From NCBI RefSeq assembly GCF_019733395.1, contig NZ_JAIHOO010000001.1, forward strand, positions 5,123,006 to 5,187,005: a DNA stretch of 64,000 bases, given 5' to 3'. Under the pieces are notes generated by a model. It did not search any database, was not told where the DNA came from, and saw only the letters and a list, made by a program, of their open reading frames with translations. This DNA comes from Lysobacter sp. BMK333-48F3. GTDB taxonomy: Bacteria > Pseudomonadota > Gammaproteobacteria > Xanthomonadales > Xanthomonadaceae. The position numbers were made by a program, and so were the translations under genes. Positions 1 through 64,000 of this stretch are shown here, piece by piece; position 1 is the first letter of the stretch, and each line of letters starts with the position of its first letter.

Positions 1-166
1 TCGCGAAGCGCGAGCTTTCCTGGGTGCGGGCCAGGCCCTGGGCCATCTGGTAGGAAGCGCGCGAGGCGCTGAAGATCTCGACCAGGCCGAGCAGCAGCAG
101 GCCGCTCAGCAGCAACGCCACCATCAACTCGATCAACGACAAACCCTGTTGCAGTCGACGGCTCAC
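1..166 (-). CDS. pilW: PilW-family type IV pilus minor pilin, N-terminal part only
   Basis: The gene runs off the left edge, so only about 55 N-terminal residues are visible. They form a class III signal and N-methylation segment: a short basic leader (SRRLQQG) followed by LSLIELMVALLLSG, the prepilin peptidase site with the conserved Glu at +5 and a hydrophobic helix. PilW is a minor pilin that helps start type IV pilus assembly in the inner membrane. The GTG start overlaps the pilV stop (GTGA), so the two are translationally coupled. Position after fimT and pilV matches the fimT-pilV-pilW-pilX-pilY1-pilE order; the rest would lie beyond the window. Confidence 0.8.
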   Translation of the reverse strand, partial: MSRRLQQGLSLIELMVALLLSGLLLLGLVEIFSASRASYQMAQGLARTQESSRFA

Positions 167-642
167 AGCGCGCTCTCCATTCTGAATTCGGTACCGGAAC
201 CCAACGCGTTCCAACGCTTGTCGTCGTCCCAAGTGATCACGATGCGGACCGTCTTGTCCGGGTTCACCGTGACCGTGGCCACCGCCGATGCGCCCAGCGC
301 CTCACGCATCCGGCAGGTGAACGCCGCCTTGCGATCGTCGGGGGTCAGCTTGTTGATCCGCGCGCAGCTGGCGTTGGCCGCTGCCGACGAGGCGTTGTAG
401 GTGCCGCCGTATTTGGCCGCTAGCAGCCGGTTGGAGCGGATGTCGTCGAGCAGGTCGCTGGACAGGTTGGTGGCCACGGTGCGCTGGTTAGCGCTCTGCG
501 ACAGGCGCAGGTTGGTCGCCTGCAGCATCGCCAGGCCGAGCAGACCCAGGCCCATCACCAGCACGGCCATCAGGACTTCGATCAGGCTGAGACCGCGCTG
601 GGTCCGAACGGGCGCGGGCCGGCGGGCATGTCGACGGCTCAT
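163..642 (-). CDS. pilV: Type IV pilus modification protein PilV
   Basis: 159 residues. After a basic leader there is a prepilin cleavage motif RGLSLIEVLMAVLVMGLGLLG, typical of PilV minor pilins, which prime pilus assembly and are cut and methylated by PilD at the inner membrane. The rest is a small soluble pilin-like head with a Cys pair (NASCAR, FTCRM) common in this family. The start ATG overlaps the fimT stop by ATGA and its own stop overlaps the pilW start, so the three minor pilins are one coupled operon. Assignment rests on the motif plus gene order. Confidence 0.88.
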   Translation of the reverse strand: MSRRHARRPAPVRTQRGLSLIEVLMAVLVMGLGLLGLAMLQATNLRLSQSANQRTVATNLSSDLLDDIRSNRLLAAKYGGTYNASSAAANASCARINKLTPDDRKAAFTCRMREALGASAVATVTVNPDKTVRIVITWDDDKRWNALGSGTEFRMESAL

Positions 643-1175
643 GAGCAGGTTCCCTTGGTCACGCTGACGCGGCCGATGCGGTTGATTTCGAAGGCGCGCA
701 CGTTGTACGCGCCGGGCTTGCAGGTCGTCGCCTTCAACGAGAGGTTGAAGGTCCGAACCGTGACGCTGTTGCCCGTCTTCTCGACCGCACGGCCGCGATC
801 GTCGAAACCGATCGCCGCGATGGTCGGATCGATCGCGAGGGTGATGCCTTCTTGCTGCTCGATCACGCGCTTGGTTTCGGTCAAGTCCTGATGGCTGCCG
901 TTGCCGTTCTCGTCGGTCCAGATCAGCAGGCCCTGGTTCCAGTTCGTTCCGCAGGCGTTGCCGCCGGCATGGGGGCAGATCCAGGCCCTGCTCTTGCTGC
1001 GCAGGGCTTCGGCGCGGGCGAGGTTGAACGTCGCCAGCATCTGGTTGGTCGCGGTCGAGACCCGGTTGGAGCGGATGGATTCGGTGAAAGACGGCAAAGC
1101 CAGGGCGAGCAGGATCGCGGCGATCCCGATCGTCACCATCAGCTCGATCAGCGTGAAGCCGGCGGCACGGCGCAT
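639..1175 (-). CDS. fimT: GspH/FimT family minor pseudopilin, first gene of the minor pilin operon
   Basis: 178 residues from the ATG at 1175, which has a good ribosome site (GGAAGAGAA) just upstream; the open frame continues further up but lacks one. The N-terminus MRRAAGFTLIELMVTIGIAAILL is a prepilin signal with Gly-1, Phe+1 and Glu+5. The C-terminal half has the GspH/FimT features: an RSNRVSTATNQML helix, a paired-Cys region (WICPHAGGNACGTNW) and a WTDENGNG segment. FimT/FimU proteins are minor pilins of type IV pili and in some Gammaproteobacteria bind DNA. It begins the fimT-pilV-pilW operon. Confidence 0.85.
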   Translation of the reverse strand: MRRAAGFTLIELMVTIGIAAILLALALPSFTESIRSNRVSTATNQMLATFNLARAEALRSKSRAWICPHAGGNACGTNWNQGLLIWTDENGNGSHQDLTETKRVIEQQEGITLAIDPTIAAIGFDDRGRAVEKTGNSVTVRTFNLSLKATTCKPGAYNVRAFEINRIGRVSVTKGTCS

Positions 1176-1464
1176 GTGCGGTTCTCTTCCCCAGAGGACA
1201 GCGAAGATGCTAACAGTCGGAATTACTTGGAAAACCCGCCGCACCGACGAGCGGTCGGGCTGGGTCGGCCAATGGTTCGAGGGGGAAAAATATTCCGACC
1301 GGCGTCACGTCCGGAGGGGTGATCGGTACCGGCCGCTGCGCTGCGGGCGACGGTTGCGCGGATTGGGGGCTCGGGACTCGGCTTAACAGCATCGGCCAGA
1401 TCGATGCCGAAATCGGAGCTCTTGCGCTACGCGGGCAAGACGATCGCCAGACACGGCGCGGCAA

Positions 1465-1506
1465 CCCGATTCCCGATTCCCGATTCCCGATTCCCGATTC
1501 CCGATT
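1465..1506. repeat. Tandem heptamer array, six copies of CCCGATT
   Basis: Six uninterrupted copies of CCCGATT, ending in a partial copy. The reverse complement (AATCGGG) matches part of the heptamer array at 23180-23235, so the two arrays belong to one family in opposite orientation. Function unknown; such arrays are common between genes in Xanthomonadaceae. Confidence 0.85.
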
Positions 1507-1507
1507 C

Positions 1508-1543
1508 CGAAAAAGAAAAAGCCCCGCATCGCTGCGAGGCTTT
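1508..1543 (-). terminator. Rho-independent terminator of tRNA-Asn
   Basis: On the minus strand an 11-bp stem (AAAGCCTCGCA with one G-U pair) and a 4-nt loop is followed by a T-rich run TTTTTCTTTTT. It sits 16 bases past the tRNA 3' end. Confidence 0.85.
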
Positions 1544-1559
1544 CTCTATTACTCGAATA

Positions 1560-1636
1560 TGGCGCCCGAAGTTGGACTCGAACCAACGACCCCCTGATTA
1601 ACAGTCAAGTGCTCTAACCGGCTGAGCTATTCGGGC
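1560..1636 (-). tRNA. tRNA-Asn (anticodon GTT)
   Basis: Full cloverleaf on the minus strand: 7-bp acceptor stem GCCCGAA/TTCGGGC, discriminator G and encoded CCA, D-arm GCTC...GAGC, anticodon arm CTTGA-CTGTTAA-TCAGG with GTT anticodon, and T-arm GTTGG-TTCGAGT-CCAAC. 77 nt with CCA. It is a single gene with its own promoter candidate and terminator. Confidence 0.97.
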
Positions 1637-1646
1637 GGGGCTGCAT

Positions 1647-1675
1647 ATGATGCTTATTGAACGGCCCGGCGTCAA
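1647..1675 (-). promoter_or_regulatory. Candidate sigma-70 promoter of tRNA-Asn
   Basis: On the minus strand TTGACG (1670-1675) is followed after 17 bases by CATCAT (1647-1652). The predicted start lies about 4 bases before the mature tRNA 5' end. The -35 is good, the -10 weak; position supports the call. Confidence 0.5.
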
Positions 1676-1726
1676 CACTCAAGTGAGAAATGAAGCGTCG
1701 ACGCCGGAGCCCGCCATGATACCCGT

Positions 1727-3109
1727 TCAGGTCACCACGCGATAGCAGGGGCGGTACTCGCCGGCGATCTTCATCCGGCGCTGCTCGACGAACGCCCGCA
1801 GCAGCGCGTCCAGCGACTGCATCATGTCCGGGTCGCCGTGGATTTCGAACGGGCCGAATTCCTCGATCCGGCGCATGCCGTCCTCCTTGACGTTGCCGGC
1901 GACGATGCCGGAGAACGCCCGGCGCAGGTCGGCGGCCAGTTCGTGCGGCTTGCGACCGTGGTGCAGGTCCAGCGCGGCCATCGCCTCGTGGGTCGGGACG
2001 AACGGCTTCTGGAACTCCAGCGGGATGTCGACCGACCAATTGAAGAAGAACGAGTCCTTCTGCTCGATCCGGTACTCGCGCACCCGGCGGATGCCGGTGC
2101 TCATGCGCTTGGCCACCTGCTCCGGGTCGCCGACGACGATCTCGTAGCGCGAGGTCGCCGCCTCGCCCAGGGTCAGGCGCAGGAACTTGTCGATCTGCTC
2201 GAAATACGGCGCCGAGGCGGTCGGGCCGGTCAGGATCAGCGGGAACGGCAGTTCGGCGTTCTCTTCGCGCAGCAGGATGCCGAGCAGGTAGAGGATCTCT
2301 TCGGCGGTGCCGACGCCGCCCGGGAACACGATGATGCCGTGGCCCATGCGGACGAAGGCCTCCAGGCGCTTCTCGATGTCCGGCATGATCACCAGGTGGT
2401 TGACGATCGGGTTCGGCGATTCGGCGGCGATGATGCCCGGCTCGGTGATGCCGATGTAGCGCATGTTGCGGCGGCGCTGCTTGGCGTGGGCGATGGTCGC
2501 GCCCTTCATCGGCCCCTTCATCGCGCCCGGGCCGCAGCCGGTGCAGATGTCCAGGCCGCGCAGGCCCAGCTCGTAGCCGACCTGCTTGGTGTAGATGTAC
2601 TCGTCGCGCGAGATCGAGTGGCCGCCCCAGCAGACCACCAGGTTGGGGTCGGCCGGGTGCAGGATGCGGGCGTTGCGCAGCAGGCCGAACACCGAGTCGG
2701 TCAGGCCGTCGCTGCTGCCCAGGTCGCGGCCGCCGCCCTTGCCGAGCTCGATCGCGGTGTAGGCCAGGTCGCGGACCACCGCGAACAGCAGCTCGGCGAC
2801 GCCGCGGATGATCTCGCCGTCGACGAAGGCCATCGCCGGGGCGTGGCGCAAGTCGATCCGCACGCCGCGGTCCTGCTGGTGGACCTCGATGTCGAAATCG
2901 GGGTAGAGCTCGCGCGCGGCGCGCGGGTCGTCGGAGGCGCTGCCGCTGGTCAGCACGGCCAGGGCGCAGCGGCGCAGCAGGTCGTGCATGCCGGTGGACG
3001 CGTCGCGCAGGCGCGCGACCTCGTCGCGGGACAAGACGTCGAGTCCGCCCTTGGGGTAGATGCGGGCGTTGACCGTCGGCAGGACGGCCGTGGCGGGGGT
3101 TGCGGTCAT
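1727..3109 (-). CDS. ppnN: Pyrimidine/purine nucleotide 5'-monophosphate nucleosidase PpnN (YgdH), LOG family
   Basis: 460 residues, close to E. coli PpnN (454). It cleaves the N-glycosidic bond of nucleoside monophosphates to give ribose 5-phosphate and base; in E. coli it binds (p)ppGpp and adjusts purine levels. Near-identical family blocks are visible: GCGPGAMKGPMKGA at about 191, IMPDIEKRLEAFVR at 241 and the lysine-decarboxylase-like nucleotide motif PGGVGTAEE at 263-271; the C-terminal AFSGIVAGNVKEDG block is also PpnN-specific. Cytoplasmic. It stands alone on the minus strand between the TonB receptor and the tRNA, and is likely a single-gene transcript. Confidence 0.95.
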   Translation of the reverse strand: MTATPATAVLPTVNARIYPKGGLDVLSRDEVARLRDASTGMHDLLRRCALAVLTSGSASDDPRAARELYPDFDIEVHQQDRGVRIDLRHAPAMAFVDGEIIRGVAELLFAVVRDLAYTAIELGKGGGRDLGSSDGLTDSVFGLLRNARILHPADPNLVVCWGGHSISRDEYIYTKQVGYELGLRGLDICTGCGPGAMKGPMKGATIAHAKQRRRNMRYIGITEPGIIAAESPNPIVNHLVIMPDIEKRLEAFVRMGHGIIVFPGGVGTAEEILYLLGILLREENAELPFPLILTGPTASAPYFEQIDKFLRLTLGEAATSRYEIVVGDPEQVAKRMSTGIRRVREYRIEQKDSFFFNWSVDIPLEFQKPFVPTHEAMAALDLHHGRKPHELAADLRRAFSGIVAGNVKEDGMRRIEEFGPFEIHGDPDMMQSLDALLRAFVEQRRMKIAGEYRPCYRVVT

Positions 3110-3251
3110 TGCGTTTTTCTCTGCGTTTTCATCGATTAGTGGGAAAGGACTCTAGCAGCTTGTCCGCGGGACTGCGGAGGCCGCGCCCGCCGCCGGACCG
3201 GTCCGCGGCCGTGCCGCCCCACCCTGCCCGGCCGCGGAATCGGCGGCCCCA

Positions 3252-3288
3252 TAAAAAAGAAAACGGCCGGAGCATCGCCCCGGCCGTT
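3252..3288 (-). terminator. Rho-independent terminator downstream of the TonB receptor gene
   Basis: Minus strand: GGCCGGGGCGATGCTCCGGCC hairpin (7-8 bp stem) followed by TTTTCTTTTTTAT. It starts about 27 bases after the receptor stop. Confidence 0.85.
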
Positions 3289-3314
3289 CTCGTTCACGCC
3301 AGATACCGCAAGAA

Positions 3315-6300
3315 TCAGAAGCGGTAGTGGAAGCTCAGCTGAGCCGCCCAGCGCGAAATGCCCTTCTCGTCGTAGATCTGTTCCGGATCGGGCTTGGTGA
3401 AGCGGTAGACGTACTTGCCGGTGGCCGGATCGACGCCGCCGTAGTCGACGATGCCGCGCATGCCCGGGAAGGCGACTTCTTCGACCTGTCCCCAGTCCTT
3501 GTTCAGCAGGTTGCCGACGTTGAGGATGTCCAGCGCGAGCTCGGCCTTATGGCCTTCCCAGAAGCCCGGGAATTCCTGGGCGATGTGCAGGTCGAACTGG
3601 TTGACCCACTTGCCGCGGACGGCGTTGCGCTCGGCGACCTGGCCGGCGTGGCTGCGCATGTACTCGTCGCCGTTGAAGAACGCCCAGAACGCGGCCTCTT
3701 CGGCCGGGTTGCGGAACAGCACATCGCCCGGGCCCTTCGGGATGTACAGCAGGTCGTTGAAGCGGCCGTCGCCGTTGGCGTCGTTGTCGAAGGCATAGCT
3801 GTACGGGCGGCCCGAGCGGCCTTCGTAGAACAGCGACACGGTGGTCTTGTTGTCGCCGAAGAAGGCGTGCTTCCAGTTGATCGCCGCGGTGAAGCGGTCG
3901 CGGATCTCGTAGCTGGAGCGAGCCGACACTTCTTCGTTGGCCTGGAACACGGCGACGTTGCCGAGCTGCGAGCTCGAGGTCGAGCTGGTCAGCGGGCTGA
4001 CTTCGTCGGCGTGGGTGTAGGTGTAGGCCACGCTCCACGACCAATCGCTGTTGTTGAACGGCTTGCTCAGCGACAGGGTGAACTGCTGGCTTTCGCCCTT
4101 GCTGGTCTGGCGGGCGATGATCGCGTCGTTGTACGTGGTACGACGGTTGGCGCGCGCATTGGTGCGGCTGTTGGTGCAGGACGAACCGTTCAGGCCGGTT
4201 TCGCGCAGGCAGGCCACGCCTTCGGCGTTCCAGCTGGCCGCGGCCAGGCCGTTTGCATCCCAATAGATGTTGCGGCCGTCCTGGCCGGTCTTGGTGACCG
4301 CGCCGAGGTTGAGCTGCTGGTAGTACAGCGCGTCGTTAATCGAGGTCACGACGGTTTCGGCGCTGGCGACGATGCCGTACCAGGGCAGCTCGGTTTCGAA
4401 CGCCAGGTTGGCCTTCCACACCGACGGCAGGTTCAGGTCCTTCTCGATGAAGTCGACCGACTGGGTCGCGCCGGCGGCGCCGCCGGCGGCGTTGACCAGG
4501 CCGAGCTGCGCATCGGGGTTCGGGCTGAAGCCGTTGATACCGTTGGTGAACACGTAGTCGGTGTACGACAGGCCGTTGTTCGAGTACGGGTTGGCCAGCC
4601 ACACGGTCGGGGTGCCGCCGCGGAACAGGCCGATGCCGCCGCGCAGCTGGGTCGGACGCTCGCTGTCGAAGGTGTAGTTGAAGCCGAAGCGCGGCGCCCA
4701 CATGTCGGTGCCGTCGATGTTGTTGTCGTTGCGCACGCCGAACAGCGCCGAAGCGGCCGGATTGAACGTCGGCTTGTCGTCGACGATGGCGCGGTCGTAG
4801 CGGATGCCGAAGGTCAGGCTCAGCTTGTCGTTGACCGCCCAGGTGTCCTGCACGAACAGGCCGAGGTTCTTCTGGGTGAACTCGGCGGCCATGTTGTCGA
4901 GCTGGCCGCCGGCCGGGTAGAACAGCTGGTAGCGGCTGGAACGGCCGGCGCGGTAGTCGGCCGGGCTGTTGAAGGTGTAGACGCCGTTGACGCGGCGGCC
5001 GAACAGGTTATAGACCTCGTTCGACTCGTAGTCGGCGCCGAACTTGACGGTGTGGTCGCCCAGGAACAGGTTGCCGGCGAAGAACGCGTTCCAGGTCTTG
5101 GTTTCGAGGACGTTGGCGTGGGTGTTCTCTTCGGTGCCCAGGTTCAGGGTGTTGCTGCCGAAGCGGACCGCGATCGCCGGCAGGTCGAAGCGCGGGCTGC
5201 GCACGGCCGAATAGTCGCGGTAGGAGACCTTGGCTTCGGTCGAGAAGACGTCGGTCCAGTCGCTGAACAGCTGCGCGGTGTAGGTCTTGAACTCGAAGTC
5301 GTTGATGTAGTGGTACGAGTTCAACGCCAGCGAGTTGGTGCCGAAGCCCTGCAGGAACGCGGTGCTCTGCTCGCTCTTGGCGTAGCGGAAGTTGGCGCGG
5401 TGCTGGTCGTTGATGTTCCAGTCGAACTTGATGCCGTATTCCTCGCTCTTGGTGTCCAGCGAGGGCAGGCTCAGGTTGCCCGGATCGAAGCCGTACACGC
5501 TCTTCGAGGTGTTGATGACGTCGTCGATCTGCGCCTGGGTGATGTTGACGATGTTGTTGGCGCCCGAGCCCGGAGGACCGAAGCTGGAGTTGCCGGTGAA
5601 CACTTCCTTGCCGGTGTACTTCTCGTAGTTGACGAAGAAGAACAGCTTGTCCTTGACCAGCGGGCCGCCGAAGGTGCCGCCGTAGGTCGATTCGCTGTCG
5701 AACAACTGCGGGCGCACGTCGTTCTGGTTCTTGCCCGACCAGTCGTTGTCGCGGTACACGCCGTACAGCGAGCCGTGGAATTCGTTGGTGCCGGACTTGG
5801 TCACGGCGTTGATCACGCCGCCGGTGCCGCCGGAGATGGTCACGTCGTAGTTGGCGACGTCGACCGAGACTTCGTCGACCACGTCCATCGAGAACGGCTG
5901 GCGCGGGGTCGGCAGGCCGTTGCCGCCGAGGCCGAACGAGTCGTTGGTGCTGATGCCGTCGACGCGGATCACGTTGTAGCGCGGGTTCTGGCCGCCGACC
6001 GAGATCTCGTTACGGGACTTGTCGGTCAGCACGACGCGCGGGTCGAGGCGGACGAAGTCCTGCAGATTGCGGTTGATGGTCGGCATCGACTCCAGCTGTT
6101 CGCGAGTGATGGTCGAGCCGGCGCCCATCTTGGTCGAGGAGAACACTTCCGAACCGCCCGCAGCGATCGCCTGCACGGCGTCGAGGGTGGTGACCGAATT
6201 GTTCAGCGCGACGTCGACTTCGTTGACCTTGTCGAGGTTCAGGAACACGCCGTCCTGGCTCGCAGTGCCCGCGCCTTCCTTGTTGATGACGACCGTGTAC

Positions 6301-6545
6301 GGACCGCCGACGCGCAGACCGCGCGCGTTGTAGCGACCGTCGGCACCGGTGACGGCGCGGCTGACCGTGCCCGACTCGGTGTGGGTGATGGTCACTTCGG
6401 CGCCGGTGACGGGCTGGCCGTCGGCACCGAGGACGCGACCGGCGATGCCGGCGGAGGTGCTCTGCGCGAATACCGGCGCAGTGGCGAGGACGGCGAGCAG
6501 ACCAAGCGTGAGCTTGGACGTGCGGACGCGGTTGCGATGGGTCAT
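3315..6545 (-). CDS. Oar-like TonB-dependent outer-membrane receptor with N-terminal carboxypeptidase-like domain
   Basis: 1076 residues. A signal peptide (about 1-28, ending VFAQ) is followed by a CarboxypepD_reg beta-sandwich (about 30-115: AGIAGRVLGADGQPVTGAEVTI), a plug domain (SMPTINRNLQDFVRLDPR; INAVTKSGTNEFHGSLYG at about 245) and a long beta-barrel ending in FHYRF, a typical outer-membrane C-terminus with terminal Phe. This is the architecture of Oar/TonB receptors that are numerous in Xanthomonadales; the ligand cannot be read from sequence. It has its own terminator and probably its own promoter in the upstream gap. No TonB/ExbBD genes lie nearby. Confidence 0.9.
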   Translation of the reverse strand: MTHRNRVRTSKLTLGLLAVLATAPVFAQSTSAGIAGRVLGADGQPVTGAEVTITHTESGTVSRAVTGADGRYNARGLRVGGPYTVVINKEGAGTASQDGVFLNLDKVNEVDVALNNSVTTLDAVQAIAAGGSEVFSSTKMGAGSTITREQLESMPTINRNLQDFVRLDPRVVLTDKSRNEISVGGQNPRYNVIRVDGISTNDSFGLGGNGLPTPRQPFSMDVVDEVSVDVANYDVTISGGTGGVINAVTKSGTNEFHGSLYGVYRDNDWSGKNQNDVRPQLFDSESTYGGTFGGPLVKDKLFFFVNYEKYTGKEVFTGNSSFGPPGSGANNIVNITQAQIDDVINTSKSVYGFDPGNLSLPSLDTKSEEYGIKFDWNINDQHRANFRYAKSEQSTAFLQGFGTNSLALNSYHYINDFEFKTYTAQLFSDWTDVFSTEAKVSYRDYSAVRSPRFDLPAIAVRFGSNTLNLGTEENTHANVLETKTWNAFFAGNLFLGDHTVKFGADYESNEVYNLFGRRVNGVYTFNSPADYRAGRSSRYQLFYPAGGQLDNMAAEFTQKNLGLFVQDTWAVNDKLSLTFGIRYDRAIVDDKPTFNPAASALFGVRNDNNIDGTDMWAPRFGFNYTFDSERPTQLRGGIGLFRGGTPTVWLANPYSNNGLSYTDYVFTNGINGFSPNPDAQLGLVNAAGGAAGATQSVDFIEKDLNLPSVWKANLAFETELPWYGIVASAETVVTSINDALYYQQLNLGAVTKTGQDGRNIYWDANGLAAASWNAEGVACLRETGLNGSSCTNSRTNARANRRTTYNDAIIARQTSKGESQQFTLSLSKPFNNSDWSWSVAYTYTHADEVSPLTSSTSSSQLGNVAVFQANEEVSARSSYEIRDRFTAAINWKHAFFGDNKTTVSLFYEGRSGRPYSYAFDNDANGDGRFNDLLYIPKGPGDVLFRNPAEEAAFWAFFNGDEYMRSHAGQVAERNAVRGKWVNQFDLHIAQEFPGFWEGHKAELALDILNVGNLLNKDWGQVEEVAFPGMRGIVDYGGVDPATGKYVYRFTKPDPEQIYDEKGISRWAAQLSFHYRF

Positions 6546-7103
6546 TACGATGGCCTCGGTACGTGGAATGCGTGGCGGAGTGCGGGCCGGCGCGGCTTTG
6601 CGCCGCAGCCGGGCCCTGAGAGGTTCTTCTGGCTAGCCCCTGACCCGGGCGGCGGAACAGTACGTCGCCGTCGGGTTAACAGCAGTTTAACAGGCTAGGA
6701 GGGGAGTGTGACAGGGACGTGACGCAGTTCATGCCTTGTCACACGGTGACGGCGGTCAAAGCTGAACCGGCAATTGCGGCAAAGTTCGGCGAAAAACCGC
6801 AAATCCGGGCAAACAAGCCAGTCGCGGCGGGCACTTAGCGCAGCCCGGCGAGGCGCAGCCGTCCGGCCGGCAGCCTCTCTACACAGCTCCAGGTGCCGCC
6901 CGGCAATGGGACGCAAGGACCACCGAAACGCGCCCCCTCGCAGCGACTCGGCAGTGCCGGGCCCGCCCCCCCTCCGCACCCGCCGGGGACGGCAACGGCC
7001 CGCGCCCCGGGCCGCGACAGGCGGGCAGCCGCAGGGCGGCCGGAACGCGCCGCTGCGCCTCGGATACGGCTGGTTTCTGACCTCTATCTGCTCGTTCCCG
7101 CCG
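6546..7103. other. Intergenic region upstream of the TonB receptor
   Basis: 558 bases with no credible gene. The half next to the receptor (about 6690-6800) is AT-richer and holds a perfect 5-bp inverted repeat GTCAC-N3-GTGAC at 6738-6750 plus a related GTGAC half-site at 6716-6724; on the minus strand TTGACC lies just upstream of the inverted repeat, so an operator over a promoter is possible. The other half is strongly GC-rich and shows nothing I recognise. Confidence 0.5.
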
Positions 7104-7700
7104 TCAGGGCGGCGAGATCTGCAGGTACGTCCCCAGCCCGTCGAGGAACATCTGCACCGAGATCGCCACCAGCAGCATGCCCATCAGCCGCTCGATCGCG
7201 ATCAGCGCGCGCCGGCCGAGCAGCTTGTACAACAAGGTGGCCGAGAACAGGATCGTCGCGGTCGCGCCCCAGGCGATCAGCAGCGCCAGGCTCCAGTCGC
7301 CCAGGCGCGCCGGGTCGTTGCTGCCCATCAGCATCACCGCGGCCATGCCCGAGGGGCCGGCCACCAGCGGAATGGCCATCGGCACGATGAAGGGCTCGCC
7401 GTCGGGCAACTCGCCCATCAAGCCTTCCGGCGGCGGGAAGATCATCCGGATGCCGATCAGGAACAGGACGATGCCGCCGGCGATCGACACCGACTCCTGG
7501 CGCAGGTGCATCAGCTCCAGCGCGTACTTGCCGCCCCACAGGAACATCATCAGCACGCCGAGCGCGATCAGCAGCTCGCGCGCCAGGACGATGCGCTGGC
7601 GCTTGGGCGGCAGCCCGCGCAGCAGGCTGAGGAATACCGGGATGTTGCCCAGCGGGTCCAGGATGATGAAAAGCAGCAGCGCGGCCGAGGCGATGGTCAT
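7104..7700 (-). CDS. MarC family integral membrane protein
   Basis: 198 residues with about six hydrophobic helices and the MarC hallmarks: ILDPLGNIPVFLSLL at the N-terminus, FIVPMAIPLVAGPSGMAAVM in the middle. The family (MarC/YhgN/YchE) is inner-membrane and of unproved function; it is not a drug-resistance gene despite its name. Its ATG overlaps the stop of the SDR gene (ATGA on the minus strand), so it is the last gene of the grxD-SDR-marC operon. Confidence 0.9.
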   Translation of the reverse strand: MTIASAALLLFIILDPLGNIPVFLSLLRGLPPKRQRIVLARELLIALGVLMMFLWGGKYALELMHLRQESVSIAGGIVLFLIGIRMIFPPPEGLMGELPDGEPFIVPMAIPLVAGPSGMAAVMLMGSNDPARLGDWSLALLIAWGATATILFSATLLYKLLGRRALIAIERLMGMLLVAISVQMFLDGLGTYLQISPP

Positions 7701-8443
7701 GGGGTCGGCGTCCAGATCCGCCCCCGATGTTCGGCGCCGGCCGGCGACAGCAGGGTCACCGCAGCGGCGGCATAGGCCGCCGGCTCGCGCGCGGCGCGGT
7801 CGTTCTCTTCGACGTAGGCGCGGGCGCGCAACGGCGTGCGCATCGGCCCGGGACGCAGCCCGGACACCCGCACGCTCGAGTTGCCGAGCTCGGCATGGAG
7901 CATGCCGACCAGGGCCGCCAGCCCGTGCTGGGCGGCGCCGTAGCCGCCCCAATAAGCCTGACCGACCCGCTGCGGGTCGTCGACGGCGAACACCAGCGCC
8001 GCGTCCTGCGCCCGCGCCAGCAGCGGCAGGCAGGCCTGCGACAGCCACCACGGTGCGGTCAGGTTGACGTGCACGGCGCGCGCGAACGCGGCCGGGTCGG
8101 TCTGCATCAGCGGGGTCAGGCCGGGAAAGTCGGCGGCGCAGTGCAGCACGCCGTCGAGCCGGCCGAGTTCGGTTTCGATCCGCGCCGCCATCTCGGCGTA
8201 GTCGTCCGGCTGCGCGCCTTCCAGGTCGAGCGGGTACAGCAGCGGCTCGGGGCCGAGCTGGGCCAGCGCATCGTAGACCCGGTTCAACTTGGCCGGCTTG
8301 CGGCCGAGCAGGACCACGGTGGCGCCGGCCTGCGCGCAAGCCGCCGACGCGGCCGCGCCGAGGCCGCCGGCGGCGCCGGTGACGAGCACGACGCGGCCGG
8401 CCAGGGCCGGCGCCGGCGCAGGGCTGGCGGCGCTGGAACTCAC
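7697..8443 (-). CDS. YciK-like SDR family protein with altered catalytic residues
   Basis: 248 residues from a GTG that overlaps the grxD stop. The Rossmann core is intact: TGAAGGLG (22-29) for dinucleotide binding, HCAAD (101-105) in place of NNAG, and NLTAPWWLSQA. The overall pattern matches E. coli YciK (LLGR...KL, LDGVLH, WGGYG, PGPMRT). The active site is not normal: the catalytic Ser position in AVDDPQRVG is Asp, and the YxxxK motif reads Y168-GAA-Q172, so Lys is Gln while Tyr is kept. Either it no longer reduces carbonyls or it uses other residues. It is translated between grxD and marC in overlapping frames. Confidence 0.85.
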   Translation of the reverse strand: MSSSAASPAPAPALAGRVVLVTGAAGGLGAAASAACAQAGATVVLLGRKPAKLNRVYDALAQLGPEPLLYPLDLEGAQPDDYAEMAARIETELGRLDGVLHCAADFPGLTPLMQTDPAAFARAVHVNLTAPWWLSQACLPLLARAQDAALVFAVDDPQRVGQAYWGGYGAAQHGLAALVGMLHAELGNSSVRVSGLRPGPMRTPLRARAYVEENDRAAREPAAYAAAAVTLLSPAGAEHRGRIWTPTP

Positions 8444-8760
8444 TGCGACTGGGTCTCGCTGATCATCCGCGCCAGTTCGCCCGACTCGTACAGCTCCAGG
8501 GTGATGTCGCAGCCGCCGATCAGCTCGCCGTGGATGAAGAGCTGCGGGAAGGTCGGCCAGTTGGAGTAGCGCGGCAGGTTGGCGCGGATTTCCGGATCTT
8601 CCAGCACATTGACCGTGTGCAGCGAGGTCGCGCCCGCGGCCTTGAGCGCCTGCACGGCGCGGCTGGAGAACCCGCACATCGGGAACTGCGCGGTGCCCTT
8701 CATGAACAACACGATCGGATGGGCTTCGACTTCGGCCTGGATCCGTTCCATAACGGACAT
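8440..8760 (-). CDS. grxD: Monothiol glutaredoxin GrxD (Grx4), Fe-S cluster carrier
   Basis: 106 residues. The CGFS motif of class II monothiol glutaredoxins is at 29-32, with KGTAQFPMCGFSSRAVQ, the WPTFPQLFIHGELIGGCDI block that binds glutathione, and the usual length. Such proteins hold a glutathione-ligated [2Fe-2S] cluster as dimers and pass it to apoproteins. The ATG at 8760 follows AGGAG at a normal distance; the frame continues upstream without a ribosome site. First gene of an overlapping operon with the SDR and marC, divergent from sodB. Confidence 0.95.
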   Translation of the reverse strand: MSVMERIQAEVEAHPIVLFMKGTAQFPMCGFSSRAVQALKAAGATSLHTVNVLEDPEIRANLPRYSNWPTFPQLFIHGELIGGCDITLELYESGELARMISETQSQ

Positions 8761-8781
8761 GGGTACTGCTCCTGCGAAAGC

Positions 8782-8811
8782 GGGTTGCCGACTTTGACGG
8801 TTCGGCAACCC
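8782..8811 (-). repeat. Inverted repeat in the grxD leader
   Basis: GGGTTGCCG (8782-8790) and CGGCAACCC (8803-8811) are perfect 9-bp arms around a 12-nt loop. On the grxD transcript this hairpin would lie just upstream of the ribosome site. There is no T-run, so it is not a standard terminator; it may be a protein site or leader structure between grxD and sodB. Confidence 0.6.
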
Positions 8812-8949
8812 GGCGTGGGGATAGAATATGAATTGTAAGCCTTCAAGGCGTCGCACAGGCGGCCGTCCGGGAACTCCATCGTCCCGGGACCGGAACGCCG
8901 GCCGCGGCGCCCCCCGCTAGCCAGCCCCCTCGACTCCTGGAGCCCGCCA

Positions 8950-9528
8950 ATGGCCATCGAATTGCCTGCCCTGCCCTACGACCGCACCGCGCTGGAACCC
9001 ACCATCTCGGCCGAGACCATCGACTTCCACTACGGCAAGCACCACAAGGCCTACGTCGACAATCTCAACAAGATGATCGAGGGCACCGAGTTCGCCTCGC
9101 TGTCGCTGGAAGAGATCATCAAGAAGTCGCAGGGCGGCATGTTCAACAACGCCGCCCAGATCTGGAACCACACCTTCTACTGGAACTGCCTCTCGCCCAA
9201 GGGCGGCGGCGAGCCGACCGGCAAGCTGGCCGAGCTGATCGCCAAGGCATTCGGCGACTTCGCCAAGTTCAAGGAAGAATTCACCAAGACCGCGATCGGC
9301 ACCTTCGGTTCCGGCTGGGCCTGGCTGGTGCAGCGTCCGGACGGCTCGCTGGGCCTGGTCAGCACCCCCAACGCGGCCACCCCGCTGACCGGCGAAGACA
9401 CCGCCCTGCTGACCTGCGACGTGTGGGAGCACGCCTACTACATCGACTACCGCAACGCCCGTCCGAAGTACGTCGAGGCGTTCTGGAACCTGGTCAACTG
9501 GGACTTCGTCGCCGCCAACCTGAAGTAA
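8950..9528 (+). CDS. sodB: Iron superoxide dismutase SodB
   Basis: 192 residues, the normal length. It dismutates superoxide in the cytoplasm. The metal ligands are visible: H27 (FHYGKHH), H74 (IWNHTFYW), D157 and H161 (DVWEHAYY). Q70 in NNAAQIWNH is the second-shell Gln in the position typical of Fe-SOD rather than Mn-SOD, and the whole protein follows E. coli SodB closely. It is transcribed alone and ends in a strong terminator. The region between it and grxD is shared by the two divergent promoters. Confidence 0.97.
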
Positions 9529-9551
9529 GCGCGCGCGGTCCGCAGCATCGG

Positions 9552-9582
9552 GACGGCCGGGGCGACCCGGCCGTCTTTTTTT
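9552..9582 (+). terminator. Rho-independent terminator of sodB
   Basis: Perfect 10-bp stem GACGGCCGGG/CCCGGCCGTC with a GCGA tetraloop, followed by seven T residues. Confidence 0.95.
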
Positions 9583-9668
9583 GCGCCGCCGTCGGTCGCC
9601 AGACCGGTTCCGCGCCGGCGTTGCGTTGCTGGATATGCACGCATCGCCGCCGCAGGAGCCCGCACGCC

Positions 9669-11588
9669 ATGAACAGGATCGGCCGCAGCCACCGCATCGG
9701 CCGCAACGCCCGGGCGGCAGCGCGCGGCGTCTTCGCCGCCGCGCTCGCCCTGGGCCTGGCCGCCTGCCCCGGACCCAAGCCCGCGCCCGGCCCCGACCCG
9801 GGCGGCCAGACCGCGCAGGCGCCGGCCAACACCACCGACCCGCGCTGGATCCGCCAGGCCCAGCCGCGCGCCAAGATCGCGGTGGTGTTCGTCCACGGCA
9901 TCTTCGGCGACACCCTCGGCACCTGGACCCACGCCAACGGCGCGCGCTTTTTCGACCTGCTGAGCAGCGCGCCCGGGGTCGGCGACAAGGTCGACACCTA
10001 CGCCTTCGGCTTCACCTCGCGCATGTTCGGCCAGGGCTCGCAGGACATCCGCGAGGCCTCGCTCAAGCTGCACGAATACCTGCAGTACCACGGCGTGACC
10101 GAGTACGACACGGTGGTGTTCGTCGCCCACAGCATGGGCGGGCTGGTGGCGATGCGCGAGCTGATCTCGCACCCGGAACTCAGCGCCAAGGTGCCGCTGC
10201 TGATGTTCTACGCCACTCCGCAGGAGGGCTCGGACATCACCCGCATCGCCAAGTACGTGGTCCAGAACAACGCCATCCGGCAAATGCTGCCGGCCGACGG
10301 CAACGACTACCTCAAGCAGCTCAGCGACGACTGGACCGGGCTGAAAGCCGCCGGCCGCGCGCCCAAGGTGATCTGCGCCTACGAAACCGTGACCACTCAC
10401 GGCCAGATGATCGTCAAGTGGACCAGCGCCACCCGCTTCTGCGACGAGGCCCCGCCCGGCATCGCCGGCGCCGACCACATCAGCATCGTCAAGCCCGACC
10501 GGCAGGAGCACGAGTCGGTGGTCAAGCTGGTGAATGCCTTGCGCCGCTACGCGCTGCCGCGGCTGGAGGCCTCGGCCTGGGACACGCCGGACTTCGTGCC
10601 CGAGGCGGACGGCTGGAGCTACGTGCTGCAGCGCGCCGACGACCTCAACCACGCCGGCCTGGTCAACAAGAGCGCGACCAGCCAGAGCTATCGCATCGCC
10701 CTGCCGCAAAACTCCAAGCTGTGGATCTCGCCGGAAACCACGCCCAAGCTGATCCCCGCCGGCGGCCGCGAAGACCTGCGCCTGTTCGTTTACGGCGCGC
10801 CGCAGCCGGAGTACCGCTTCACCCTGCAACTGGCCTCTCAGCCGGAGCGCACGGTGGTGGTGCGGATCCCGGACCTGGCCGCGGCGCAGGCGGCCAAGGC
10901 GCAGCGGCTGGAGACCACCGCCGAAGCGATCAACGCCCGGATCGAAGCGTCCGACGGCGGCGTCGCCTTCCAGGATTTGCCCGACCAGGCCAAGTGGCAG
11001 GCCGTGGCCGAGGCCGCACAGGCCTCGATCGCCGCCGAGCGTCCGGACCTGCCGGCCGGCGCGCGCTGGGTCGCCGCCGCCGACACCCTGTCGGAGCTGG
11101 GCATGCTCGACTCTTCGGTCGCCGCCCTGCGCACGGTCGAGCGCCGTTACCCCAGCGTGGCCAAATCGGTCGCGGTCCAGCAGGTCGCGGCGCAGATCTC
11201 GGCCCAGTCCGGCCGCGACGACGTGCCGGTGGCGCCGAAACTGCGTCAGGACCTGCCGCCGCGCGAACGCCCGGCCGGCACCGCGCCGCGCCCCGACACC
11301 GCCCCGCGCCCCGAGCCGCGACGCGACCCGGTGGTGACCGCACCCGCCGTGACCGCGCCCACCGTCGCCGCCACACCGGCGGTGCGCGAGCTGTCGGTCA
11401 AGCTGCAGTCGATCCCGGCGACCCGTCGCGAAGGCCTGTCGCTGCAGGGCGACGTGCTCAAGGCCCAGGGCGACACCGCCGGCGCCGCGCGCGCCTACTC
11501 GGAAGCCAAGTCGATCCGCGCCACGCCCCTGCTCGACGCCAAGTTGCGCCGGACCGCGGTGGAATTGCAGCGCGATGGGGGCGGTTGA
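9669..11588 (+). CDS. Putative alpha/beta-hydrolase lipoprotein (PGAP1/lipase-like)
   Basis: 639 residues from the ATG at 9669. A lipoprotein signal ends in the lipobox LGLAAC (about residue 36), then a Pro/Gly-rich linker. The hydrolase domain has VVFVHGIFGDTLGTW (oxyanion region) and the nucleophile elbow FVAHSMGG (GxSxG-type Ser), with FYATPQEGSD and a His in GADHIS as acid/base candidates. This matches PGAP1-like or cutinase-like serine esterases, substrate unknown. The C-terminal third is different: an alanine-rich helical segment with TPR-like spacing and a Pro/Arg-rich low-complexity linker (about 520-570). Anchored in the envelope; not in an operon. Confidence 0.8.
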   Translation: MNRIGRSHRIGRNARAAARGVFAAALALGLAACPGPKPAPGPDPGGQTAQAPANTTDPRWIRQAQPRAKIAVVFVHGIFGDTLGTWTHANGARFFDLLSSAPGVGDKVDTYAFGFTSRMFGQGSQDIREASLKLHEYLQYHGVTEYDTVVFVAHSMGGLVAMRELISHPELSAKVPLLMFYATPQEGSDITRIAKYVVQNNAIRQMLPADGNDYLKQLSDDWTGLKAAGRAPKVICAYETVTTHGQMIVKWTSATRFCDEAPPGIAGADHISIVKPDRQEHESVVKLVNALRRYALPRLEASAWDTPDFVPEADGWSYVLQRADDLNHAGLVNKSATSQSYRIALPQNSKLWISPETTPKLIPAGGREDLRLFVYGAPQPEYRFTLQLASQPERTVVVRIPDLAAAQAAKAQRLETTAEAINARIEASDGGVAFQDLPDQAKWQAVAEAAQASIAAERPDLPAGARWVAAADTLSELGMLDSSVAALRTVERRYPSVAKSVAVQQVAAQISAQSGRDDVPVAPKLRQDLPPRERPAGTAPRPDTAPRPEPRRDPVVTAPAVTAPTVAATPAVRELSVKLQSIPATRREGLSLQGDVLKAQGDTAGAARAYSEAKSIRATPLLDAKLRRTAVELQRDGGG

Positions 11589-11609
11589 GCGCTAGCCTGC
11601 TCGTCCGAC

Positions 11610-12203
11610 TCAGTTCGGCGGACCGTTGCGCTGAGGCTGGATCGTGCAAGGTGGCCCAATCGAGGACTTGCGCCAGCGATACGCGATGCCGAACCAGCCC
11701 CTGCGGAAAACGCAACGGACCTGCGCCCCGGGGCTCGCGGCATGGTAGAGCTGGGGGCTCACCGGGACCGAGGCTATCTGCCCGGTGGCCAGATCGCGGA
11801 ACTCCAATGCGTTCGCGCGGTAGCGCGCACCGGCGATGTATTTTTTCGTCAAGGGGCCATGCAAGACCATTTCACCGCGGTCGACCAGGGCATTGGCGGC
11901 CATCCAGTACGGCCAGCTCATCAACAACAGCAACCCACACGTCATCGCGGCGTACCCCACGACCTTCCAGCGTCGGCGCAGCCGCTGCGTCAACCAATGC
12001 CGGTAGCACCAGGCATAAGCCGCGACGATTGCCAGCAACGGCAGCCACAGCCAAGCCACCGACTCGTAGAAGCCGCCGTTCAACGTGCTCTCGATCGCCA
12101 CCAGCCACGCGATGCTGGCGACGATATAGACGCCCATCAACGTCCCGCCCCACCGCGCCAACAGGCGCGGTGGAGAACGCGGAGGACGGACCAGCCAAGC
12201 CAC
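11610..12203 (-). CDS. Hypothetical membrane protein downstream of purK
   Basis: 197 residues if the GTG one base after the purK stop is used; an ATG at 12137 would give 175. Three hydrophobic helices are visible (VYIVASIAWLVAI, AWLWLPLLAIVAAYAW, YAAMTCGLLLLMSWPYW), followed by a soluble tail of about 80 residues. I do not recognise the family. GC and codon use look slightly lower than in its neighbours. The close spacing suggests co-transcription with purE-purK, but nothing suggests a purine role. Confidence 0.65.
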   Translation of the reverse strand: MAWLVRPPRSPPRLLARWGGTLMGVYIVASIAWLVAIESTLNGGFYESVAWLWLPLLAIVAAYAWCYRHWLTQRLRRRWKVVGYAAMTCGLLLLMSWPYWMAANALVDRGEMVLHGPLTKKYIAGARYRANALEFRDLATGQIASVPVSPQLYHAASPGAQVRCVFRRGWFGIAYRWRKSSIGPPCTIQPQRNGPPN

Positions 12204-12204
12204 C

Positions 12205-13344
12205 TCAGCGCAACGCGGCGATGACCGGCTCGACCTGGTCCTCGCGCCCCAGCGCGGCGCCGACCCGGCGCAGCGCCGCGGCCAGCTCGGCCGGATCGTC
12301 GGCGCGCAAGGTGGCGTGGCCGACCTTGCGCCCGGCGCGCGCGGACTTGCCGTAGTCGTGCCAGTGGCCGCCGGCCTCGGCCAGCACCGGCGCGGCCTCG
12401 GGCATCGCGCCGATCCAGTTGAGCATGCAGGCCTGGCCGAGCATGCGCGTGTCGCCCAGCGGCAGGCCGAGCACGGCGCGCAGATGGTTCTGGAACTGCG
12501 AGGTCTCGCTGCCTTCGATGGTCCAGTGGCCGGAGTTGTGCACGCGCGGGGCGAGCTCGTTGGCCAGCAGCACGCCGTCGCGGCAGAACAGTTCCAGCGC
12601 GAACACGCCGACGTAGTCCAACGCCTGCGCCAGCTTGCCGGCGTGGGCGATCGCGGTCGCGGCCAGCGCATCGTCGACCCGCGCCGGCGCCAGGCTGGCC
12701 GAGAGCACGCCGTCGACGTGCCAGTTCTCGGTGATCGGCCAGGCGCGGAACTCGCCGTCGCGGCCGCGCACCGCGACCACCGACAGTTCGCGCTCGAAGC
12801 GCACGAAGCCTTCCAGGATCAGCCCGACCTTGTCGGCCTGCGCGCCGAGCGCGTCCCAGGCGGCGTCGAGGTCGTGCGGAGTCTTGATCCGGAACTGACC
12901 CTTGCCGTCGTAGCCCAGGCGGCGGGTCTTGAGGATGCAGGGCGTGCCGATCCGCGCCACCGCGTCGATCAATTGCTCGCGGGTGTCGATCGGGGCGAAG
13001 TCCGGCACCGGAATGCCGAGTTCGCGGAACAGGGTCTTCTCGGCCAGGCGGTCCTGGGCCACGGCCAGCGCGCGCGGGCTCGGGAACACCGGCCGGCGCT
13101 CGGCCAGCCAGTGCGCCGATTCGGCCGGCACGTTCTCGAAATCGAAGGTCGCCACGTCGATCTTGGAGGCGAACTCGTCCAGCGCCGGCTGGTCGGTGTA
13201 ATCGCCCACCACCATCGGCGCGAACTGGCCGGCGCAGGCGTCGGCGGTGTTGTCCAGGACCAGGAAACGCAAGCCCAGCGGCGCGCCCGACAGGGCCAGC
13301 ATGCGGGCCAGCTGCCCGCCTCCGAGGATGCCGACGGTGGTCAT
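12205..13344 (-). CDS. purK: 5-(carboxyamino)imidazole ribonucleotide synthase PurK
   Basis: 379 residues. PurK uses ATP and bicarbonate to carboxylate AIR to N5-CAIR in purine synthesis. It has the ATP-grasp layout: [20 protein letters not shown] at the N-terminus, [15 protein letters not shown] (ATP and substrate loop), [17 protein letters not shown], and [16 protein letters not shown] with the Mg-binding acidic residues. The start ATG overlaps the purE stop, the normal purE-purK coupling. Confidence 0.96.
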
Positions 13345-13865
13345 CGGCGCGGGTCGTCGTTGGCCAGCACGTCGTCGGTCTGGCGGGCGCGGAACGCGCT
13401 CAACGCGGCGCCGATCGCCGGATACTCGGCGGCCAGCAGCGCGGCCGCGAACAGGCCGGCGTTGGCCGCGCCGGCGTTGCCGATGGCGAAGGTCGCGACC
13501 GGGATGCCGGCCGGCATCTGCACGATCGACAGCAGCGAGTCCATGCCGTTGAGGGCCTTGGACTGCACCGGCACGCCGAGCACAGGCACCGCGGTCTTGG
13601 CCGCGAGCATGCCCGGCAGGTGGGCGGCGCCGCCGGCGCCGGCGATGATCGCGCGCAGGCCGCGCGCGGCGGCGGTGTCGGCGTATTCGAACAACACGTC
13701 CGGGGTGCGATGGGCCGAGACCACCCGGACCTCGTGCGGGACGCCCAGCGCCTCCAGCTTGGCGGCGGCGTGCTGCATGGTCTCCCAGTCCGAGCGCGAG
13801 CCCATGACGATGCCGACCAGCGGCGGCGGAGCGGACGGGGGGGCGGAACTCTGGGCTGGGGACAT
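13341..13865 (-). CDS. purE: N5-carboxyaminoimidazole ribonucleotide mutase PurE (class I)
   Basis: 174 residues. PurE moves the carboxyl group of N5-CAIR to C4, giving CAIR for IMP synthesis. Signature blocks are [21 protein letters not shown] (with the catalytic His), [13 protein letters not shown] and [27 protein letters not shown], all class I PurE. The presence of purK next door agrees with class I. Transcription begins in the short gap shared with the divergent Trm112-like gene. Confidence 0.96.
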
Positions 13866-13929
13866 GGGACGTGCCTTGGCGCAAAGACGTATTCTAACGC
13901 CCTGTCCCGTCGTACCGGCACCGCACCGT

Positions 13930-14199
13930 ATGGATCGCAAATTGCTCGACCTGCTCGTCTGCCCGACCACCCGCCAGCCGCTGCTGCCCCTGGACGGCCG
14001 CGGTCTGCAGGCCTTGAACGCGGCGATCGCCGCCGGCGCGGTGGTCCGCGGCAGCGGCGACGCCCAGACTCAGACCCAGCGCGAGGCGCTGATCACCCGC
14101 GACCGCAAGATCGTCTACCTGGTCGACGACGGGATTCCGCTGCTGGACGCGGAGAACGCCATCGCCGCGGCCCAGATCGACGGCCTGCCGGCGGCATGA
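13930..14199 (+). CDS. Trm112-like (UPF0434) small protein with degenerate zinc site
   Basis: 89 residues. The ends match the YcaR/Trm112 family: [20 protein letters not shown] at the start and [17 protein letters not shown] near the end. In typical members two CxxC pairs form a zinc ribbon; here only C11 remains (CPTT), and the second pair is absent, with an Ala/Gly-rich insert. It therefore probably folds without zinc. Bacterial homologues are of unsettled function. The stop overlaps the nadC start (ATGA). Confidence 0.8.
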
Positions 14200-15074
14200 G
14201 CGCCGCCGACCGCGACCTGACCCCGCCGCCGGCGGGCGAGATCGAGGCCGACGTCGCCGACGCCCTGGCCGAGGACCTCGGCCCCGGCGACGTCACCGCC
14301 TCGCTGCTGCCCGACGCCGCCGACAGCGCCTACCTGCTGTGCAAGGAGGACGCGGTGGTCTGCGGCCGGCCCTGGTTCGACGCCTGCCACCGCGCGCTCG
14401 ACCCGGACGTGGTCATCGACTGGCGCGTCGCCGAGGGCGACCGGGTCGCCAAGGGCACGGTGCTGGCGACCCTGCAGGGCCGCGCCCGCGCCCTGGTCAG
14501 CGCCGAGCGCGCCTCGCTAAACTTCCTCCAGACCCTGTCCGGCACCGCCACCGTCACCGCCCGCTACGTCGAGGCGGTGCGCGGCACCGGCACCCGCATC
14601 CTCGATACCCGCAAGACCCTGCCCGGCCTGCGCCTGGCGCAGAAGTACGCGGTCCGGGTCGGCGGCGGGGTCAACCACCGCATCGGCCTGTACGACGCGG
14701 TCATGCTCAAGGAAAACCACGTCCGCGCCGCCGGCTCGCTGACCGCGGCGATCCAGGGCGCGCGGGCGCGCTACCCGCAGCTGCCGCTGATCGTCGAAGT
14801 CGAGACCCTGGAACAGTTGGGCGAGGCCCTGGAGCAGGGCTGCGACCGGATCCTGATCGACGACTTCGACGCCGCGACCCGGCGCGAAGCGGTGCGCATC
14901 GCCCGCGCCGCGCCGTATTCCGGGCGGATTCCGCTGGAAGTGTCCGGCGGCGTGGACCTGGACGGCCTGCGCGCGATCGCGCAGGACGGGGTCGACTGCA
15001 TCTCGATCGGCGGCCTGACCAAACATGTGCGCGCGATCGACCTTTCGCTGAAACTCGGTCCGCCGCCGGGCTGA
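14196..15074 (+). CDS. nadC: Nicotinate-nucleotide pyrophosphorylase (carboxylating) NadC
   Basis: 292 residues. NadC converts quinolinate and PRPP to nicotinate mononucleotide in NAD synthesis. Family blocks: EDLGPGDVTASLL, ASLNFLQTLSGTATVT, ILDTRKTLPGLRLAQKYAVRVGGGVNHRIGLYDAVMLKENH (the substrate-binding core), VEVETLEQ and LEVSGGVDLDG...GVDCISIGGLTKH. ATGA overlap with the Trm112-like gene indicates coupling. No nadA or nadB is next to it. Confidence 0.96.
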   Translation: MSAADRDLTPPPAGEIEADVADALAEDLGPGDVTASLLPDAADSAYLLCKEDAVVCGRPWFDACHRALDPDVVIDWRVAEGDRVAKGTVLATLQGRARALVSAERASLNFLQTLSGTATVTARYVEAVRGTGTRILDTRKTLPGLRLAQKYAVRVGGGVNHRIGLYDAVMLKENHVRAAGSLTAAIQGARARYPQLPLIVEVETLEQLGEALEQGCDRILIDDFDAATRREAVRIARAAPYSGRIPLEVSGGVDLDGLRAIAQDGVDCISIGGLTKHVRAIDLSLKLGPPPG

Positions 15075-15114
15075 CCCCCTTGGCTTTGCCCCTCGCCGCC
15101 GCCACAACTGCGCC

Positions 15115-15438
15115 ATGCCTACCCTGATCCTGCTGATGATCTTCGGCGCCGCCGCCTTCGCTTTCTGGAGCGCGGGCCGCGCCGCCGCCGAACGCGCCGA
15201 GGCGGTCGGCCGCGACGCCTGCCGTGCGGCCGGCGTGCAATGGCTGGACCAGAGCGTGCACGCCATCGGCCTGCGCCTGATCCGGCGCGAAAGCGGCTGG
15301 CTGGGTTTCGAGCGCACCTTCCGCTTCGACTATTCGATCGACGGCGAAGACCGCCATGTCGGCCGCCTGGTCCTGCGCGACGGCCGCCTGATCGCCTTCA
15401 GCGGCCCGGTGGCGCGCGCGCCGGCGTCGCTGCACTGA
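15115..15438 (+). CDS. DUF3301 domain-containing membrane-anchored protein
   Basis: 107 residues: one N-terminal hydrophobic helix (LILLMIFGAAAFAFW), then a small domain with RDACRAAGVQWLDQSVHAIGLRLIRRESGWLGFERTF, which matches DUF3301 proteins of Gammaproteobacteria. Function unknown. It follows nadC after 40 bases and may share its transcript. Confidence 0.8.
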   Translation: MPTLILLMIFGAAAFAFWSAGRAAAERAEAVGRDACRAAGVQWLDQSVHAIGLRLIRRESGWLGFERTFRFDYSIDGEDRHVGRLVLRDGRLIAFSGPVARAPASLH

Positions 15439-15451
15439 GCCCCGGCTTCCT

Positions 15452-15701
15452 GTAGGAGCGGCGTGAGCCGCGACAATCGCAGCGACGTACGCGAGCGCAG
15501 TTGCCCGAAGCCCGGCCATACGAGCGCTGTGCACGCCCATGCCGATCAGCGTAATTCCTGACGCAGGCCTGGCATCTCACCGCTGCCGTGGTCGCGGCTC
15601 ACGCCGCTCCTACAGAAGCGGCCGAAGACCGCGCTGCGAAAACGGGACATGGCGGTCACGGCTCGTGACCAGAGGAAATCCCTGCGGGACGCCGCTCCTA
15701 C
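15452..15701. repeat. Paired REP sequences between convergent genes
   Basis: A 23-bp REP unit, GTAGGAGCGGCGTGAGCCGCGAC, at 15452-15474 faces its exact reverse complement at 15591-15613, so a long-range stem with a 116-nt middle can form. A divergent third copy fills about 15655-15701. The set lies between the convergent DUF3301 and sspB genes, a usual REP position, and could protect or end both messages. The same unit recurs at 30870, 31274, 44379 and 44493. Confidence 0.85.
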
Positions 15702-15719
15702 CCCGAGGACGCAGCGCGC

Positions 15720-16202
15720 TTATTTGACGATGCGCAGATGCCCGCCGCGGCGCGGCGTGGGCGGCTGCGGGCCGTCGTCGTCGCCGCCGTCGCTGGGGTC
15801 GTTCGGCACCGCGGTCAGCGGCGGCGGCGCGGTCTCGGCGCCCTCGTCCTCCGGGCCTGCATCCTCCATGCCGACGTCTTCCGGCAGGGCCATGCCCTGC
15901 CCGGTTTCGCGGGCGTAGATCGCCAGCACCGCGCCGACCGGCACCGAGACCGGATGGCTGACGCCGCCGAAGCGGGCGCTGAAACGGATCACGTCGTTGC
16001 CCATTTCCAGGTGCGAGACCGCGCGCGCGGCGACGTTGAGGACGATCTTGCCGTCCTTGACCGCGTGGGTGGGCACCTGCACGGCGGGACGGGTCGCGTC
16101 GACCAGCAGGTGCGGAGTCATGCCGTTATCGGCGATCCACTCGTACAGCGCCCGCAGCAGATAGGGGCGGTGGCTGGTCATCGTCGAGCTGCTTTCGGTC
16201 AT
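15720..16202 (-). CDS. sspB: ClpXP protease specificity-enhancing factor SspB
   Basis: 160 residues. SspB delivers ssrA-tagged proteins to ClpXP. The N-terminal domain carries the family pattern MTSHRPYLLRALYEWIADNGMTPHLLVDA and the peptide-binding region (IRFSARFGGVSHPVSVPVGAVLAIYARETGQGM). A disordered acidic and Pro-rich linker follows, and the protein ends in RGGHLRIVK, which matches the short XB peptide that docks on the ClpX zinc domain. The gene follows sspA as in E. coli, with a 101-base gap. Confidence 0.94.
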   Translation of the reverse strand: MTESSSTMTSHRPYLLRALYEWIADNGMTPHLLVDATRPAVQVPTHAVKDGKIVLNVAARAVSHLEMGNDVIRFSARFGGVSHPVSVPVGAVLAIYARETGQGMALPEDVGMEDAGPEDEGAETAPPPLTAVPNDPSDGGDDDGPQPPTPRRGGHLRIVK

Positions 16203-16303
16203 GCCGGCATTTTAGCCCCATGCCGGCATGCGCGACGAGGCGTCGGCGGCGAAGGCCCCGATCCGGCACCGCGGCGCGCCCGGCGCCCGCGGCGCCGGGG
16301 GCC

Positions 16304-16942
16304 TCAGACCGGCAGGTCGCGCAGGCGGCGTTCCTGGTCGGTCAGGCTGCGGCCGAACCCGGGGCTGCGGAAGATCCGGTTGCCGTAGTCCTCGATCGCC
16401 TTGCCGTCCTTGGGCAGGGCCACGTCCAGCGAGGGCAGGCGCCAGATGATCGGCGCCATGGCGCAGTCGGCCAGGCTCATCTCGGGGTTGAGGAAGAACT
16501 TGCTGGCCTTGAACAGCGGCACCGAGGCGGTCAGCAGCTCCTTGAGCCGCTTGCGCGCGGCCTCGGCCTGGACCTTGTTGCCCATCTGGATCGCCTGCAC
16601 CTGCGGCACCCAGTCGTGCTCCAGGCGCAGCATGGCCAGGCGCAGGCGGGCGCGGGACAGCGGATCGACCGGCATCAGCGGCGGATGCGGGTAGCGTTCG
16701 TCCAGGTACTCGCTGACCACGCTGGCCGCATACAGGACCAGGTCGCGCTCGACCAGGGTCGGCACCGAGTGATAGGGGTTGAGGTCGACGAGATCTTCCG
16801 GCGGATTCTGCGGGTCGACCGGAATCAGGTCGTAGCTGACGCCCTTGGCCGCCAGGACCAGGCGGACACGATGGCACAGCACGCAATCGGTGGACGAAAA
16901 CAGAGTCAGGGCATTACGCATACGGGGGCTCGCCGCCATCAT
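16304..16942 (-). CDS. sspA: Stringent starvation protein A (glutathione S-transferase fold)
   Basis: 212 residues. SspA binds RNA polymerase and alters transcription in stationary phase and stress. The N-terminal thioredoxin-like domain (LTLFSSTDCVLCHRVRLVLAAKGVSYDLIPVD, NPYHSVPTLVERDLVLYAASVVSEYLDERYPHPPLMP) is diagnostic, and the helical GST C-terminal domain follows. GGAGAGG precedes the first of two adjacent ATG codons. Operon with sspB. Confidence 0.94.
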   Translation of the reverse strand: MMAASPRMRNALTLFSSTDCVLCHRVRLVLAAKGVSYDLIPVDPQNPPEDLVDLNPYHSVPTLVERDLVLYAASVVSEYLDERYPHPPLMPVDPLSRARLRLAMLRLEHDWVPQVQAIQMGNKVQAEAARKRLKELLTASVPLFKASKFFLNPEMSLADCAMAPIIWRLPSLDVALPKDGKAIEDYGNRIFRSPGFGRSLTDQERRLRDLPV

Positions 16943-17082
16943 CGACCTCTCCAGCGACCGGAATCCGCCAGTCGCAAGACGCCCTCCACCCGCTGTGGAA
17001 GGTCGTCACGGCCTCGAGCCCGTGCCTGGTTCTGCGCCCGTCCGCATCCTCGCCGGCGGCTCCCCGGCCGCTCCGAAGACGG

Positions 17083-17112
17083 AAAGCCCGCGCCTTGCGG
17101 CCCGGGCTTTTC
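17083..17112 (-). terminator. Probable terminator of the cytochrome bc1 operon
   Basis: AAAGCCCG (17083-17090) pairs with CGGGCTTT (17103-17110) around a 12-nt loop just after the petC stop. The T-run on the minus strand is short, so it may be a weak or bidirectional terminator. Confidence 0.6.
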
Positions 17113-17123
17113 GCTGGACGGGA

Positions 17124-17900
17124 TCAGTGCTCCACGTCGCGCCAGTACTCGGTCTTCAACAGATACGCGATGAAGGTGAACAACGCCAGGAACAGGATCA
17201 CCCAAACGCCGATGCTCTGGCGCTTGAGCGCGGCCGGCTCGGCGGCGTACTCGAGGAATGTGGTGATGTCGCGCACCGCGGTCTTGAAGCCCTGCTCGTC
17301 GAGCGAGCCGGGCTGGGCGACCTTGAGCGCGTGCACCGGACGCTCGCCGGTGGTCTTGTCGGGTTCGCCGAACTCGGCGTGCTGCAGTCCCTGCAGCTCC
17401 CACAACGGGTTCGGCATCGAGGCGTTCGGGAACAGCTTGTTGTTCCAGCCCAGCGGACGGGACTCGTCGAGGTAGAACGAATTCAGGTAGGTGTAGACCC
17501 AGTCGCTGCCGCGCACGCGGGTGATCAGGCTCAGGTCCGGCGGCATCTTGCCGAACCACTGGTTGGCGTGCTCCGGGGTCAGGCTGACCTGGATCTGCTC
17601 GCCGAACTTGGCGCCGGTGAAGTTGAGGTTCTTCATCACCTCGTCTTCGCTCAGGCCCAGGTCCTCGGCCATGCGCGAATAACGCAGGTACTTCAGCGAG
17701 TGGCAGCCCGAGCAGTAGTTCATGTACAGCTGGGCGCCGCGCTGCAGCGAGGCGCGGTCGCTCAGGTCGGTGCCCGACTGCATCAGGTCGCCGCCGCCGG
17801 AGGCGAAGGCGGTGGCCGACACGAGCAGGCCGGCGGCGAAGGTGGCGAGCTTCTTCACGATGCGGTTCTTCTTCAAGGACGGCTGGCTGGTCTTAGTCAT
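17124..17900 (-). CDS. petC: Cytochrome c1 of the bc1 complex
   Basis: 258 residues: a signal segment (to about 34), the haem c site CSGCH (C63, C66, H67), an MPPDLSLI and RGSDWVYTYL region typical of cytochrome c1, and a C-terminal membrane anchor (IGVWVILFLALFTFIAYLLK). It takes electrons from the Rieske protein and passes them to soluble or membrane cytochromes. The start ATG lies inside the end of petB (8-base overlap). Last gene of petABC. Confidence 0.95.
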   Translation of the reverse strand: MTKTSQPSLKKNRIVKKLATFAAGLLVSATAFASGGGDLMQSGTDLSDRASLQRGAQLYMNYCSGCHSLKYLRYSRMAEDLGLSEDEVMKNLNFTGAKFGEQIQVSLTPEHANQWFGKMPPDLSLITRVRGSDWVYTYLNSFYLDESRPLGWNNKLFPNASMPNPLWELQGLQHAEFGEPDKTTGERPVHALKVAQPGSLDEQGFKTAVRDITTFLEYAAEPAALKRQSIGVWVILFLALFTFIAYLLKTEYWRDVEH

Positions 17901-19152
17901 GCATCGTCACCCGTTCCGGTACCGGCTTGGTCTTGTCCAGCTTGGTCCACAGCGGCATGGTGATGAAGAAGGCGAAGTACAGGAAGGTCAGCACCCGGCC
18001 GATGATGGTCTCGACCGGGTCGGTGCCGGGGCCGGCGCCGATCTTGCCCAGCCACAGGAAGCACACCGCCAGCACGCCGAGCATCAGCTTGGTGATCCAG
18101 CCGCGGTAGCGGTGCGACTTGACCTTGCTGCGGTCCAGCCAGGGCACGAAGAACAGCACCGCGATCGCGCCGAACATCACCAGCACGCCCGACAGCTTGT
18201 GCGGAATCACCCGCAGCATCGCGTAGTACGGGGTGTAGTACCACACCGGCTTGATGTGCTCCGGCGTCACCAGGCGGTTGGCCTCGGTGAAGTTGTCGTG
18301 CTCGAGGAACCAGCCGCCGAAGGCCGGGGCGAAGAAGATGATGAAGGCGGCGATGATCAGGAAGAAACCGACCCCGACCAGGTCCTTGACCGTGTAGTAC
18401 GGATGGAACGGAATGCCGTCGGCCGGCTTGCTCGGATCCCAGCGGTTGCCCTTCGGGCCGTACTTGATGTCGACGCCGTCGGGGTTGTTGGAGCCGACCT
18501 CGTGCAGCGCGCCCAGGTGCAGCACGACCAGCAGCAGCAGCACCAGCGGCAGCGCGATCACGTGCAAGGCGAAGAAGCGGTTGAGGGTGGCGTCGCCGGG
18601 CAGGTAGTCGCCCATGATCCACTCGGTCAGGCCGTTGCCGATCACCGGGATCGCGCCGAACAGCGAGATGATGACCTTGGCGCCCCAGAACGACATCTGG
18701 CCCCACGGCAGCACGTAGCCCATGAAGGCTTCGGCCATCAGCACCAGGTAGATGAACATGCCCAGGATCCACACCAGCTCGCGCGGCTTCTGGTACGAGC
18801 CGTAGATCAGGCCGCGGAACATGTGCAGGTAGACGACGATGAAGAACAGCGAGGCGCCGGTCGAATGCATGTACCGGATCAGCCAGCCCCACTCCACGTC
18901 GCGCATGATGTACTCGACCGAGGCGAAGGCCTCGGCCGCGCTCGGCTTGAAGTGCATCGTCAGGAAGATGCCGGTGACGATCTGGTTGACCAGCACCAGC
19001 AGGGCGAGCGAACCGAAGTAATACCAAAGATTGAAGTTCTTCGGCGCGTAGTACTCGGTCATGTGCTTGCGGTAGACCGGCATCATGCCGGGCGCGCGGG
19101 CGGTGACCCAGTCGAACACGTTGTTGGCGGTGCGGGTGAGGATGTTGGCCAT
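17893..19152 (-). CDS. petB: Cytochrome b of the bc1 complex
   Basis: 419 residues with eight or more membrane helices. Haem b ligand helices are recognisable (SLFFIVVYLHMFRGLIYGSY; ALHVIALPLVLLLLVVLHLGALHEVGSNNPDG), and the Qo-site region contains GYVLPWGQMSFWGA. It carries the Q cycle between quinol and the Rieske and cytochrome c1 subunits. The gene starts 3 bases after petA and overlaps petC. Confidence 0.97.
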   Translation of the reverse strand: MANILTRTANNVFDWVTARAPGMMPVYRKHMTEYYAPKNFNLWYYFGSLALLVLVNQIVTGIFLTMHFKPSAAEAFASVEYIMRDVEWGWLIRYMHSTGASLFFIVVYLHMFRGLIYGSYQKPRELVWILGMFIYLVLMAEAFMGYVLPWGQMSFWGAKVIISLFGAIPVIGNGLTEWIMGDYLPGDATLNRFFALHVIALPLVLLLLVVLHLGALHEVGSNNPDGVDIKYGPKGNRWDPSKPADGIPFHPYYTVKDLVGVGFFLIIAAFIIFFAPAFGGWFLEHDNFTEANRLVTPEHIKPVWYYTPYYAMLRVIPHKLSGVLVMFGAIAVLFFVPWLDRSKVKSHRYRGWITKLMLGVLAVCFLWLGKIGAGPGTDPVETIIGRVLTFLYFAFFITMPLWTKLDKTKPVPERVTMHD

Positions 19153-19155
19153 GGC

Positions 19156-19767
19156 TTACGCCGCTCCCTTCGGGTCAACGCCGATCACGATCGTGGTGTC
19201 GTTCTCGTAGTGGTGCGGCGGCACCAGCAGGTTGGTCGGAGCGGGAACGCCCTGGAACACGCGCCCGGCCATGTCGAAGCGCGACTTGTGGCAGGGGCAG
19301 AAGTAGCCGCCCTTCCACGCCGGATCGAACGGTTCGGGGCGGATCTCGGCCTTCATTTCCGGCGAGCAGCCCAGATGGGTGCACAGGCCGACCAGCACCG
19401 AGACGTCGGGCTTGATCGAACGCAGCTCGCCCTTGATGTAGTCGGGCTGCTGGTCCTTGTTGTCCGACTTGGGATCGCGCAGATGCGAGTCCAGGGTCGG
19501 CAGCGCGTCGAGGATCGCCTTGGAGCGCTTGACGATCCAGATCGGCTGGCCGCGCCACTCCAGGACCAGGCGCTGGCCCTCGGCCAGCGCGCTGATGTCG
19601 GCCGTCACCGGAGCGCCGGCGAGCTTGGCGCGCGCGCTGGGGTTCCAGGACTTGATGAAAGGCACCGCCGCAAAGCCGGCTCCGACTGCGCCGACCACAG
19701 CCGTGGTCGCGGTCAGGAACCGACGCCGGCCCGTGTTGATAGGATCGTGGACCCCTTGGTTGGCCAT
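19156..19767 (-). CDS. petA: Ubiquinol-cytochrome c reductase iron-sulfur (Rieske) subunit
   Basis: 203 residues from the ATG at 19767 (GGAG ribosome site); the upstream extension lacks one. A Tat-type leader GRRRFLTATTAVVGAVG is followed by a membrane anchor and the Rieske domain: CTHLGC (129-134) and CPCH (157-160), giving the four [2Fe-2S] ligands C129, H131, C157, H160 and the disulfide pair C134-C159. First gene of petABC. Confidence 0.96.
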   Translation of the reverse strand: MANQGVHDPINTGRRRFLTATTAVVGAVGAGFAAVPFIKSWNPSARAKLAGAPVTADISALAEGQRLVLEWRGQPIWIVKRSKAILDALPTLDSHLRDPKSDNKDQQPDYIKGELRSIKPDVSVLVGLCTHLGCSPEMKAEIRPEPFDPAWKGGYFCPCHKSRFDMAGRVFQGVPAPTNLLVPPHHYENDTTIVIGVDPKGAA

Positions 19768-20064
19768 CCGGCACTCCGCAAAACTGCAGTTCGAAGTTAC
19801 GCCGCGAAGACCTGCACCAGGAGCGACTACTTGTACCACTGGCGAAAGGCTGGCGGCTCAAAAGACAGGGAAGTGTAGCGGAACCGTTAAGGGCGCGACA
19901 ATCGGCCCTATTGCGAAAATCCCCACCGCCCACACTTGTGCGCCCGCAGCCTGCCCCGGCGGCGGCCGGCGGCCGCCGCGAGCGCGGCGTGAAACACGGT
20001 AAATCCCAGGGAAAAACCCCGTTTCCCGGGCTGCCGCGCCGCCGTCCCCGCGGCGCAGCCGGGC
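19768..20064. other. Promoter-bearing gap upstream of petA
   Basis: 297 bases between the lytic transglycosylase stop and petA, both on the minus strand. The part next to petA (19768-19920) is AT-richer and must hold the petABC promoter, but no clear -35/-10 pair stands out. The part near 20030-20064 may contain the transglycosylase terminator; a GC-rich inverted segment is present there without a T-run. Confidence 0.45.
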
Positions 20065-21063
20065 TCAGCGCGCCACGGTCGCCGCGGCACGGTAGCGTTC
20101 GGCCAGCACCGCCACCCGCTGCACGTAGCGCTGGGTTTCGCTGTACGGCGGCACGCCCTTGTACTTGTCGACCGCGCCCTCGCCGGCGTTGTAGCCGGCC
20201 GCGGCCAGAGTCAGGTTGCCGTTGAAGCGCTTCAGCAGCCAGGCCAGGTACTGCACCCCGCCCTGGATGTTCTGCCCGGCGTCGAAGGCGTTGCCGACGC
20301 CGAACCGGCGCGCGGTCGCCGGCATCAGCTGCATCAGCCCCTGCGCGCCGACCCGCGACATCGCGTTCGGGTTGTAGGCCGACTCGGCGTGGATGATGGC
20401 GCGGACGATGGCCTCTTCGACCCCGTGCTGGCGCGCCGCCGCGGCGATCTCGTTGGAGTAGGCCTCGGTGTTCAGGCGCAGGGTGCCGAAGTTGACCCCG
20501 GGCCGGGCCGCGCAGGCGAAGCAGGTCTCGATGAAGGAATAGCGGATCGTGCGCACCGCGGTGGCGCTGGCCAATCCCTTCGGCCGCTTGCTGGTGTAGT
20601 GGCGCACGCCGTCCTTGATATAGGAGTAGACCTGGCCCTGGACCAGCCGGGTCGGCGCCGCCTGCGGCGCGGCCGGGGCCGGGGCCGGGGCCGGCGGCGG
20701 GGCCGTCGGGGCGATCGCATTGGCGGCGTCGGCGGCCGGCGCAGCGGGCTTGAGTCCGGCCGCGGTCATCATCGCCGCGGCGCCGCTGTAGGTCGCCGGC
20801 GGGTTGTTGTTGACCGTGGCCGGCGCGCCGAGCGCGGCGACGCTGGCGGCCGGCGGCGGCGCGTACGCCGCCGGGGTCGGGTTGCGCGGCCGGCTGGCGC
20901 GGCTGGTGTACTGGCTGGCGACCACGCAGGTCTGGCCCTTGGGCTTCTTGCTGACGTAGCTGCGCTCGCCGGCGGCGTTCTCGCAGCGCCAGACGGTGCC
21001 GGCCACGGCCGGCGCCACGGCCAGCAGACAAGCCATCCCCAACAGTAGTGAGCTCCCCCTCAT
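20065..21063 (-). CDS. Soluble lytic murein transglycosylase-like protein with two DUF4124-like modules
   Basis: 332 residues from the ATG at 21063, giving a clean signal peptide ([22 protein letters not shown]). Two short DUF4124-like modules are seen: [20 protein letters not shown] at about 22 and [19 protein letters not shown] at about 143, separated by an Ala/Pro-rich linker. The C-terminal SLT domain has the catalytic Glu in [32 protein letters not shown], plus GVQYLAWLL and [14 protein letters not shown]. It cleaves peptidoglycan glycan strands in the periplasm with 1,6-anhydro product. The repeated substrate or wall-binding module is unusual. Confidence 0.9.
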
Positions 21064-21214
21064 GGCGGCGAGTGTCCTCTGCCGCGCCCGAACTGCCAAG
21101 TCTTTGATACTGAAACGTGACCGGCGGCGCGGACAGGGCCCGCCGGGCCCCGGTTGCGGCTACACTGGCGCCCCCTTCCGGCGCGGACTAACCGCCGCCC
21201 TCCCCGGACCGACC

Positions 21215-22642
21215 ATGACCGACCTGCACCCCCTGCCCACGGCGCCGGCCGCGGGCGCCGCCCGGCCGTCCACGCCGGGGGCCAAGAAGCTGTTCATCGA
21301 GACCCACGGTTGCCAGATGAACGAGTACGACTCGGCCAAGATGGCCGACGTGCTCGCCGCCAGCGACGGACTGGAACTCACCGACGACGCCTCGCAAGCC
21401 GACGTCATCCTGATCAACACCTGCTCGATCCGCGAGAAGGCCCAGGAGAAGGTGTTCAGCCAGCTCGGCCGCTGGAAGCAGCTCAAGCAGGGCGAGCGCC
21501 CGGTCATCATCGGCGTCGGCGGCTGCGTCGCCTCGCAGGAGGGCGCGGCGATCGTCAAGCGCGCCCCGCACGTCGACCTGGTGTTCGGCCCGCAGACCCT
21601 GCACCGCCTGCCCGAGCTGATCCGCGCCAAGCGCGAGACCGGCCTGCCCCAGGTCGACATCAGCTTCCCGGAGATCGAGAAGTTCGACCGCCTGCCCGAG
21701 CCGCGCGCCGAAGGCCCCAGCGCCTTCGTCTCGATCATGGAAGGCTGCAGCAAGTACTGCTCGTTCTGCGTGGTGCCCTACACCCGCGGCGAGGAGGTCA
21801 GCCGGCCGTTCGAGGACGTGCTGGTGGAAGTGGCGCAGCTGGCCGGCCAGGGCGTGCGCGAGATCAACCTGCTCGGCCAGAACGTCAACGCCTACCGCGG
21901 GCCGATGGCGCCGGGCGAGAACGGCGGCGAGGCCGAGGTCGCCGACCTGGGCCTGCTGATCCGCACCATCGCCCAGATCGACGGCGTCGACCGGATCCGC
22001 TTCACCACCTCGCACCCGCTGGAGTTCTCCGACTCGCTGGTCGAGGCCTACCGCGACGTGCCGCAGCTGGCCAACTACCTGCACCTGCCGGTGCAGGCCG
22101 GCAGCGACCGGATCCTGGCGGCGATGAAGCGCGGCTACACCGCGCTGGAGTTCAAGCAGAAAATCCGCAAGCTGCGCGCGGTGCGCCCGGACATCTCGAT
22201 CTCCTCGGACTTCATCGTCGGCTTCCCCGGCGAGACCGAGGCCGATTTCGACAAGACCATGAAGCTGATCGAGGACGTCGGCTTCGACCAGTCGTTCTCG
22301 TTCATCTATTCGCGCCGCCCGGGCACCCCGGCCGCGGACCTGGAGGACACCGTCTCCAACGAGGAAAAGCACGCGCGCCTGTCGCGCCTGCAGGCGGCGA
22401 TCAACGCCAACGCGGCGAAGATCTCCCAGGCCATGGTCGGCAGCGTGCAGACGGTGCTGGTCGAAGGGCCCTCGCGCAAGAACCCCAACGAGCTCACCGG
22501 CAAGACCGAGAACATGCGTTCGGTGAACTTCCCCGCTCCGCCGCGGCTGATCGGCCGGTTCGTCGACGTGCTGATCACCGAGGCCATGTCCAACTCGCTG
22601 CGCGGCCGGGTGCTCACCGACCAGGACCGCGACGCCGCCTGA
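21215..22642 (+). CDS. miaB: tRNA-2-methylthio-N6-dimethylallyladenosine synthase MiaB
   Basis: 475 residues from the ATG at 21215; the longer open frame runs antisense over the transglycosylase start and is not needed. MiaB is a radical SAM methylthiotransferase acting on i6A37 of tRNAs. N-terminal cluster cysteines C33 ([12 protein letters not shown]), C70 (NTCSIREKA), C104 (GGCVASQEG); radical SAM cluster C178-x3-C182-x2-C185 ([17 protein letters not shown]); then a TRAM domain at the C-terminus. Length and motifs match the family fully. Confidence 0.97.
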
Positions 22643-22667
22643 CCCAGCCCCGAGGAGACCGTTGCGC

Positions 22668-23165
22668 ATGGACCGCGATTTCAACATCCGCGAGATCGGC
22701 CCCGACGAATTCGAACGCGTCTGGCCGATCTTCCGCGAAGTGCTGGCCCGCGGCGAGAGCTACAACTACCCGGCCGAACTGTCGCTGGAAAAGGCCCGCG
22801 AGATGTGGACCGCCCCGCCCTACCGGACCTTCGTCGCCGAGGGCGACGACGGCGAGATCCTGGCCTGCTACAAGCTCGGTCCGAATTACGCCGGCCGCGG
22901 CGACCACATCGCCAACGCCAGCTACATGGTCGCCGAGCGCTACTGGGGCCAGGGCATCGGCGCGGCGCTGTGCTCGCATTCGCTGACCCAGGCCAGCCAG
23001 GCCGGCTACGCGGCGATGCAGTTCAACTACGTGGTCAGCACCAACACCGCCGCGGTCAACCTGTGGCTCAAGCACGGCTTCGAGATCGTCGGCCGGGTGC
23101 CGAACGCGTTCCGCCACGTCACGCTGGGGCTGGTGGATGTGTTCGTGATGTATCGGGTGTTGTGA
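22668..23165 (+). CDS. GNAT family N-acetyltransferase
   Basis: 165 residues from ATG 22668; a TTG six bases upstream is an alternative (the ribosome site GAGGAG serves either). The acetyl-CoA binding motif A is seen in YMVAERYWGQGIGAALCSHSLTQA, with NTAAVNLWLKHGFEIVGRVPNAF in motif B. The substrate is not predictable from sequence; the family acetylates small amines, antibiotics or protein N-termini. It follows miaB after 25 bases, likely in the same transcript. Confidence 0.9.
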   Translation: MDRDFNIREIGPDEFERVWPIFREVLARGESYNYPAELSLEKAREMWTAPPYRTFVAEGDDGEILACYKLGPNYAGRGDHIANASYMVAERYWGQGIGAALCSHSLTQASQAGYAAMQFNYVVSTNTAAVNLWLKHGFEIVGRVPNAFRHVTLGLVDVFVMYRVL

Positions 23166-23179
23166 GGCCGGCCGGAAGC

Positions 23180-23235
23180 GGGAATGGGGAATGGGGAATG
23201 GGGAATGGGGAATCGGGATTCGGGATTCGGGATTC
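23180..23235. repeat. Heptamer array, eight units, GGGAATG changing to GGGATTC
   Basis: Four copies of GGGAATG, one GGGAATC, then three GGGATTC. The second half is the reverse-complement relative of the CCCGATT array at 1465-1506. It lies 15 bases after the GNAT stop. The ordered switch from one unit to the other suggests growth by slippage from two neighbouring variants. Confidence 0.85.
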
Positions 23236-23333
23236 GTAAAAGCGGTGGCGGCTCGACTCGTTGAGGCCGCGCGCTTGTTGCCTGCCTGCTCCTGAGCTCG
23301 CCCTACGCGATCGCCGCGCCCTTACCTGCCGTC

Positions 23334-23353
23334 ATTCCCGCGAACGCGGGAAT
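23334..23353. repeat. Short palindromic repeat between GNAT and DUF1501 genes
   Basis: ATTCCCGCG and CGCGGGAAT, a perfect 9-bp inverted repeat with a two-base loop, inside the wider unit GTCATTCCCGCGAACGCGGG. This is a well-known dispersed palindrome of Proteobacteria, including Xanthomonadaceae. It lies in the 317-base gap 23166-23482 between convergent genes and could act as a weak terminator; nothing else was seen there. Confidence 0.75.
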
Positions 23354-23482
23354 CCAGGGCCTTTCGTGCGAGAACGCGCGAGGCCTCTGGATGACCGCCT
23401 TCGCATCAAAGCCAGACGCGCTCACGGCCATCGCCTGCCGAAGATACGCGGCGCGCGACTGCGCGCGCGCCGCGTCGGCCGA

Positions 23483-24877
23483 CTAGGCCATGAATCCCAG
23501 ATCGCGCGAGTTGAAATTGCCCAAGTTCGGGAAGATCAGATCCAACTCGCTGTCGCCGACCCCGAACCACCGCGCCAGGGTCGCCCCGTACTGGTCCACC
23601 GAGGTGGTCGGAATGATCTGGCCCCAGCCGGCGTCGTCGGCCCCGCCGTTGACCAGGGTCGGCATGGTGCCGAAGAATCGCCCGCCGCGCACCGCGCCGC
23701 CGACGATGAAGTGATGACCGCCCCAGCCGTGGTCGGAGCCGTCGCCGTTGGACGACAAGGTGCGGCCGAAATCCGAGGCGGTGAACGCGGTGACCTTGTC
23801 GGCCACGCCGAGTTCGCCGGTGGCCGCGTGGAACGCGGTCATCGCCTGCGACAGCCGCGCCAGCAGGCCCGGCTGATCGCCGAGCAGGCTGTCGTGATGG
23901 TCGAATCCGCCCATCGACACGAAGAACACCTGCCGCTTCAGCCCCAGCACCTCGCGCACCTTGATCAGCCGCGCCACCATCCGCAGCTGATTGCCCAGGT
24001 CTGTTTCTGGGAACGCGGTCTGCAACGGCGCGGAGGCCTCCAGCGCCATCGCCACCGCCGAGGCGTTCTCGCGCGCGCGACGGAACGCGCCGGCGTAACT
24101 GCGCCCGAACACGTGCGACTGCGCGCCTGGCGCCATCAGCTCCAGAAACGCCCGGCGGCTGTCGTCGTCCCACTCGAAGCGGCTGAACTGGCGCGGACCG
24201 TCGTTGCCGATCACGTACTGGCTGGACTGGCTCGCGCGTTGCAGGATGCTCTCGAAGTTCAGCGACACCGACATCGGAATGAAGGCGTCGGGATTGGCGT
24301 CGCGCAGCAGGTCGGCGATGTGCCCGGCCCAGCCGAAGCCGCGGCCCTCGCCGGTGCGCGAGACCTGCCAGTACTGCTGCTGGTCGTTGTGCGAGAACAG
24401 CTGCGGCGGCAGCTCTACCCTCTGATTGAGGTAATCGGCCTTGCTGGTCGGCCGGATCAGGGTGCCGACATTGCCCAGCACCGCTGCCTGCCCGCTGTTG
24501 AACAAGCCCTGCAGGCCGCCCATGCCGACCAAGTCGTCGTCGGTGGTGCAGGCCTGCAGACCGTACAGCGCGCCGTCCGAAGCGCCACCGCCGGCCTGCG
24601 CCGCCAGGGGCAGCAGTCGGTTCTGTTCGACCGCCAAGGTGGCTCGCGCGGTGCGGTATTGCTGATAGTGGCCGTCGTCGCGCGGCACGATCATGTTCAG
24701 CGAATCGTTGCCGCCGAACAGGAACACGCAGACCAGGGCCTTGTAATCGTCGAAGCGCGACGGTCCGTAGGCGTTGGCGGCCGCCTGCGCCAGGCGCAGG
24801 TTGCCGAGCGCGGAATACAGGCCGGCGCCGCCGAGCGCGGCGCAGATCGTGTTGGTCAGGAATTGCCGACGTTTCAT
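23483..24877 (-). CDS. DUF1501 domain-containing exported protein
   Basis: 464 residues. The N-terminus MKRRQFLTNTICAALGGAGLYSALG resembles a Tat signal. The DUF1501 core is visible (VCVFLFGGNDSLNMIVPRDDG, FFVSMGGFDHHDSLLGDQPGLLARLSQAM, FTASDFGRTLSSNGDGSDHGWGGHHFIVGG). DUF1501 proteins belong to the alkaline phosphatase/sulfatase fold group, with Asp and His in metal-site-like positions, but no enzyme activity is established. The gene starts 23 bases after the DUF1800 stop, the usual partner. Confidence 0.9.
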   Translation of the reverse strand: MKRRQFLTNTICAALGGAGLYSALGNLRLAQAAANAYGPSRFDDYKALVCVFLFGGNDSLNMIVPRDDGHYQQYRTARATLAVEQNRLLPLAAQAGGGASDGALYGLQACTTDDDLVGMGGLQGLFNSGQAAVLGNVGTLIRPTSKADYLNQRVELPPQLFSHNDQQQYWQVSRTGEGRGFGWAGHIADLLRDANPDAFIPMSVSLNFESILQRASQSSQYVIGNDGPRQFSRFEWDDDSRRAFLELMAPGAQSHVFGRSYAGAFRRARENASAVAMALEASAPLQTAFPETDLGNQLRMVARLIKVREVLGLKRQVFFVSMGGFDHHDSLLGDQPGLLARLSQAMTAFHAATGELGVADKVTAFTASDFGRTLSSNGDGSDHGWGGHHFIVGGAVRGGRFFGTMPTLVNGGADDAGWGQIIPTTSVDQYGATLARWFGVGDSELDLIFPNLGNFNSRDLGFMA

Positions 24878-24900
24878 GGGTGCTGTCTCCGTATTCCTGC

Positions 24901-26727
24901 TTACTTCTGCACGATGTAATCGGGCGAGTTGACGATCACGTACAGCGCCTCCTGCACCCGCAGGCGCTTGGCCGCGGTGGTGTTGGCCGGCATGCCGGAC
25001 AGCCGCTGGGTCAGCACCTGCTTCATCTGATCGGTCATCTGCCCGGACAGGAACAAGGCGTCGTAGCGCGCGATCAACGCGGGAATGTCGTGCGCGACCG
25101 CGACTTCCGCGCTGAGGTCGATCGCCACCTCGTCGGTGCCGATGCCTTCCGGATTGCCGAGGTAAGCGTCGAAGATCTTCCTCATCAGATAGCTTTCGTT
25201 GGCCGGCATCATGTAGTCGGTCGCCAACTGCAGCTCCGGCGCCACCAGGCCCAGGCTCTGCGGCTCGCCGTTGGGGCTGTAGCGCGGGCTGAAGAAGTTG
25301 AACACCGACGGCGCGTACATCGGCACCTGGCCGAGGTAGTTGTCGACGCTCCAGAACTCCTCGGTGTGCCCGCTCTTGGACTTGCCCTTCAGCGCGCGCC
25401 ACAGGTGGGTCAGGCGCAGGATCGGCTCGCGCACCTTGCCGAAATGCGCCGGCTGCGCGGCCGGATCGCGCGCTTCGGGGTCGAGTAGGATCGCGCTGAC
25501 CACCGCGCGCAAGTCGCCGCGCACGCCTTGGCCGTTGTTGTCGAACGCCGCCGCGACCCGGCCGACATAGGCCGGGCTGGGATTGCTGGTCACCAGCCGC
25601 TGGATCAGCTGCTTGCCGATGAACGGCCCGACGTTGGGATGGTTGAAGATATTGTCCAGCGCCGCGCTCAGGTCGGCGCGGCCGCTGCCGCCGGCGGCGA
25701 GTTTGCCGCCCGGCAGGCTTACGCCCGGATACAGCAGCAACTGCTTCTCCTGCGCCGAGGCGTGGTACGCCGCATGGTTCTCCATCGGCGACACCCAGGC
25801 CGGCGCGTCGACTTCGTAGAAATAGCAATCGAACGAACCTTCGGCCTGGCAGCCCTTGAAGGTCCAGCCGGTGAACACGTGGGCGAAGCCGCGGACGGTG
25901 TCCTGGCCATAGGTCGGGATCGGCTGCTGCGCCGCGTCCAGCAGCGGCGTGCCGTCCTGCTTGAGTTGGACCAGGCCGACGCTGAACAACTGCATCACTT
26001 CGCGGGCGAAGTTCTCGTCGGGACGGATGTTGTTGACCGGATCGGGCTTGCGGTTCTGCAGCATCGACAGATAGATGCCCATCACCGGATGCAGGGTCAC
26101 GTCCTCGAGCAAGGTGCGGAAGTTGCCGAACGCGTCGCGGGCCAGGGTGTCGTAGTAGTGGCTCATCCCGTACGAGGCGTGGTAGAGCGGATCGGAGGTC
26201 GCATCCGACACCACCATGATCTGGCTGAGCGCGAACGCCACCCGCTGGCGCAGTTGATCGCGGTGCACGATCAGGGTCGGCTTGATCGGGTCCTTGCCGC
26301 CTACGGCGTTGACGAACCACGCGTCCAGCCGCCAGTCGCGGCTGAAATCGTCGGGCCTGCGCACCCTGGCGTTCTTGAGGAACGTCAGCTGCGAAGACGC
26401 CGGGAACCCGACCTGCTCGTTGATCCAGGCGGTGTAGCCGATCTGCTTGAGCCGGTCGATGTCCTCGCGGGTCGGGCCGAACGTGGCCTGGGTCAGGAAG
26501 CGCGCGGCTTCGCCGTCGTTGGCGGGGATGTCGGCGAACCGCGCCACGGGCGCGGCGCCGGTCGCGCCCCGATCGGCGCGCAATTGCAGCGGATCCGGCG
26601 CACCGGGATACGGCCCGCCGTAGTCGGGCGTCGGCGTGACCCCGCGCAGTGCGATCAGGATTCCCAGCGCCAGCAACAGGCGCGACGATGCGCCCATCCA
26701 CGCTGAGCGCAGAAGTAAGGATTTCAT
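24901..26727 (-). CDS. DUF1800 domain-containing exported protein
   Basis: 608 residues with an N-terminal signal or anchor (LLLALGILIALRGV). DUF1800 features: AARFLTQATFGPTREDID, NRKPDPVNNIRPDENFAREVMQLFSVGLVQLKQDG, and HVFTGWTFKG, FIGKQLIQRLVTSNPSPAYVGRVA. DUF1800 and DUF1501 genes are widely found side by side, but neither has a proved role. The gene is preceded by a 200-base gap and is on the same strand as the efflux operon upstream. Confidence 0.9.
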   Translation of the reverse strand: MKSLLLRSAWMGASSRLLLALGILIALRGVTPTPDYGGPYPGAPDPLQLRADRGATGAAPVARFADIPANDGEAARFLTQATFGPTREDIDRLKQIGYTAWINEQVGFPASSQLTFLKNARVRRPDDFSRDWRLDAWFVNAVGGKDPIKPTLIVHRDQLRQRVAFALSQIMVVSDATSDPLYHASYGMSHYYDTLARDAFGNFRTLLEDVTLHPVMGIYLSMLQNRKPDPVNNIRPDENFAREVMQLFSVGLVQLKQDGTPLLDAAQQPIPTYGQDTVRGFAHVFTGWTFKGCQAEGSFDCYFYEVDAPAWVSPMENHAAYHASAQEKQLLLYPGVSLPGGKLAAGGSGRADLSAALDNIFNHPNVGPFIGKQLIQRLVTSNPSPAYVGRVAAAFDNNGQGVRGDLRAVVSAILLDPEARDPAAQPAHFGKVREPILRLTHLWRALKGKSKSGHTEEFWSVDNYLGQVPMYAPSVFNFFSPRYSPNGEPQSLGLVAPELQLATDYMMPANESYLMRKIFDAYLGNPEGIGTDEVAIDLSAEVAVAHDIPALIARYDALFLSGQMTDQMKQVLTQRLSGMPANTTAAKRLRVQEALYVIVNSPDYIVQK

Positions 26728-26927
26728 TGCAGGCCCCCAAGGCTGGCTGTTCGGCAGCGATCCTAGGGTCGGGGCCGGCGTCGAAATTTGACCGGCGACG
26801 CGATTTCAATCGGAAACACAACTGAATCCGGATTGACAATCACGGAATTACGAGTCCGTTACAATCGTCATCGACGCCGCATGATCGCCGCGCGCAGCCG
26901 CGCGTCGGCGAATCCCGCATGCGCCGC

Positions 26928-28013
26928 TCAGTCCAGCCGCTTGCGGAAGCGCGCCACCGCCAGGCTCATCATCACCGCGATGAAAGCCACCAGGTAGACC
27001 ACGTCCGGCCACAGCTCCCACAGGCTGGCGCCGCGCAGCATCACCCCGCGGATCAGGCGCAGGAAATGGGTCATCGGCAGCACCTCGGCCAGCCACTGCG
27101 CGACCCGCGGCATGCCCGCGTAGGGGAACATGAAGCCCGACAGCAGGATCGACGGCAGCAGGATGAACACCGTCATCTGCATGGCCTGGAACTGCGAAGC
27201 GGCCTTGGTCGAGATCATCAGGCCCAGGGTCAGGTTGGCCAGGATCAGCAGGATCGCCGCCAGGTAGACATCGAGCACGCTGCCGCGGATCGGCACCTGG
27301 AACAGCCACAGCCCGAGCAGGATCACCACCGTGGTCTGGATCAGGCCGATCAGCGCGTACGGCAGCACCTTGCCGACCATCAGCTCGGTGCGGCTGACCG
27401 GGGTGGTGATCAGCAGCTCCATGTTGCCGCGCTCGCGTTCTCGCACGATCGCCACCGAGGTGAACATCACCATGGTCATGGTCAGGATCACCCCGATCAG
27501 GCCCGGCACGATGTTGACCGGCGAGCGCCGCTGCGGGTTGTAGAACGCGACCACCCCGATCGGCGCGGTCTTGCGCGGCGCAGTGCCGGCGTCGATCGGC
27601 AATTGCGCCAACTGCACCGCCGCGCTCTGCACCACCGTATCGCTGCCGTCGACCAGCACCTGCACCGCTTCGCGGCCGTCGATGCGCCGGCGTTCGAAAT
27701 CCGCCGGCAGACTGACCCCGACGCTGATCTCTCCGCGCCGCAGCATCGCCATCAGCTGCTCGGGCGTGTCGGCCGTCGCCACCGGCCGGATCACCCCGGT
27801 CGCGACCATGTCCATCACCACGGCGCGCGAGCCGGCCGTGCCCGATTGATCGGCGACCGCCGCAGTGAGCCCGCGCGGATTGAGGTTGATCGCATAGCCG
27901 AACAGCACCAGCTGCCCGACCGGAATCATCACGATCATCGCCAGGGTGATGCGGTCGCGGCGCAGTTGCCGGACCTCCTTGAGCACGATCGCCCACAGCC
28001 GCCGCAGGTTCAT
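26928..28013 (-). CDS. ABC-2 type transporter permease
   Basis: 361 residues. One N-terminal helix (RDRITLAMIVMIPVGQLVLFGYAI), a periplasmic domain of about 130 residues, then five helices including FTSVAIVRERERGNMELLITTPVSRTELMVGKVLPY and SILLSGFMFPYAGMP, the ABC2_membrane_3 pattern seen in YhhJ/YbhS-type exporters. It overlaps the ATPase stop by ATGA. Only one permease gene is present, whereas ybhGFSR has two, so a homodimer is inferred. Confidence 0.93.
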   Translation of the reverse strand: MNLRRLWAIVLKEVRQLRRDRITLAMIVMIPVGQLVLFGYAINLNPRGLTAAVADQSGTAGSRAVVMDMVATGVIRPVATADTPEQLMAMLRRGEISVGVSLPADFERRRIDGREAVQVLVDGSDTVVQSAAVQLAQLPIDAGTAPRKTAPIGVVAFYNPQRRSPVNIVPGLIGVILTMTMVMFTSVAIVRERERGNMELLITTPVSRTELMVGKVLPYALIGLIQTTVVILLGLWLFQVPIRGSVLDVYLAAILLILANLTLGLMISTKAASQFQAMQMTVFILLPSILLSGFMFPYAGMPRVAQWLAEVLPMTHFLRLIRGVMLRGASLWELWPDVVYLVAFIAVMMSLAVARFRKRLD

Positions 28014-28981
28014 GGCCCGATCTCCGCGTCCGCTGCGCGCCGCTCGCGGCCGCGCGTGGCCGAGACGAACACGTCTTCCAGGTTGGGCTTGGCCCGGCCG
28101 ACCTGCGCTTCCAGGCCGGCCGCGCGCAAGGCGTCGCCGAGCGCCCGTTCGCCCAGACGCGCATCGGCCAACAACACCCGCAGGCTGTTGCCGACCTGAG
28201 CCACGCTGAGCACCCCGTCCAGGCCGACCAGCACCCGCTGCGCCTTGCGCGGTTGCGCCGCCAGCACCTCGACCGCGCGCCCGTCGAGTTCGCCGGCGAG
28301 CTCGGCCGGGGTGCCGTCGGCGACCAGCACGCCGCGGTCGAGGATGGCCAGGCGATGGCAACGCTCGGCCTCGTCCATGTAATGGGTCGAGACCAGCAAG
28401 GTGGTGCCGGCATCGGCCAGTTCGAACAGTTTTTCCCAGAAATCGCGCCGCGATTCCGGGTCGACCGCGCTGGTAGGTTCGTCCAGGAACAGCAGCTCGG
28501 GTTCGTGGATCACCGCGCCGGCCAGGGCCAGGCGCTGCTTCTGCCCGCCGCTCATGGTCCCGGCCAGTTGCTTCTGGCGATCGCCGAAGTGGTACTGCTC
28601 GATCAACTCGTCGACCCGCTGGCGCGCGCGCGCGCGCGGCAGTTCCTGCACCGTGGCCAGGAACTCCAGGTTCTCGCGCACGCTGAGGTCCTCGAACAGC
28701 GAGAACTTCTGGGTCATGTAGCCGATCCGCCGGCGCAGCGCTTCGGCCTGGGCGGGAATCTTCAGACCCAGCACTTCGATCTCGCCTTCGCTCGGGGTCA
28801 GCAGCCCGCACAGCATGCGGATGGTGGTCGACTTGCCGGAGCCGTTCGGGCCGAGAAAGCCGTACACGCAGGCGCGCGGCACGCTCAGATCGACCCGGTC
28901 GACCGCGCGCAGCGAGCCGAACTGCTTGCTCATGCCGCGCGCGCGGATGACCAGCGCGGCGGTGTCGGGCAGCGCGCTCAT
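28010..28981 (-). CDS. ABC transporter ATP-binding protein of the efflux operon
   Basis: 323 residues with a single nucleotide-binding domain: Walker A GPNGSGKS (44-51), signature MSGGQ (143-147), Walker B LLFLDEP (164-168) and a switch His in STHYMDEAE. The C-terminal part beyond about 230 is a DUF4162-like extension (EVLAAQPRKAQ). It powers the downstream permease. ATGA overlaps both the membrane-fusion gene and the permease gene. Confidence 0.95.
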   Translation of the reverse strand: MSALPDTAALVIRARGMSKQFGSLRAVDRVDLSVPRACVYGFLGPNGSGKSTTIRMLCGLLTPSEGEIEVLGLKIPAQAEALRRRIGYMTQKFSLFEDLSVRENLEFLATVQELPRARARQRVDELIEQYHFGDRQKQLAGTMSGGQKQRLALAGAVIHEPELLFLDEPTSAVDPESRRDFWEKLFELADAGTTLLVSTHYMDEAERCHRLAILDRGVLVADGTPAELAGELDGRAVEVLAAQPRKAQRVLVGLDGVLSVAQVGNSLRVLLADARLGERALGDALRAAGLEAQVGRAKPNLEDVFVSATRGRERRAADAEIGP

Positions 28982-29952
28982 CGCGCGAACTCGACCCGCA
29001 CCGGCAGCCCGGCCGGCAGCGCGGCCGCATCGGCCTCGGTGAACTCCACTTCGGCCAGATAGCTCAGCCGCGCCGCGTCCTCGCCGGTCAGGGCGTAGTA
29101 CGGGGTGAAGCTGGGTTCGCTGCGGACCATGCGCACCCGGCCGGTCCAGGCGCGCTCGCGGCCCTCGATGCGGATCCGCGCGCTGCCGCCGACCCGCACA
29201 TCGGCGCGGATCGGCTCGGGCACATAGACCCTTGCATACGGACGCTCGCCGACCAGCATCACCGCCAGCGGCGCGCCGACCGGGGCCTGGTCGCCGAGCT
29301 TGTACGGCAGGCTGTCGACCACGCCGTCGCGCGGCGCCAGCACGTCGAGTTTGCTCAGGTTGATCGCCTGCGCCGCGGCCTGGGCCTGCGCGGCGGCGAG
29401 CGCGGCGCGGCCCTGGGCGATGCGTTCGCGGCGGGTGCCGTGTTCGAGCTCCAACAGCGCCGCCTGCGCCGCGCGCACCTGCGCCTGGGCGTTGCCGGCG
29501 GCGGCGCGGGCGCGGTCGACCTCGGCCGCGGCGATCAACCGCTGCCGGCCCAGCGGCTGCACCCGGGCGTAATAGGCCGCCGAGTCGCGCGATTGCGCCT
29601 GCGCGGCGGCGAGGTTGGCGCGCGCCTGCTCGATGCTTTCGCTGCGCGCGCCGGCCTCCAGCTCCGCCAGCGCATCGGCCGATTGCTGCGCCTGCGCCTG
29701 CGCCGCCTGCGACTGGGCGCGGCTGCGGTCGGCCTCCAGTTGCAGCAGGCGCGTGCCGGCGCGCACCCGCTGTCCCTCGCGCACGTCGATGCGCACCACT
29801 TTTTCCGCGACCGGCGCCGGCAAGGCGACTCGGTCCCACTCCAGGGTGCCGAGCGCCTGCGGCGCGGGTTCGCTGCAGGCGGCCAGCAACAGCGCGGCCA
29901 ACAGGGTCGACGCGCGCGCGGCGGCGACCGGGAAATCGAGTCGATAGGTCAT
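28978..29952 (-). CDS. HlyD-family periplasmic adaptor lipoprotein
   Basis: 324 residues. The lipobox LLLAAC at about 23-28 marks an inner-membrane lipoprotein adaptor. Lipoyl-like halves (VVRIDVREGQRVRAGTRLLQLE; DGVVDSLPYKLGDQAPVGAPL) flank a long Ala/Gln-rich coiled coil (about 75-205), followed by a beta-barrel. It resembles YbhG/YhiI adaptors that link an ABC-2 exporter to an outer-membrane channel; no TolC gene is nearby. Overlaps tetR and the ATPase gene. Confidence 0.93.
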   Translation of the reverse strand: MTYRLDFPVAAARASTLLAALLLAACSEPAPQALGTLEWDRVALPAPVAEKVVRIDVREGQRVRAGTRLLQLEADRSRAQSQAAQAQAQQSADALAELEAGARSESIEQARANLAAAQAQSRDSAAYYARVQPLGRQRLIAAAEVDRARAAAGNAQAQVRAAQAALLELEHGTRRERIAQGRAALAAAQAQAAAQAINLSKLDVLAPRDGVVDSLPYKLGDQAPVGAPLAVMLVGERPYARVYVPEPIRADVRVGGSARIRIEGRERAWTGRVRMVRSEPSFTPYYALTGEDAARLSYLAEVEFTEADAAALPAGLPVRVEFAR

Positions 29953-30632
29953 GGCTGCAGTCCGCGGTCGAGCAGGGCCAGCGCGTGCTGGCGTTGCCGG
30001 TCCAGGTCGAGATCGTCGGCGTCGAACAGATGGCGCCAGATCGGCGCGCTGGCGGCCGGGAACAGGGTCAGGCCGATCAGGCTGACCATCAGCAGGCGCG
30101 GATCCAGGTCGGGGTTGATCTTGCCCTCGGCCTGGGCCTGGGCGAAGCGCGCCGCCAGCATCTTCGGCAGCGCCGGCGCGATCTGCTGGAACAACACGCT
30201 CTCGCGCAGCGCGCCGCCTTCGCACAGCACCTCGCGCACCCACAGCGAGGGCAGCCACGGATGCGCCGCGACGATCCGGCCGATGCCGGCGACGAAACCG
30301 CCGATCAGATCGAACACGTCGCGGCCCTCGCCCGCCACGCCCTCGCGCAGGCTCATGAACACCGGCAGCAGGCGTTCGCCGACCACCGCCTGCTGCAGTT
30401 GTTCCTTATCGCCGAAGTAGTAATGCAGCAGCGCCGGATTGACCCCGGCCTCGGCGGCGATCGCGCGCAGCGAGGTCGCGGCGATGCCCTGGCGGGCATA
30501 GCAGGCGATCGCCGCATCGAGCAGGCTCGCGCGCAGATCGGGATTGTCGGCCGCGGCCGGCCGCCCGGGGGCGCGGCGCACGGCGGCGGTCTTGCGCGGT
30601 CGTCCGCGCGACTTGGGGGCTGACGGGTCCAT
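29949..30632 (-). CDS. TetR/AcrR family regulator of the efflux operon
   Basis: 227 residues. After a basic Pro/Arg-rich tail, the helix-turn-helix reads LDAAIACYARQGIAATSLRAIAAEAGVNPALLHYYFGDKEQL. The C-terminal ligand domain resembles CecR (YbiH), which controls ybhGFSR in E. coli. It is the first gene of its own operon (TetR, HlyD, ATPase, permease), each joined by a 4-base overlap, so the regulator and pump are made together. An AT-rich palindrome lies inside the promoter (30640-30668), consistent with self-repression. Confidence 0.93.
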   Translation of the reverse strand: MDPSAPKSRGRPRKTAAVRRAPGRPAAADNPDLRASLLDAAIACYARQGIAATSLRAIAAEAGVNPALLHYYFGDKEQLQQAVVGERLLPVFMSLREGVAGEGRDVFDLIGGFVAGIGRIVAAHPWLPSLWVREVLCEGGALRESVLFQQIAPALPKMLAARFAQAQAEGKINPDLDPRLLMVSLIGLTLFPAASAPIWRHLFDADDLDLDRQRQHALALLDRGLQP

Positions 30633-30639
30633 GCGCCAT

Positions 30640-30668
30640 ATTTAATTCAATGATTAATTAGTTTTCAA
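30640..30668 (-). promoter_or_regulatory. Promoter with embedded operator for the TetR-efflux operon; apparent leaderless start
   Basis: On the minus strand -35 TTGAAA (30663-30668) and -10 TTAAAT (30640-30645) are separated by exactly 17 bases. The spacer and -10 hold the inverted repeat TTAAT-N6-ATTAA (30642-30657), the only AT-rich palindrome in the area. The -10 ends 7 bases before the tetR ATG, which puts the transcription start at or within a base or two of the ATG, so the message would have no leader. Motif spacing is seen; repressor binding is inferred. Confidence 0.7.
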
Positions 30669-30914
30669 GACCGAGCCGACGGACGGTCGGCGGCGATGGC
30701 GGCCCAATCCGGCTGGGCGGCTTTTGTGGGAGCGGCCTACGCTCATGAGCGGCGACGACCGAAGGCCCGCAATGCCGCGCCCCAAGCCCGGCCATCCCCA
30801 CGCCGTGCTGCCGGAAGCGACCGATTGCCCGGGCTTCGGCCGCGACGCTCGCGCCCACCGCTGCGGTTGGTCGCGGCTTACCCCGCTCCTACCCCAACCG
30901 CAGCGACATCGCAC

Positions 30915-30963
<49 letters not shown>

Positions 30964-31134
30964 GAAGAGCTTGGCGCAGAGTCGACCTCGCGATAGCAAC
31001 TCGTAGCCCCGAAGGGCGGCCCGCAGGGATGCGGGCCGTGCGCAGCCAGGCCAAGGATGGCCTGTGCGGAGCAGCCCTGCGCGAGCCTCGTTCGATAGTG
31101 GCTCTTGATTCGAAACAGTTATGGCGTTTTCTTT

Positions 31135-31172
31135 GGTTACTTTCTTTGTCGCCTTGGACAAAGAAAGTGACC
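31135..31172. repeat. Inverted repeat GGTTACTTTCTTTGTC / GACAAAGAAAGTGACC
   Basis: Two 16-bp arms with a single G-U type mismatch and a 6-base loop. Low GC compared with its surroundings. It is a dispersed palindrome often seen in Xanthomonadaceae. It is not followed by a T-run on either strand. Confidence 0.8.
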
Positions 31173-31380
31173 CGGCCGCTTGCGGACGGAAGCTTTGCTT
31201 TGGAGCTTTGCTTTAGAGCTTTGAAGCTTTAGAAGCCTTCGAACGACAGACGGCGCGAAACCGTAAGAACGCGGTCGCGGCTCACGCCGCTCCTACAGGG
31301 GCACAGGACAAAGACGCGGCGAACGGGCGAGATGGCGGTCGCGGCTTGTGACCGAAGGAAATCCCTGTGGGACACCGCCC

Positions 31381-32259
31381 CTACAGGGGAGCAGGTTCGT
31401 CGAGGACGGCGTGGGGATGACGGACGCGCCATCGCCCCAGGGTGTCGGCGCAGTGCGCGGGAATCACCCAAGCCTGCGGATGTTCGCGCTGGAACTGCGC
31501 CAGCCGCTGCACGGTGCGGCGATAGGCCGCCGCGTCGTCCACCGCCAGCCAGCGCGTCAGCCACGGCAGCTCGACCTCGCGCTGCAACTGCTCGCGGCGC
31601 CAGAACGCATCGGCCGCGAGCACGGCCCGCTCGCCCTCGACGGTACGCAGCGCCAGGCCGATCTGGCCGCGCGCATGCCCCGGCAAGGGCAGCACGACCA
31701 CGCTGGCGTCGCCGAACAAATCCCAGCCGGGCCCGAACCCGGCCAGATCGCCGTCCAGCGCACCTGCGCCGCGTTCGTCCAGGCAGTCCAGGCGCGCGGC
31801 GAAATCCGCCGGCAGCAGCTCCTTCCAGATCTGCGCGTGCAGCAAACCGAACCAGCCGCCGCGCTGGACCTGCCGCCAGGCCTGCGCATGGACGACGAAA
31901 CGCGCCTTGGCGAACGGCGCCAGCCCGCCGATGTGGTCGGGGTGGAAATGGCTCAGCACCACCGTGCCGATGTCGGCGCAGCGCAGGCCGCGCTGCTGCA
32001 GCAGGCTGGCCGCGTCGGTGTGCGCCGCCGAGCAGGCGTGGATCGCATGCCGGTAGATCCGGCGCAGGCCGCGGCGCATCGCCGCGCGCGCGGCGGCGCC
32101 GTAACCGCAGTCGAACAGGACCGCGCCGTGGCGCGGATGTTCGATCAGGGCCCAGCCGGCCGGGAAGCTCAGCGCCGGTCCGCCGCCCAGGCCGAGATGG
32201 CGCGGCGACGCGCAGCTGTGGCCGGACACGCCGAGGCTGAGCGCAACGCCCGCGCTCAC
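31381..32259 (-). CDS. MBL-fold metallo-hydrolase, third gene of the ketoacyl synthase operon
   Basis: 292 residues from a GTG that overlaps the stop of the OleD-like gene. The metal motif HFHPDH (104-109) in TVVLSHFHPDHIGGL is the HxHxDH signature of the lactonase and glyoxalase II type metallo-beta-lactamase fold, with PLPGHARGQIGL supplying the next His and AADAFW the bridging Asp. Substrate unknown. Its fixed neighbours point to a hydrolytic step on a thioester, lactone or similar product of the synthase. Its TAG stop lies within a REP-like repeat, so the last codons may vary between strains. Confidence 0.88.
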   Translation of the reverse strand: MSAGVALSLGVSGHSCASPRHLGLGGGPALSFPAGWALIEHPRHGAVLFDCGYGAAARAAMRRGLRRIYRHAIHACSAAHTDAASLLQQRGLRCADIGTVVLSHFHPDHIGGLAPFAKARFVVHAQAWRQVQRGGWFGLLHAQIWKELLPADFAARLDCLDERGAGALDGDLAGFGPGWDLFGDASVVVLPLPGHARGQIGLALRTVEGERAVLAADAFWRREQLQREVELPWLTRWLAVDDAAAYRRTVQRLAQFQREHPQAWVIPAHCADTLGRWRVRHPHAVLDEPAPL

Positions 32260-33275
32260 CGCCGCGGTTCCTTGCGCGCCAGCTCGGCCAGGGTGCGGTT
32301 CAAGGCTTCGTCCATGCCCACCCGCGGCCGATAGCCGAGTTCGGCGCGGGCACGGCCGATGTCCAGGGTCATGTCCACGCTCAACAACTCGATGCCGTAG
32401 CGCAGCAGCGGCGGTTCGCGATCCGGACGCAGATGCCGGTAACCGGCCTCGACCGCGCTGGCCAGCGCCAGCACCAGCGGCCGCGGCAGGCGCCGCTGCG
32501 GGCGCGGCAGCGACAGCGCATCGGCGAGGCGGTCGATCACGCTCCAGATCCGCACCGGTTCGCCATTGCTGATGTTGTATACGCGACCGGCCAGGCGCCA
32601 GGACGCGTCCATCGCCAGCACGATCGCGTCGACCGCGTTGTCGACGTAGGTCAGGTCGACCTCGCAGTCCTCGGCGCCCAGCCGCGTCAGCCGGCCGCGG
32701 CGCAGCGCATCGGCCAGGCGCGGCAGGATCGCGCTGTCGCCGGGACCGAAGATCGCCCGCGGCCGCAACGCGATCGCGGTCACTCCGCCGTCGGCGCAGC
32801 GCGCCAGCACCCGCCGTTCGGCGATCAGCTTGGTCGCGGCGTAGTCGTTGACCGCGCGCGCCGGCAACGGCTGGTCTTCGCGGATGTTCCGCTGCGGACG
32901 GCCGTCGTGATAGATGCCGGGCGTGGAGATGTGCACCAACCGCCGCACCTGATGGGCGACGCAGGCTTCGGCGACGTGATCGCTGGCGTCGATGTTGGCG
33001 GCGACGAAATCCGCGCGCCGGCCCCATGGACTCGACAGCGCCGCGGCATGCACGACGATGTCGGCGCCGCGCAAGGCGCGGTGCACCGCTGCGGCATCGG
33101 TCAGGTCGAGCGCGGCGAACTCGACTCCCTGCGCCTGCAGGGCGCGGCCGCGCGCGGCGTCGCGGCCCAGGCCGAGCACCCGGTCCCAGGGCCGCGCCGC
33201 GGCCAGGCGGCGGGCCAGCGCGCCGCCGAGAAAACCGGTCGCGCCGGTGACGACGATGCGGCGCGGCGCGCTCAT
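32256..33275 (-). CDS. OleD-like NAD(P)-dependent epimerase/dehydrogenase (extended SDR)
   Basis: 339 residues from ATG 33275 (GAAGGAG site). GATGFLG (11-17) binds the dinucleotide; the active site is STPG (117-120) with Y145-x3-K149 (NDYAATK). Blocks shared with OleD of Xanthomonas (VALRPR-IFGPGD, DLTYVDNA, YNISNGEP, REPPLLR) place it in the 3-beta-hydroxysteroid dehydrogenase-like OleD group, which reduces a 2-alkyl-3-ketoacyl chain to the hydroxyacid in head-to-head hydrocarbon synthesis. It lies between a ketoacyl synthase III and an MBL hydrolase; oleB and oleC are not here. Confidence 0.85.
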   Translation of the reverse strand: MSAPRRIVVTGATGFLGGALARRLAAARPWDRVLGLGRDAARGRALQAQGVEFAALDLTDAAAVHRALRGADIVVHAAALSSPWGRRADFVAANIDASDHVAEACVAHQVRRLVHISTPGIYHDGRPQRNIREDQPLPARAVNDYAATKLIAERRVLARCADGGVTAIALRPRAIFGPGDSAILPRLADALRRGRLTRLGAEDCEVDLTYVDNAVDAIVLAMDASWRLAGRVYNISNGEPVRIWSVIDRLADALSLPRPQRRLPRPLVLALASAVEAGYRHLRPDREPPLLRYGIELLSVDMTLDIGRARAELGYRPRVGMDEALNRTLAELARKEPRR

Positions 33276-33341
33276 GCCGCCCGCTCCTTCGCCCTGGAGG
33301 TCCGCGGACCGCAAACTCGGTTAGTCCTCGGCACCGGCATC

Positions 33342-34460
33342 TCAGTAGGTCAGGGTCATGCCGACCCCGGACAGGCCGGCGCCGGTACCGAGCAGCACGC
33401 CGCGTTCGCCGCGGCGGATCGCGCCTTCGCGCACGCCCTGCTCCAGCGCCAGCGGAATCGAAGCCGCGATGCAGTTGCCGGTCTGCTCGAGCGTGCGCAC
33501 CAGGCGCGCATGGTCGAAGCCGATCTGCTCGATCACTTCCAGCGCGGCGCGGCTGGCCTGGTGGCTGACCACCCAGCGCAGTTCGCGCCGCGCCTGCCGG
33601 TCTTCCAGCGCCAGCGCGCGCATCACGTGCGGTACCAGGCGGATGCCGCTGCGCAATGCCGCCGGCCCCTGCATGCTGAAGTAGGCGTCTTCCGGCCGGG
33701 TCGACGCGCCCAACGGCGGCCGCCAGCTGCCGCCGCCGCGCAAGGTGGTCAACTCCACGCCCTCGCCCAGGGTGCGCCAGGCGACCCGGTGGATCCGGCT
33801 CGGGCTGTCGTCCGGCGCGCGCTCCAGCACCGCCGCCGCGGCGCCGTCGCCGAACAGGGTGCAGACTTCGGCGTCGGCGAAGTTCAAACCGACCGAGGCG
33901 ATCTCGCTGCTGACCACCAGGGCGCGTTCGATCCGGCCGTGGTGGATGCGTTCGGCCGCCATCTCCACCGCGGCGACGAAGCTCAGGCAGGTCGCATGCA
34001 CCGACAGGGCCGGGATACCCGATCGGCCGAGTCCGAGTTCGCGCTGCAGCAAGGGGCCGCCGTCGGGAATCGCCCGCTCGGCCGATCCTGAAGCGTTGAC
34101 GATCAGCTCGACCTGCTCCGGCGCGATGCCGGCGCGCTCGCAGGCCTGCAGCGCGGCCTGCGCGCCCATCCAACTGGCGCGTTCGCGCTCGGGTTCGGCC
34201 CAATGACGGAACGCCACGCCGCTGTGCTGCAGCGCCCAGCCCTCGGCCAGGCCGGCGCGCGCTTCGATTTCGGCGCTGGCGACGCGGCGTTGCGGCAGGT
34301 AGCGGCCGAGCCCGGCGATGCGCACACGCCAATCCAGCTCCGGGCCGGCGTCGCGGCGGCGCCGCGGCTCGCCCGCATCGGCCGGCGCGGCGGGCTGCGG
34401 CTCGCGCTGCGCACGCTCTTGATCTGCACGTTCCCGATCGATGTTCTGGATATCCCTCAT
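33342..34460 (-). CDS. Ketoacyl synthase III (FabH/OleA-like thiolase fold)
   Basis: 372 residues if the ATG at 34460 is used; the family core begins near residue 46 (VRIAGLGRYLP), so a downstream GTG is possible and the charged first 45 residues are doubtful. The triad is intact: C158 (HATCLSF), H300 (VVSHQAS) and N329 (QTGNCIAAS). LFGDGAAAAVLER and GTGAGLSGVGMTL are KAS III features. It differs clearly from the OleA of X. campestris as I remember it. It could join two acyl chains, or an acyl chain and a malonyl unit. First gene of the operon with the OleD-like and MBL genes. Confidence 0.85.
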   Translation of the reverse strand: MRDIQNIDRERADQERAQREPQPAAPADAGEPRRRRDAGPELDWRVRIAGLGRYLPQRRVASAEIEARAGLAEGWALQHSGVAFRHWAEPERERASWMGAQAALQACERAGIAPEQVELIVNASGSAERAIPDGGPLLQRELGLGRSGIPALSVHATCLSFVAAVEMAAERIHHGRIERALVVSSEIASVGLNFADAEVCTLFGDGAAAAVLERAPDDSPSRIHRVAWRTLGEGVELTTLRGGGSWRPPLGASTRPEDAYFSMQGPAALRSGIRLVPHVMRALALEDRQARRELRWVVSHQASRAALEVIEQIGFDHARLVRTLEQTGNCIAASIPLALEQGVREGAIRRGERGVLLGTGAGLSGVGMTLTY

Positions 34461-34578
34461 CGCGACGCAGTATGAGCCTTGCCTCGCGGTTTGCCGATAC
34501 GGACCGACTGCCGCGGCCACTGGCCTGGACCGCGCGCATCGCCCATGCTCGACGCCCGTCCCGCCTCCTCGCCGCGCC

Positions 34579-35235
34579 TTGCACGCGAACCCTCCCTCGC
34601 CGCCCGCCGTCCTGCCCTGGCCGCGCCGCCTCGCCATCGTGCTGGCGACGACGCTGCTCGGCGCGCTCGTCTACCTGGGCATCAACGCCCAGCCCTGGCG
34701 CCCGCCGTCGAGCCTGCCGCCCAGCCTCGTCGACGCGGCGATCGGTTGGCGGGCCTGGGCGATCTGGCCGTACTGGGCGATGTTGGCGACCGGGCCGGCG
34801 CTGGCGCTGGCGATTCGCGAACGCGCGCTGTTCTACGCCACCTTGCGCGCTTTCGCCCTTGCCGCCGGGCTCAATGCGGCGGTGTGGCTGGCCTGGCCGA
34901 CCCGGATCGCGCGCCGGCCGCTGCCGGACGGCCTGGATGCCTGGACCGAGGCCGCCTGGCGCGCGCTGTATGCGCTGGACGGGCCGCACAACTGCTTTCC
35001 GTCCGGCCACATCACCATTCCGGCGGTGGCCGCGGTCGGTTTCGCCGCGCAGTATCCGCGCGCCCGCGGCGCGGTCGCGGTCGGCCTGGCCGCGCTGGCG
35101 CCGAGCGTGATCGCCACCGGCCAGCATTACGCCTGGGACATCGCCGGCGGCCTGCTCACCGCGACCTTGGGTCTCTTGCTCGCCGGCGCGCCCTTGTGGC
35201 GAGCTGTGCCCCCGCCCGCTGTCGCCTGCCGTTGA
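34579..35235 (+). CDS. PAP2 superfamily phosphatase, inositolphosphotransferase-like membrane protein
   Basis: 218 residues from TTG 34579; the frame is open back to an ATG at 34441 that would overlap the divergent synthase start. No clear ribosome site decides this. Five to six helices and the PAP2 motifs are present: RRPLPDGLDAW, NCFPSGHITIP and TGQHYAWDIAGG, with the two catalytic His residues. The spacing resembles PAP2_3 (Aur1-like) proteins that act on phospholipid head groups at the outer face of the inner membrane. It is divergent from the ketoacyl synthase operon by about 118 bases. Confidence 0.78.
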   Translation: MHANPPSPPAVLPWPRRLAIVLATTLLGALVYLGINAQPWRPPSSLPPSLVDAAIGWRAWAIWPYWAMLATGPALALAIRERALFYATLRAFALAAGLNAAVWLAWPTRIARRPLPDGLDAWTEAAWRALYALDGPHNCFPSGHITIPAVAAVGFAAQYPRARGAVAVGLAALAPSVIATGQHYAWDIAGGLLTATLGLLLAGAPLWRAVPPPAVACR

Positions 35236-35246
35236 AGGACGCCGCC

Positions 35247-35492
35247 ATGCCCGATACCACTCCCGATACCTCGCCCAACTCCCCCCGAACGACGCGCGAC
35301 GCGGTCGGCTTCTGGTTTTTCGGCCTCGGCCTGCTCGGCCTGGTGCGCTCGCTGATGCGCGCCACCCGCGGCGGCGGTTTCGACGCCGACGCGATCACCC
35401 TGTTGTGGCTGATCGGTTCGGTGCTGCTGACCGCGATGGGCGCGGTGCGGATCTGGCGCAGCTGGCGCGCAGGCCGCCCGCCGCGCGCCTGA
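35247..35492 (+). CDS. Small two-helix membrane protein, hypothetical
   Basis: 81 residues: a Thr/Pro/Asp-rich N-terminus, helix VGFWFFGLGLLGLVRSL, helix ITLLWLIGSVLLTAMGAVRI, and a basic tail. It starts 11 bases after the PAP2 gene with AAGGA as ribosome site, so the two are probably co-transcribed. I do not recognise a family. Confidence 0.7.
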   Translation: MPDTTPDTSPNSPRTTRDAVGFWFFGLGLLGLVRSLMRATRGGGFDADAITLLWLIGSVLLTAMGAVRIWRSWRAGRPPRA

Positions 35493-35569
35493 ACCGCACG
35501 GCTTTGCGAAAACCCGGCGACAGGCGCAAGCTTTCAGACCCCAACGCGCTACCGCCTCACCCCGCTCTC

Positions 35570-36556
35570 ATGCCCGCCCGAACCGCTTCCGAATTCGCCC
35601 TCGACCCCGCCGACAGCGAACGCCTGGCCAACCTCAACGGCCCGTTCGACGGTCATCTGCGCATGATCGAGCTGCGCCTGGGCGTGGAAATCGCCAATCG
35701 CGGCAACGTGTTCCGCATCGACGGCCCGCTGGCCGCGGTCGGCAGGACCGAAAAGCTGCTGCGCAGCCTGTGGCGGGAGGCCGCCGAGCAGACCCTGGAC
35801 GAGAACGCGGTGCACCTGGCGCTGAGCGAGGCCGGGGTCGAGCAGATCGTCGCCGACGACATCGAGCCGCAGGAAGTCGCGATCCGGGTCAAGCGCGGCA
35901 CCATCCGCGGCCGCGGCGCCAACCAGGCCAAGTACCTGCACGCCATCGCCACCCACGACATCAACTTCGGCATCGGCCCGGCCGGCACCGGCAAGACCTT
36001 CCTCGCCGTCGCCAGCGCGGTCGAAGCCCTGAACGAAGCGCGGGTGCAGCGCCTGATCCTGGTGCGCCCGGCGGTCGAGGCCGGCGAGAAGCTCGGCTTC
36101 CTGCCCGGCGACCTGACCCAGAAGGTCGACCCCTATCTGCGCCCGCTGTACGACGCCCTGTACGAAATGCTGGGCGTGGAGAAAGTGGTCAAGCTGCTGG
36201 AGAAGAACGTCATCGAGATCGCGCCGCTGGCCTACATGCGCGGACGCACCCTCAACGACGCCTACGTGATCCTCGACGAAGCGCAGAACACCACCATCGA
36301 ACAGATGAAGATGTTCCTGACCCGGATCGGCTACGGCAGCACCGCGGTGGTCACCGGCGACCTGACCCAGATCGATCTGCCCAAGCACCAGAAGTCCGGG
36401 CTCAAGGATGCGCTGGACGTGCTGCGCAACGTCAACGGCATCAGCTTCACCTTCTTCGAGGCCAAGGACGTGGTCCGCCATCCCCTGGTCGCGCGCATCG
36501 TCAGCGCCTACGACGCGCGCGACGCCAAGGACGCCGAGACCGGGCCTTCCGCCTGA
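35570..36556 (+). CDS. ybeZ: PhoH-family ATPase (YbeZ)
   Basis: 328 residues, the usual PhoH-like length. An N-terminal KH-like part (ELRLGVEIANRGNVFRIDG) is followed by the P-loop GPAGTGKTFLAVA, VRPAVEAGEKLGFLPGD, AYMRGRTLNDAYVILDEAQN (Walker B) and VTGDLTQIDLP. YbeZ is an ATPase that works with the endoribonuclease YbeY in ribosome and rRNA quality control. Its neighbour ybeY starts 88 bases downstream, as in many Gammaproteobacteria. Confidence 0.95.
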   Translation: MPARTASEFALDPADSERLANLNGPFDGHLRMIELRLGVEIANRGNVFRIDGPLAAVGRTEKLLRSLWREAAEQTLDENAVHLALSEAGVEQIVADDIEPQEVAIRVKRGTIRGRGANQAKYLHAIATHDINFGIGPAGTGKTFLAVASAVEALNEARVQRLILVRPAVEAGEKLGFLPGDLTQKVDPYLRPLYDALYEMLGVEKVVKLLEKNVIEIAPLAYMRGRTLNDAYVILDEAQNTTIEQMKMFLTRIGYGSTAVVTGDLTQIDLPKHQKSGLKDALDVLRNVNGISFTFFEAKDVVRHPLVARIVSAYDARDAKDAETGPSA

Positions 36557-36643
36557 TCCGGCCGGGTGACCGCGGGACGGCGCTTCCGTCCGCGGCACCG
36601 GCACGCTCCGCGAAGCGCCGCAACCAACGCAGTGAACGCCGTA

Positions 36644-37123
36644 ATGACCCAAGGCCCCGTCCGACTCGATGTCACCGTCAACTATGCGATGCCGCGCAAA
36701 GGCCTGCCGGCCGCGACCAGCTTCCGCAAGTGGGTCGCGGCGGCGCTGGCCGGACGCATCCGCGAAGCCGACCTGGCGCTGCGCCTGGTCGACAGCAAGG
36801 AAGGCCGCGCGCTGAACCGCCACTACCGCGGCCGCGACTACGCCACCAACGTGCTCAGCTTTCCCGCCGACCTGCCCGAAGGCCTGCCCGAGGGCGTGCG
36901 CCTGCCGCTGCTCGGCGACCTGGTGATCTGCGCCCCGGTGGTCGCGCGCGAGGCGCGCGAACAGAAGAAAGCGCTCAACGACCACTACGCCCACCTGACC
37001 GTGCACGGCGTCCTGCACCTGCTCGGTTGGGACCACGAAGACGAGCGCGAAGCCGAATGCATGGAGCAGTTGGAGCGCGAGATCCTCGCCGGGCTCGGCA
37101 TCGCCGACCCGTATCGCGAATAG
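36644..37123 (+). CDS. ybeY: Endoribonuclease YbeY (rRNA maturation factor)
   Basis: 159 residues from ATG 36644; a longer frame begins at 36566 but adds a basic tail not typical of the family. The zinc site [12 protein letters not shown] (H-x3-H-x5-H) and the conserved NVLSFPADL and [11 protein letters not shown] segments identify YbeY, a metal-dependent single-strand RNase that matures 16S rRNA and takes part in 70S quality control. It is in the phoH-ybeY-corC cluster. Confidence 0.95.
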
Positions 37124-37140
37124 AGGCATAGGGACGCAGT

Positions 37141-37161
37141 GGGTTAAGCGGTGCTTAACCC
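37141..37161. repeat. Perfect 9-bp hairpin after ybeY
   Basis: GGGTTAAGC and GCTTAACCC with a 3-base loop, 18 bases after the ybeY stop. There is no T-run, so it may be a protein-binding palindrome or processing hairpin rather than a classical terminator. Confidence 0.65.
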
Positions 37162-37312
37162 CCTCCGTCCCTGCCCGCGTTAGCTGGCACATTCGTCCAG
37201 GCAAAGTTCCGACATCGTCACCCGGAAAATCCGACCCCGCGTCGCGACGGGCGCCGATGTCCGACGGCCCGATCGACGCCGACACTGAGCGCCTCTTCCA
37301 GGAGGAACGCTC

Positions 37313-37864
37313 ATGCGCACGATGCGCGGCATCACATTGCTCGAGGTGGCGATCGCCCTGACGATCGGCTTCCTGTTGTTCGGTTTCGCCGTGCCGGCCT
37401 TGCAGCATGCCGTGGCCCGCGCCCGCATCGGCCACGCCCGCCTGGCCCTGGCCGAGAGTTTCCTGCACGCCAACCGGGTCGCCGTCGCCACCGGCAGCGC
37501 GACCGTGATCTGCCCCGCGCCGGACGGCGGCGGCTGCCGGGCGAGCACCGACTGGAGCGCCGGCTGGCTGGTGTTCGCCGACGTCGACGGCGATCGCCGC
37601 TACGGCCCCAGCGACACCCTGATCCAGCGCCGGCGCGCGCTCGCCGGCGACATCCGCCTGCTCAGCACCGCCGGACGGACCCGGATCGTGTTCCAGCCCG
37701 AGGGCGACAGCGCCGGCTCCAATCTGACCTTCACCCTGTGCTCGTCCGGCGCCGGCGAGGCCGGCCTGCTGGTGCTGTCCAATCCGGGGCGGGTACGCCT
37801 GGACGCCGCCAGCGCCGCCCAGACCGCCGCCTGCCGCTACGGCCGCCCCCCGACCGGCGGTTAG
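37313..37864 (+). CDS. Orphan GspH/FimT-type pseudopilin
   Basis: 183 residues with ribosome site AGGAGG-like just before the ATG. The leader RGITLLEVAIALTIGFLLFGFAVPALQ has Gly-1 and Glu+5, a prepilin peptidase site. The soluble part shows the FimT/GspH features: Cys pair VICPAPDGGGCRAS, WSAGWLVFADVDGDR and a late Cys pair (LCSSG, AACRYG). It is a second fimT-like gene, about 36 kb from the fimT-pilV-pilW operon and without other pilin genes around it. It sits between ybeY and corC. It may act in the type IV pilus or type II secretion, or in DNA uptake. Confidence 0.85.
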   Translation: MRTMRGITLLEVAIALTIGFLLFGFAVPALQHAVARARIGHARLALAESFLHANRVAVATGSATVICPAPDGGGCRASTDWSAGWLVFADVDGDRRYGPSDTLIQRRRALAGDIRLLSTAGRTRIVFQPEGDSAGSNLTFTLCSSGAGEAGLLVLSNPGRVRLDAASAAQTAACRYGRPPTGG

Positions 37865-38062
37865 CCGCCCGGTCCGGCCAGCGCGAGCCGGCGATGCGCG
37901 ACGGCGAAGACCGGGCGGGAAGCGTCCGTCGGCGCGACGGTTCCGCTGCCGTTGCGACGACGGGCGGAGCGCGGCGGCAGGGCGGACGGCGGCCCTGCCA
38001 CGGTCCGGTAGGACCTTCCGGGTTAGACTTGGCCCACAGCCCTCCCCCCGGGGGCACAGTTC

Positions 38063-38941
38063 ATGAATCGAATGTCCGAGGACGACAGTAGTAGCACCCA
38101 CGCGCCGGAACACCACGAGAAACGGCGCTCCTGGCTCGACCGCATCAGTTCCGCGCTGTCGGGCGAACCCAGTTCCCGCGAAGACCTGGTCGAGTTGCTG
38201 CGCGACGCGCAGTCCGACGGCCTCATCGCCGCCGACACCCTGCGAATGATGGAAGGCGCGATCGCCGTCTCCGACCTCACCGTCGGCGACGTGATGATTC
38301 CGCGCTCGCAGATGGTCGCCTTGCCGGCCGACGCCAAGTTCCTCGACCTGATGAAGCTGGTGGTCGAGTCCGGCCACTCGCGCTTCCCGGTCCACGGCGA
38401 AGACAAGGACGAGATCCTCGGCATCCTGCTGGCCAAGGACCTGCTGCGCGGCGTGGTCGCCGACAACGGTCCCGGCACCATCCACGAGCTGCTGCGTCCG
38501 GCGGTGCTGATCCCCGAGTCCAAGCGCCTGGACGTGCTGCTGCGCGAGTTCCGCCAGTCGCGCAACCACATGGCGATCGTGATCGACGAGCACGGCGGCG
38601 TCGCCGGCCTGCTGACCATCGAGGACGTGCTGGAGCAGATCGTCGGCGAGATCGACGACGAGCACGACGACGCCGAAGACCCGGACGCGCTGATCGCGGC
38701 CCAGGCCGACGGCCAGTACGTGGTCGACGCGCTGACCCCGATCGCCGACTTCAACGAGCGCTTCGGCGCCGATTTCGACGACGACGAGTACGACACCATC
38801 GGCGGCCTGATCATCGCCGCGATCGGCCACCTGCCCGAGGCCGGCGAAGAGCTGACCCTGGACCGCTTCGTGTTCCGCGTCGCCAGCGCCGACGCGCGCC
38901 GGGTGCACGCCTTCCACGTCGGCGTGCTCGGCAACGGCTGA
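38063..38941 (+). CDS. corC: CorC/HlyC-family transporter-associated protein (YbeX)
   Basis: 292 residues. Two CBS domains (VGDVMIPRSQMVALPADAKFLDLMKLVVESGHSRFPVHGEDKDEILGILLAKDLL; NHMAIVIDEHGGVAGLLTIEDVLEQIVGEIDDEHD) precede a CorC_HlyC C-terminal domain. YbeX/CorC is cytoplasmic and is linked to Mg and Co resistance and, in recent work, ribosome metabolism. In E. coli it follows ybeY; here a pseudopilin gene intervenes. A corA gene lies 1.5 kb downstream on the same strand. Confidence 0.94.
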   Translation: MNRMSEDDSSSTHAPEHHEKRRSWLDRISSALSGEPSSREDLVELLRDAQSDGLIAADTLRMMEGAIAVSDLTVGDVMIPRSQMVALPADAKFLDLMKLVVESGHSRFPVHGEDKDEILGILLAKDLLRGVVADNGPGTIHELLRPAVLIPESKRLDVLLREFRQSRNHMAIVIDEHGGVAGLLTIEDVLEQIVGEIDDEHDDAEDPDALIAAQADGQYVVDALTPIADFNERFGADFDDDEYDTIGGLIIAAIGHLPEAGEELTLDRFVFRVASADARRVHAFHVGVLGNG

Positions 38942-39207
38942 GTCCGCGCGGCCGGCTCCGCGCCGGCCGCCGTTTCGATCCCGCATCCCTACGCGCTGCC
39001 GGCCCGGCGGCGCGACGGACGCTTGCGCCCGCCGCAGCGTCGCCGCGATGGCCGGCCGCAACCGCGCCCGCTCGCGCGCTTCTGCCCGGTGCGACAAGCC
39101 CAGCCGCGATAACGGCCAGCACCGGGCGTCACCGCGCCCGCGCACGGCCGACCGCCGCCTGGGCCTGTTTACAATGGCCGCCACCGCCCCGCCGGACCAG
39201 GCTGCCC

Positions 39208-40437
39208 GTGACCGCATTCCCCCGATTCGTCCGGCTCTACGCCCTCGCCGCCCTGCTGCTCCTGTCCGCCTTCGTCCACGCCGCCCCGCCGCCGGCCCCG
39301 GCCAGCGCGGCCGGCGCCAAGCCGCCGCGGATCGGCATGGTCACCATGCAACCGGGCGAAGAGTTCTGGTCGCGCTTCGGCCACGACGCCCTGGTGGTGC
39401 TGAATCCGGACAACGGCGAAGCGATCTCGTACAACTTCGGCTACTTCGACCCCAGCGAGCCCGATTTCGTCCAGCGCTTCGTCCGCAACGACATGCGCTA
39501 CCGCCTGCTGGCGCTGCCGTTCGACGCCGACATGTCGCAGTACGCGCACGAAGGCCGCGGCGTGAGCCTGCAATGGCTGGACCTGACCCCGGCGCAGGCG
39601 CGCGAGCTGGCCGAAGCGCTGCGCCTGAACGCTTTGCCCGAGAATTCCTACTACCGCTACCAGTACTTCGACGACAACTGCGCCACCCGCGTGCGCGACG
39701 CCATCGATCGCGCGATCGGCGGCGAACTGCGCCGCCAGACCGAGGGCCGCTCGCACGGCAATACCTTGCGCAGCGAAGCGCTGCGGCTGTCTTCGCCGGA
39801 ACCGTGGATGTGGGTGTTGCTGGACGTGATGATGGGTCCCAAGGCCGACCTGCCGGTGCCGGTGTGGGCCGAGTCCTACGTGCCGGGCCGGCTGGCCGCG
39901 GCGCTGCGCGAGGTCAAGAACCCGCAAGGCCGGCCGCTGGTGGCCGAAGAGCGCAGCCTGCTGCCGCATCAGATCTCGCCGGAACCCGAAGGCCAGCCGC
40001 TGCCGTGGTGGCCCTGGGCCCTGGCCGGGCTGGCGCTGGGCGCGGCGCTGGCCTGGATCGGCGACCGCAGCCCGCGCGTGCTGGCCTTCGCCGCGTTGCC
40101 GCTGTGGGGCGCGCTGGGCGCGGTCGGCGCGGTGCTGGTCTACGCCTGGGCCGGCACTGGCCACGACTACATCTGGGCCAACCGCAACCTGCTGCTGTTC
40201 AACCCGCTGTGCCTGCTGCTGTGGCTGGGCGGCCTGCGCGCGCTGTTCGGCCGCGAGACCGGTTCGGGCTTCGTCTGGCTGACCGCGCTGGTGGCCCTGT
40301 GCGCGCTGGCGGCGCTGTTCCTGTATTGGCTGCCGGTGTACCCGCAGCGCAACCTGCATTGGATCGCGCTGTGGCTGCCGATCCACGTCGGCCTGTGGGT
40401 CGGCTTCCGCAAAGCCGCCCGATTGCGCTTGGCCTGA
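39208..40437 (+). CDS. DUF4105 domain-containing membrane protein
   Basis: 409 residues from GTG 39208, with a signal or first helix (LYALAALLLLSAFVHAA). The DUF4105 domain is in the first half (EEFWSRFGHDALVVLNPDNGEAISYNFGYFD, YRYQYFDDNCATRVRDAID), with a conserved His and a DDNC motif like NlpC-type or lipase-like catalytic residues. The second half has five or six helices. A periplasmic catalytic domain plus membrane part is inferred; no activity is known to me. Confidence 0.85.
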   Translation: MTAFPRFVRLYALAALLLLSAFVHAAPPPAPASAAGAKPPRIGMVTMQPGEEFWSRFGHDALVVLNPDNGEAISYNFGYFDPSEPDFVQRFVRNDMRYRLLALPFDADMSQYAHEGRGVSLQWLDLTPAQARELAEALRLNALPENSYYRYQYFDDNCATRVRDAIDRAIGGELRRQTEGRSHGNTLRSEALRLSSPEPWMWVLLDVMMGPKADLPVPVWAESYVPGRLAAALREVKNPQGRPLVAEERSLLPHQISPEPEGQPLPWWPWALAGLALGAALAWIGDRSPRVLAFAALPLWGALGAVGAVLVYAWAGTGHDYIWANRNLLLFNPLCLLLWLGGLRALFGRETGSGFVWLTALVALCALAALFLYWLPVYPQRNLHWIALWLPIHVGLWVGFRKAARLRLA

Positions 40438-40475
40438 GGCTTGCCCGTGCCGGCGAGCGCGGGCAGGATGCCGGC

Positions 40476-41468
40476 ATGACCACGCCCGACCTGCCCCAAT
40501 GCGTCATCAACGCGGCCGCCTACGGCCGCGACGGCAAGCGCCGCGACATCGGCCTGGACGAGATCAGCGACGTGCTCGCCGTCGACGACGGCAGCTTCGT
40601 CTGGGTCGGCCTGTACGAGCCGGACGAAGGCATCCTGGACAAACTGCAGGAAGAATTCGGCCTGCACGACCTGGCGGTCGAGGACGCGCACAACGCCCAC
40701 CAGCGACCGAAGATCGAGTCCTACGGCAACTCGCTGTTCATCGCCATCCATACCGCGCAGAAGATCGACAACCGGATCCGCTTCGGCGAGACCCACCTGT
40801 TCGTCGGCCCGCGCTACCTGGTCACCGTGCGCCACGGCGCCTCGGTCAGCTACAAGAACGCGCGGGCGCGGATGGAGCGCGAGCCCGACCTGCTCGAGCA
40901 CGGCCCCGGCGCGGCGCTGTATTCGGTGCTCGACAGCGTGGTCGACAACTTCATGCCGATCGTCGAAGGCTTCACCCTGGAGCTCAACGAACTGGAGAAG
41001 GACATCTTCGCCGAGGATTTCCGCAAGGACACCGTGCAGGAACTGTACGACCTCAAGCGCGAACTGACCCGCCTGCGCATGGCGGTGTCGCCCTTGCAGG
41101 ACATCCTGGGCCAGCTCGCGCGCTCGCGCGGCGGCCTGATCGACGAGGAAATCCAGCTGTATTTCCGCGACGTGCTCGACCATGCCGTGCGCATCAACGA
41201 AACCACCGACACCTTGCGCGAGATGCTGACCACCGCGGTCAGCGTCAACCTGTCGCTGGTGACCGTGCGCCAGGGCGAGATCGTCAAGCGCCTCGGCGCC
41301 TGGGCGGCGCTGCTGGCCGCGCCGACCCTGATCGCCAGCTGGTACGGAATGAACTTCACCCATATGCCGGAACTGGCCGGGCAGTGGAGCTACGCGATCC
41401 TGATCGGCACGGTGATCGCGGTCTGCATCGTGCTGTACTTCGGCTTCAAGCGGGCTAAGTGGTTGTAG
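40476..41468 (+). CDS. corA: CorA-like magnesium/cobalt transporter
   Basis: 330 residues. The signature YGMNFTHMPELAGQW with the GMN selectivity motif follows the first pore helix (LGAWAALLAAPTLIASW); the second helix (YAILIGTVIAVCIVLYFGF) and basic end follow. The large N-terminal funnel domain is normal in length. It is a pentameric inner-membrane Mg channel. It lies near corC (YbeX), its usual functional associate. Confidence 0.95.
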   Translation: MTTPDLPQCVINAAAYGRDGKRRDIGLDEISDVLAVDDGSFVWVGLYEPDEGILDKLQEEFGLHDLAVEDAHNAHQRPKIESYGNSLFIAIHTAQKIDNRIRFGETHLFVGPRYLVTVRHGASVSYKNARARMEREPDLLEHGPGAALYSVLDSVVDNFMPIVEGFTLELNELEKDIFAEDFRKDTVQELYDLKRELTRLRMAVSPLQDILGQLARSRGGLIDEEIQLYFRDVLDHAVRINETTDTLREMLTTAVSVNLSLVTVRQGEIVKRLGAWAALLAAPTLIASWYGMNFTHMPELAGQWSYAILIGTVIAVCIVLYFGFKRAKWL

Positions 41469-41488
41469 GGGCGCGGTAAGGGCGAACA

Positions 41489-41787
41489 GCAAATCCCCCC
41501 TGCCCCCCTTTTTCAAAGGGGGGAACAGCAAGGGCGGCGGCCGCTTCAGAAACGACGGCGGCGGCAGCGGAAGCGGAAGCGACAGCAAAAGGCAGCGGCG
41601 ATCGTTGCCAGCTGGGTACGCTCCGACTCGTGAGACGGGCCACCACTCCCGTTGCGACAGGCCACCATTCCTGCTGCGACAGGCCCCCACGCGCTGCCGC
41701 GCACGACAACTCGCCCCCTTTGAAAAAGGGGGCTGGCGCCTGAGACGGCACGAAGTCAGGCGGCTCCAGCGGCGCCGGGGGATTTGC
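41489..41787. mobile_element. Short MITE-like element, copy 1 (299 bp)
   Basis: The ends are perfect 11-bp inverted repeats, GCAAATCCCCC (41489-41499) and GGGGGATTTGC (41777-41787). Just inside each end is a palindromic unit: CCCCCTTTTTCAAAGGGGG on the left and its reverse-complement form (41713-41733) on the right. The middle has no gene. The same arrangement recurs at 45886-46957 and half of it at 46988-47022. No transposase of its own is encoded; I cannot see a clear target duplication. Confidence 0.7.
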
Positions 41788-41958
41788 TTTGGCTTTGGGC
41801 GCTTTGGTTTGGCCTTGGCTCAGCCCTCGCCGCACCGAGCCCGCCATCGGCACTCCCCGACGCCCGAAACCGCACCGCCAGCGGCCCGAATCGCCCCCTA
41901 AGACCAAAGTATCAGCCGGGTTTGCGGCATTGCGCATTGACCCGTGCCGCCCCCGGCG

Positions 41959-41989
41959 CGACCCTCTGAGGGTCAAACTGGGAGGGTCG
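41959..41989 (+). promoter_or_regulatory. cstA leader hairpin that can hide the ribosome-binding site
   Basis: CGACCCTC (41959-41966) can pair with GAGGGTCG (41982-41989), which includes the GGGAGG Shine-Dalgarno at 41980-41985, seven bases before the cstA ATG. A second copy of GAGGGTC (41968-41974) is placed so that the two could compete for the same arm. The loop and the ribosome site expose GGA-type motifs, as bound by CsrA/RsmA; E. coli cstA is known to be under CsrA control. Pairing is seen; regulation is inferred. Confidence 0.6.
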
Positions 41990-41991
41990 TC

Positions 41992-44064
41992 ATGAAAGGT
42001 GGTCTCGGCAAATTGGGCTGGGCGGCCCTCGCAGTCCTCGGGGCGTTCTGCCTCGGCACCATCGCGCTGCGTCGCGGCGAACACATCAACGCGTTGTGGA
42101 TCGTGGTCGCGGCGGTGTCGATCTATCTGGTCGCCTACCGCTACTACTCGCTGTTCATCGCCAACAAGGTGATGCAGCTCGACCCCACCCGCGCTACGCC
42201 GGCGGTGATCCACAACGACGGCCTGGACTACGTGCCGACCAACAAGCACGTGCTGTTCGGCCACCATTTCGCCGCGATCGCCGGCGCCGGCCCGCTGGTC
42301 GGCCCGGTGCTGGCGGCGCAGATGGGCTACCTGCCCGGCCTGCTGTGGCTGATCGTTGGCGTGGTGCTGGCCGGCGCGGTGCAGGACTTCATGGTCCTGT
42401 TCGTGTCCAGCCGCCGCAACGGCCGCTCGCTCGGCGACCTGGTGCGCGAGGAGATGGGCCGCGTGCCCGGCACCATCGCCCTGTTCGGCGCCTTCCTGAT
42501 CATGATCATCATCCTCGCCGTGCTGGCGATGATCGTGGTCAAGGCGCTGGCCGAAAGCCCCTGGGGCATGTTCACGGTGATCGCGACGATCCCGATCGCG
42601 GTGCTGATGGGCGTGTACATGCGCTACATCCGACCGGGCAAGATCGGCGAGATCTCGATCGTGGGCCTGGTCCTGCTGCTGGCGGCGATCTGGTACGGCG
42701 GCAAGGTCGCGGCCGATCCGGTGCTGGGCCCGGCCTTCACCTTCACCGGCACCCAGATCACCTGGATGCTGATCGGCTACGGCTTCGTCGCCGCGGTGCT
42801 GCCGGTGTGGCTGGTGCTGGCGCCGCGCGACTATCTGTCGACCTTCCTCAAGATCGGCACCATCGTCGGCCTGGCCATCGGCATCTTCATCGTCATGCCC
42901 GACCTGCGCATGCCGGCGCTGACCCAGTTCACCGACGGCAACGGCCCGGTGTGGAAGGGCGGCCTGTTCCCGTTCCTGTTCATCACCATCGCCTGCGGCG
43001 CGGTGTCCGGCTTCCATGCGCTGATCTCGTCCGGCACCACGCCCAAGCTGCTCGCCAACGAGTCGCACATGCGCTACATCGGCTACGGCGGCATGCTGAT
43101 GGAGTCCTTCGTCGCGATCATGGCCCTGGTCGCCGCCTCGGTGATCGACCCGGGCGTGTACTTCGCCATGAACAGCCCCGCGGCCCTGGTCGGCAGCGAC
43201 GTGCACGCGGTGTCGCAGACCATCAGCGGTTGGGGCTTCAGCGTCACCCCGGAAGTGCTGGAGGCCACCGCCAAGGACATCGGCGAACACACCATCCTCG
43301 CCCGCGCCGGCGGCGCGCCGACGCTGGCGGTCGGCATCGCCCAGATCCTGCACAACGTGCTGCCGGGCGAGAACACGATGGCGTTCTGGTACCACTTCGC
43401 GATCCTGTTCGAGGCCTTGTTCATCCTCACCGCGGTCGACGCCGGCACCCGCGCCGGCCGCTTCATGCTGCAGGACCTGCTCGGCAGCTTCGTGCCGGCG
43501 CTGCGCCGCACCGAGGCCTGGGGCCCGAACCTGCTCGCCACCGCCGGCTGCGTCGCCTTGTGGGGCTACTTCCTGTACCAGGGCGTGGTCGATCCGCTCG
43601 GCGGCATCAACACCTTGTGGCCGCTGTTCGGCATCGCCAACCAGATGCTCGCCGGCATCGCCCTGATGCTGTGCACGGTGGCGCTGTTCAAGCTCAAGCG
43701 CGACCGCTACGCCTGGGTCACCATCGTGCCGACGGCGTGGCTGCTGATCTGCACCAGCGCGGCCGGCCTGATCAAGATCTTCGACGGCAATCCGGCGGTC
43801 GGTTTCCTCGCCCAGGCCAACAAGTACAGCGCCGCGATCGCCAAGGGCGAAGTGGTCGCGCCGGCCAAGAGCATCGAGCAGATGCAGCAGATCATGGTCA
43901 ACAGCTACGTCAACACCGGCCTGACCGCGCTGTTCCTGTTCGTGGTGTTCAGCGTGCTGGCGTACTCGATCGGCGCCGTGCTCAAGGCCCGCGCCAACCC
44001 GCAGCGCAGCGACCGCGAGTCGCCCTACGTGGCCCTGAAGCCGCACGAAATGGGGAATATCTGA
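41992..44064 (+). CDS. cstA: Carbon starvation protein CstA family transporter
   Basis: 690 residues with about sixteen to eighteen helices. CstA blocks: GHHFAAIAGAGPLVGPVLAAQMGYLPGLLWLI, QDFMVLFVSSRRNGRSLGDL, CGAVSGFHALISSGTTPKLL, FEALFILTAVDAGTRAGRFMLQD and LWPLFGIANQMLAGIAL. E. coli CstA and BtsT (YjiY) import pyruvate, and CstA also peptides. The gene has its own leader and is followed by its usual small partner. No BtsS/BtsR two-component system is visible nearby. Confidence 0.95.
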   Translation: MKGGLGKLGWAALAVLGAFCLGTIALRRGEHINALWIVVAAVSIYLVAYRYYSLFIANKVMQLDPTRATPAVIHNDGLDYVPTNKHVLFGHHFAAIAGAGPLVGPVLAAQMGYLPGLLWLIVGVVLAGAVQDFMVLFVSSRRNGRSLGDLVREEMGRVPGTIALFGAFLIMIIILAVLAMIVVKALAESPWGMFTVIATIPIAVLMGVYMRYIRPGKIGEISIVGLVLLLAAIWYGGKVAADPVLGPAFTFTGTQITWMLIGYGFVAAVLPVWLVLAPRDYLSTFLKIGTIVGLAIGIFIVMPDLRMPALTQFTDGNGPVWKGGLFPFLFITIACGAVSGFHALISSGTTPKLLANESHMRYIGYGGMLMESFVAIMALVAASVIDPGVYFAMNSPAALVGSDVHAVSQTISGWGFSVTPEVLEATAKDIGEHTILARAGGAPTLAVGIAQILHNVLPGENTMAFWYHFAILFEALFILTAVDAGTRAGRFMLQDLLGSFVPALRRTEAWGPNLLATAGCVALWGYFLYQGVVDPLGGINTLWPLFGIANQMLAGIALMLCTVALFKLKRDRYAWVTIVPTAWLLICTSAAGLIKIFDGNPAVGFLAQANKYSAAIAKGEVVAPAKSIEQMQQIMVNSYVNTGLTALFLFVVFSVLAYSIGAVLKARANPQRSDRESPYVALKPHEMGNI

Positions 44065-44065
44065 G

Positions 44066-44287
44066 ATGGGCACCGCACTCGTCCCGGCCAGCCAGTACCA
44101 GTTGTACAAGCGCACCTGGCGCCGCCTGGTGCAGACCGCGCGGCTGTGCTGCGGGGTGCCGGACTACGACAACTATGTCCGCCACCTGATGGAGAAGCAC
44201 CCGGAGCGGCCGATCCCGGACTACGCGACCTTCTTCCGCGAACGCCAGCAGGCGCGCTACGGCGGCGGGCGGTTCGGCTGTTGCTGA
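44066..44287 (+). CDS. ybdD: YbdD/YjiX family small protein
   Basis: 73 residues. It matches the YbdD/YjiX family (RRLVQTARLCCGVPDYDNYVRHLMEKHPERPIPDYATFFRERQQARYGG), whose genes almost always follow cstA or btsT; here it starts one base after cstA. It is thought to be needed for, or to assist, the transporter. The terminal GCC and the LCC pair give four Cys residues. Confidence 0.92.
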   Translation: MGTALVPASQYQLYKRTWRRLVQTARLCCGVPDYDNYVRHLMEKHPERPIPDYATFFRERQQARYGGGRFGCC

Positions 44288-44315
44288 GCCGCTGCGACGC
44301 GAGCGACGAAAACGA

Positions 44316-44344
44316 AAAGGGCCGCCTCCGGGCGGCCTTTTTTT
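44316..44344 (+). terminator. Rho-independent terminator of cstA-ybdD
   Basis: GGCCGCC-TCCG-GGCGGCC hairpin followed by seven T residues; an A-run precedes it, so it could also work on the other strand. Confidence 0.93.
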
Positions 44345-44378
44345 AGCGACGTTCTTTGGTCGGCGTTGCCGCCCCCCG

Positions 44379-44515
44379 GTAGGAGCGGCGCAAGCCGCGA
44401 CAACCGAAGCGTTGCGATACCACGCCACCGACCGCAGCCGACGATCGCGGAGATCCGCTTCGGCCACCGCGCTCGCGTACCTCGTCTCTCCTGTCGCGGC
44501 TAACGCCGCTCCTAC
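44379..44515. repeat. Inverted REP pair between convergent genes
   Basis: GTAGGAGCGGCGCAAGCCGCGAC (44379-44401) faces its near-exact inverse at 44493-44515, with 91 bases between. Same unit and layout as at 15452-15613, again between convergent genes, here ybdD and the DUF819 gene. Confidence 0.85.
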
Positions 44516-44522
44516 AAGACAA

Positions 44523-45782
44523 TCAGACCGGCGCGGCGCCGGCCAGCGAGCGCAGGGTGATCCCGACCACGTAGGCCAGGCCGGTGCCGGTGGCGTAGCC
44601 GAGCGCGCCGAGCAGGGCGCCGACCGGCGCCAGCGAGGGATGGAAGGCCGAAGCCACCACCGGCGCCGAAGCCGGCCCGCCGATGTTGCTCTGCGAGCCG
44701 ATCGCGAAATAGAACAGCGGCACCCGCAGCAAGCGGCCCACGCCCCACAGGATCGCGATATGCACGGCGATCCAGATCAGGCCCAGGGCGAACAGCCAGG
44801 GCTTGTCGAGCAGGGCCAGGATGTCCATCTGCAGGCCGATGCAGGCGATCAGGAAATACAGCAGCAGGCTGCCGATCTTGGAGGCGCCGGCGCCTTCCAG
44901 CTCGCGCGCGCGGGTGAAGCTCAGGCCCAGGCCGGCGAAGGTCGAGATCGCCACCACCCAGAAGAACGGCTCGTGCAGGCTGACCGTGCGCGCCCAGGAC
45001 ACGTTGGCGCCGAACCAGGCCGACAGCGGCGCGGCCAGGGCATGGGCCAGGCCGACCACGCCGAAGGCGATGCCGACGATCATCGCCAGGTCGGTCAGGC
45101 TGGTCACGCGCTGGTGCTGGGCCTGGAAGCTCTCGATCCGGCGCTTGAGTTCCTCGATGCCGCTAGTGTCGGCGCCGCTGCGCGCGTCGATCGCCTCGGC
45201 CCGGCTGGCCAGGAAGATCAGCACCGCCATCCAGACATAGCCGACGCCGACGTCGACCACCGCGAACTGGCCGAAGGTGGTCGCGTCGACCTGGAAGATC
45301 TCCTTCATCGCCAGCATGTTGGCGCCGCCGCCGATCCAGCTCCCGGCCAGCGCGGCCATGCCGCCCCAAGTGTCGCCGGCCACCGTTTCCGGATGCAGCG
45401 CGCGCATGACCAGGAACGCGACCACCGCGCCCAGCATCACGCTCAGCGAGGACACCGCGTACATCGCCAGCAGCTTGGGACCGAGCTTGAGCACGCCCTT
45501 GAGATCGATGGTCAGGGTCAGCAACACCAGCGCCGCCGGCAGCAGCACCCGGCTGGCGACCGGGTTGTAGAGCTTGGTGTTTTGGCCGTCGACTAGGCCG
45601 ATGGTGTTGTAGATGCCGGGGATGAAGTAGCACAGCAGCAAGGCCGGGACGAAGGTGTAGAACTTCTTCCACAACCCGGTCTCGCGCGAGGAGGTCCAGA
45701 ACACCAAGCCTAGGGTGGCGGCGATCAGGCCGAGCACGACGATGTCGTTGCTGATGAGCGCCGTGCGGGCGGGTTCTTGCAT
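44523..45782 (-). CDS. DUF819 family integral membrane protein (YjcL-like)
   Basis: 419 residues with about eleven helices. DUF819 features: YNTIGLVDGQNTKLYNPVASRVLLPAALVLLTL, GGMAALAGSWIGGGANMLAMKEIF, FAIGSQSNIGGPASAPVVASAF. The family is related to transporters of the GltS/CPA type but its substrate is not known. The gene is alone on the minus strand, with its promoter side facing the IS-bearing element. Confidence 0.9.
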   Translation of the reverse strand: MQEPARTALISNDIVVLGLIAATLGLVFWTSSRETGLWKKFYTFVPALLLCYFIPGIYNTIGLVDGQNTKLYNPVASRVLLPAALVLLTLTIDLKGVLKLGPKLLAMYAVSSLSVMLGAVVAFLVMRALHPETVAGDTWGGMAALAGSWIGGGANMLAMKEIFQVDATTFGQFAVVDVGVGYVWMAVLIFLASRAEAIDARSGADTSGIEELKRRIESFQAQHQRVTSLTDLAMIVGIAFGVVGLAHALAAPLSAWFGANVSWARTVSLHEPFFWVVAISTFAGLGLSFTRARELEGAGASKIGSLLLYFLIACIGLQMDILALLDKPWLFALGLIWIAVHIAILWGVGRLLRVPLFYFAIGSQSNIGGPASAPVVASAFHPSLAPVGALLGALGYATGTGLAYVVGITLRSLAGAAPV

Positions 45783-45913
45783 GCCGGACTTCCGAAGCGT
45801 GAGTGTCCCCGCTTTTACTTCGGATCGGCGCCGCCGGGCAAGGGTCAGTGGTGCGTGCGGTGCGAACGGGCCGCGGACGGGCAAAGCAAATCCCCCCTGC
45901 CCCCTTTTTCAAA

Positions 45914-46662
45914 GGGTCTTAGGAAGCAAAGCTGCCTCATAACGCAGCTATCTTCCTGAAATGAATAAGAAAAATAGGTACTACAGCCGTTCGAAAATCA
46001 GCGAGGCCCGATTTCGGGCCCTCGTGCGCTGCTGGGCCCTGGACCTGACCGCGACCAGCACCGCGCAACTGACCGGGTTGAGCGTGCGATCGGTCAACTC
46101 GATCTTCCTTGCCTTGCGTCGTGCCATCGCCACCGAATGCGAGCAGCATTCGCCGTTCACCGGCCAGGTGGAAGTCGACGAATCCTTCTTCGGACCGTGG
46201 CGCGTGCGCGGCAAACGCGGCCGCGGCGCCGGCAAGAAAACCATCGTCTTCGGCATGCTCAAACGCGGCCAGCACGTCTACACCCAGATCGTCCCCAACT
46301 GCAAAACCGCCACGCTTCAGGCCTTAATTCGTGGGCATATTCGCCTGGAGAGCGAAATCCTCTCCGACTGTCTGTCCAGCTACGACGGCCTGGTCGACCT
46401 GGGCTATGCCAAGCACTGGCGCATTCGCCACAGCGGCAATCATTTCGCCGAGGGCGACAACCACATCAACGGCATCGAGAGCTTCTGGAGCTTCGCCAAG
46501 CGGCGCCTGGCCAAATTCAACGGGGTGCCCAAGGCCACCTTCTACCTGCACCTGAAGGAGTGCGAGTTCCGCTTCAACCACCGCCACGAAGACCTCTACC
46601 GGGCGACCCTCAAGTTGCTACGATCCAACCCACTCTGAGGGGCTGTTTGCTTCCTAAGACCC
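45914..46662 (+). mobile_element. Complete IS1595-family insertion sequence (749 bp)
   Basis: Terminal inverted repeats of 17 perfect bases, GGGTCTTAGGAAGCAAA at 45914-45930 and its reverse complement at 46646-46662. They are flanked by an 8-bp direct repeat TTTTCAAA (45906-45913 and 46663-46670), the target duplication length known for IS1595. It carries one intact transposase gene. Perfect ends, perfect duplication and an intact frame point to a recent insertion that may still be active. Confidence 0.93.
45961..46638 (+). CDS. IS1595-family transposase (ISXO2-like domain)
   Basis: 225 residues, filling the IS. The N-terminus has a helix-turn-helix (TATSTAQLTGLSVRSVNSIFLALRRAI). The DDE-type core is recognised in QVEVDESFFGPWRVRGKRGRGAGKKTIVFGMLKRG (first Asp, D73), ILSDCLSSYDGL (second Asp, D136) and NHINGIESFWSFAKRRLAKFNGV (N170/E173), the ISXO2 pattern. 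No zinc ribbon precedes it, as in several short members. The gene ends 24 bases before the right end. Confidence 0.93.
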   Translation: MNKKNRYYSRSKISEARFRALVRCWALDLTATSTAQLTGLSVRSVNSIFLALRRAIATECEQHSPFTGQVEVDESFFGPWRVRGKRGRGAGKKTIVFGMLKRGQHVYTQIVPNCKTATLQALIRGHIRLESEILSDCLSSYDGLVDLGYAKHWRIRHSGNHFAEGDNHINGIESFWSFAKRRLAKFNGVPKATFYLHLKECEFRFNHRHEDLYRATLKLLRSNPL

Positions 46663-46684
46663 TTTTCAAAGGGGGGAACGGTAC

Positions 46685-46860
46685 GCGAAGCGTGGGCGGT
46701 TGCGGTTCGCAAGGGGGGGGACGGCAGCGCGAAGCGTGGGCGGTTGCGGTTCGCAAGGGGGAACGGCAGCGCGAAGCGTGGGCGGTTGCGATTCGCGAAG
46801 GGAGCCGTCGGCGCGAAGGGGGTCGTCGGCGCGAAGGGATGGACTGTCGGCGCGAAAGGG
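46685..46860. repeat. Two adjacent minisatellites inside the element
   Basis: First a 42-44 bp unit repeated three times, nearly identical in the first 29 bases, then a 15-bp unit (CGTCGGCGCGAAGGG) repeated three times with small changes. They account for most of the interior of element copy 2. Confidence 0.8.
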
Positions 46861-46987
46861 TCGGCTGCGGGCTCGAACCGGTGCCCCCTTTGGAAAAGGG
46901 GGCCAGCGCCCGGCGCCGGCGGGTTGCTGGGTGGCGTACGGAGCGCGGGGGATTTGCCGTTGCTCGTCTGTCGGCAAGGGCGCGAAA

Positions 46988-47022
46988 GCAAATCCCCCTG
47001 CCCCCCTCTTCAAAGGGGGGAA
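46988..47022. repeat. Half-copy of the MITE-like element, left end only
   Basis: GCAAATCCCCC (46988) with the following palindromic unit CCCCCCTCTTCAAAGGGGGG. It matches the left 35 bases of the other copies. It lies about 60 bases past the S9 peptidase stop and no matching right end is seen. Confidence 0.7.
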
Positions 47023-47081
47023 CTGCTTGCGCGGGAGCTCGGGGGACGCGGCGGCCGTAACGGCCGCCGCGCCGATGGCGC

Positions 47082-49163
47082 TTACTGGCCGATGTGCTGC
47101 TTCAACCAGCCGTTGACCGTGTCGTGCCACTGCACGCTGTTCTGCGGCTTGAGCACCCAGTGGTTCTCGTCCGGGAAATACAGGAACTTGGACTCGATGC
47201 CCTGGCGCTGCAGCGCGGTGAACACGCCGATGCCCTGCTCGACCGGGATGCGGAAATCCAGCTGGCCGTGGATCACCAGCATCGGCACCTTCCAGTCCTT
47301 GACGTGGTTGACCGGGTTGAACTTCTCGTAGCTGGCCGGCTTGTCGTACGGGGTGCCGCCCTGCTCCCACTCGGTGAACCACAGCTCTTCGGTGGCGTAG
47401 CCCATCATCCGCTGGTCGAACACGCCGTCGTGGCTGACCAGGCACTTCCACGGCTGCTGCCAATTGCCGGCGATCCAGTTGACCATGAAGCCGCCGTAGG
47501 ACGCGCCCAGCGCGCAGGCCTTGTCGCCGTCGAGGAAGGCGTACTTCTTCTGCGCCGCGGCCCAGCCCTTCTGCAGGTCTTCCAGCGGGCGGTCGCCCCA
47601 GTGCTGGCTGATCGCGTCGGTGAAGGCCTGGCCGTAGCCGGTCGAACCGTGGAAGTCGATCATCACCACCGCATAGCCCTGGCCGGCGTAGGTCTGCGGG
47701 TTCCAGCGGTAGCTCCAGCCGTTGCCGAAGCTGCCCTGCGGGCCGCCGTGGATCAGGAACGCGACCGGGTACTTCCTGCCTTCCTGGTAGTTCCACGGCT
47801 TGACCACGTAGCCGTGCACGGTGTCGCCGTTCCAGCCCTTGAAGTCGAACTGTTCGAAATCGCCGAACTTCACTCCCGGCAGCAGTTCCGACGCGCTCGG
47901 CGTGATCGCGCGCTGCGGCGCGCCGTCGAGGCCGCCGACGAAGATCTGGTCGCCGCTCTTGAGGCTGTTGCGGGTGAAGGCCAGGGTCTTGCCGGCCAGG
48001 GCGACCGAACCGACCGTGCCTTCGCCGATCAGCAGCGTCGCCTTGCCGCTGGCGATGTCGACGCCGAACAACGGCTGCTGGCCGAGGTCTTCACTGGTGG
48101 TGTAGATGGTCTTGCCGTCGTTGGACAGGACGATGCCCGAGGCCGAGCGATCCCAGTCCGGAGCGATCTCACGCGCCTTGCCGCTGGCCAGGTCGAGTTC
48201 CATCAGGGCGAAGCGGTCGGCCTCGAAGCCGGGGCGCTTCATCGCCCGGTAGTACAGGGTCTTGCCGTCGGCGCTGAACACCGCGCCGGTGTCCCAGGCC
48301 GGGTTGGACGCGGTCAGGTTCTTGGCCGCGCCGCCGTCGACGCCGACCTGGTAAAGGTCGAAGTTGGTCGACCACGGCTCCTTGGCGTCGGCCCGGCGGG
48401 CGTTGAACACCAGCGACCGGCTGTCGGGCGACCAGGTGTATTCGCTGCTGTCCCCGAACGGACGCGAGGGCACGTCGCCGACGACTTCGCCGCTGACCAG
48501 CTTGGCGCTGGCCACGGTCTTGCCCGCGGCCGGCAACTCGGCGACGAACAGCCGGTTCAGGCGGCCGTCGTTCCAGGCGTCCCAGTGGCGGATGAACATG
48601 CGGTCGAAGACCTTGCCGGTAGCCTTGCTCTTCTCCGCCGCGTCGAGCTTCTTCTTGCTGCAAGCCAGGTCGGCCGCGCAGTCGGGATAGGCTTCGGCGT
48701 TGAAGGCGACGCGCTTGCCGTCGGGCGAGATCTGGTAGCCGCCGACGTCGCCGTCGAAGGCGGTGATCTGCTTCGGCGTGCCGCCGCTCAGCGGCAGCGA
48801 ATACAGCTGCGAGCTGCCGTTCTTGCTGCTGAGGAAGTACACGCTCTTGCCGTCCGGCGCGAACGCCGGCGAATTAACGTTCCAGCCTTCCGGGCTCAAC
48901 CGCTTGGGCGGCGCGGCGTCGCGCGCGAACAGGTCCTCGATCCACAGCGAGGTGGTCGACTTGTTGGCGGCGAAGTCGACGCTGCGCTTGGCGAACACCA
49001 GTTGGCGGCCGTCCGCCGACAGGGTCGGCGAGGAGAAGCGGTCCATGCTGGCCAGATCGCGGATCTGCAGCCCCTGCGGCTCCGCCGGGGTGAGCGAGAA
49101 AGCCGGCGCGGACGCGCAGGCCAGGGTCAGGGCCAGCGGCAGAAGAGCGTGGCGTGGCGTCAT
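47082..49163 (-). CDS. Secreted S9 family serine peptidase, dipeptidyl-peptidase 5-like
   Basis: 693 residues with signal peptide (ALLPLALTLACASAPAFS). An N-terminal beta-propeller (repeated SADGRQLVFAKR, SPDGKRVAFN, SADGKTLYYR) is followed by a prolyl-oligopeptidase hydrolase domain. The triad is S555 (GASYGGFM), D636 (GQLDFR) and H668 (DENHWV); IHGGPQGSFGNGWSYRWNPQ is the oxyanion region. It resembles DPP5 and S9C enzymes that release dipeptides from peptides in the periplasm. It stands beside OPT and POT transporter genes. Confidence 0.93.
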   Translation of the reverse strand: MTPRHALLPLALTLACASAPAFSLTPAEPQGLQIRDLASMDRFSSPTLSADGRQLVFAKRSVDFAANKSTTSLWIEDLFARDAAPPKRLSPEGWNVNSPAFAPDGKSVYFLSSKNGSSQLYSLPLSGGTPKQITAFDGDVGGYQISPDGKRVAFNAEAYPDCAADLACSKKKLDAAEKSKATGKVFDRMFIRHWDAWNDGRLNRLFVAELPAAGKTVASAKLVSGEVVGDVPSRPFGDSSEYTWSPDSRSLVFNARRADAKEPWSTNFDLYQVGVDGGAAKNLTASNPAWDTGAVFSADGKTLYYRAMKRPGFEADRFALMELDLASGKAREIAPDWDRSASGIVLSNDGKTIYTTSEDLGQQPLFGVDIASGKATLLIGEGTVGSVALAGKTLAFTRNSLKSGDQIFVGGLDGAPQRAITPSASELLPGVKFGDFEQFDFKGWNGDTVHGYVVKPWNYQEGRKYPVAFLIHGGPQGSFGNGWSYRWNPQTYAGQGYAVVMIDFHGSTGYGQAFTDAISQHWGDRPLEDLQKGWAAAQKKYAFLDGDKACALGASYGGFMVNWIAGNWQQPWKCLVSHDGVFDQRMMGYATEELWFTEWEQGGTPYDKPASYEKFNPVNHVKDWKVPMLVIHGQLDFRIPVEQGIGVFTALQRQGIESKFLYFPDENHWVLKPQNSVQWHDTVNGWLKQHIGQ

Positions 49164-49231
49164 GGCGAACCTCTGAACGTGATCGATGCGGGAACGGCGG
49201 CGCCGCGCGCGGCCGGGTTTGCGGAATCGGA

Positions 49232-49270
49232 ACGAAAACGCGACGGCCCGGCATCGCTGCCGGGCCGTCG
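49232..49270 (-). terminator. Rho-independent terminator of the OPT gene
   Basis: Minus strand: perfect 13-bp stem CGACGGCCCGGCA/TGCCGGGCCGTCG with a 4-base loop, then CGTTTTCGTT. It starts 9 bases after the OPT stop. Confidence 0.85.
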
Positions 49271-49278
49271 CCTGGAAC

Positions 49279-51225
49279 TTACGCCTGCGGCACCGCCGCG
49301 TTCTTGCTGCTGCGGTAGAACAACCACACCACCGCAGCCAACACGGCCAGGCCGACCAGCGGACCGAAGTGGAATCGCTCCGGCAGCGCCAGCACTTCGC
49401 GGTTGCTGGTGATCACGATCGGGAAGGCGATGGCGATGCCCATCAGCGCCTCGCCGGTGATCAGGCCGGCGGCGAACAGGGTGCCCGGACGGTGCACGCG
49501 GTCGCTTTCCTCTTCGCTGCTGTTCGCGGTCAGACCGCGGCGGCGGCCGACGATGTGCGAGAGCAGGCCGCCGAGGAAGATCGGCACCATCAGCTCCAGC
49601 GGCAGGTAGATGCCGATCGCCGCGGCCAGCACCGGCACGCGGAACTTGGCCTTGCGCGACTTCAGCCATTCGTCGAAGGCGATGATGAGCGCGCCGATGC
49701 CGGCGCCGATGCCGATCATCGTCCACGGCAGCTCGCCGCCGAACAGGCCCTTGGCGACCGAGGCCATCAGCGTCGCCTGCGGCGCGGCCAGCGCGTTGGG
49801 GTGTTCCGGCGTCGGCGCGCCGATGCCGTAGGCGGCGGACAGCAGGTTCAGCACCGGCGCCATGATCAGCGCGCAGGAGAACGCGCCGATGCCCAGCATC
49901 AGCTGCTGCTTCCACGGCGTGGCGCCGACGATGTAGCCGGCCTTGAGGTCCTGCAGGTTGTCGCCGCCGACCGCGGCCGCGCAGCACACCACCGCGCCGA
50001 TCATGATCGCGGCGACCGCGCCGATGGGCGAGTCGCGGCCCAGCATCAGCACCAGCACCGCCGAGGCGAACAGGATGGTGGAGATGGTGATGCCCGAAAC
50101 CGGGTTGTTGGACGAACCGATCAGGCCGGCCAGATAGGCCGACACCGACACGAACAGGAAGCCGGCGACGATCATGATGACGGTCATCGGCACGCTGACG
50201 AACCAGTTGCCGACGATGGCCTGGTACAGCAGCAGCAGCGGGATGACGAAGCCGACCAGGGCCACCAGCATCCACTTCATCGGCAGGTCGCGGTCGGTCT
50301 CGGCGACGTCGCCGACCGCCGCGCTCTTGCGCGCCGCGGCCAGGCCGCTCTTGACCCCCGACAGCAGCGACTTGCGCAGCGAGAACAGGGTCCACACGCC
50401 GCCGATCAGCATGGTGCCGACGCCGAGGTAGCGCACCTTGGCCGACCAGATCGCGCCGCCGATGTCGGCCGCGCTGCCGCCGGCGATGCGCGCCGCCAGG
50501 GCCGGATCGGAGTCGAGGAAGAACATGTGGTAGATCGGAATCGCGAACTGCCAGGACAGGATCGAGCCCGACACGACCACGATGCCGACGTTGAGGCCGA
50601 CGATGTAGCCCACGCCGATCAGCGCCGGCGACAGGTTGGTGCCCATGTAGCCCAGGTATTTGCCCATGAAGCCGGAGATCACCGCGTTGTCCGGGATCAG
50701 CTTCATGCCGCTTTCGGCGGCGAGCTTGAGCACCGCGCCGATGCCGCCCGCCAGGCCGAGGATCTTCATGCCCGGGCCCGGGTTCTCGCCGGCCTTGAGC
50801 ACTTCGGCCGCGGCCTTGCCTTCGGGGAAGGGCAGCGGATCTTCGACGATCATCGAACGGCGCAGAGGCACCGAGAACAGCACGCCGAGCAGGCCGCCGA
50901 GGCCGGCGATGGCGAGCACCCACGAATAGCGGAAATCCTGCCAGTAGCCCAGGATCACCAGCGCCGGGATGGTGAAGATCACCCCGGCGGCGATCGACGA
51001 GCCGGCCGAGGCGCCGGTCTGGACGATGTTGTTCTCCAGGATGGTGCCGCCGCCGAGCAGGCGCAGCACCGCCATGGAGATCACCGCGGCCGGGATCGCG
51101 GTGGCGATGGTCAGGCCGGCGAACAGGCCCAGGTAGGCGTTGGCGGCGGCCAGGATCACCGCCAGGAAAATCGAGAGCGCGACGGCTCGGAAGGTCAATT
51201 GCTTCTGCGTTGCGGGCGATGCCAT
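49279..51225 (-). CDS. OPT family oligopeptide transporter
   Basis: 648 residues with about fifteen helices; the ATG at 51225 has GGAG at a good distance, an in-frame ATG lies 12 bases upstream. OPT features: NAYLGLFAGLTIATAIPAAVISMAVLR at the N-terminus, SGASAGSSIAAGVIFTIPALVILGYW-like QTG motif, GGDNLQDLKAGYIVGATPWKQQ, and GTLFAAGLITGEALMGI near the end. Bacterial OPT proteins import oligopeptides or metal chelates. It is placed between two S9 peptidases and divergent from a POT permease. Confidence 0.93.
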   Translation of the reverse strand: MASPATQKQLTFRAVALSIFLAVILAAANAYLGLFAGLTIATAIPAAVISMAVLRLLGGGTILENNIVQTGASAGSSIAAGVIFTIPALVILGYWQDFRYSWVLAIAGLGGLLGVLFSVPLRRSMIVEDPLPFPEGKAAAEVLKAGENPGPGMKILGLAGGIGAVLKLAAESGMKLIPDNAVISGFMGKYLGYMGTNLSPALIGVGYIVGLNVGIVVVSGSILSWQFAIPIYHMFFLDSDPALAARIAGGSAADIGGAIWSAKVRYLGVGTMLIGGVWTLFSLRKSLLSGVKSGLAAARKSAAVGDVAETDRDLPMKWMLVALVGFVIPLLLLYQAIVGNWFVSVPMTVIMIVAGFLFVSVSAYLAGLIGSSNNPVSGITISTILFASAVLVLMLGRDSPIGAVAAIMIGAVVCCAAAVGGDNLQDLKAGYIVGATPWKQQLMLGIGAFSCALIMAPVLNLLSAAYGIGAPTPEHPNALAAPQATLMASVAKGLFGGELPWTMIGIGAGIGALIIAFDEWLKSRKAKFRVPVLAAAIGIYLPLELMVPIFLGGLLSHIVGRRRGLTANSSEEESDRVHRPGTLFAAGLITGEALMGIAIAFPIVITSNREVLALPERFHFGPLVGLAVLAAVVWLFYRSSKNAAVPQA

Positions 51226-51567
51226 CGGCGTCTCCATCGCGGTAGGTCGGGCGGTAAGGCGGCGTATGGGCGGGTGGGGATCGCCGCCGGGCGGCGCCGC
51301 ACAATCCGCCGATGATCGCATCCGCCGCGGGCGCCTGTAAAAGTGCAGTGCGGCAAAAAGCGTGATTGCGCAAACCCCGAGCCCGCCGCGGCAAAGCGGG
51401 GTTTTTCCGCGTTCATCGGGGAAAAGCGCGATCGCGCATCGCCGCGACGGCCCGGCCGGCACGGGCGGCGTCCGCCGCTGCGACCGGCGCGCCGCCCGCC
51501 CGGGCCTATACTCGCGCCTCCCGGTCCGGCCCGAACCGGCCCGACCCCACGAGAGGAACGTCCGCAC
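51226..51567. other. Divergent promoter region between OPT and POT genes
   Basis: 342 bases. On the plus strand TATACT at about 51507-51512 is a -10 candidate for the POT gene. Upstream of it, 51372-51406 is a terminator-like hairpin that no annotated gene explains. The rest is GC-rich with nothing else recognised. Confidence 0.5.
51372..51406 (+). terminator. Orphan terminator-like hairpin in the OPT-POT gap
   Basis: AAACCCCG (51372-51379) pairs with CGGGGTTT (51397-51404), loop 17 bases with an inner GCC/GGC pairing, then TTTTT (51402-51406). It lies upstream of the likely POT promoter, so it may end a short unannotated transcript or shield the POT gene. Confidence 0.5.
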
Positions 51568-53358
51568 GTGCCCGCCAGCCCCGCCCTGCCCGACTCCTCT
51601 CAACCCGATCCCGCCGCCGCGCGCTGCGACGAGTTCCTAGGCCACCCCAAGGGCCTGTACGTCTGCTTCTTCACCGAGATGTGGGAGCGCTTCTCGTTCT
51701 ATGGGATGAAGGCGCTGCTGCTGCTGTACCTGCTCAAGTACCACCTGTTCGGCGACGACGCCGGCTACGACCTGATCGGCGCCTATGGCGGCCTGGTCTA
51801 TGCCGTGCCGGTGATCGGCGGCCTGCTCGCCGACCGCTACCTGGGCATGCGCAAGGCGGTGGTGCTGGGCGGCGTGCTGCTGGTGCTCGGGCACCTGGGC
51901 ATGGCCTACGAAGGCCAGGCGGCGAAGACGGTGAACGGCGCGGTGGTGCGCGACGAGGCCGCGCTGCAGGTGTTCTACCTGTCGCTGGCGCTGATCATCG
52001 CCGGGGTCGGCTTCCTCAAGCCGAACATCTCCACCATCGTCGGCAAGCTGTATGCGCACGATGATCCGCGCCGCGATTCCGGCTTCACCCTGTTCTATGC
52101 CGGGATCAACGTCGGCGCGCTGTTTTCGGCGCTGATCTGCGCCTTCCTCGGCGAGACCTACGGTTGGAAATACGGCTTCGGCGCCGCCGGAATCGGCATG
52201 GTCGCCGGCCTGCTGATGTTCCTGTGGGGCCAGCGCTATCTGCACGGCCATGCCGAGCCGGCCGACCCGGCGCGGCTGCGCGAGAAAGTGCGCGGCCTGT
52301 CGCGCGAGGCCTGGATCTACCTGGGCAGCGCCGCCGGCGTGCTGGTGCTGTGGGGCACGATCCAGTTCGCGTCGCAGGTCACCCTGCGCCTGGGCAGCCT
52401 CGACTTCACCGCCGCGCTGGCGATCATGCTGGCGACCCTGGCGGCGTTCCTGGTCTGGTTCTTCGGCTTCATCGCCCGCCAGTGCGGCAAGGTCGAACGC
52501 CAGCAGATGCTGGCCCTGGTGGTGCTGATCTTCGCGGTGCTGATCTTCTTCACCTTGTACGAGCAGACCTACGGCTCCTGGGTGACTTTCAACGACCGGC
52601 TGATGACCAAGGACATGTTCGGCCTGGCCAACGCCGCCGACTACAAGCCGACCCTGCCGTGGTCGCTGTTCTCGATGGCGGCCAGCCCGCCGCTGATGGT
52701 CGCCGCCCTGCTCGCCAGCGACCGCGGCCGCGACGGCCTGGCCAAGGCCCTGGTCGCGCTGCTGGTGCTCGGCCTGGCCCTGGCGACCGCGCACGACGTG
52801 GTGCTGGTGCCGCAGACCGCCGGCTCGCTGACCTACCTGGGCGCGTTCTTCATCGTCGTGCTGGCGCCGCTGTTCTCCTGGCTGTGGCCGTGGCTGGCGC
52901 GGCGCGGCCGCAGCCCGGGCAAGCCGGTGACGATGGCGCTGGGGCTGATCTTCGCCGGCCTGTCGTTCCTGCCGCTGGTGGCCGCGGCCGAGGTCGCCGG
53001 CGGCGGCGCGATGGCCAGCGTGTGGTACCTGGTCGCGGCCTACTTCATCCTCGAAATCGGCGAGATGTGCCTGTCGCCGATCGGCCTGTCGGCGGTGACC
53101 CAGCTGTCGGTGGCGCGCGTGGTCGGGCTGATGATGGGCGCGTTCTGGCTGGCCACGGCCTTTTCGGAAGTGCTGGCCGCGCAACTGGCCAAGATCGCCT
53201 CGGTCGACATTCCCGAAGGCGGCGCGATCGACCTGGCCGCGGCTGCGGCCAGGTACGGCGAGTTGTTCTCGATGCTGATGTGGCTGGGCCTGGGTTCCGG
53301 CGTCGCCTTCCTGTTGCTGGCGCCGCTGCTGCGGCGCTGGATGCACGGGGCGGGCTAG
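51568..53358 (+). CDS. POT/PTR family proton-dependent di/tripeptide transporter
   Basis: 596 residues from GTG 51568 (GAGAGG upstream). POT signatures: FFTEMWERFSFYGMKALLLLYL (the ExxERFxYYG motif) at about 40, GGLLADRYLGMRKAV, GVGFLKPNISTIVGKLY and FTLFYAGINVGALFSALICAFLGETYGWKYGFGAAGIGM (PTR2 motif), and a conserved FTLYEQTYGSW segment. About twelve to fourteen helices. It imports di- and tripeptides with protons. Divergent from OPT and convergent with the second S9 peptidase. Confidence 0.95.
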   Translation: MPASPALPDSSQPDPAAARCDEFLGHPKGLYVCFFTEMWERFSFYGMKALLLLYLLKYHLFGDDAGYDLIGAYGGLVYAVPVIGGLLADRYLGMRKAVVLGGVLLVLGHLGMAYEGQAAKTVNGAVVRDEAALQVFYLSLALIIAGVGFLKPNISTIVGKLYAHDDPRRDSGFTLFYAGINVGALFSALICAFLGETYGWKYGFGAAGIGMVAGLLMFLWGQRYLHGHAEPADPARLREKVRGLSREAWIYLGSAAGVLVLWGTIQFASQVTLRLGSLDFTAALAIMLATLAAFLVWFFGFIARQCGKVERQQMLALVVLIFAVLIFFTLYEQTYGSWVTFNDRLMTKDMFGLANAADYKPTLPWSLFSMAASPPLMVAALLASDRGRDGLAKALVALLVLGLALATAHDVVLVPQTAGSLTYLGAFFIVVLAPLFSWLWPWLARRGRSPGKPVTMALGLIFAGLSFLPLVAAAEVAGGGAMASVWYLVAAYFILEIGEMCLSPIGLSAVTQLSVARVVGLMMGAFWLATAFSEVLAAQLAKIASVDIPEGGAIDLAAAAARYGELFSMLMWLGLGSGVAFLLLAPLLRRWMHGAG

Positions 53359-53460
53359 TGACGAGGAACGAGTGAAGAGGAGCGAGAAGTGAGCCAAAGC
53401 GGGTGCGTAGCCGCTTGCGCCCTGCTCGCTCCTCACTCCTCTACGCTCACTCCTCGCTGT
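53356..53460. repeat. Long imperfect inverted repeat between convergent POT and S9 genes
   Basis: The 37 bases from about 53357 (GAGGAACGAGTGAAGAGGAG core) match the reverse complement of 53424-53460 with about ten differences, mostly transitions. The loop is 29 bases and has its own small palindrome. It starts at the POT stop and ends at the S9 stop, so it could act as a two-way transcription or decay barrier. Confidence 0.7.
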
Positions 53461-55463
53461 TACTTCGCCGCCGCAGGCGCCGCGGCCTTGGCCGGCGCCG
53501 CCACCCGGCCGCCGAGCGAGCGCGACAGGAACGCCAGCAGGCGGGTGTAGAACTCGCGCTGGTGTTCCTTGACGTAGAAGCCGTGCCCTTCGGTCTTGTA
53601 GTACAGGGTTTCCACCGGCACCCCGGCGGCGCGCAGCGCCTTCTCCATCTTTTCGCTGTGGACGATCGGCGCGCGCTGGTCCTCGCCGCCTGCGGCCAGG
53701 AACACCGGCACCTTGATCTGTTGCGCCAACTGGGTCGGCGAGACCTTGGCGGTCTCCTCCTTGGAACCGATCCATTCGCGGATGTAGGTCTCGCCGGAAC
53801 CGGCCTTCTGGATGTCGCCGGTGCTGTGCATCATCGGCAGGTCGTAGACGCCGACGTAACCGACCGCGCACTTGTACAGCGCCGGCTCCTTGGCCACGCC
53901 CATCAGCGAGGCGTAACCGCCGTAGCTGGCGCCGTACAGGCAGATCCGGGCCGGGTCGGCCACGCCCTGCTCGATCGCCCAGCGGGTGGCGTCGGTCAGG
54001 TCGTCCTGCATCGTGCCGCCCCACTGGCGCTGGCCGGCGAGCTGGAACGCCCGGCCGTAACCGGCCGAACCGCGGTAGTTCAGCTGCAGCACGGCATAAC
54101 CGGCCTGGGCCAGCATCTGCGCGTCGTGGTCGAATTGCCACAGATCCTGGATGCCGAACGGACCGCCGTGCGGCATCACCACCAACGGCAGCGACTTGCC
54201 GTCGCTGCCGTTGGGCGTGGTCAGCAGGCCGGACAGCGCCAGGCCGTCGCGCGCCTTGAGGCGGACCGGGCGCACCGGCCCCATCTTCGCCGGATCGACC
54301 CAGGAGCCGCGGCTGATCACGTGCGCGGCATGCTTCTTGGCGTTGTCGTAGAGGAAGATGTCGCCGGGATTGCGGTCGCTCCAGCTGCGCAGCAAGGCCA
54401 GCCCGCCGTCGGCGGTCTCGGAGGTGACGCGCAGGCTCTCGCCCTTGAACGCGGCCTCCAGGCTGCGGTACTGCTTGGCCTCCGGCGAGGTCTTGTCGAA
54501 GAACTCGGTGCGCGGCACGCCGTCGGCGAAGAACACGCCGACCGGGATGTTGCTGTTGCGGCGGTAGATCGTCCGCTGCGGATCGGCGACCGGATCGCGC
54601 AGGATCTCCTTGCGGCTCTGGCTGGCGATGTCGAAGGCGACGATCGCGTCCGGCCCCTGCGGCTGCTCGCTGCGGAAATAGGCGACGCTGTCGTCGGCGG
54701 AGAAGCCGATCGGGCGGTCGATGCCCTTGCCCTGCGCGTCCGAGCTCAGCAGCTGCCAGTCCTTGCCTTCGCCGGCGCGGTAGAACAGCTTGCGCACCTG
54801 GTCGGTGCCGTAACCCAGCGCGAACCGGACCACGCCCTGGTTGTCGGTGACGAAATCGGCGTTGCGCACCGGTGCGATCGCGATCTGGTTGCGGCGCCCG
54901 GTGTACACGTCCAGGCGCTCGGCGCGGGTGTAGGCGTCGGCGGCGAACTGCTGCACCGAAATCACCACGCTCTTGTCGTCGCCGGGCAGGTCGTCGACCA
55001 GGAAGGCGGCGACCTGCTCGACCTTCTTCGGCTGGATGCGGGTGCCGGCGCCGGCGCCGCGCACGCGGTAGCCGACCAGCACGTCGATGCCGGTGCCGTT
55101 GGCGTTCATGGCGTAGATCTCGCCGGTCGGCTGCGGCTCGTCGCGCGAACCGAGCTTCTGCGCCATGCCCATCAGCACCCGGGTCGGGCTGACCCACCAG
55201 AAGTCGTGCACGTGGTTGTTCTTGCCGAGCCGGAACGCGCCGGTCATCTTCATGCCCTCGCGGGAGAAGATCACCAGCATGGTTTCGTTCTCGGTCGGCA
55301 CCGTGGCGGCGTAGAACTCGCCGGTCGGCGAAAGCTTGATGTCGACGAAGGCGTCGTCCTTGATGAACGACTCGACATCGACTCCCTCGGCAGCGGCCGC
55401 AGCGGCCGCCATCGGCGCTGCCAGCCCCGCGGCCAGCAGCAACGCGTATCCCCACAACTTCAT
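53460..55463 (-). CDS. Secreted S9 family serine peptidase (prolyl oligopeptidase family), second copy
   Basis: 667 residues from ATG 55463, which gives a signal peptide (LWGYALLLAAGLAAPMAAA). Weak beta-propeller repeats fill about 40-390. The hydrolase domain has MPHGGPFGIQDLWQFD, catalytic S513 (GASYGGYA), D595 (GGEDQR) and H627 (TEGHGFYV). It differs from the 47082-49163 enzyme in sequence, so it is not a recent duplicate. It ends in an Ala/Pro/Lys-rich tail. A periplasmic acylaminoacyl- or dipeptidyl-peptidase role is likely. Confidence 0.92.
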   Translation of the reverse strand: MKLWGYALLLAAGLAAPMAAAAAAAEGVDVESFIKDDAFVDIKLSPTGEFYAATVPTENETMLVIFSREGMKMTGAFRLGKNNHVHDFWWVSPTRVLMGMAQKLGSRDEPQPTGEIYAMNANGTGIDVLVGYRVRGAGAGTRIQPKKVEQVAAFLVDDLPGDDKSVVISVQQFAADAYTRAERLDVYTGRRNQIAIAPVRNADFVTDNQGVVRFALGYGTDQVRKLFYRAGEGKDWQLLSSDAQGKGIDRPIGFSADDSVAYFRSEQPQGPDAIVAFDIASQSRKEILRDPVADPQRTIYRRNSNIPVGVFFADGVPRTEFFDKTSPEAKQYRSLEAAFKGESLRVTSETADGGLALLRSWSDRNPGDIFLYDNAKKHAAHVISRGSWVDPAKMGPVRPVRLKARDGLALSGLLTTPNGSDGKSLPLVVMPHGGPFGIQDLWQFDHDAQMLAQAGYAVLQLNYRGSAGYGRAFQLAGQRQWGGTMQDDLTDATRWAIEQGVADPARICLYGASYGGYASLMGVAKEPALYKCAVGYVGVYDLPMMHSTGDIQKAGSGETYIREWIGSKEETAKVSPTQLAQQIKVPVFLAAGGEDQRAPIVHSEKMEKALRAAGVPVETLYYKTEGHGFYVKEHQREFYTRLLAFLSRSLGGRVAAPAKAAAPAAAK

Positions 55464-55602
55464 GGCCCTTCCCCCTGCACATCGTCCTTGGCGGCCGCCG
55501 CAGCGGCCGCTGTCGCTGCGCGACGGCCCGATCATAGGGGGGCGGCCGCGGCCGCACAAACGCACACAGGACGCCGCCGCAGCGGCACCGCGGGGGCCGC
55601 GC

Positions 55603-56502
55603 TCAGGCGGCCGGGCGGTCCAGGGTCGCGGCCAGGGCGGCGCGCCAGTGCGGCACGTCCAGGCCGTACTCGTCCCGCAGGCGGCCGCTGTCGAGCACCG
55701 AGTAGGCCGGGCGACGGGCCGGCGTCGGGTAGTCGGCGGTGGCGATCGGCTCGACCCGTGGCTGCCGCGCGATCAGCCCGCGCGCCAAAGCTTCTTCGAA
55801 GATCGCCTCGGCGAAACCGTGCCAGCTGGTCTGGCCGCCGGCGACCAGGTGGCGCACGCCGGATTGCTTCAAGCCCTGGCGCAGCACCTGCGCCGCGGCA
55901 TCGGCCAGCAGCCAGGCCGGGGTCGGCGAACCGTGCTGGTCGGCGACCACGCGCAATTCCTCGCGCTCGCCGCCCAGGCGCAGCATGGTGCGCAGGAAGT
56001 TGTGCCCACGCGTGGCGTAGACCCAGGCGGTGCGCAGGATCAGATGGTCGGCGCCGCTGGCCCGGATCGCCTCCTCGCCGGCGAGCTTGCTTTCGCCGTA
56101 GGCGCTGATCGGGCCGGTCGGGTCGGTTTCGAGATAGGGCCGGGTGCCGCTGCCGTCGAAGACATAGTCGGTCGAGTAGTGAATCAGGCCGATCCCGTCC
56201 GCCGCGCACAGCTGCGCCAGCCGCTCCGGCGCCCCCGCATTGACCACGAACGCGAGCTCGCGCTCGTTCTCGGCGCGGTCGACCGCGGTGTAGGCGGTGG
56301 CGTTGATCACATGATCGGGCCGCACCCGGCGCAGCAAAGGCTCGATCGCGTCGGGCTGGGCCAGGTCCAGGGTTTCGCAGGCCGAACCATCCTCGGCCAG
56401 ACGGCCGCTGCGGGTGGTGGTCACCACCTCGCCCAACGGGGCGAGGCTGCGGCGCAGTTCGTGGCCGACCTGGCCGTCGCCGCCGAGCAGCAGCAACCTC
56501 AC
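55603..56502 (-). CDS. rfbD: dTDP-4-dehydrorhamnose reductase
   Basis: 299 residues from a GTG that overlaps the rfbC stop. LLLGGDGQVGHEL is the NADPH site; STDYVFDGSGTRPYLETDPTGPISAYGESKLAGE contains the T/S-Y-K active site (YGESK). It reduces dTDP-4-dehydro-L-rhamnose to dTDP-L-rhamnose, the last step of the pathway. Last gene of rfbBACD. Confidence 0.96.
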   Translation of the reverse strand: MRLLLLGGDGQVGHELRRSLAPLGEVVTTTRSGRLAEDGSACETLDLAQPDAIEPLLRRVRPDHVINATAYTAVDRAENERELAFVVNAGAPERLAQLCAADGIGLIHYSTDYVFDGSGTRPYLETDPTGPISAYGESKLAGEEAIRASGADHLILRTAWVYATRGHNFLRTMLRLGGEREELRVVADQHGSPTPAWLLADAAAQVLRQGLKQSGVRHLVAGGQTSWHGFAEAIFEEALARGLIARQPRVEPIATADYPTPARRPAYSVLDSGRLRDEYGLDVPHWRAALAATLDRPAA

Positions 56503-57056
56503 GGCGCGTACACCGGCAAGCGGTCCTCGGCGATGTCTTTCAGCAACGGCGCGACCGCGTCCTTGGCCGACAGGCTCGGCTCGCTGAGCGGCCAGTCGAT
56601 CGCCAGGTCCGGATCGTCCCAACGCACGCCGGCGTCGGCCGCGGCGTCGTAAACGTTGGTGCACAGATAGCTGAACACCGCGCGCTCGCTGAGCACCGCG
56701 AATCCGTGGGCGAAGCCTTCCGGGATCCAGAAATGGCGCTTGTTCTCGGCGCTCAGCACGACCGCGGTCCAGCGCCCGTAATGCGGCGAACCGCGGCGGA
56801 TGTCGACCGCAACGTCCCACACCTCGCCTTCGACCACCGAGACGTACTTGCCCTGCGGATTGGGCCACTGGTAATGCAGGCCGCGCAGCACGCCGCGCGC
56901 GGACGAAGACACGTTGCCCTGCACGAAGCGCGGGTTGAGGCCGTGCGCGGCGAGCTTGTCCTGGTTGAACGACTCGTAGAAGAAGCCGCGCGCGTCGCCG
57001 AACACTTGCGGTTCGATGACGACGCAGCCGGGCAGATCGGTTTCGATGATTTTCAA
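56499..57056 (-). CDS. rfbC: dTDP-4-dehydrorhamnose 3,5-epimerase
   Basis: 185 residues from a TTG start (GAGGAAAG upstream). Cupin fold with DARGFFYESFN, FVQGNVSSSARGVLRGLHYQWPNPQGKYVSVVEGEVWDVAVDIRRGSPHYG (active-site His in GLHYQ) and FWIPEGFAHGFAVLS. It makes dTDP-4-dehydro-L-rhamnose. Overlaps rfbD, follows rfbA after 10 bases. Confidence 0.96.
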   Translation of the reverse strand: MKIIETDLPGCVVIEPQVFGDARGFFYESFNQDKLAAHGLNPRFVQGNVSSSARGVLRGLHYQWPNPQGKYVSVVEGEVWDVAVDIRRGSPHYGRWTAVVLSAENKRHFWIPEGFAHGFAVLSERAVFSYLCTNVYDAAADAGVRWDDPDLAIDWPLSEPSLSAKDAVAPLLKDIAEDRLPVYAP

Positions 57057-57066
57057 ACGTCTTTCC

Positions 57067-57951
57067 TCAGGGCACGAAGCCGCGCTCGGACAGCCCGAGC
57101 AGGTATTGGCCGTAGCCGTTCTTGGCCAGCGGGCGGGCCAGTTCGGCCAGTTGCGCGGCGTCGATCCAGCCGTTGTTCCAGGCGATTTCCTCGGGGCAGC
57201 AGATGCGCAGTCCCTGGCGGGCTTCGATGGTTTCGATGAAATTGGACGCTTCCAGCAGCGACTGGTGGGTACCGGTGTCGAGCCAGGCGTAGCCGCGGCC
57301 GAGCTGCTCCAGATGCAACGAGCCCTCTTCCAGATAGATCCGGTTGAGGTCGGTGATTTCCAGCTCGCCGCGCGCCGACGGCTTGAGGCGGGAAGCGAAC
57401 TCGCTGGCGCGGCCGTCGTAGAAATACAGGCCGGTGACCGCGTAGTTGGAACGCGGCTTGTCCGGCTTCTCTTCCAGGCCGACCACCTTGCCCTCGCGGT
57501 CGAACTCGGCCACGCCGTAGCGCTCGGGGTCGCTGACCCAATAGCCGAACACGGTCGCGCCGTGATCGCGCTGGCCGGCGCGCTTGAGCATCGCGGTCAG
57601 GCCCGGGCCATGGAAGATGTTGTCGCCCAGCACCAGGCAGCTGGGCTGGCCGGCGACGAAGTCCTGGCCGATCAGATAGGCCTGGGCCAGGCCGTCCGGG
57701 CTGGGCTGGACCGCGTATTCGATCTTCATGCCCCAGCGCGAACCGTCGCCGAGCAGGGTCTTGAACAGCGCCTGCTCGTGCGGGGTGTTGATGATCAGCA
57801 CCTCGCGGATGCCCGCCAGCATCAGCACGCTGAGCGGGTAATAGATCATCGGCTTGTCGTACACCGGCAGCAGCTGCTTGCTGATGCCCTGGGTGATCGG
57901 ATACAGCCGGGTGCCGGAGCCGCCGGCGAGGATGATGCCCTTGCGATTCAT
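57067..57951 (-). CDS. rfbA: Glucose-1-phosphate thymidylyltransferase
   Basis: 294 residues. The nucleotide site [50 protein letters not shown] and [20 protein letters not shown] are diagnostic of RmlA. It forms dTDP-glucose from dTTP and glucose 1-phosphate and is normally inhibited by dTDP-rhamnose. It lies 10 bases after rfbB. Confidence 0.97.
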
Positions 57952-57961
57952 GCGTGCGTCC

Positions 57962-59014
57962 TCAGGCCTGACCGATGCGTTCCAGGCGATAGCTGCCGTC
58001 GAGCACGCGCTGCACCCAAGCCTGGTTGTCCAGGTACCAGTCGACGGTGTGGGCGATGCCCTGCTCGAAGGTCAGGGTCGGCGCCCAGCCCAGCTCGCTC
58101 TTGAGCTTGGAAGCGTCGATCGCGTAACGGCGGTCGTGACCGGGACGGTCGGTCACGTAGGTGATCAGCGATTCGCGCGCGCGGCCGTCGGCCAGCGGGC
58201 GGCGTTGGTCGAGCAGCGCGCAGATGGTCTTGACCACGACGATGTTGGCGCGCTCGGCGTCGCCGCCGACATTGTAGGTCTCGCCGATGCGGCCGGCTTC
58301 CAGCACCCGCGCGATCGCCGAGCAGTGGTCGCCGACGAACAGCCAGTCGCGCACGTTGAGGCCGTCGCCGTACACCGGCAGCGGTTCGCCGACCAGGGCC
58401 TTGGCGATGATCAGCGGGATGAGCTTTTCCGGGAACTGGAACGGCCCGTAGTTGTTCGAGCAGTTCGTGGTCAGGACCGGCAAGCCGTAAGTGTGGTGGA
58501 AGGCGCGGACCAGATGGTCGGACGCGGCCTTCGACGCCGAGTACGGCGAATTCGGTGCGTACTGGGTGGTCTCGGTGAACTTGCCGGTCTCGCCGAGGCT
58601 GCCGTAGACCTCGTCGGTGGACACGTGCAGGAAGCGGAAGCCGTCGCGCGCCGGCGCGTCCAGCTGCTTCCAATAATCGCGCACCTGCTCCAGCAGGCTC
58701 AGGGTGCCGACCACATTGGTGTGGACGAACGCGGCAGGGCCATCGATCGAGCGGTCGACATGGCTTTCGGCAGCGAAATTGATCACCGCGTCGGGGCGGT
58801 GCTCGGCCAGCAGGCGCTTGATCAGGGCCGCATCGCCGATGTCGCCCTGGACGAAGACGTGGGCCGGATTGCCCTCCAGGCTGGCCAGGGTGTCGAGGTT
58901 GCCCGCATAGGTCAGAGCGTCGAGATTGACGACCTTGATGCCCTTGCGGACCGCATCGAGAACGAAGTTACCGCCGATAAAGCCGGCACCGCCGGTCACA
59001 AGCCAAGTAGGCAC
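57962..59014 (-). CDS. rfbB: dTDP-glucose 4,6-dehydratase
   Basis: 350 residues from a GTG with AAAGGAG seven bases upstream. [15 protein letters not shown] binds [14 protein letters not shown] and [22 protein letters not shown] hold the T-D-E and Y-x3-K catalytic residues. It makes dTDP-4-keto-6-deoxyglucose. First gene of rfbBACD, which supplies dTDP-rhamnose for LPS or exopolysaccharide; no glycosyltransferases are in the window. Confidence 0.97.
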
Positions 59015-59414
59015 TCAGGACACTCCTTTATTTGATCGACGAAGATCGGGCCGGCCAGCCGGCGCGGACGCCCAGCGCCCGCACACCCGTTGCATCGGGC
59101 TGTTCAGCTTGCCCGGCCGATCCGAGCAAGTGCCGGATTGTAATGCCTATCCGGCTCCCGGCCGCGAGCGGCCGGGGCATCGATTCATCCTGTGCCGGTC
59201 CGGTTGCGGCGAATCCGCCGCAGCGACCGCGTGACCGACCTCACACCCGCTCGCCGACCGGCGAAAACACGACAAAGCCGGCAAGGCGCAACCCGATGTT
59301 AGGGCTGCGTGAAGACAGGACCCGCACGACTGGAGACAGGGTCGAGCGGCGAAACCCTCGCCTGAGACGATCCGGACGGGCGCAGCCGACGCCGCGCCCG
59401 TCCGCAAGCCGGCC
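59015..59414. other. Gap upstream of rfbB
   Basis: 400 bases between the glycoside hydrolase stop and rfbB, both on the minus strand. It holds the rfbB ribosome site (59022-59028) and must contain the rfb promoter; an AAATAA stretch just upstream of the ribosome site is the only AT-rich spot. Nothing else was recognised. Confidence 0.5.
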
Positions 59415-60842
59415 TCAATCCACCGTCACCACCACCACGCTCATCCACGGCACCTGCACCACCACCCGCCCCTGGGCGAAGGCGACCGCATTGGCGATCC
59501 GGGCCGGGGCGCGGAACTGCGCGCCGAGGGCGAAGTCGGCCGGATTCATGCCGCGGCCGTGGCGCCAGGCCGAGTACACCCCGCTGGCCTTGCCGCGCAG
59601 GTCCATGACCACGCGCCGGTCCAGCGAGGCCGACTTGTTGATCAGCACGATCTTCTTGGCGTCGTCGGTGGCGAACACCTCCAGTTCCGGGATCGCGCTG
59701 GTCGCCGCGACCATGGTCGAACCGAAGCGCCGCGACCAGGTGCCGCCGGTCCACACGCTCATTCCCCAATACGCCGGCAGGCGCACGTGCTGCCCGTCCG
59801 GCTGGTCGTTGCGGCCGGTGCCGTCGGTGATCAGGCCCAGCGGGCCGTTGTTGTCGGCGTACTGATAGGCGCTGCCGCCGGCGTTGAGCACGTGACCGAT
59901 CACCGAGGCGGTGTGGACCAGATTGCGCGAGGTGTAGAACGCGTCGCGCCAGCTGCCGTCGTACCAGGAGTTGTAGTTGAACTCGCCGACCTGGATCGCG
60001 ATCCCGTCGGCGCGCTCGCCGAAGGTCGTGTCGATCTCCTGGCGCAGCCAGGCGATGGCGTCGGCGTACTGGCCGGTGCGGTGCAGGTTGTCGACGCGCT
60101 GGCCGTCGCCGTACTTGTGGAAGTCGACCACGTCGACATCGGCGTGGCTGGCGGCGAAGAACTTGCGGAAGTCCCCGAACTTGTAGTCGGCCCAGGTCAC
60201 CAGCGAAGGGCCGGCCAGGGACAGCGGCCGCGCGCTGGCCGCGCGCATCGCCGTCGCGATGGCGTGGAAGCCGTCGCTGCCGTTGCCGCCGTGGATGTAG
60301 GGATCCATGCCGAAGCCGTTGTCGGGCTCGTTGCCGATGATGTAGTCGTCGACCGGGCCGCCGTGGCTGCCGCCGTTGTCGTTGAAGTAGCGAACCAGGG
60401 CCGCGGCGTCGCTGGCGCGGATGTCGTTGTCGTTGGCGCTGCCGCCGACGGCGATCATCGGGATGCCGCCGATGCCCTTGATCGCGCGGATATAGGCCTC
60501 GCCCTCGTTGCCGCCGTGCACGCCGCCGGCGGCGGAGCCGACCTGGCCGTCGTGGTGGTACAGCGGGATGCGCCAGACCAGCGGCCCCAGTTCGCCCAGG
60601 TAACGCTGCCACAGCGCCTGGTTCGGCCCCTTGATCAGGTTGCTGCCGTTGTCGGCATAGGTCGACACGGTCGAGCCCAGCGAATAGGCCGAAGTCGGCT
60701 GGCGATGGGCGGTGAAATCGACCACCACGTTGGCGGCCTCGGCGGCGTGGAGCGGGTTGCTGCCGAGCAGGGCCAGCGCGGCGGCCAGTACGGCGGCAAG
60801 AGGAAACGACGGGAGGGCGTGGGAGCGTAACGATAAGCGCAT
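59415..60842 (-). CDS. Secreted glycoside hydrolase-like TIM-barrel protein
   Basis: 475 residues from ATG 60842 (GAGG upstream), with a signal peptide (LAAVLAAALALLGSNPLHA). The pattern of clan GH-A retaining enzymes is visible: a catalytic acid/base in IIGNEPDNGFGMDPYIHGG and a probable nucleophile in IQVGEFNYNSWYDGSW, with HKYGDG between. The C-terminal 90 residues look like a small beta-sandwich (IVLINKSASLDRRVVMDLRG). This fits families such as GH39, GH79 or GH30; I cannot pick one. It acts on an external polysaccharide. Monocistronic. Confidence 0.75.
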   Translation of the reverse strand: MRLSLRSHALPSFPLAAVLAAALALLGSNPLHAAEAANVVVDFTAHRQPTSAYSLGSTVSTYADNGSNLIKGPNQALWQRYLGELGPLVWRIPLYHHDGQVGSAAGGVHGGNEGEAYIRAIKGIGGIPMIAVGGSANDNDIRASDAAALVRYFNDNGGSHGGPVDDYIIGNEPDNGFGMDPYIHGGNGSDGFHAIATAMRAASARPLSLAGPSLVTWADYKFGDFRKFFAASHADVDVVDFHKYGDGQRVDNLHRTGQYADAIAWLRQEIDTTFGERADGIAIQVGEFNYNSWYDGSWRDAFYTSRNLVHTASVIGHVLNAGGSAYQYADNNGPLGLITDGTGRNDQPDGQHVRLPAYWGMSVWTGGTWSRRFGSTMVAATSAIPELEVFATDDAKKIVLINKSASLDRRVVMDLRGKASGVYSAWRHGRGMNPADFALGAQFRAPARIANAVAFAQGRVVVQVPWMSVVVVTVD

Positions 60843-61471
60843 GGAAACCTCGCAGGGACACGGACAGGAGCGCGGCCGAAGCGCCGTCGCGCCAGGCGCC
60901 GTCATCGACGGTCGCGGCGGCGCGATCCGGCACGCAACGGCAGCGACGCGCACGCTACCCCCGGGCCGCGGCCGGAACCGCGACATGGATCGGCCATGCA
61001 CAGGAGCACACAGATCGCGCCCCGAATTCGGGTCGCTAACACGCGTCGCACTTGACATCGATCACACAACGCCTGCGTCGACCAGGAGTCTTGTTGCTTT
61101 GCTACATGCAATCGCGTCGGCACCGACGACCCGGCCGCCTGCATTGCAAGCGACACACGTCACAGCGACAAGAATCGCATCGGAAGAAAGCGCGAAATCA
61201 CCACGGAAACGCAGCCGAATCGATTAGCGTAGGCGCCTTCCACTCCGCTCAAATTCGGCATGTAAATCGAAACACATATCAAAATATTCTAAGTATCGGT
61301 GTCGAAAATTTTCTACATTCGACTCGCTCGCCCGATCCGCACGAACGCGACGGCGGGGCGTCCGCAGCGACGTCCGCTGCCCTATGCGCGCCAGCGTATC
61401 GGCACCGAATCGTTCCGAACCATCGCCTTGGCAACGGGACGCCATTCCATCCCGTCATGGAGGTTCGCAAC
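60843..61471. other. Long divergent control region between the glycosidase and the metzincin protease
   Basis: 629 bases. Two CRP/Clp-like sites are seen: CTTGA-N6-TCACA at 61051-61066 and AGCGA-N6-TCACA at 61149-61164, each with a perfect TCACA half. A clearly AT-rich stretch at 61255-61320 is the likely promoter area of the protease, about 150 bases before its start. No gene was recognised. Confidence 0.55.
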
Positions 61472-63283
61472 GTGATCAAGACACTGACCGGCCTATTGCT
61501 CGCCCTGTCGGCGACCGGCGCATGGGCCACCGACCTCAGCCCCAACCAGGTCGGCGGCGGCGACATCCCCGGCAATTACCCGTCGATCGATTTCTACCTC
61601 AGCAACGGCAACTGGGCGCCCAAGCTGACCCTGTCCAACGCCGCCGGCGACGGCTACACCGTCGCGATCCACTCCAGTGCGGGCTACGACAGCCAGTTGG
61701 CCACCGGCAACACCGACTATCCGCTGAGCTCGATGCGGATCCAGGCCGGCAACCACCTGTCCTTCGTATACCGGGCCGCGCGGAAGCAATGGAGCCTGGT
61801 CGGGCCCAGCCTGAGTCCGAACCGCAACGGCGGCAGCGGCACCATCGGCAGTTACCCCGATGCCCGCGTGCTGCGCTTCGACCTCGCCGACGGCGATTGG
61901 GCGCAAGCGGTCACTCTGCCTTCCAGCGCCCCGGACAACAGCCTGATCGTGGTCTCGTCCAGCGCGACCTGGACCAGCCGCATCAATCCGCAGAACATCC
62001 AGTACGCGAGCAGCTTCAACCTGCGCACCGGCGACCAGTACGCCTTCCTGTATCGCTCCGCGCTGCAACGCTGGGTCAGCGTCAAGGCGCCGACCCAGAC
62101 GCTCGACGCCGGCAAGGTCGGCGCGCAGATCCCGACCCCGAGCGTGCCCAACACCCAGGTCCGGTTCGGCGACGGCAACTGGGTGTCGGAGATCCGCCTG
62201 CCGGCCGGCGCCGGCGACCGCGATCGGATCAGCCTCGTGTCCGACGCGACCTGGACCGCGACCGTCTCCAGCCAGAACGTCGACGCGCCTTCGACCATGA
62301 AACTGTTCACCGGCTCGCGCTACGACTTCATCTACATCAAGGAGCGCGCGCGCTGGGTGCTGCAGTCCAGCCCGACCCCGGCCTATACCGCGAGCAGCCC
62401 GGGCGGCGCGCAACTGCCCGACATGACTTCGCCCAACGCCCGCTACTCGGCCTGGGACGGCAACTGGACCGGCACGGTGAAGCTGCCGGTCAACGCCGCG
62501 CCGGGCGACCGGGTGGTGGTCAAGAGCGATGCGGCCTGGGACTTCAGCGTCACCGGCCAAAACACCAGCTTCGGCAGCGTTCCGGTCCGTCGCGGCGAAA
62601 CCCTGCGCTTCGTCCGCACCTCGGCCGGCGCCTGGGCGCTGGATACCCGCCTGATCACCATGCTGCTGGTCTACAGCGAGGAAGCGGCGGCGCAACTCGG
62701 CGAGACCGCGGCGCAGATGCGGCTGTGGGAAGGGCTGCGGCTGACCAACGAGGCGCTGGAGAACTCCCGCGCCAACTTCTACGTCAAGGCGGTCGGCCTG
62801 CTCAAGCGACAGTTCCAGGCGACCACGCTCGGCGACATCCTCAACGTCGCGCTCAAGGACTCGGTGGTCAGCTCGACCCGGTCGCGGCTGGCCGCCGATG
62901 CGGTCTATTACGAGGGCACCGAAGAAGGCTGCGGCCTGGCCTGGGTCAGCGCCGGCCGCGAGAGCATGATCGGTTCGGGCTCGCTGGCCTGCGGCACCAC
63001 GGTGATGCGCCACGAGTTCGGCCACAACATGGGCCTCAATCACGGCGATGCCGCCAGCGGCGGTTCGGCGCCCTATGCCAAGGGCTACAACCTGATCCGC
63101 GACATCATGGGCGGCAACGCGATCCCCTTTTACTCCAACCCGAACCTGTACTACGCGACTCCTTACTACTCGTACACGCCCGATACCGAAGTGGCCATCG
63201 GCCTGCCGATGGGCATCGCCAACGTTACCGACTCGGTGCGGGCGATGAACGAGCGCTCCAAGATCGTTTCAGAGTTCTACTGA
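61472..63283 (+). CDS. Secreted metzincin zinc protease with four N-terminal beta repeats
   Basis: 603 residues from GTG 61472, which has GGAGG eight bases upstream; an ATG at 61457 lies in that site and is less likely. Signal peptide to about residue 19 (ALSATGAWA). Four repeats of about 90 residues (25-110, 115-203, 213-297, 303-391) share the pattern G-x-I-P...F-x-DGNW...LP, GD, A-T-W, QN, G-x-x-Y-x-F-x-Y, W. The catalytic domain (about 392-603) has HEFGHNMGLNH (514-524) and a Met-turn DIMGG (544-548), the metzincin signature, closest to M12 or M72 peptidases. Repeats may serve as substrate or cell-wall binding or as a propeptide. Confidence 0.88.
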   Translation: MIKTLTGLLLALSATGAWATDLSPNQVGGGDIPGNYPSIDFYLSNGNWAPKLTLSNAAGDGYTVAIHSSAGYDSQLATGNTDYPLSSMRIQAGNHLSFVYRAARKQWSLVGPSLSPNRNGGSGTIGSYPDARVLRFDLADGDWAQAVTLPSSAPDNSLIVVSSSATWTSRINPQNIQYASSFNLRTGDQYAFLYRSALQRWVSVKAPTQTLDAGKVGAQIPTPSVPNTQVRFGDGNWVSEIRLPAGAGDRDRISLVSDATWTATVSSQNVDAPSTMKLFTGSRYDFIYIKERARWVLQSSPTPAYTASSPGGAQLPDMTSPNARYSAWDGNWTGTVKLPVNAAPGDRVVVKSDAAWDFSVTGQNTSFGSVPVRRGETLRFVRTSAGAWALDTRLITMLLVYSEEAAAQLGETAAQMRLWEGLRLTNEALENSRANFYVKAVGLLKRQFQATTLGDILNVALKDSVVSSTRSRLAADAVYYEGTEEGCGLAWVSAGRESMIGSGSLACGTTVMRHEFGHNMGLNHGDAASGGSAPYAKGYNLIRDIMGGNAIPFYSNPNLYYATPYYSYTPDTEVAIGLPMGIANVTDSVRAMNERSKIVSEFY

Positions 63284-63302
63284 TAGATCCCGTCGAACCC
63301 GC

Positions 63303-63337
63303 GCCCGCCCACCGCACCGGTGGGCGGGCTTCGTCTT
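63303..63337 (+). terminator. Probable terminator of the metzincin protease gene
   Basis: Perfect 12-bp stem GCCCGCCCACCG/CGGTGGGCGGGC with a CAC loop, followed by TTCGTCTT. The stem is strong but the T-run is broken. Confidence 0.7.
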
Positions 63338-63358
63338 GGCACTACGGAACTCCACCTC

Positions 63359-64000
63359 ATGTCCATCACCCGCAAGCACGCCCTGGCGACCGCGCTCGCG
63401 CTGACCGCCGCGGCCACCGTCGGCCTGTTCCTGGTCGAACGCACGCGCGCCACCGCCCCGTCCGCTGCCGCGTCGCTGCTGGCGAGCGAGCCGGCGGCCG
63501 AGCCGGCAGCCGGCGCCGGAGCCCGCACGGCCTCCACGCCCGTCGACGCCTTCGTCGCCCGCCGCAGCGCCACGTTCTCGCTCGACCGCACTCGCCTGCA
63601 GCAAGCGCGCGCGCGCAAGGACGTCCTGCAACTGGCCGATCCGGCCAGGGTCGCCGCAGGCGCGCTGAAGCCGACCCCGCGGCAGATGAGCGACGGCCGC
63701 CAGTTCGTCGCCTACGACGCCTACGTGCTGGAAGCCAGGGGCGTCGGCGACGAGTTCGAAGTCTACGTGCCGAACATCGGCCTGACCCTGCACGGCGTGA
63801 TCGACACGGTCGAAGTCAACGGCGACATCGTCCGCTGGTCGGGCACGTTCGAGGACTTCAATTCGACCCAGAGCCGGTTCTCGATCAGCCAGACCATGAT
63901 CGACGACTACGTGCTGGGCAGCTTCGACACGCCGATGGGCAGCTACAACCTGGAAGCCAAGAACGGCCTGGGCTGGATCGTCGAGCAAGGCGCCGACTTC
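63359..64000 (+). CDS. Secreted protein, possibly the propeptide of another metalloprotease; cut by the window end
   Basis: 214 codons are visible from ATG 63359, with a signal peptide (LATALALTAAATVGLFLV) and an Ala-rich linker. The part from about 75 (SLDRTRLQQARARKDVLQL) to the end (FDTPMGSYNLEAKNGLGWIVEQGADF) looks like an inhibitory prodomain ahead of a secreted protease, because the repeated phrase on a thermo-stable sandwich ends in the G-x-Y-x-L-E...W-x-V pattern often seen before the mature enzyme. This is inference; the catalytic part, if any, lies outside. Confidence 0.5.
   Translation, partial: MSITRKHALATALALTAAATVGLFLVERTRATAPSAAASLLASEPAAEPAAGAGARTASTPVDAFVARRSATFSLDRTRLQQARARKDVLQLADPARVAAGALKPTPRQMSDGRQFVAYDAYVLEARGVGDEFEVYVPNIGLTLHGVIDTVEVNGDIVRWSGTFEDFNSTQSRFSISQTMIDDYVLGSFDTPMGSYNLEAKNGLGWIVEQGADF

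Follow-up and report, generated by a model that had tools for sequence, protein, structure and literature searches.

A ketosynthase, an OleD-like reductase and an MBL-fold hydrolase as the possible core of an uncharacterised acyl-lipid pathway split over two loci in Lysobacter

We suggest that three genes of Lysobacter sp. BMK333-48F3 (Table 1), encoding a stand-alone ketosynthase (KS), an OleD-like SDR and an MBL-fold hydrolase, quite possibly make up the core of an acyl-lipid pathway not yet characterised, whose genes in Lysobacter are divided between two loci. The genes lie in the window, by which we mean the whole stretch of 64,000 nucleotides that was analysed. That this trio and a set of finishing genes, here termed its tail, form one pathway is very probable; the linkage itself is well supported, and the chemistry we attach to it is one that we infer. 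As the initial annotation had stated, the three neighbouring genes share one strand and the last two overlap by the four bases GTGA (32259-32256). Its view of the trio as one unit was borne out, and the unit is conserved, with KS, SDR and MBL recurring together in other genomes and phyla. Internal stops are absent and comparison with the near relative G009 gives dN/dS values of 0.056 for KS, 0.055 for SDR and 0.157 for MBL, which indicates that the genes are maintained. A scan of 30600-34800 gave no promoter-like site and five terminator-like sites, against 2.1 expected; the latter carry no weight here.

Table 1. Features of the trio locus (window positions) and of the tail operon at the second locus of the same genome.
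Feature	Position	Strand	Remark
KAS III-type ketosynthase (KS), stand-alone, PRK07204/CorB-MxnB kind	33342-34460	minus	start codon uncertain
OleD-like extended SDR	32256-33275	minus	putative beta-keto reductase
MBL-fold hydrolase	31381-32259	minus	full dinuclear metal-ligand set; putative thioesterase
PAP2-type gene	34471-35235, start maybe 34579	plus	divergent to operon; membership uncertain
Tail A operon: ATP-grasp-like (PRK06849), GNAT-like, Rieske oxygenase	G000:C1:177580-180879		second locus

The linkage of trio and tail emerges from 149 relatives from the window's order, in which each trio genome was checked for KS, SDR and MBL; a further check confirmed SDR and MBL in the Lysobacter trio genomes G001, G002, G003, G008 and G016. 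Two tails can be told apart, tail A consisting of ATP-grasp-like (PRK06849) and GNAT-like proteins, with a Rieske protein in most of those inspected, and tail B of two glycosyltransferases. The trio occurs in 22 genomes, 16 with tail A, five with tail B, one (G066) with neither and none with both, an association for which Fisher's test gives p 2.5e-23 over genomes and 1.3e-9 with one vote per genus. The GNAT-like gene and strong PRK06849 matches fall in exactly the same 17 of the 149 genomes, and the GT28 gene of tail B is confined to five, all with the trio and none with tail A. KS, SDR, MBL, PRK06849 and GNAT-like genes form a single cluster in G057, G068, G076 and G025, joined in three of these by a Rieske gene. 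Tail A lies apart from the trio, at a second locus, in each of the 12 Lysobacter genomes that have the trio, so the window operon would be one half of a split pathway; the proteins of the genome's own tail are 60, 49 and 59% identical to those of G057. Where the KS gene is gone, in G005 and G017, tail A is gone too. The SDR and MBL of these two KS-less genomes are under purifying selection (dN/dS 0.107 and 0.088) and hence are of some use even where this KS is absent. In G006 tail A is present and KS is not, but PhoH and HlyD are missing from that assembly as well, and its trio locus cannot therefore be judged.

The names ATP-grasp-like and GNAT-like stem from weak matches. The own PRK06849-type protein reaches 298 bits against a cut-off of 406, in a model that is itself named 'hypothetical protein', and only 28 bits against a carbamoyl-phosphate-synthase-like model; neither this protein nor the own GNAT-like protein matched a Pfam family. 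PF13480 is precomputed for part of the homologues, and a single Bacillota relative, when scored, exceeded its cut-off by 0.2 bits.

The flanking genes fared differently from the trio. A PAP2-type gene does face the operon, as had been noted, but its Pfam score of 26.6 falls just under the cut-off of 27. It is missing at the two empty trio sites inspected (G010, G012), and it was not found next to the trio in five of the 12 Lysobacter trio genomes (G002, G004, G008, G014, G018), which suggests that it is dispensable. The downstream TetR-HlyD-ABC-permease genes, so labelled by Pfam, were rejected as members of the system: HlyD was matched in 39 of 60 searched genomes, among them all seven of the Lysobacter genomes that lack the KS, G006 aside, and it adjoins the empty trio site at both compact sites inspected (G010, G012).

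The initial annotation had interpreted the operon as a reduced Ole pathway, in which an OleA-like KS would fuse two acyl-CoAs, OleD would reduce the product and a lactonase-type MBL would replace OleB and OleC, giving a beta-hydroxy acid or a ketone. Its catalytic triad for the KS is correct, with C158, H300 and N329 in the contexts HATC, SHQ and GNC (372-residue reading); the first 45 or so residues are poorly conserved and the conserved part begins near residue 45, which leaves the start codon in doubt. The likeness to OleA did not hold. To judge by its sequence, the synthase is not OleA: it scores 109 bits against the OleA model PRK09258 (cut-off 285), where the genome's own OleA, to which it is 29% identical, scores 452. 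The best curated model is PRK07204, matched over its full length at 290 bits, under the curated cut-off of 402 (the relative in G057, at 383 bits, likewise stays below it). That model is named beta-ketoacyl-ACP synthase III, which states no specific role.

Where OleA has the catalytic Glu117 followed by Pro, the window KS has Ile131-Pro132. At this alignment position all 11 OleA rows have Glu, all 7 FabH rows Phe and all 93 rows of the trio clade Ile, Leu or Val, with Met in two further trio synthases; L027 and L031 fall inside the clade because both are diverged trio synthases. According to PMC7064751, Glu117 then Pro is present in all but two of the OleA proteins considered there and the residue is essential for condensation in OleA. 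In AU tests, grouping the window KS with OleA gave p 0.583, the constrained tree being slightly better, and grouping it with FabH gave p 0.198, values that turn on where the long outgroup branches attach.

The reductase resembles the Ole pathway more closely. Its top curated models are two OleD models, at 245 and 218 bits, which bears out the description of an OleD-like enzyme, yet the better score (NF042422, the best of all models) is far under the family cut-off of 580, where the genome's own OleD, 38% identical to it, reaches 640. The extended-SDR motifs GxxGFxG and YxxxK are represented by GATGFLG at 11 and YAATK at 145. NGEP at 237 and REPPLL at 286, with YxxxK, had been read as a match to OleD; the kind of motif agrees, but not letter for letter, the aligned motifs of the own OleD being NGDP, GEPPMT and YATTK.

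OleB and OleC were, as previously reported, not among the window neighbours identified. Elsewhere the same genome carries OleA, OleC and OleD above their cut-offs together with an OleB candidate, its only OleC and OleD matches over cut-off lying at 1.98 Mb and the OleB candidate directly preceding OleC at 1.984 Mb. The initial annotation had named a canonical oleABCD set elsewhere that fully explains the trio as evidence against its view; Ole genes are indeed present elsewhere, but the trio genes stand apart from them as separate paralogues that they do not explain. OleA is present in all 20 genomes from the same genus, with or without the trio. The trio does share with OleABCD and the beta-lactone oleACD arrangement an OleD-like reductase, and an OleC-like ligase often adjoins it in Chloroflexota (18 of the best 80 of 273 public relatives). 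Both such ligases tested, at 556 and 607 bits, exceed the PRK09274 cut-off of 478, yet they stay under the cut-offs of two olefin beta-lactone synthetase models. It differs in a synthase without the OleA base and in the Ole genes held apart in the window's genome, and on these grounds, with Glu117 replaced throughout the trio clade, we rejected the reduced Ole pathway, which we regard as quite improbable. To place the MBL where OleB and OleC would stand is the wrong frame here, since within the window's order the trio is partnered by tail A or by tail B. The beta-hydroxy acid named as a product, on the other hand, is sensible.

The highest-scoring solved relatives of the KS are CorB (297 bits) and MxnB (292), of the corallopyronin and myxopyronin pathways, which have the Cys-His-Asn triad in common with it and carry a small hydrophobic residue at the OleA Glu117 position, Val there and Ile in the window (PMC4578411). 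CorB and MxnB work within large PKS/NRPS pathways, in which they form the ring of an alpha-pyrone (PMC5724707). The window KS is partnered instead by the OleD-like SDR and the MBL, and no PKS modules were found by it: from 23 to 46 kb of the window the longest gene call encodes 690 amino acids (part of the window genes were run on Pfam). A plausible alternative, although we would not put it at an even chance, is a two-carbon elongation, in which a FabH-type KS with a larger primer pocket would use malonyl-ACP, and SDR and MBL would deliver an ordinary 3-hydroxy fatty acid to the tails. The complete triad, the scores of 209 and 192 bits to the PRK09352 and FabH models, and the small side chain at the FabH Phe position, which would fit a larger primer, all agree with it. 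The CorB and MxnB scores, however, are far above that of any FabH in the PDB (best 164), and MxnB fuses two beta-keto chains (PMC5724707). Two-carbon elongation amounts to the more cautious form of the explanation that we prefer.

The MBL carries HFHPDH at 104-109, and its metal ligands H104, H106, D108, H109, H195, D217 and H269 are invariant in 38 of 38 MBL rows. In AHL lactonases the third residue after the bridging Asp is a catalytic Tyr. In the trio proteins this position is Trp220, equally invariant in 38 of 38, so that DAIY of the GcL lactonase aligns with DAxW. The nearest solved relatives are AHL lactonases, not thioesterases, and the trio MBLs share with GcL, AttM and AiiA the fold family and all metal ligands; they differ in the Trp, and the window MBL scores far under the family cut-offs. 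It is very improbable that the MBL acts on its own as a quorum-quenching lactonase and lies in the operon by chance: AttM and AhlS models are its best curated matches, but at 73 bits (NF045700) and 48 bits against cut-offs of 390 and 475, and the MBL is found with this kind of KS and SDR across five phyla, in varying gene orders. In Pseudomonas quinolone synthesis, PqsD and PqsE likewise pair a KAS III enzyme with an MBL-fold thioesterase, which frees a beta-keto acid; that system differs in its aromatic substrate and in having no OleD-like reductase. Also unlikely, if less so than a chance lactonase or a reduced Ole pathway, is an alpha-pyrone or butenolide-type signal, for which a CorB-like KS would fuse two chains to a lactone, the SDR would modify it and an MBL lactonase would open or recycle it. 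The lactonase structures nearest to the MBL and the alpha-pyrones made by the nearest solved KS relatives (PMC5724707) speak for such a signal, but the lactonase Tyr is aligned to Trp, no gene of polyketide-synthase size lies nearby and the tails are ill-suited to a small pyrone.

Among the best 80 of 273 public relatives, 47 have both SDR and MBL on the KS strand in the fetched stretch, in Pseudomonadota, Chloroflexota, Myxococcota, Planctomycetota and Bacillota; the Chlorobiota loci lack the SDR and MBL pair in 14 of 14 cases. PRK06849 occurs in 41 of the same best 80 of 273, with OleC-like or TIGR02304 ligases in others, and the presence of ligase kinds that use free carboxylates agrees with release of an acid by the MBL. 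A search of open-licence PMC papers, mostly judged from listings, found no description of the trio or its tails. Arrival of the Lysobacter trio from a distant donor, with a native tail, was considered and not kept: a single Xanthomonadaceae clade is rejected by the KS test (p 0.028) and not by the SDR test (p 0.184), and the MBL rows already group, with a support of only 61.

The order of chemistry that we tentatively propose, and infer from these assignments, would run from KS through SDR and MBL to the tail. The KS would load an acyl chain on C158 and condense it with malonyl-ACP or a beta-ketoacyl thioester; a nucleophile that is already activated would be needed, because no OleA-type glutamate is present to deprotonate a plain acyl chain. 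The OleD-like SDR would then reduce the beta-ketone to the beta-alcohol, and hydrolysis of the thioester by the MBL would leave a free beta-hydroxy acid, possibly 2-substituted. The ATP-grasp-like enzyme may join its carboxylate to an amine, with the GNAT-like protein adding an acyl group and the Rieske protein oxidising the product; with tail B, two glycosyltransferases would take the place of these enzymes and presumably modify the hydroxyl group. A more specific and rather doubtful version is that a CorB-type KS fuses two activated acyl chains, that SDR and MBL thioesterase release a free branched beta-hydroxy acid, and that interchangeable tails (ATP-grasp-like, GNAT-like and Rieske; an AMP ligase; or two glycosyltransferases) turn it into an amide or glycolipid, an undescribed lipid class of at least five phyla.

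If the linkage is true, one uncharacterised acyl module would be combined with interchangeable finishing enzymes in several phyla; Anaerolineales are among its carriers, as is Lysobacter, which has drawn study for its antibiotics. With its Lysobacter genes divided between two places on the chromosome, the pathway would show up in a cluster search based on proximity as two unrelated fragments. An annotation rule is also suggested, namely that where a KAS III enzyme lacks the Glu-Pro signature, a neighbouring OleD-like reductase should not be taken as evidence of olefin or beta-lactone synthesis.

The trio in the window, a KAS III-type ketosynthase, an OleD-like SDR and an MBL hydrolase, lies on one strand with the SDR and MBL genes overlapping by GTGA, and the catalytic triad and motifs named by the initial annotation are all found in the sequence. 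Because dN/dS against the near relative G009 is 0.056 for the synthase, 0.055 for the SDR and 0.157 for the MBL, we regard the three genes as maintained. The nearest named synthase relative, among the best 80 of 273 public relatives, comes from Lysobacter antibioticus (90% identity), in line with a Lysobacter genome. Downstream, in the same orientation, lies a TetR-HlyD-ABC-permease exporter (window 26928-30632) whose HlyD gene is kept in the genus and beyond, whatever the state of the trio.

Coordinates of the trio, tail A and the Ole genes (window numbering for the first three rows, genome numbering for the rest)
Feature	Position	Strand	Remarks
KAS III-type ketosynthase	33342-34460	minus	
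Extended SDR	32256-33275	minus	
MBL-fold hydrolase	31381-32259	minus	
Trio in genome numbering	5154386-5157465		far from tail A
Lysobacter tail A, three genes together	G000:C1:177580-180879		
OleA	1,970,454		452 bits to PRK09258, cut-off 285
OleB candidate, haloalkane-dehalogenase type	~1.983-1.987 Mb, directly before OleC		140 bits, under cut-off 241
OleC	~1.983-1.987 Mb		1,007 bits to Xanthomonas-type olefin beta-lactone synthetase, cut-off 900
OleD	~1.983-1.987 Mb		640 bits, cut-off 580

We do not retain the proposal that these genes form an Ole pathway in which a lactonase-type MBL replaces OleB and OleC. OleA, OleC and OleD are encoded elsewhere in the genome, all over their cut-offs, but the remaining member of a canonical set is represented by a candidate under its own; OleA is present in 20 of 20 same-genus genomes, unlike the trio. 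Nor is an OleA-like synthase supported: the protein scores 109 bits against the OleA model PRK09258 versus 290 against PRK07204, whose cut-off is 402, and the nearest enzymes of solved structure are CorB (297 bits) and MxnB (292 bits), the best FabH reaching 164 bits. At the position of the OleA catalytic Glu117 it carries Ile131, with a conserved Pro next. This column of a single alignment holds Glu in 11 of 11 OleA rows and Ile, Leu or Val in all 93 trio-clade rows (the window, 91 fetched relatives with three genomes entered twice, and one MxnB-like protein); the nine rows taken as FabH have Phe in seven and Met in two, both shown to be trio synthases. PMC7064751 gives Glu117 followed by Pro in every OleA protein of its set except two, and the Glu as essential in the Xanthomonas enzyme. 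PMC4578411 states that PpyS needs the same glutamate, that MxnB and CorB carry Val there, and that the MxnB/CorB substrate carbon sits between two carbonyl groups; MxnB joins two beta-keto chains (PMC5724707). The synthase phylogeny separates OleA, on one supported branch, from the trio clade, but AU tests leave the attachment points of OleA and FabH unfixed.

The OleD likeness of the reductase stands in part. OleD is its best curated family (245 bits, the next non-OleD model scoring 112) and it shares 38% identity with the genome's own OleD, but its score falls well short of the OleD cut-off; the natural reading would be an OleD-type beta-keto reductase. The seven metal ligands of the hydrolase are invariant across 38 trio MBLs, and its best PDB profile matches are AHL lactonases such as GcL (~87 bits). 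In lactonases the Tyr after the bridging Asp is catalytic; the GcL Tyr, three residues past this Asp, aligns instead with Trp in 38 of 38 trio MBLs. PqsE is an MBL-type thioesterase acting with KAS III enzymes. Since such clusters often hold enzymes using a free carboxylate, the trio MBL may be read as a thioesterase.

Among 149 relatives from the same order, the trio was found in 22 genomes with SDR and MBL beside each synthase, 19 by a synthase score above 195 bits and three through the locus survey, weaker synthase matches having been inspected in part. Sixteen of the 22 have tail A (PRK06849 and GNAT-like genes, with or without a Rieske gene), five have tail B (two glycosyltransferases) and one, G066, has neither; the association of trio with tail gives a Fisher p of 2.5e-23 when every genome is counted and 1.3e-9 when each genus has a single vote, kinship being not fully corrected in either. 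Strong PRK06849 matches (>380 bits; three further matches of 126-138 bits were left out) occur in 17 of the 149, and these 17 genomes, with no others, carry the GNAT-like gene. G006 has tail A without the trio synthase, but the adjoining genes PhoH and HlyD are likewise missing from its assembly.

The trio clusters of G057, G076 and G025 include PRK06849 and GNAT-like proteins together with an oxygenase firmly labelled as Rieske, its gene preceded in G076 and G025 by a GGDEF-type gene (identified in G076); the G068 cluster includes the first two. The PRK06849 family is named "hypothetical protein"; we take it to be ATP-grasp-like, partly from weak carbamoyl-phosphate-synthase-like matches (43 bits at best, cut-off 218). 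The GNAT label comes from public names and from PF13480 assignments precomputed for part of the homologues; the protein of the window's genome has no Pfam match, and in one relative the PF13480 cut-off is exceeded by 0.2 bits. In Lysobacter the synthase and PRK06849 genes lie at separate places in 12 of 12 trio genomes, three of them on separate contigs, and the three-gene tail A is whole in 7 of 7 loci inspected. Both ends of contig C1 of the window's genome (3-49 kb and 5.21-5.22 Mb) carry open frames of ~2,500-6,800 residues that give numerous AMP-ligase-type matches and probably encode nonribosomal peptide synthetases.

Between TetR and PhoH, G010 and G012 have neither the trio nor the divergent PAP2-type gene, and the Lysobacter genomes G005 (L182:4223-6153) and G017 (L186:7341-9244) lack only the synthase of the trio, keeping SDR, MBL and PAP2. 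Tail A is also absent from the latter two, and this joint absence supports one pathway. Their SDR and MBL are under purifying selection (dN/dS 0.107 and 0.088), which indicates some value without synthase and tail, a value that the proposed explanation does not account for. Each also holds a third KAS III domain elsewhere; G005 (L193:6582-8483) encodes a different, 633-residue protein in which a KAS III C-terminal domain is fused to a haem-oxygenase-like domain, and G017 has a similar weak match. In another Lysobacter genome, three further KAS III C-terminal domains lie within ~13 kb at G014:C1:4079551-4092725.

Tail B consists of GT21-type and GT28-type glycosyltransferases beside the trio in G035, G081, G032, G079 and G099, exactly the five of 149 genomes in which the GT28 gene is matched. 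At L195:7346-13143, L194:6621-12459 and L041:3159-9010 the trio is followed by both glycosyltransferase genes, separated by a predicted gene of 113-203 aa without a match to any query protein, and these loci look like a glycolipid pathway.

Beyond the order, a single peptide pattern from a synthase alignment was scanned against 84,980 species, each represented by one genome. In the best 80 of 273 confirmed relatives, 27 of whose fetched stretches stop within 2.5 kb of the synthase on one or both sides, SDR and MBL both occur on the synthase strand inside the stretch in 47 and a PRK06849-type gene in 41. By phylum, these best 80 of 273 have the SDR-MBL pair in Chloroflexota (25/35), Pseudomonadota (6/7), Bacillota (6/6), Planctomycetota (4/4), Myxococcota (2/5) and unclassified genomes (4/4), with none in Chlorobiota (0/14), Actinomycetota (0/2), Cyanobacteriota (0/2) or Hydrogenedentota (0/1). 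Within 1.5 kb, 45 of 63 synthases from the best 80 of 273 have an SDR or MBL match, versus 2 of 28 FabH/OleA control loci, both misnamed trio synthases. Gene order varies: many Chloroflexota clusters run OleC-like/SDR/MBL/GNAT-like/KS/PRK06849, and Bacillota such as Brevibacillus run KS/PRK06849/SDR/MBL/TIGR02304/GNAT-like. TIGR02304 has no match in the window's genome. The OleC-like ligase adjoins the trio, PRK06849 and GNAT-like genes at L073, L076, L078, L122 and 14 other loci of the best 80 of 273; the two such ligases tested score 556 and 607 bits to PRK09274, over its cut-off, and a beta-lactone variant in Chloroflexota is possible. The Chlorobiota relatives (L083, L085, L091, L095, L110 and others) share 42-48% identity with the synthase, an SDR-MBL pair lying near 0 of 14 in the same best 80 of 273.

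Conservation, linkage, the split and the residue changes are observed here, and the chemical steps that follow are all inferred. The synthase would join an acyl chain with a malonyl-ACP or beta-ketoacyl partner, the SDR would yield the beta-alcohol and the MBL would release the acid, which tail A may amidate, acylate and oxidise and tail B may glycosylate. Searches of the open-access literature, most subscription journals lying outside this coverage, listed no description of this module with its interchangeable tails. The enzyme families of the trio and its tails are already known. We read the module as a KAS III-initiated acyl pathway, and we favour a beta-hydroxy acid as the common intermediate of both tails, since its hydroxyl would suit a glycosyltransferase and its free carboxylate a ligase.
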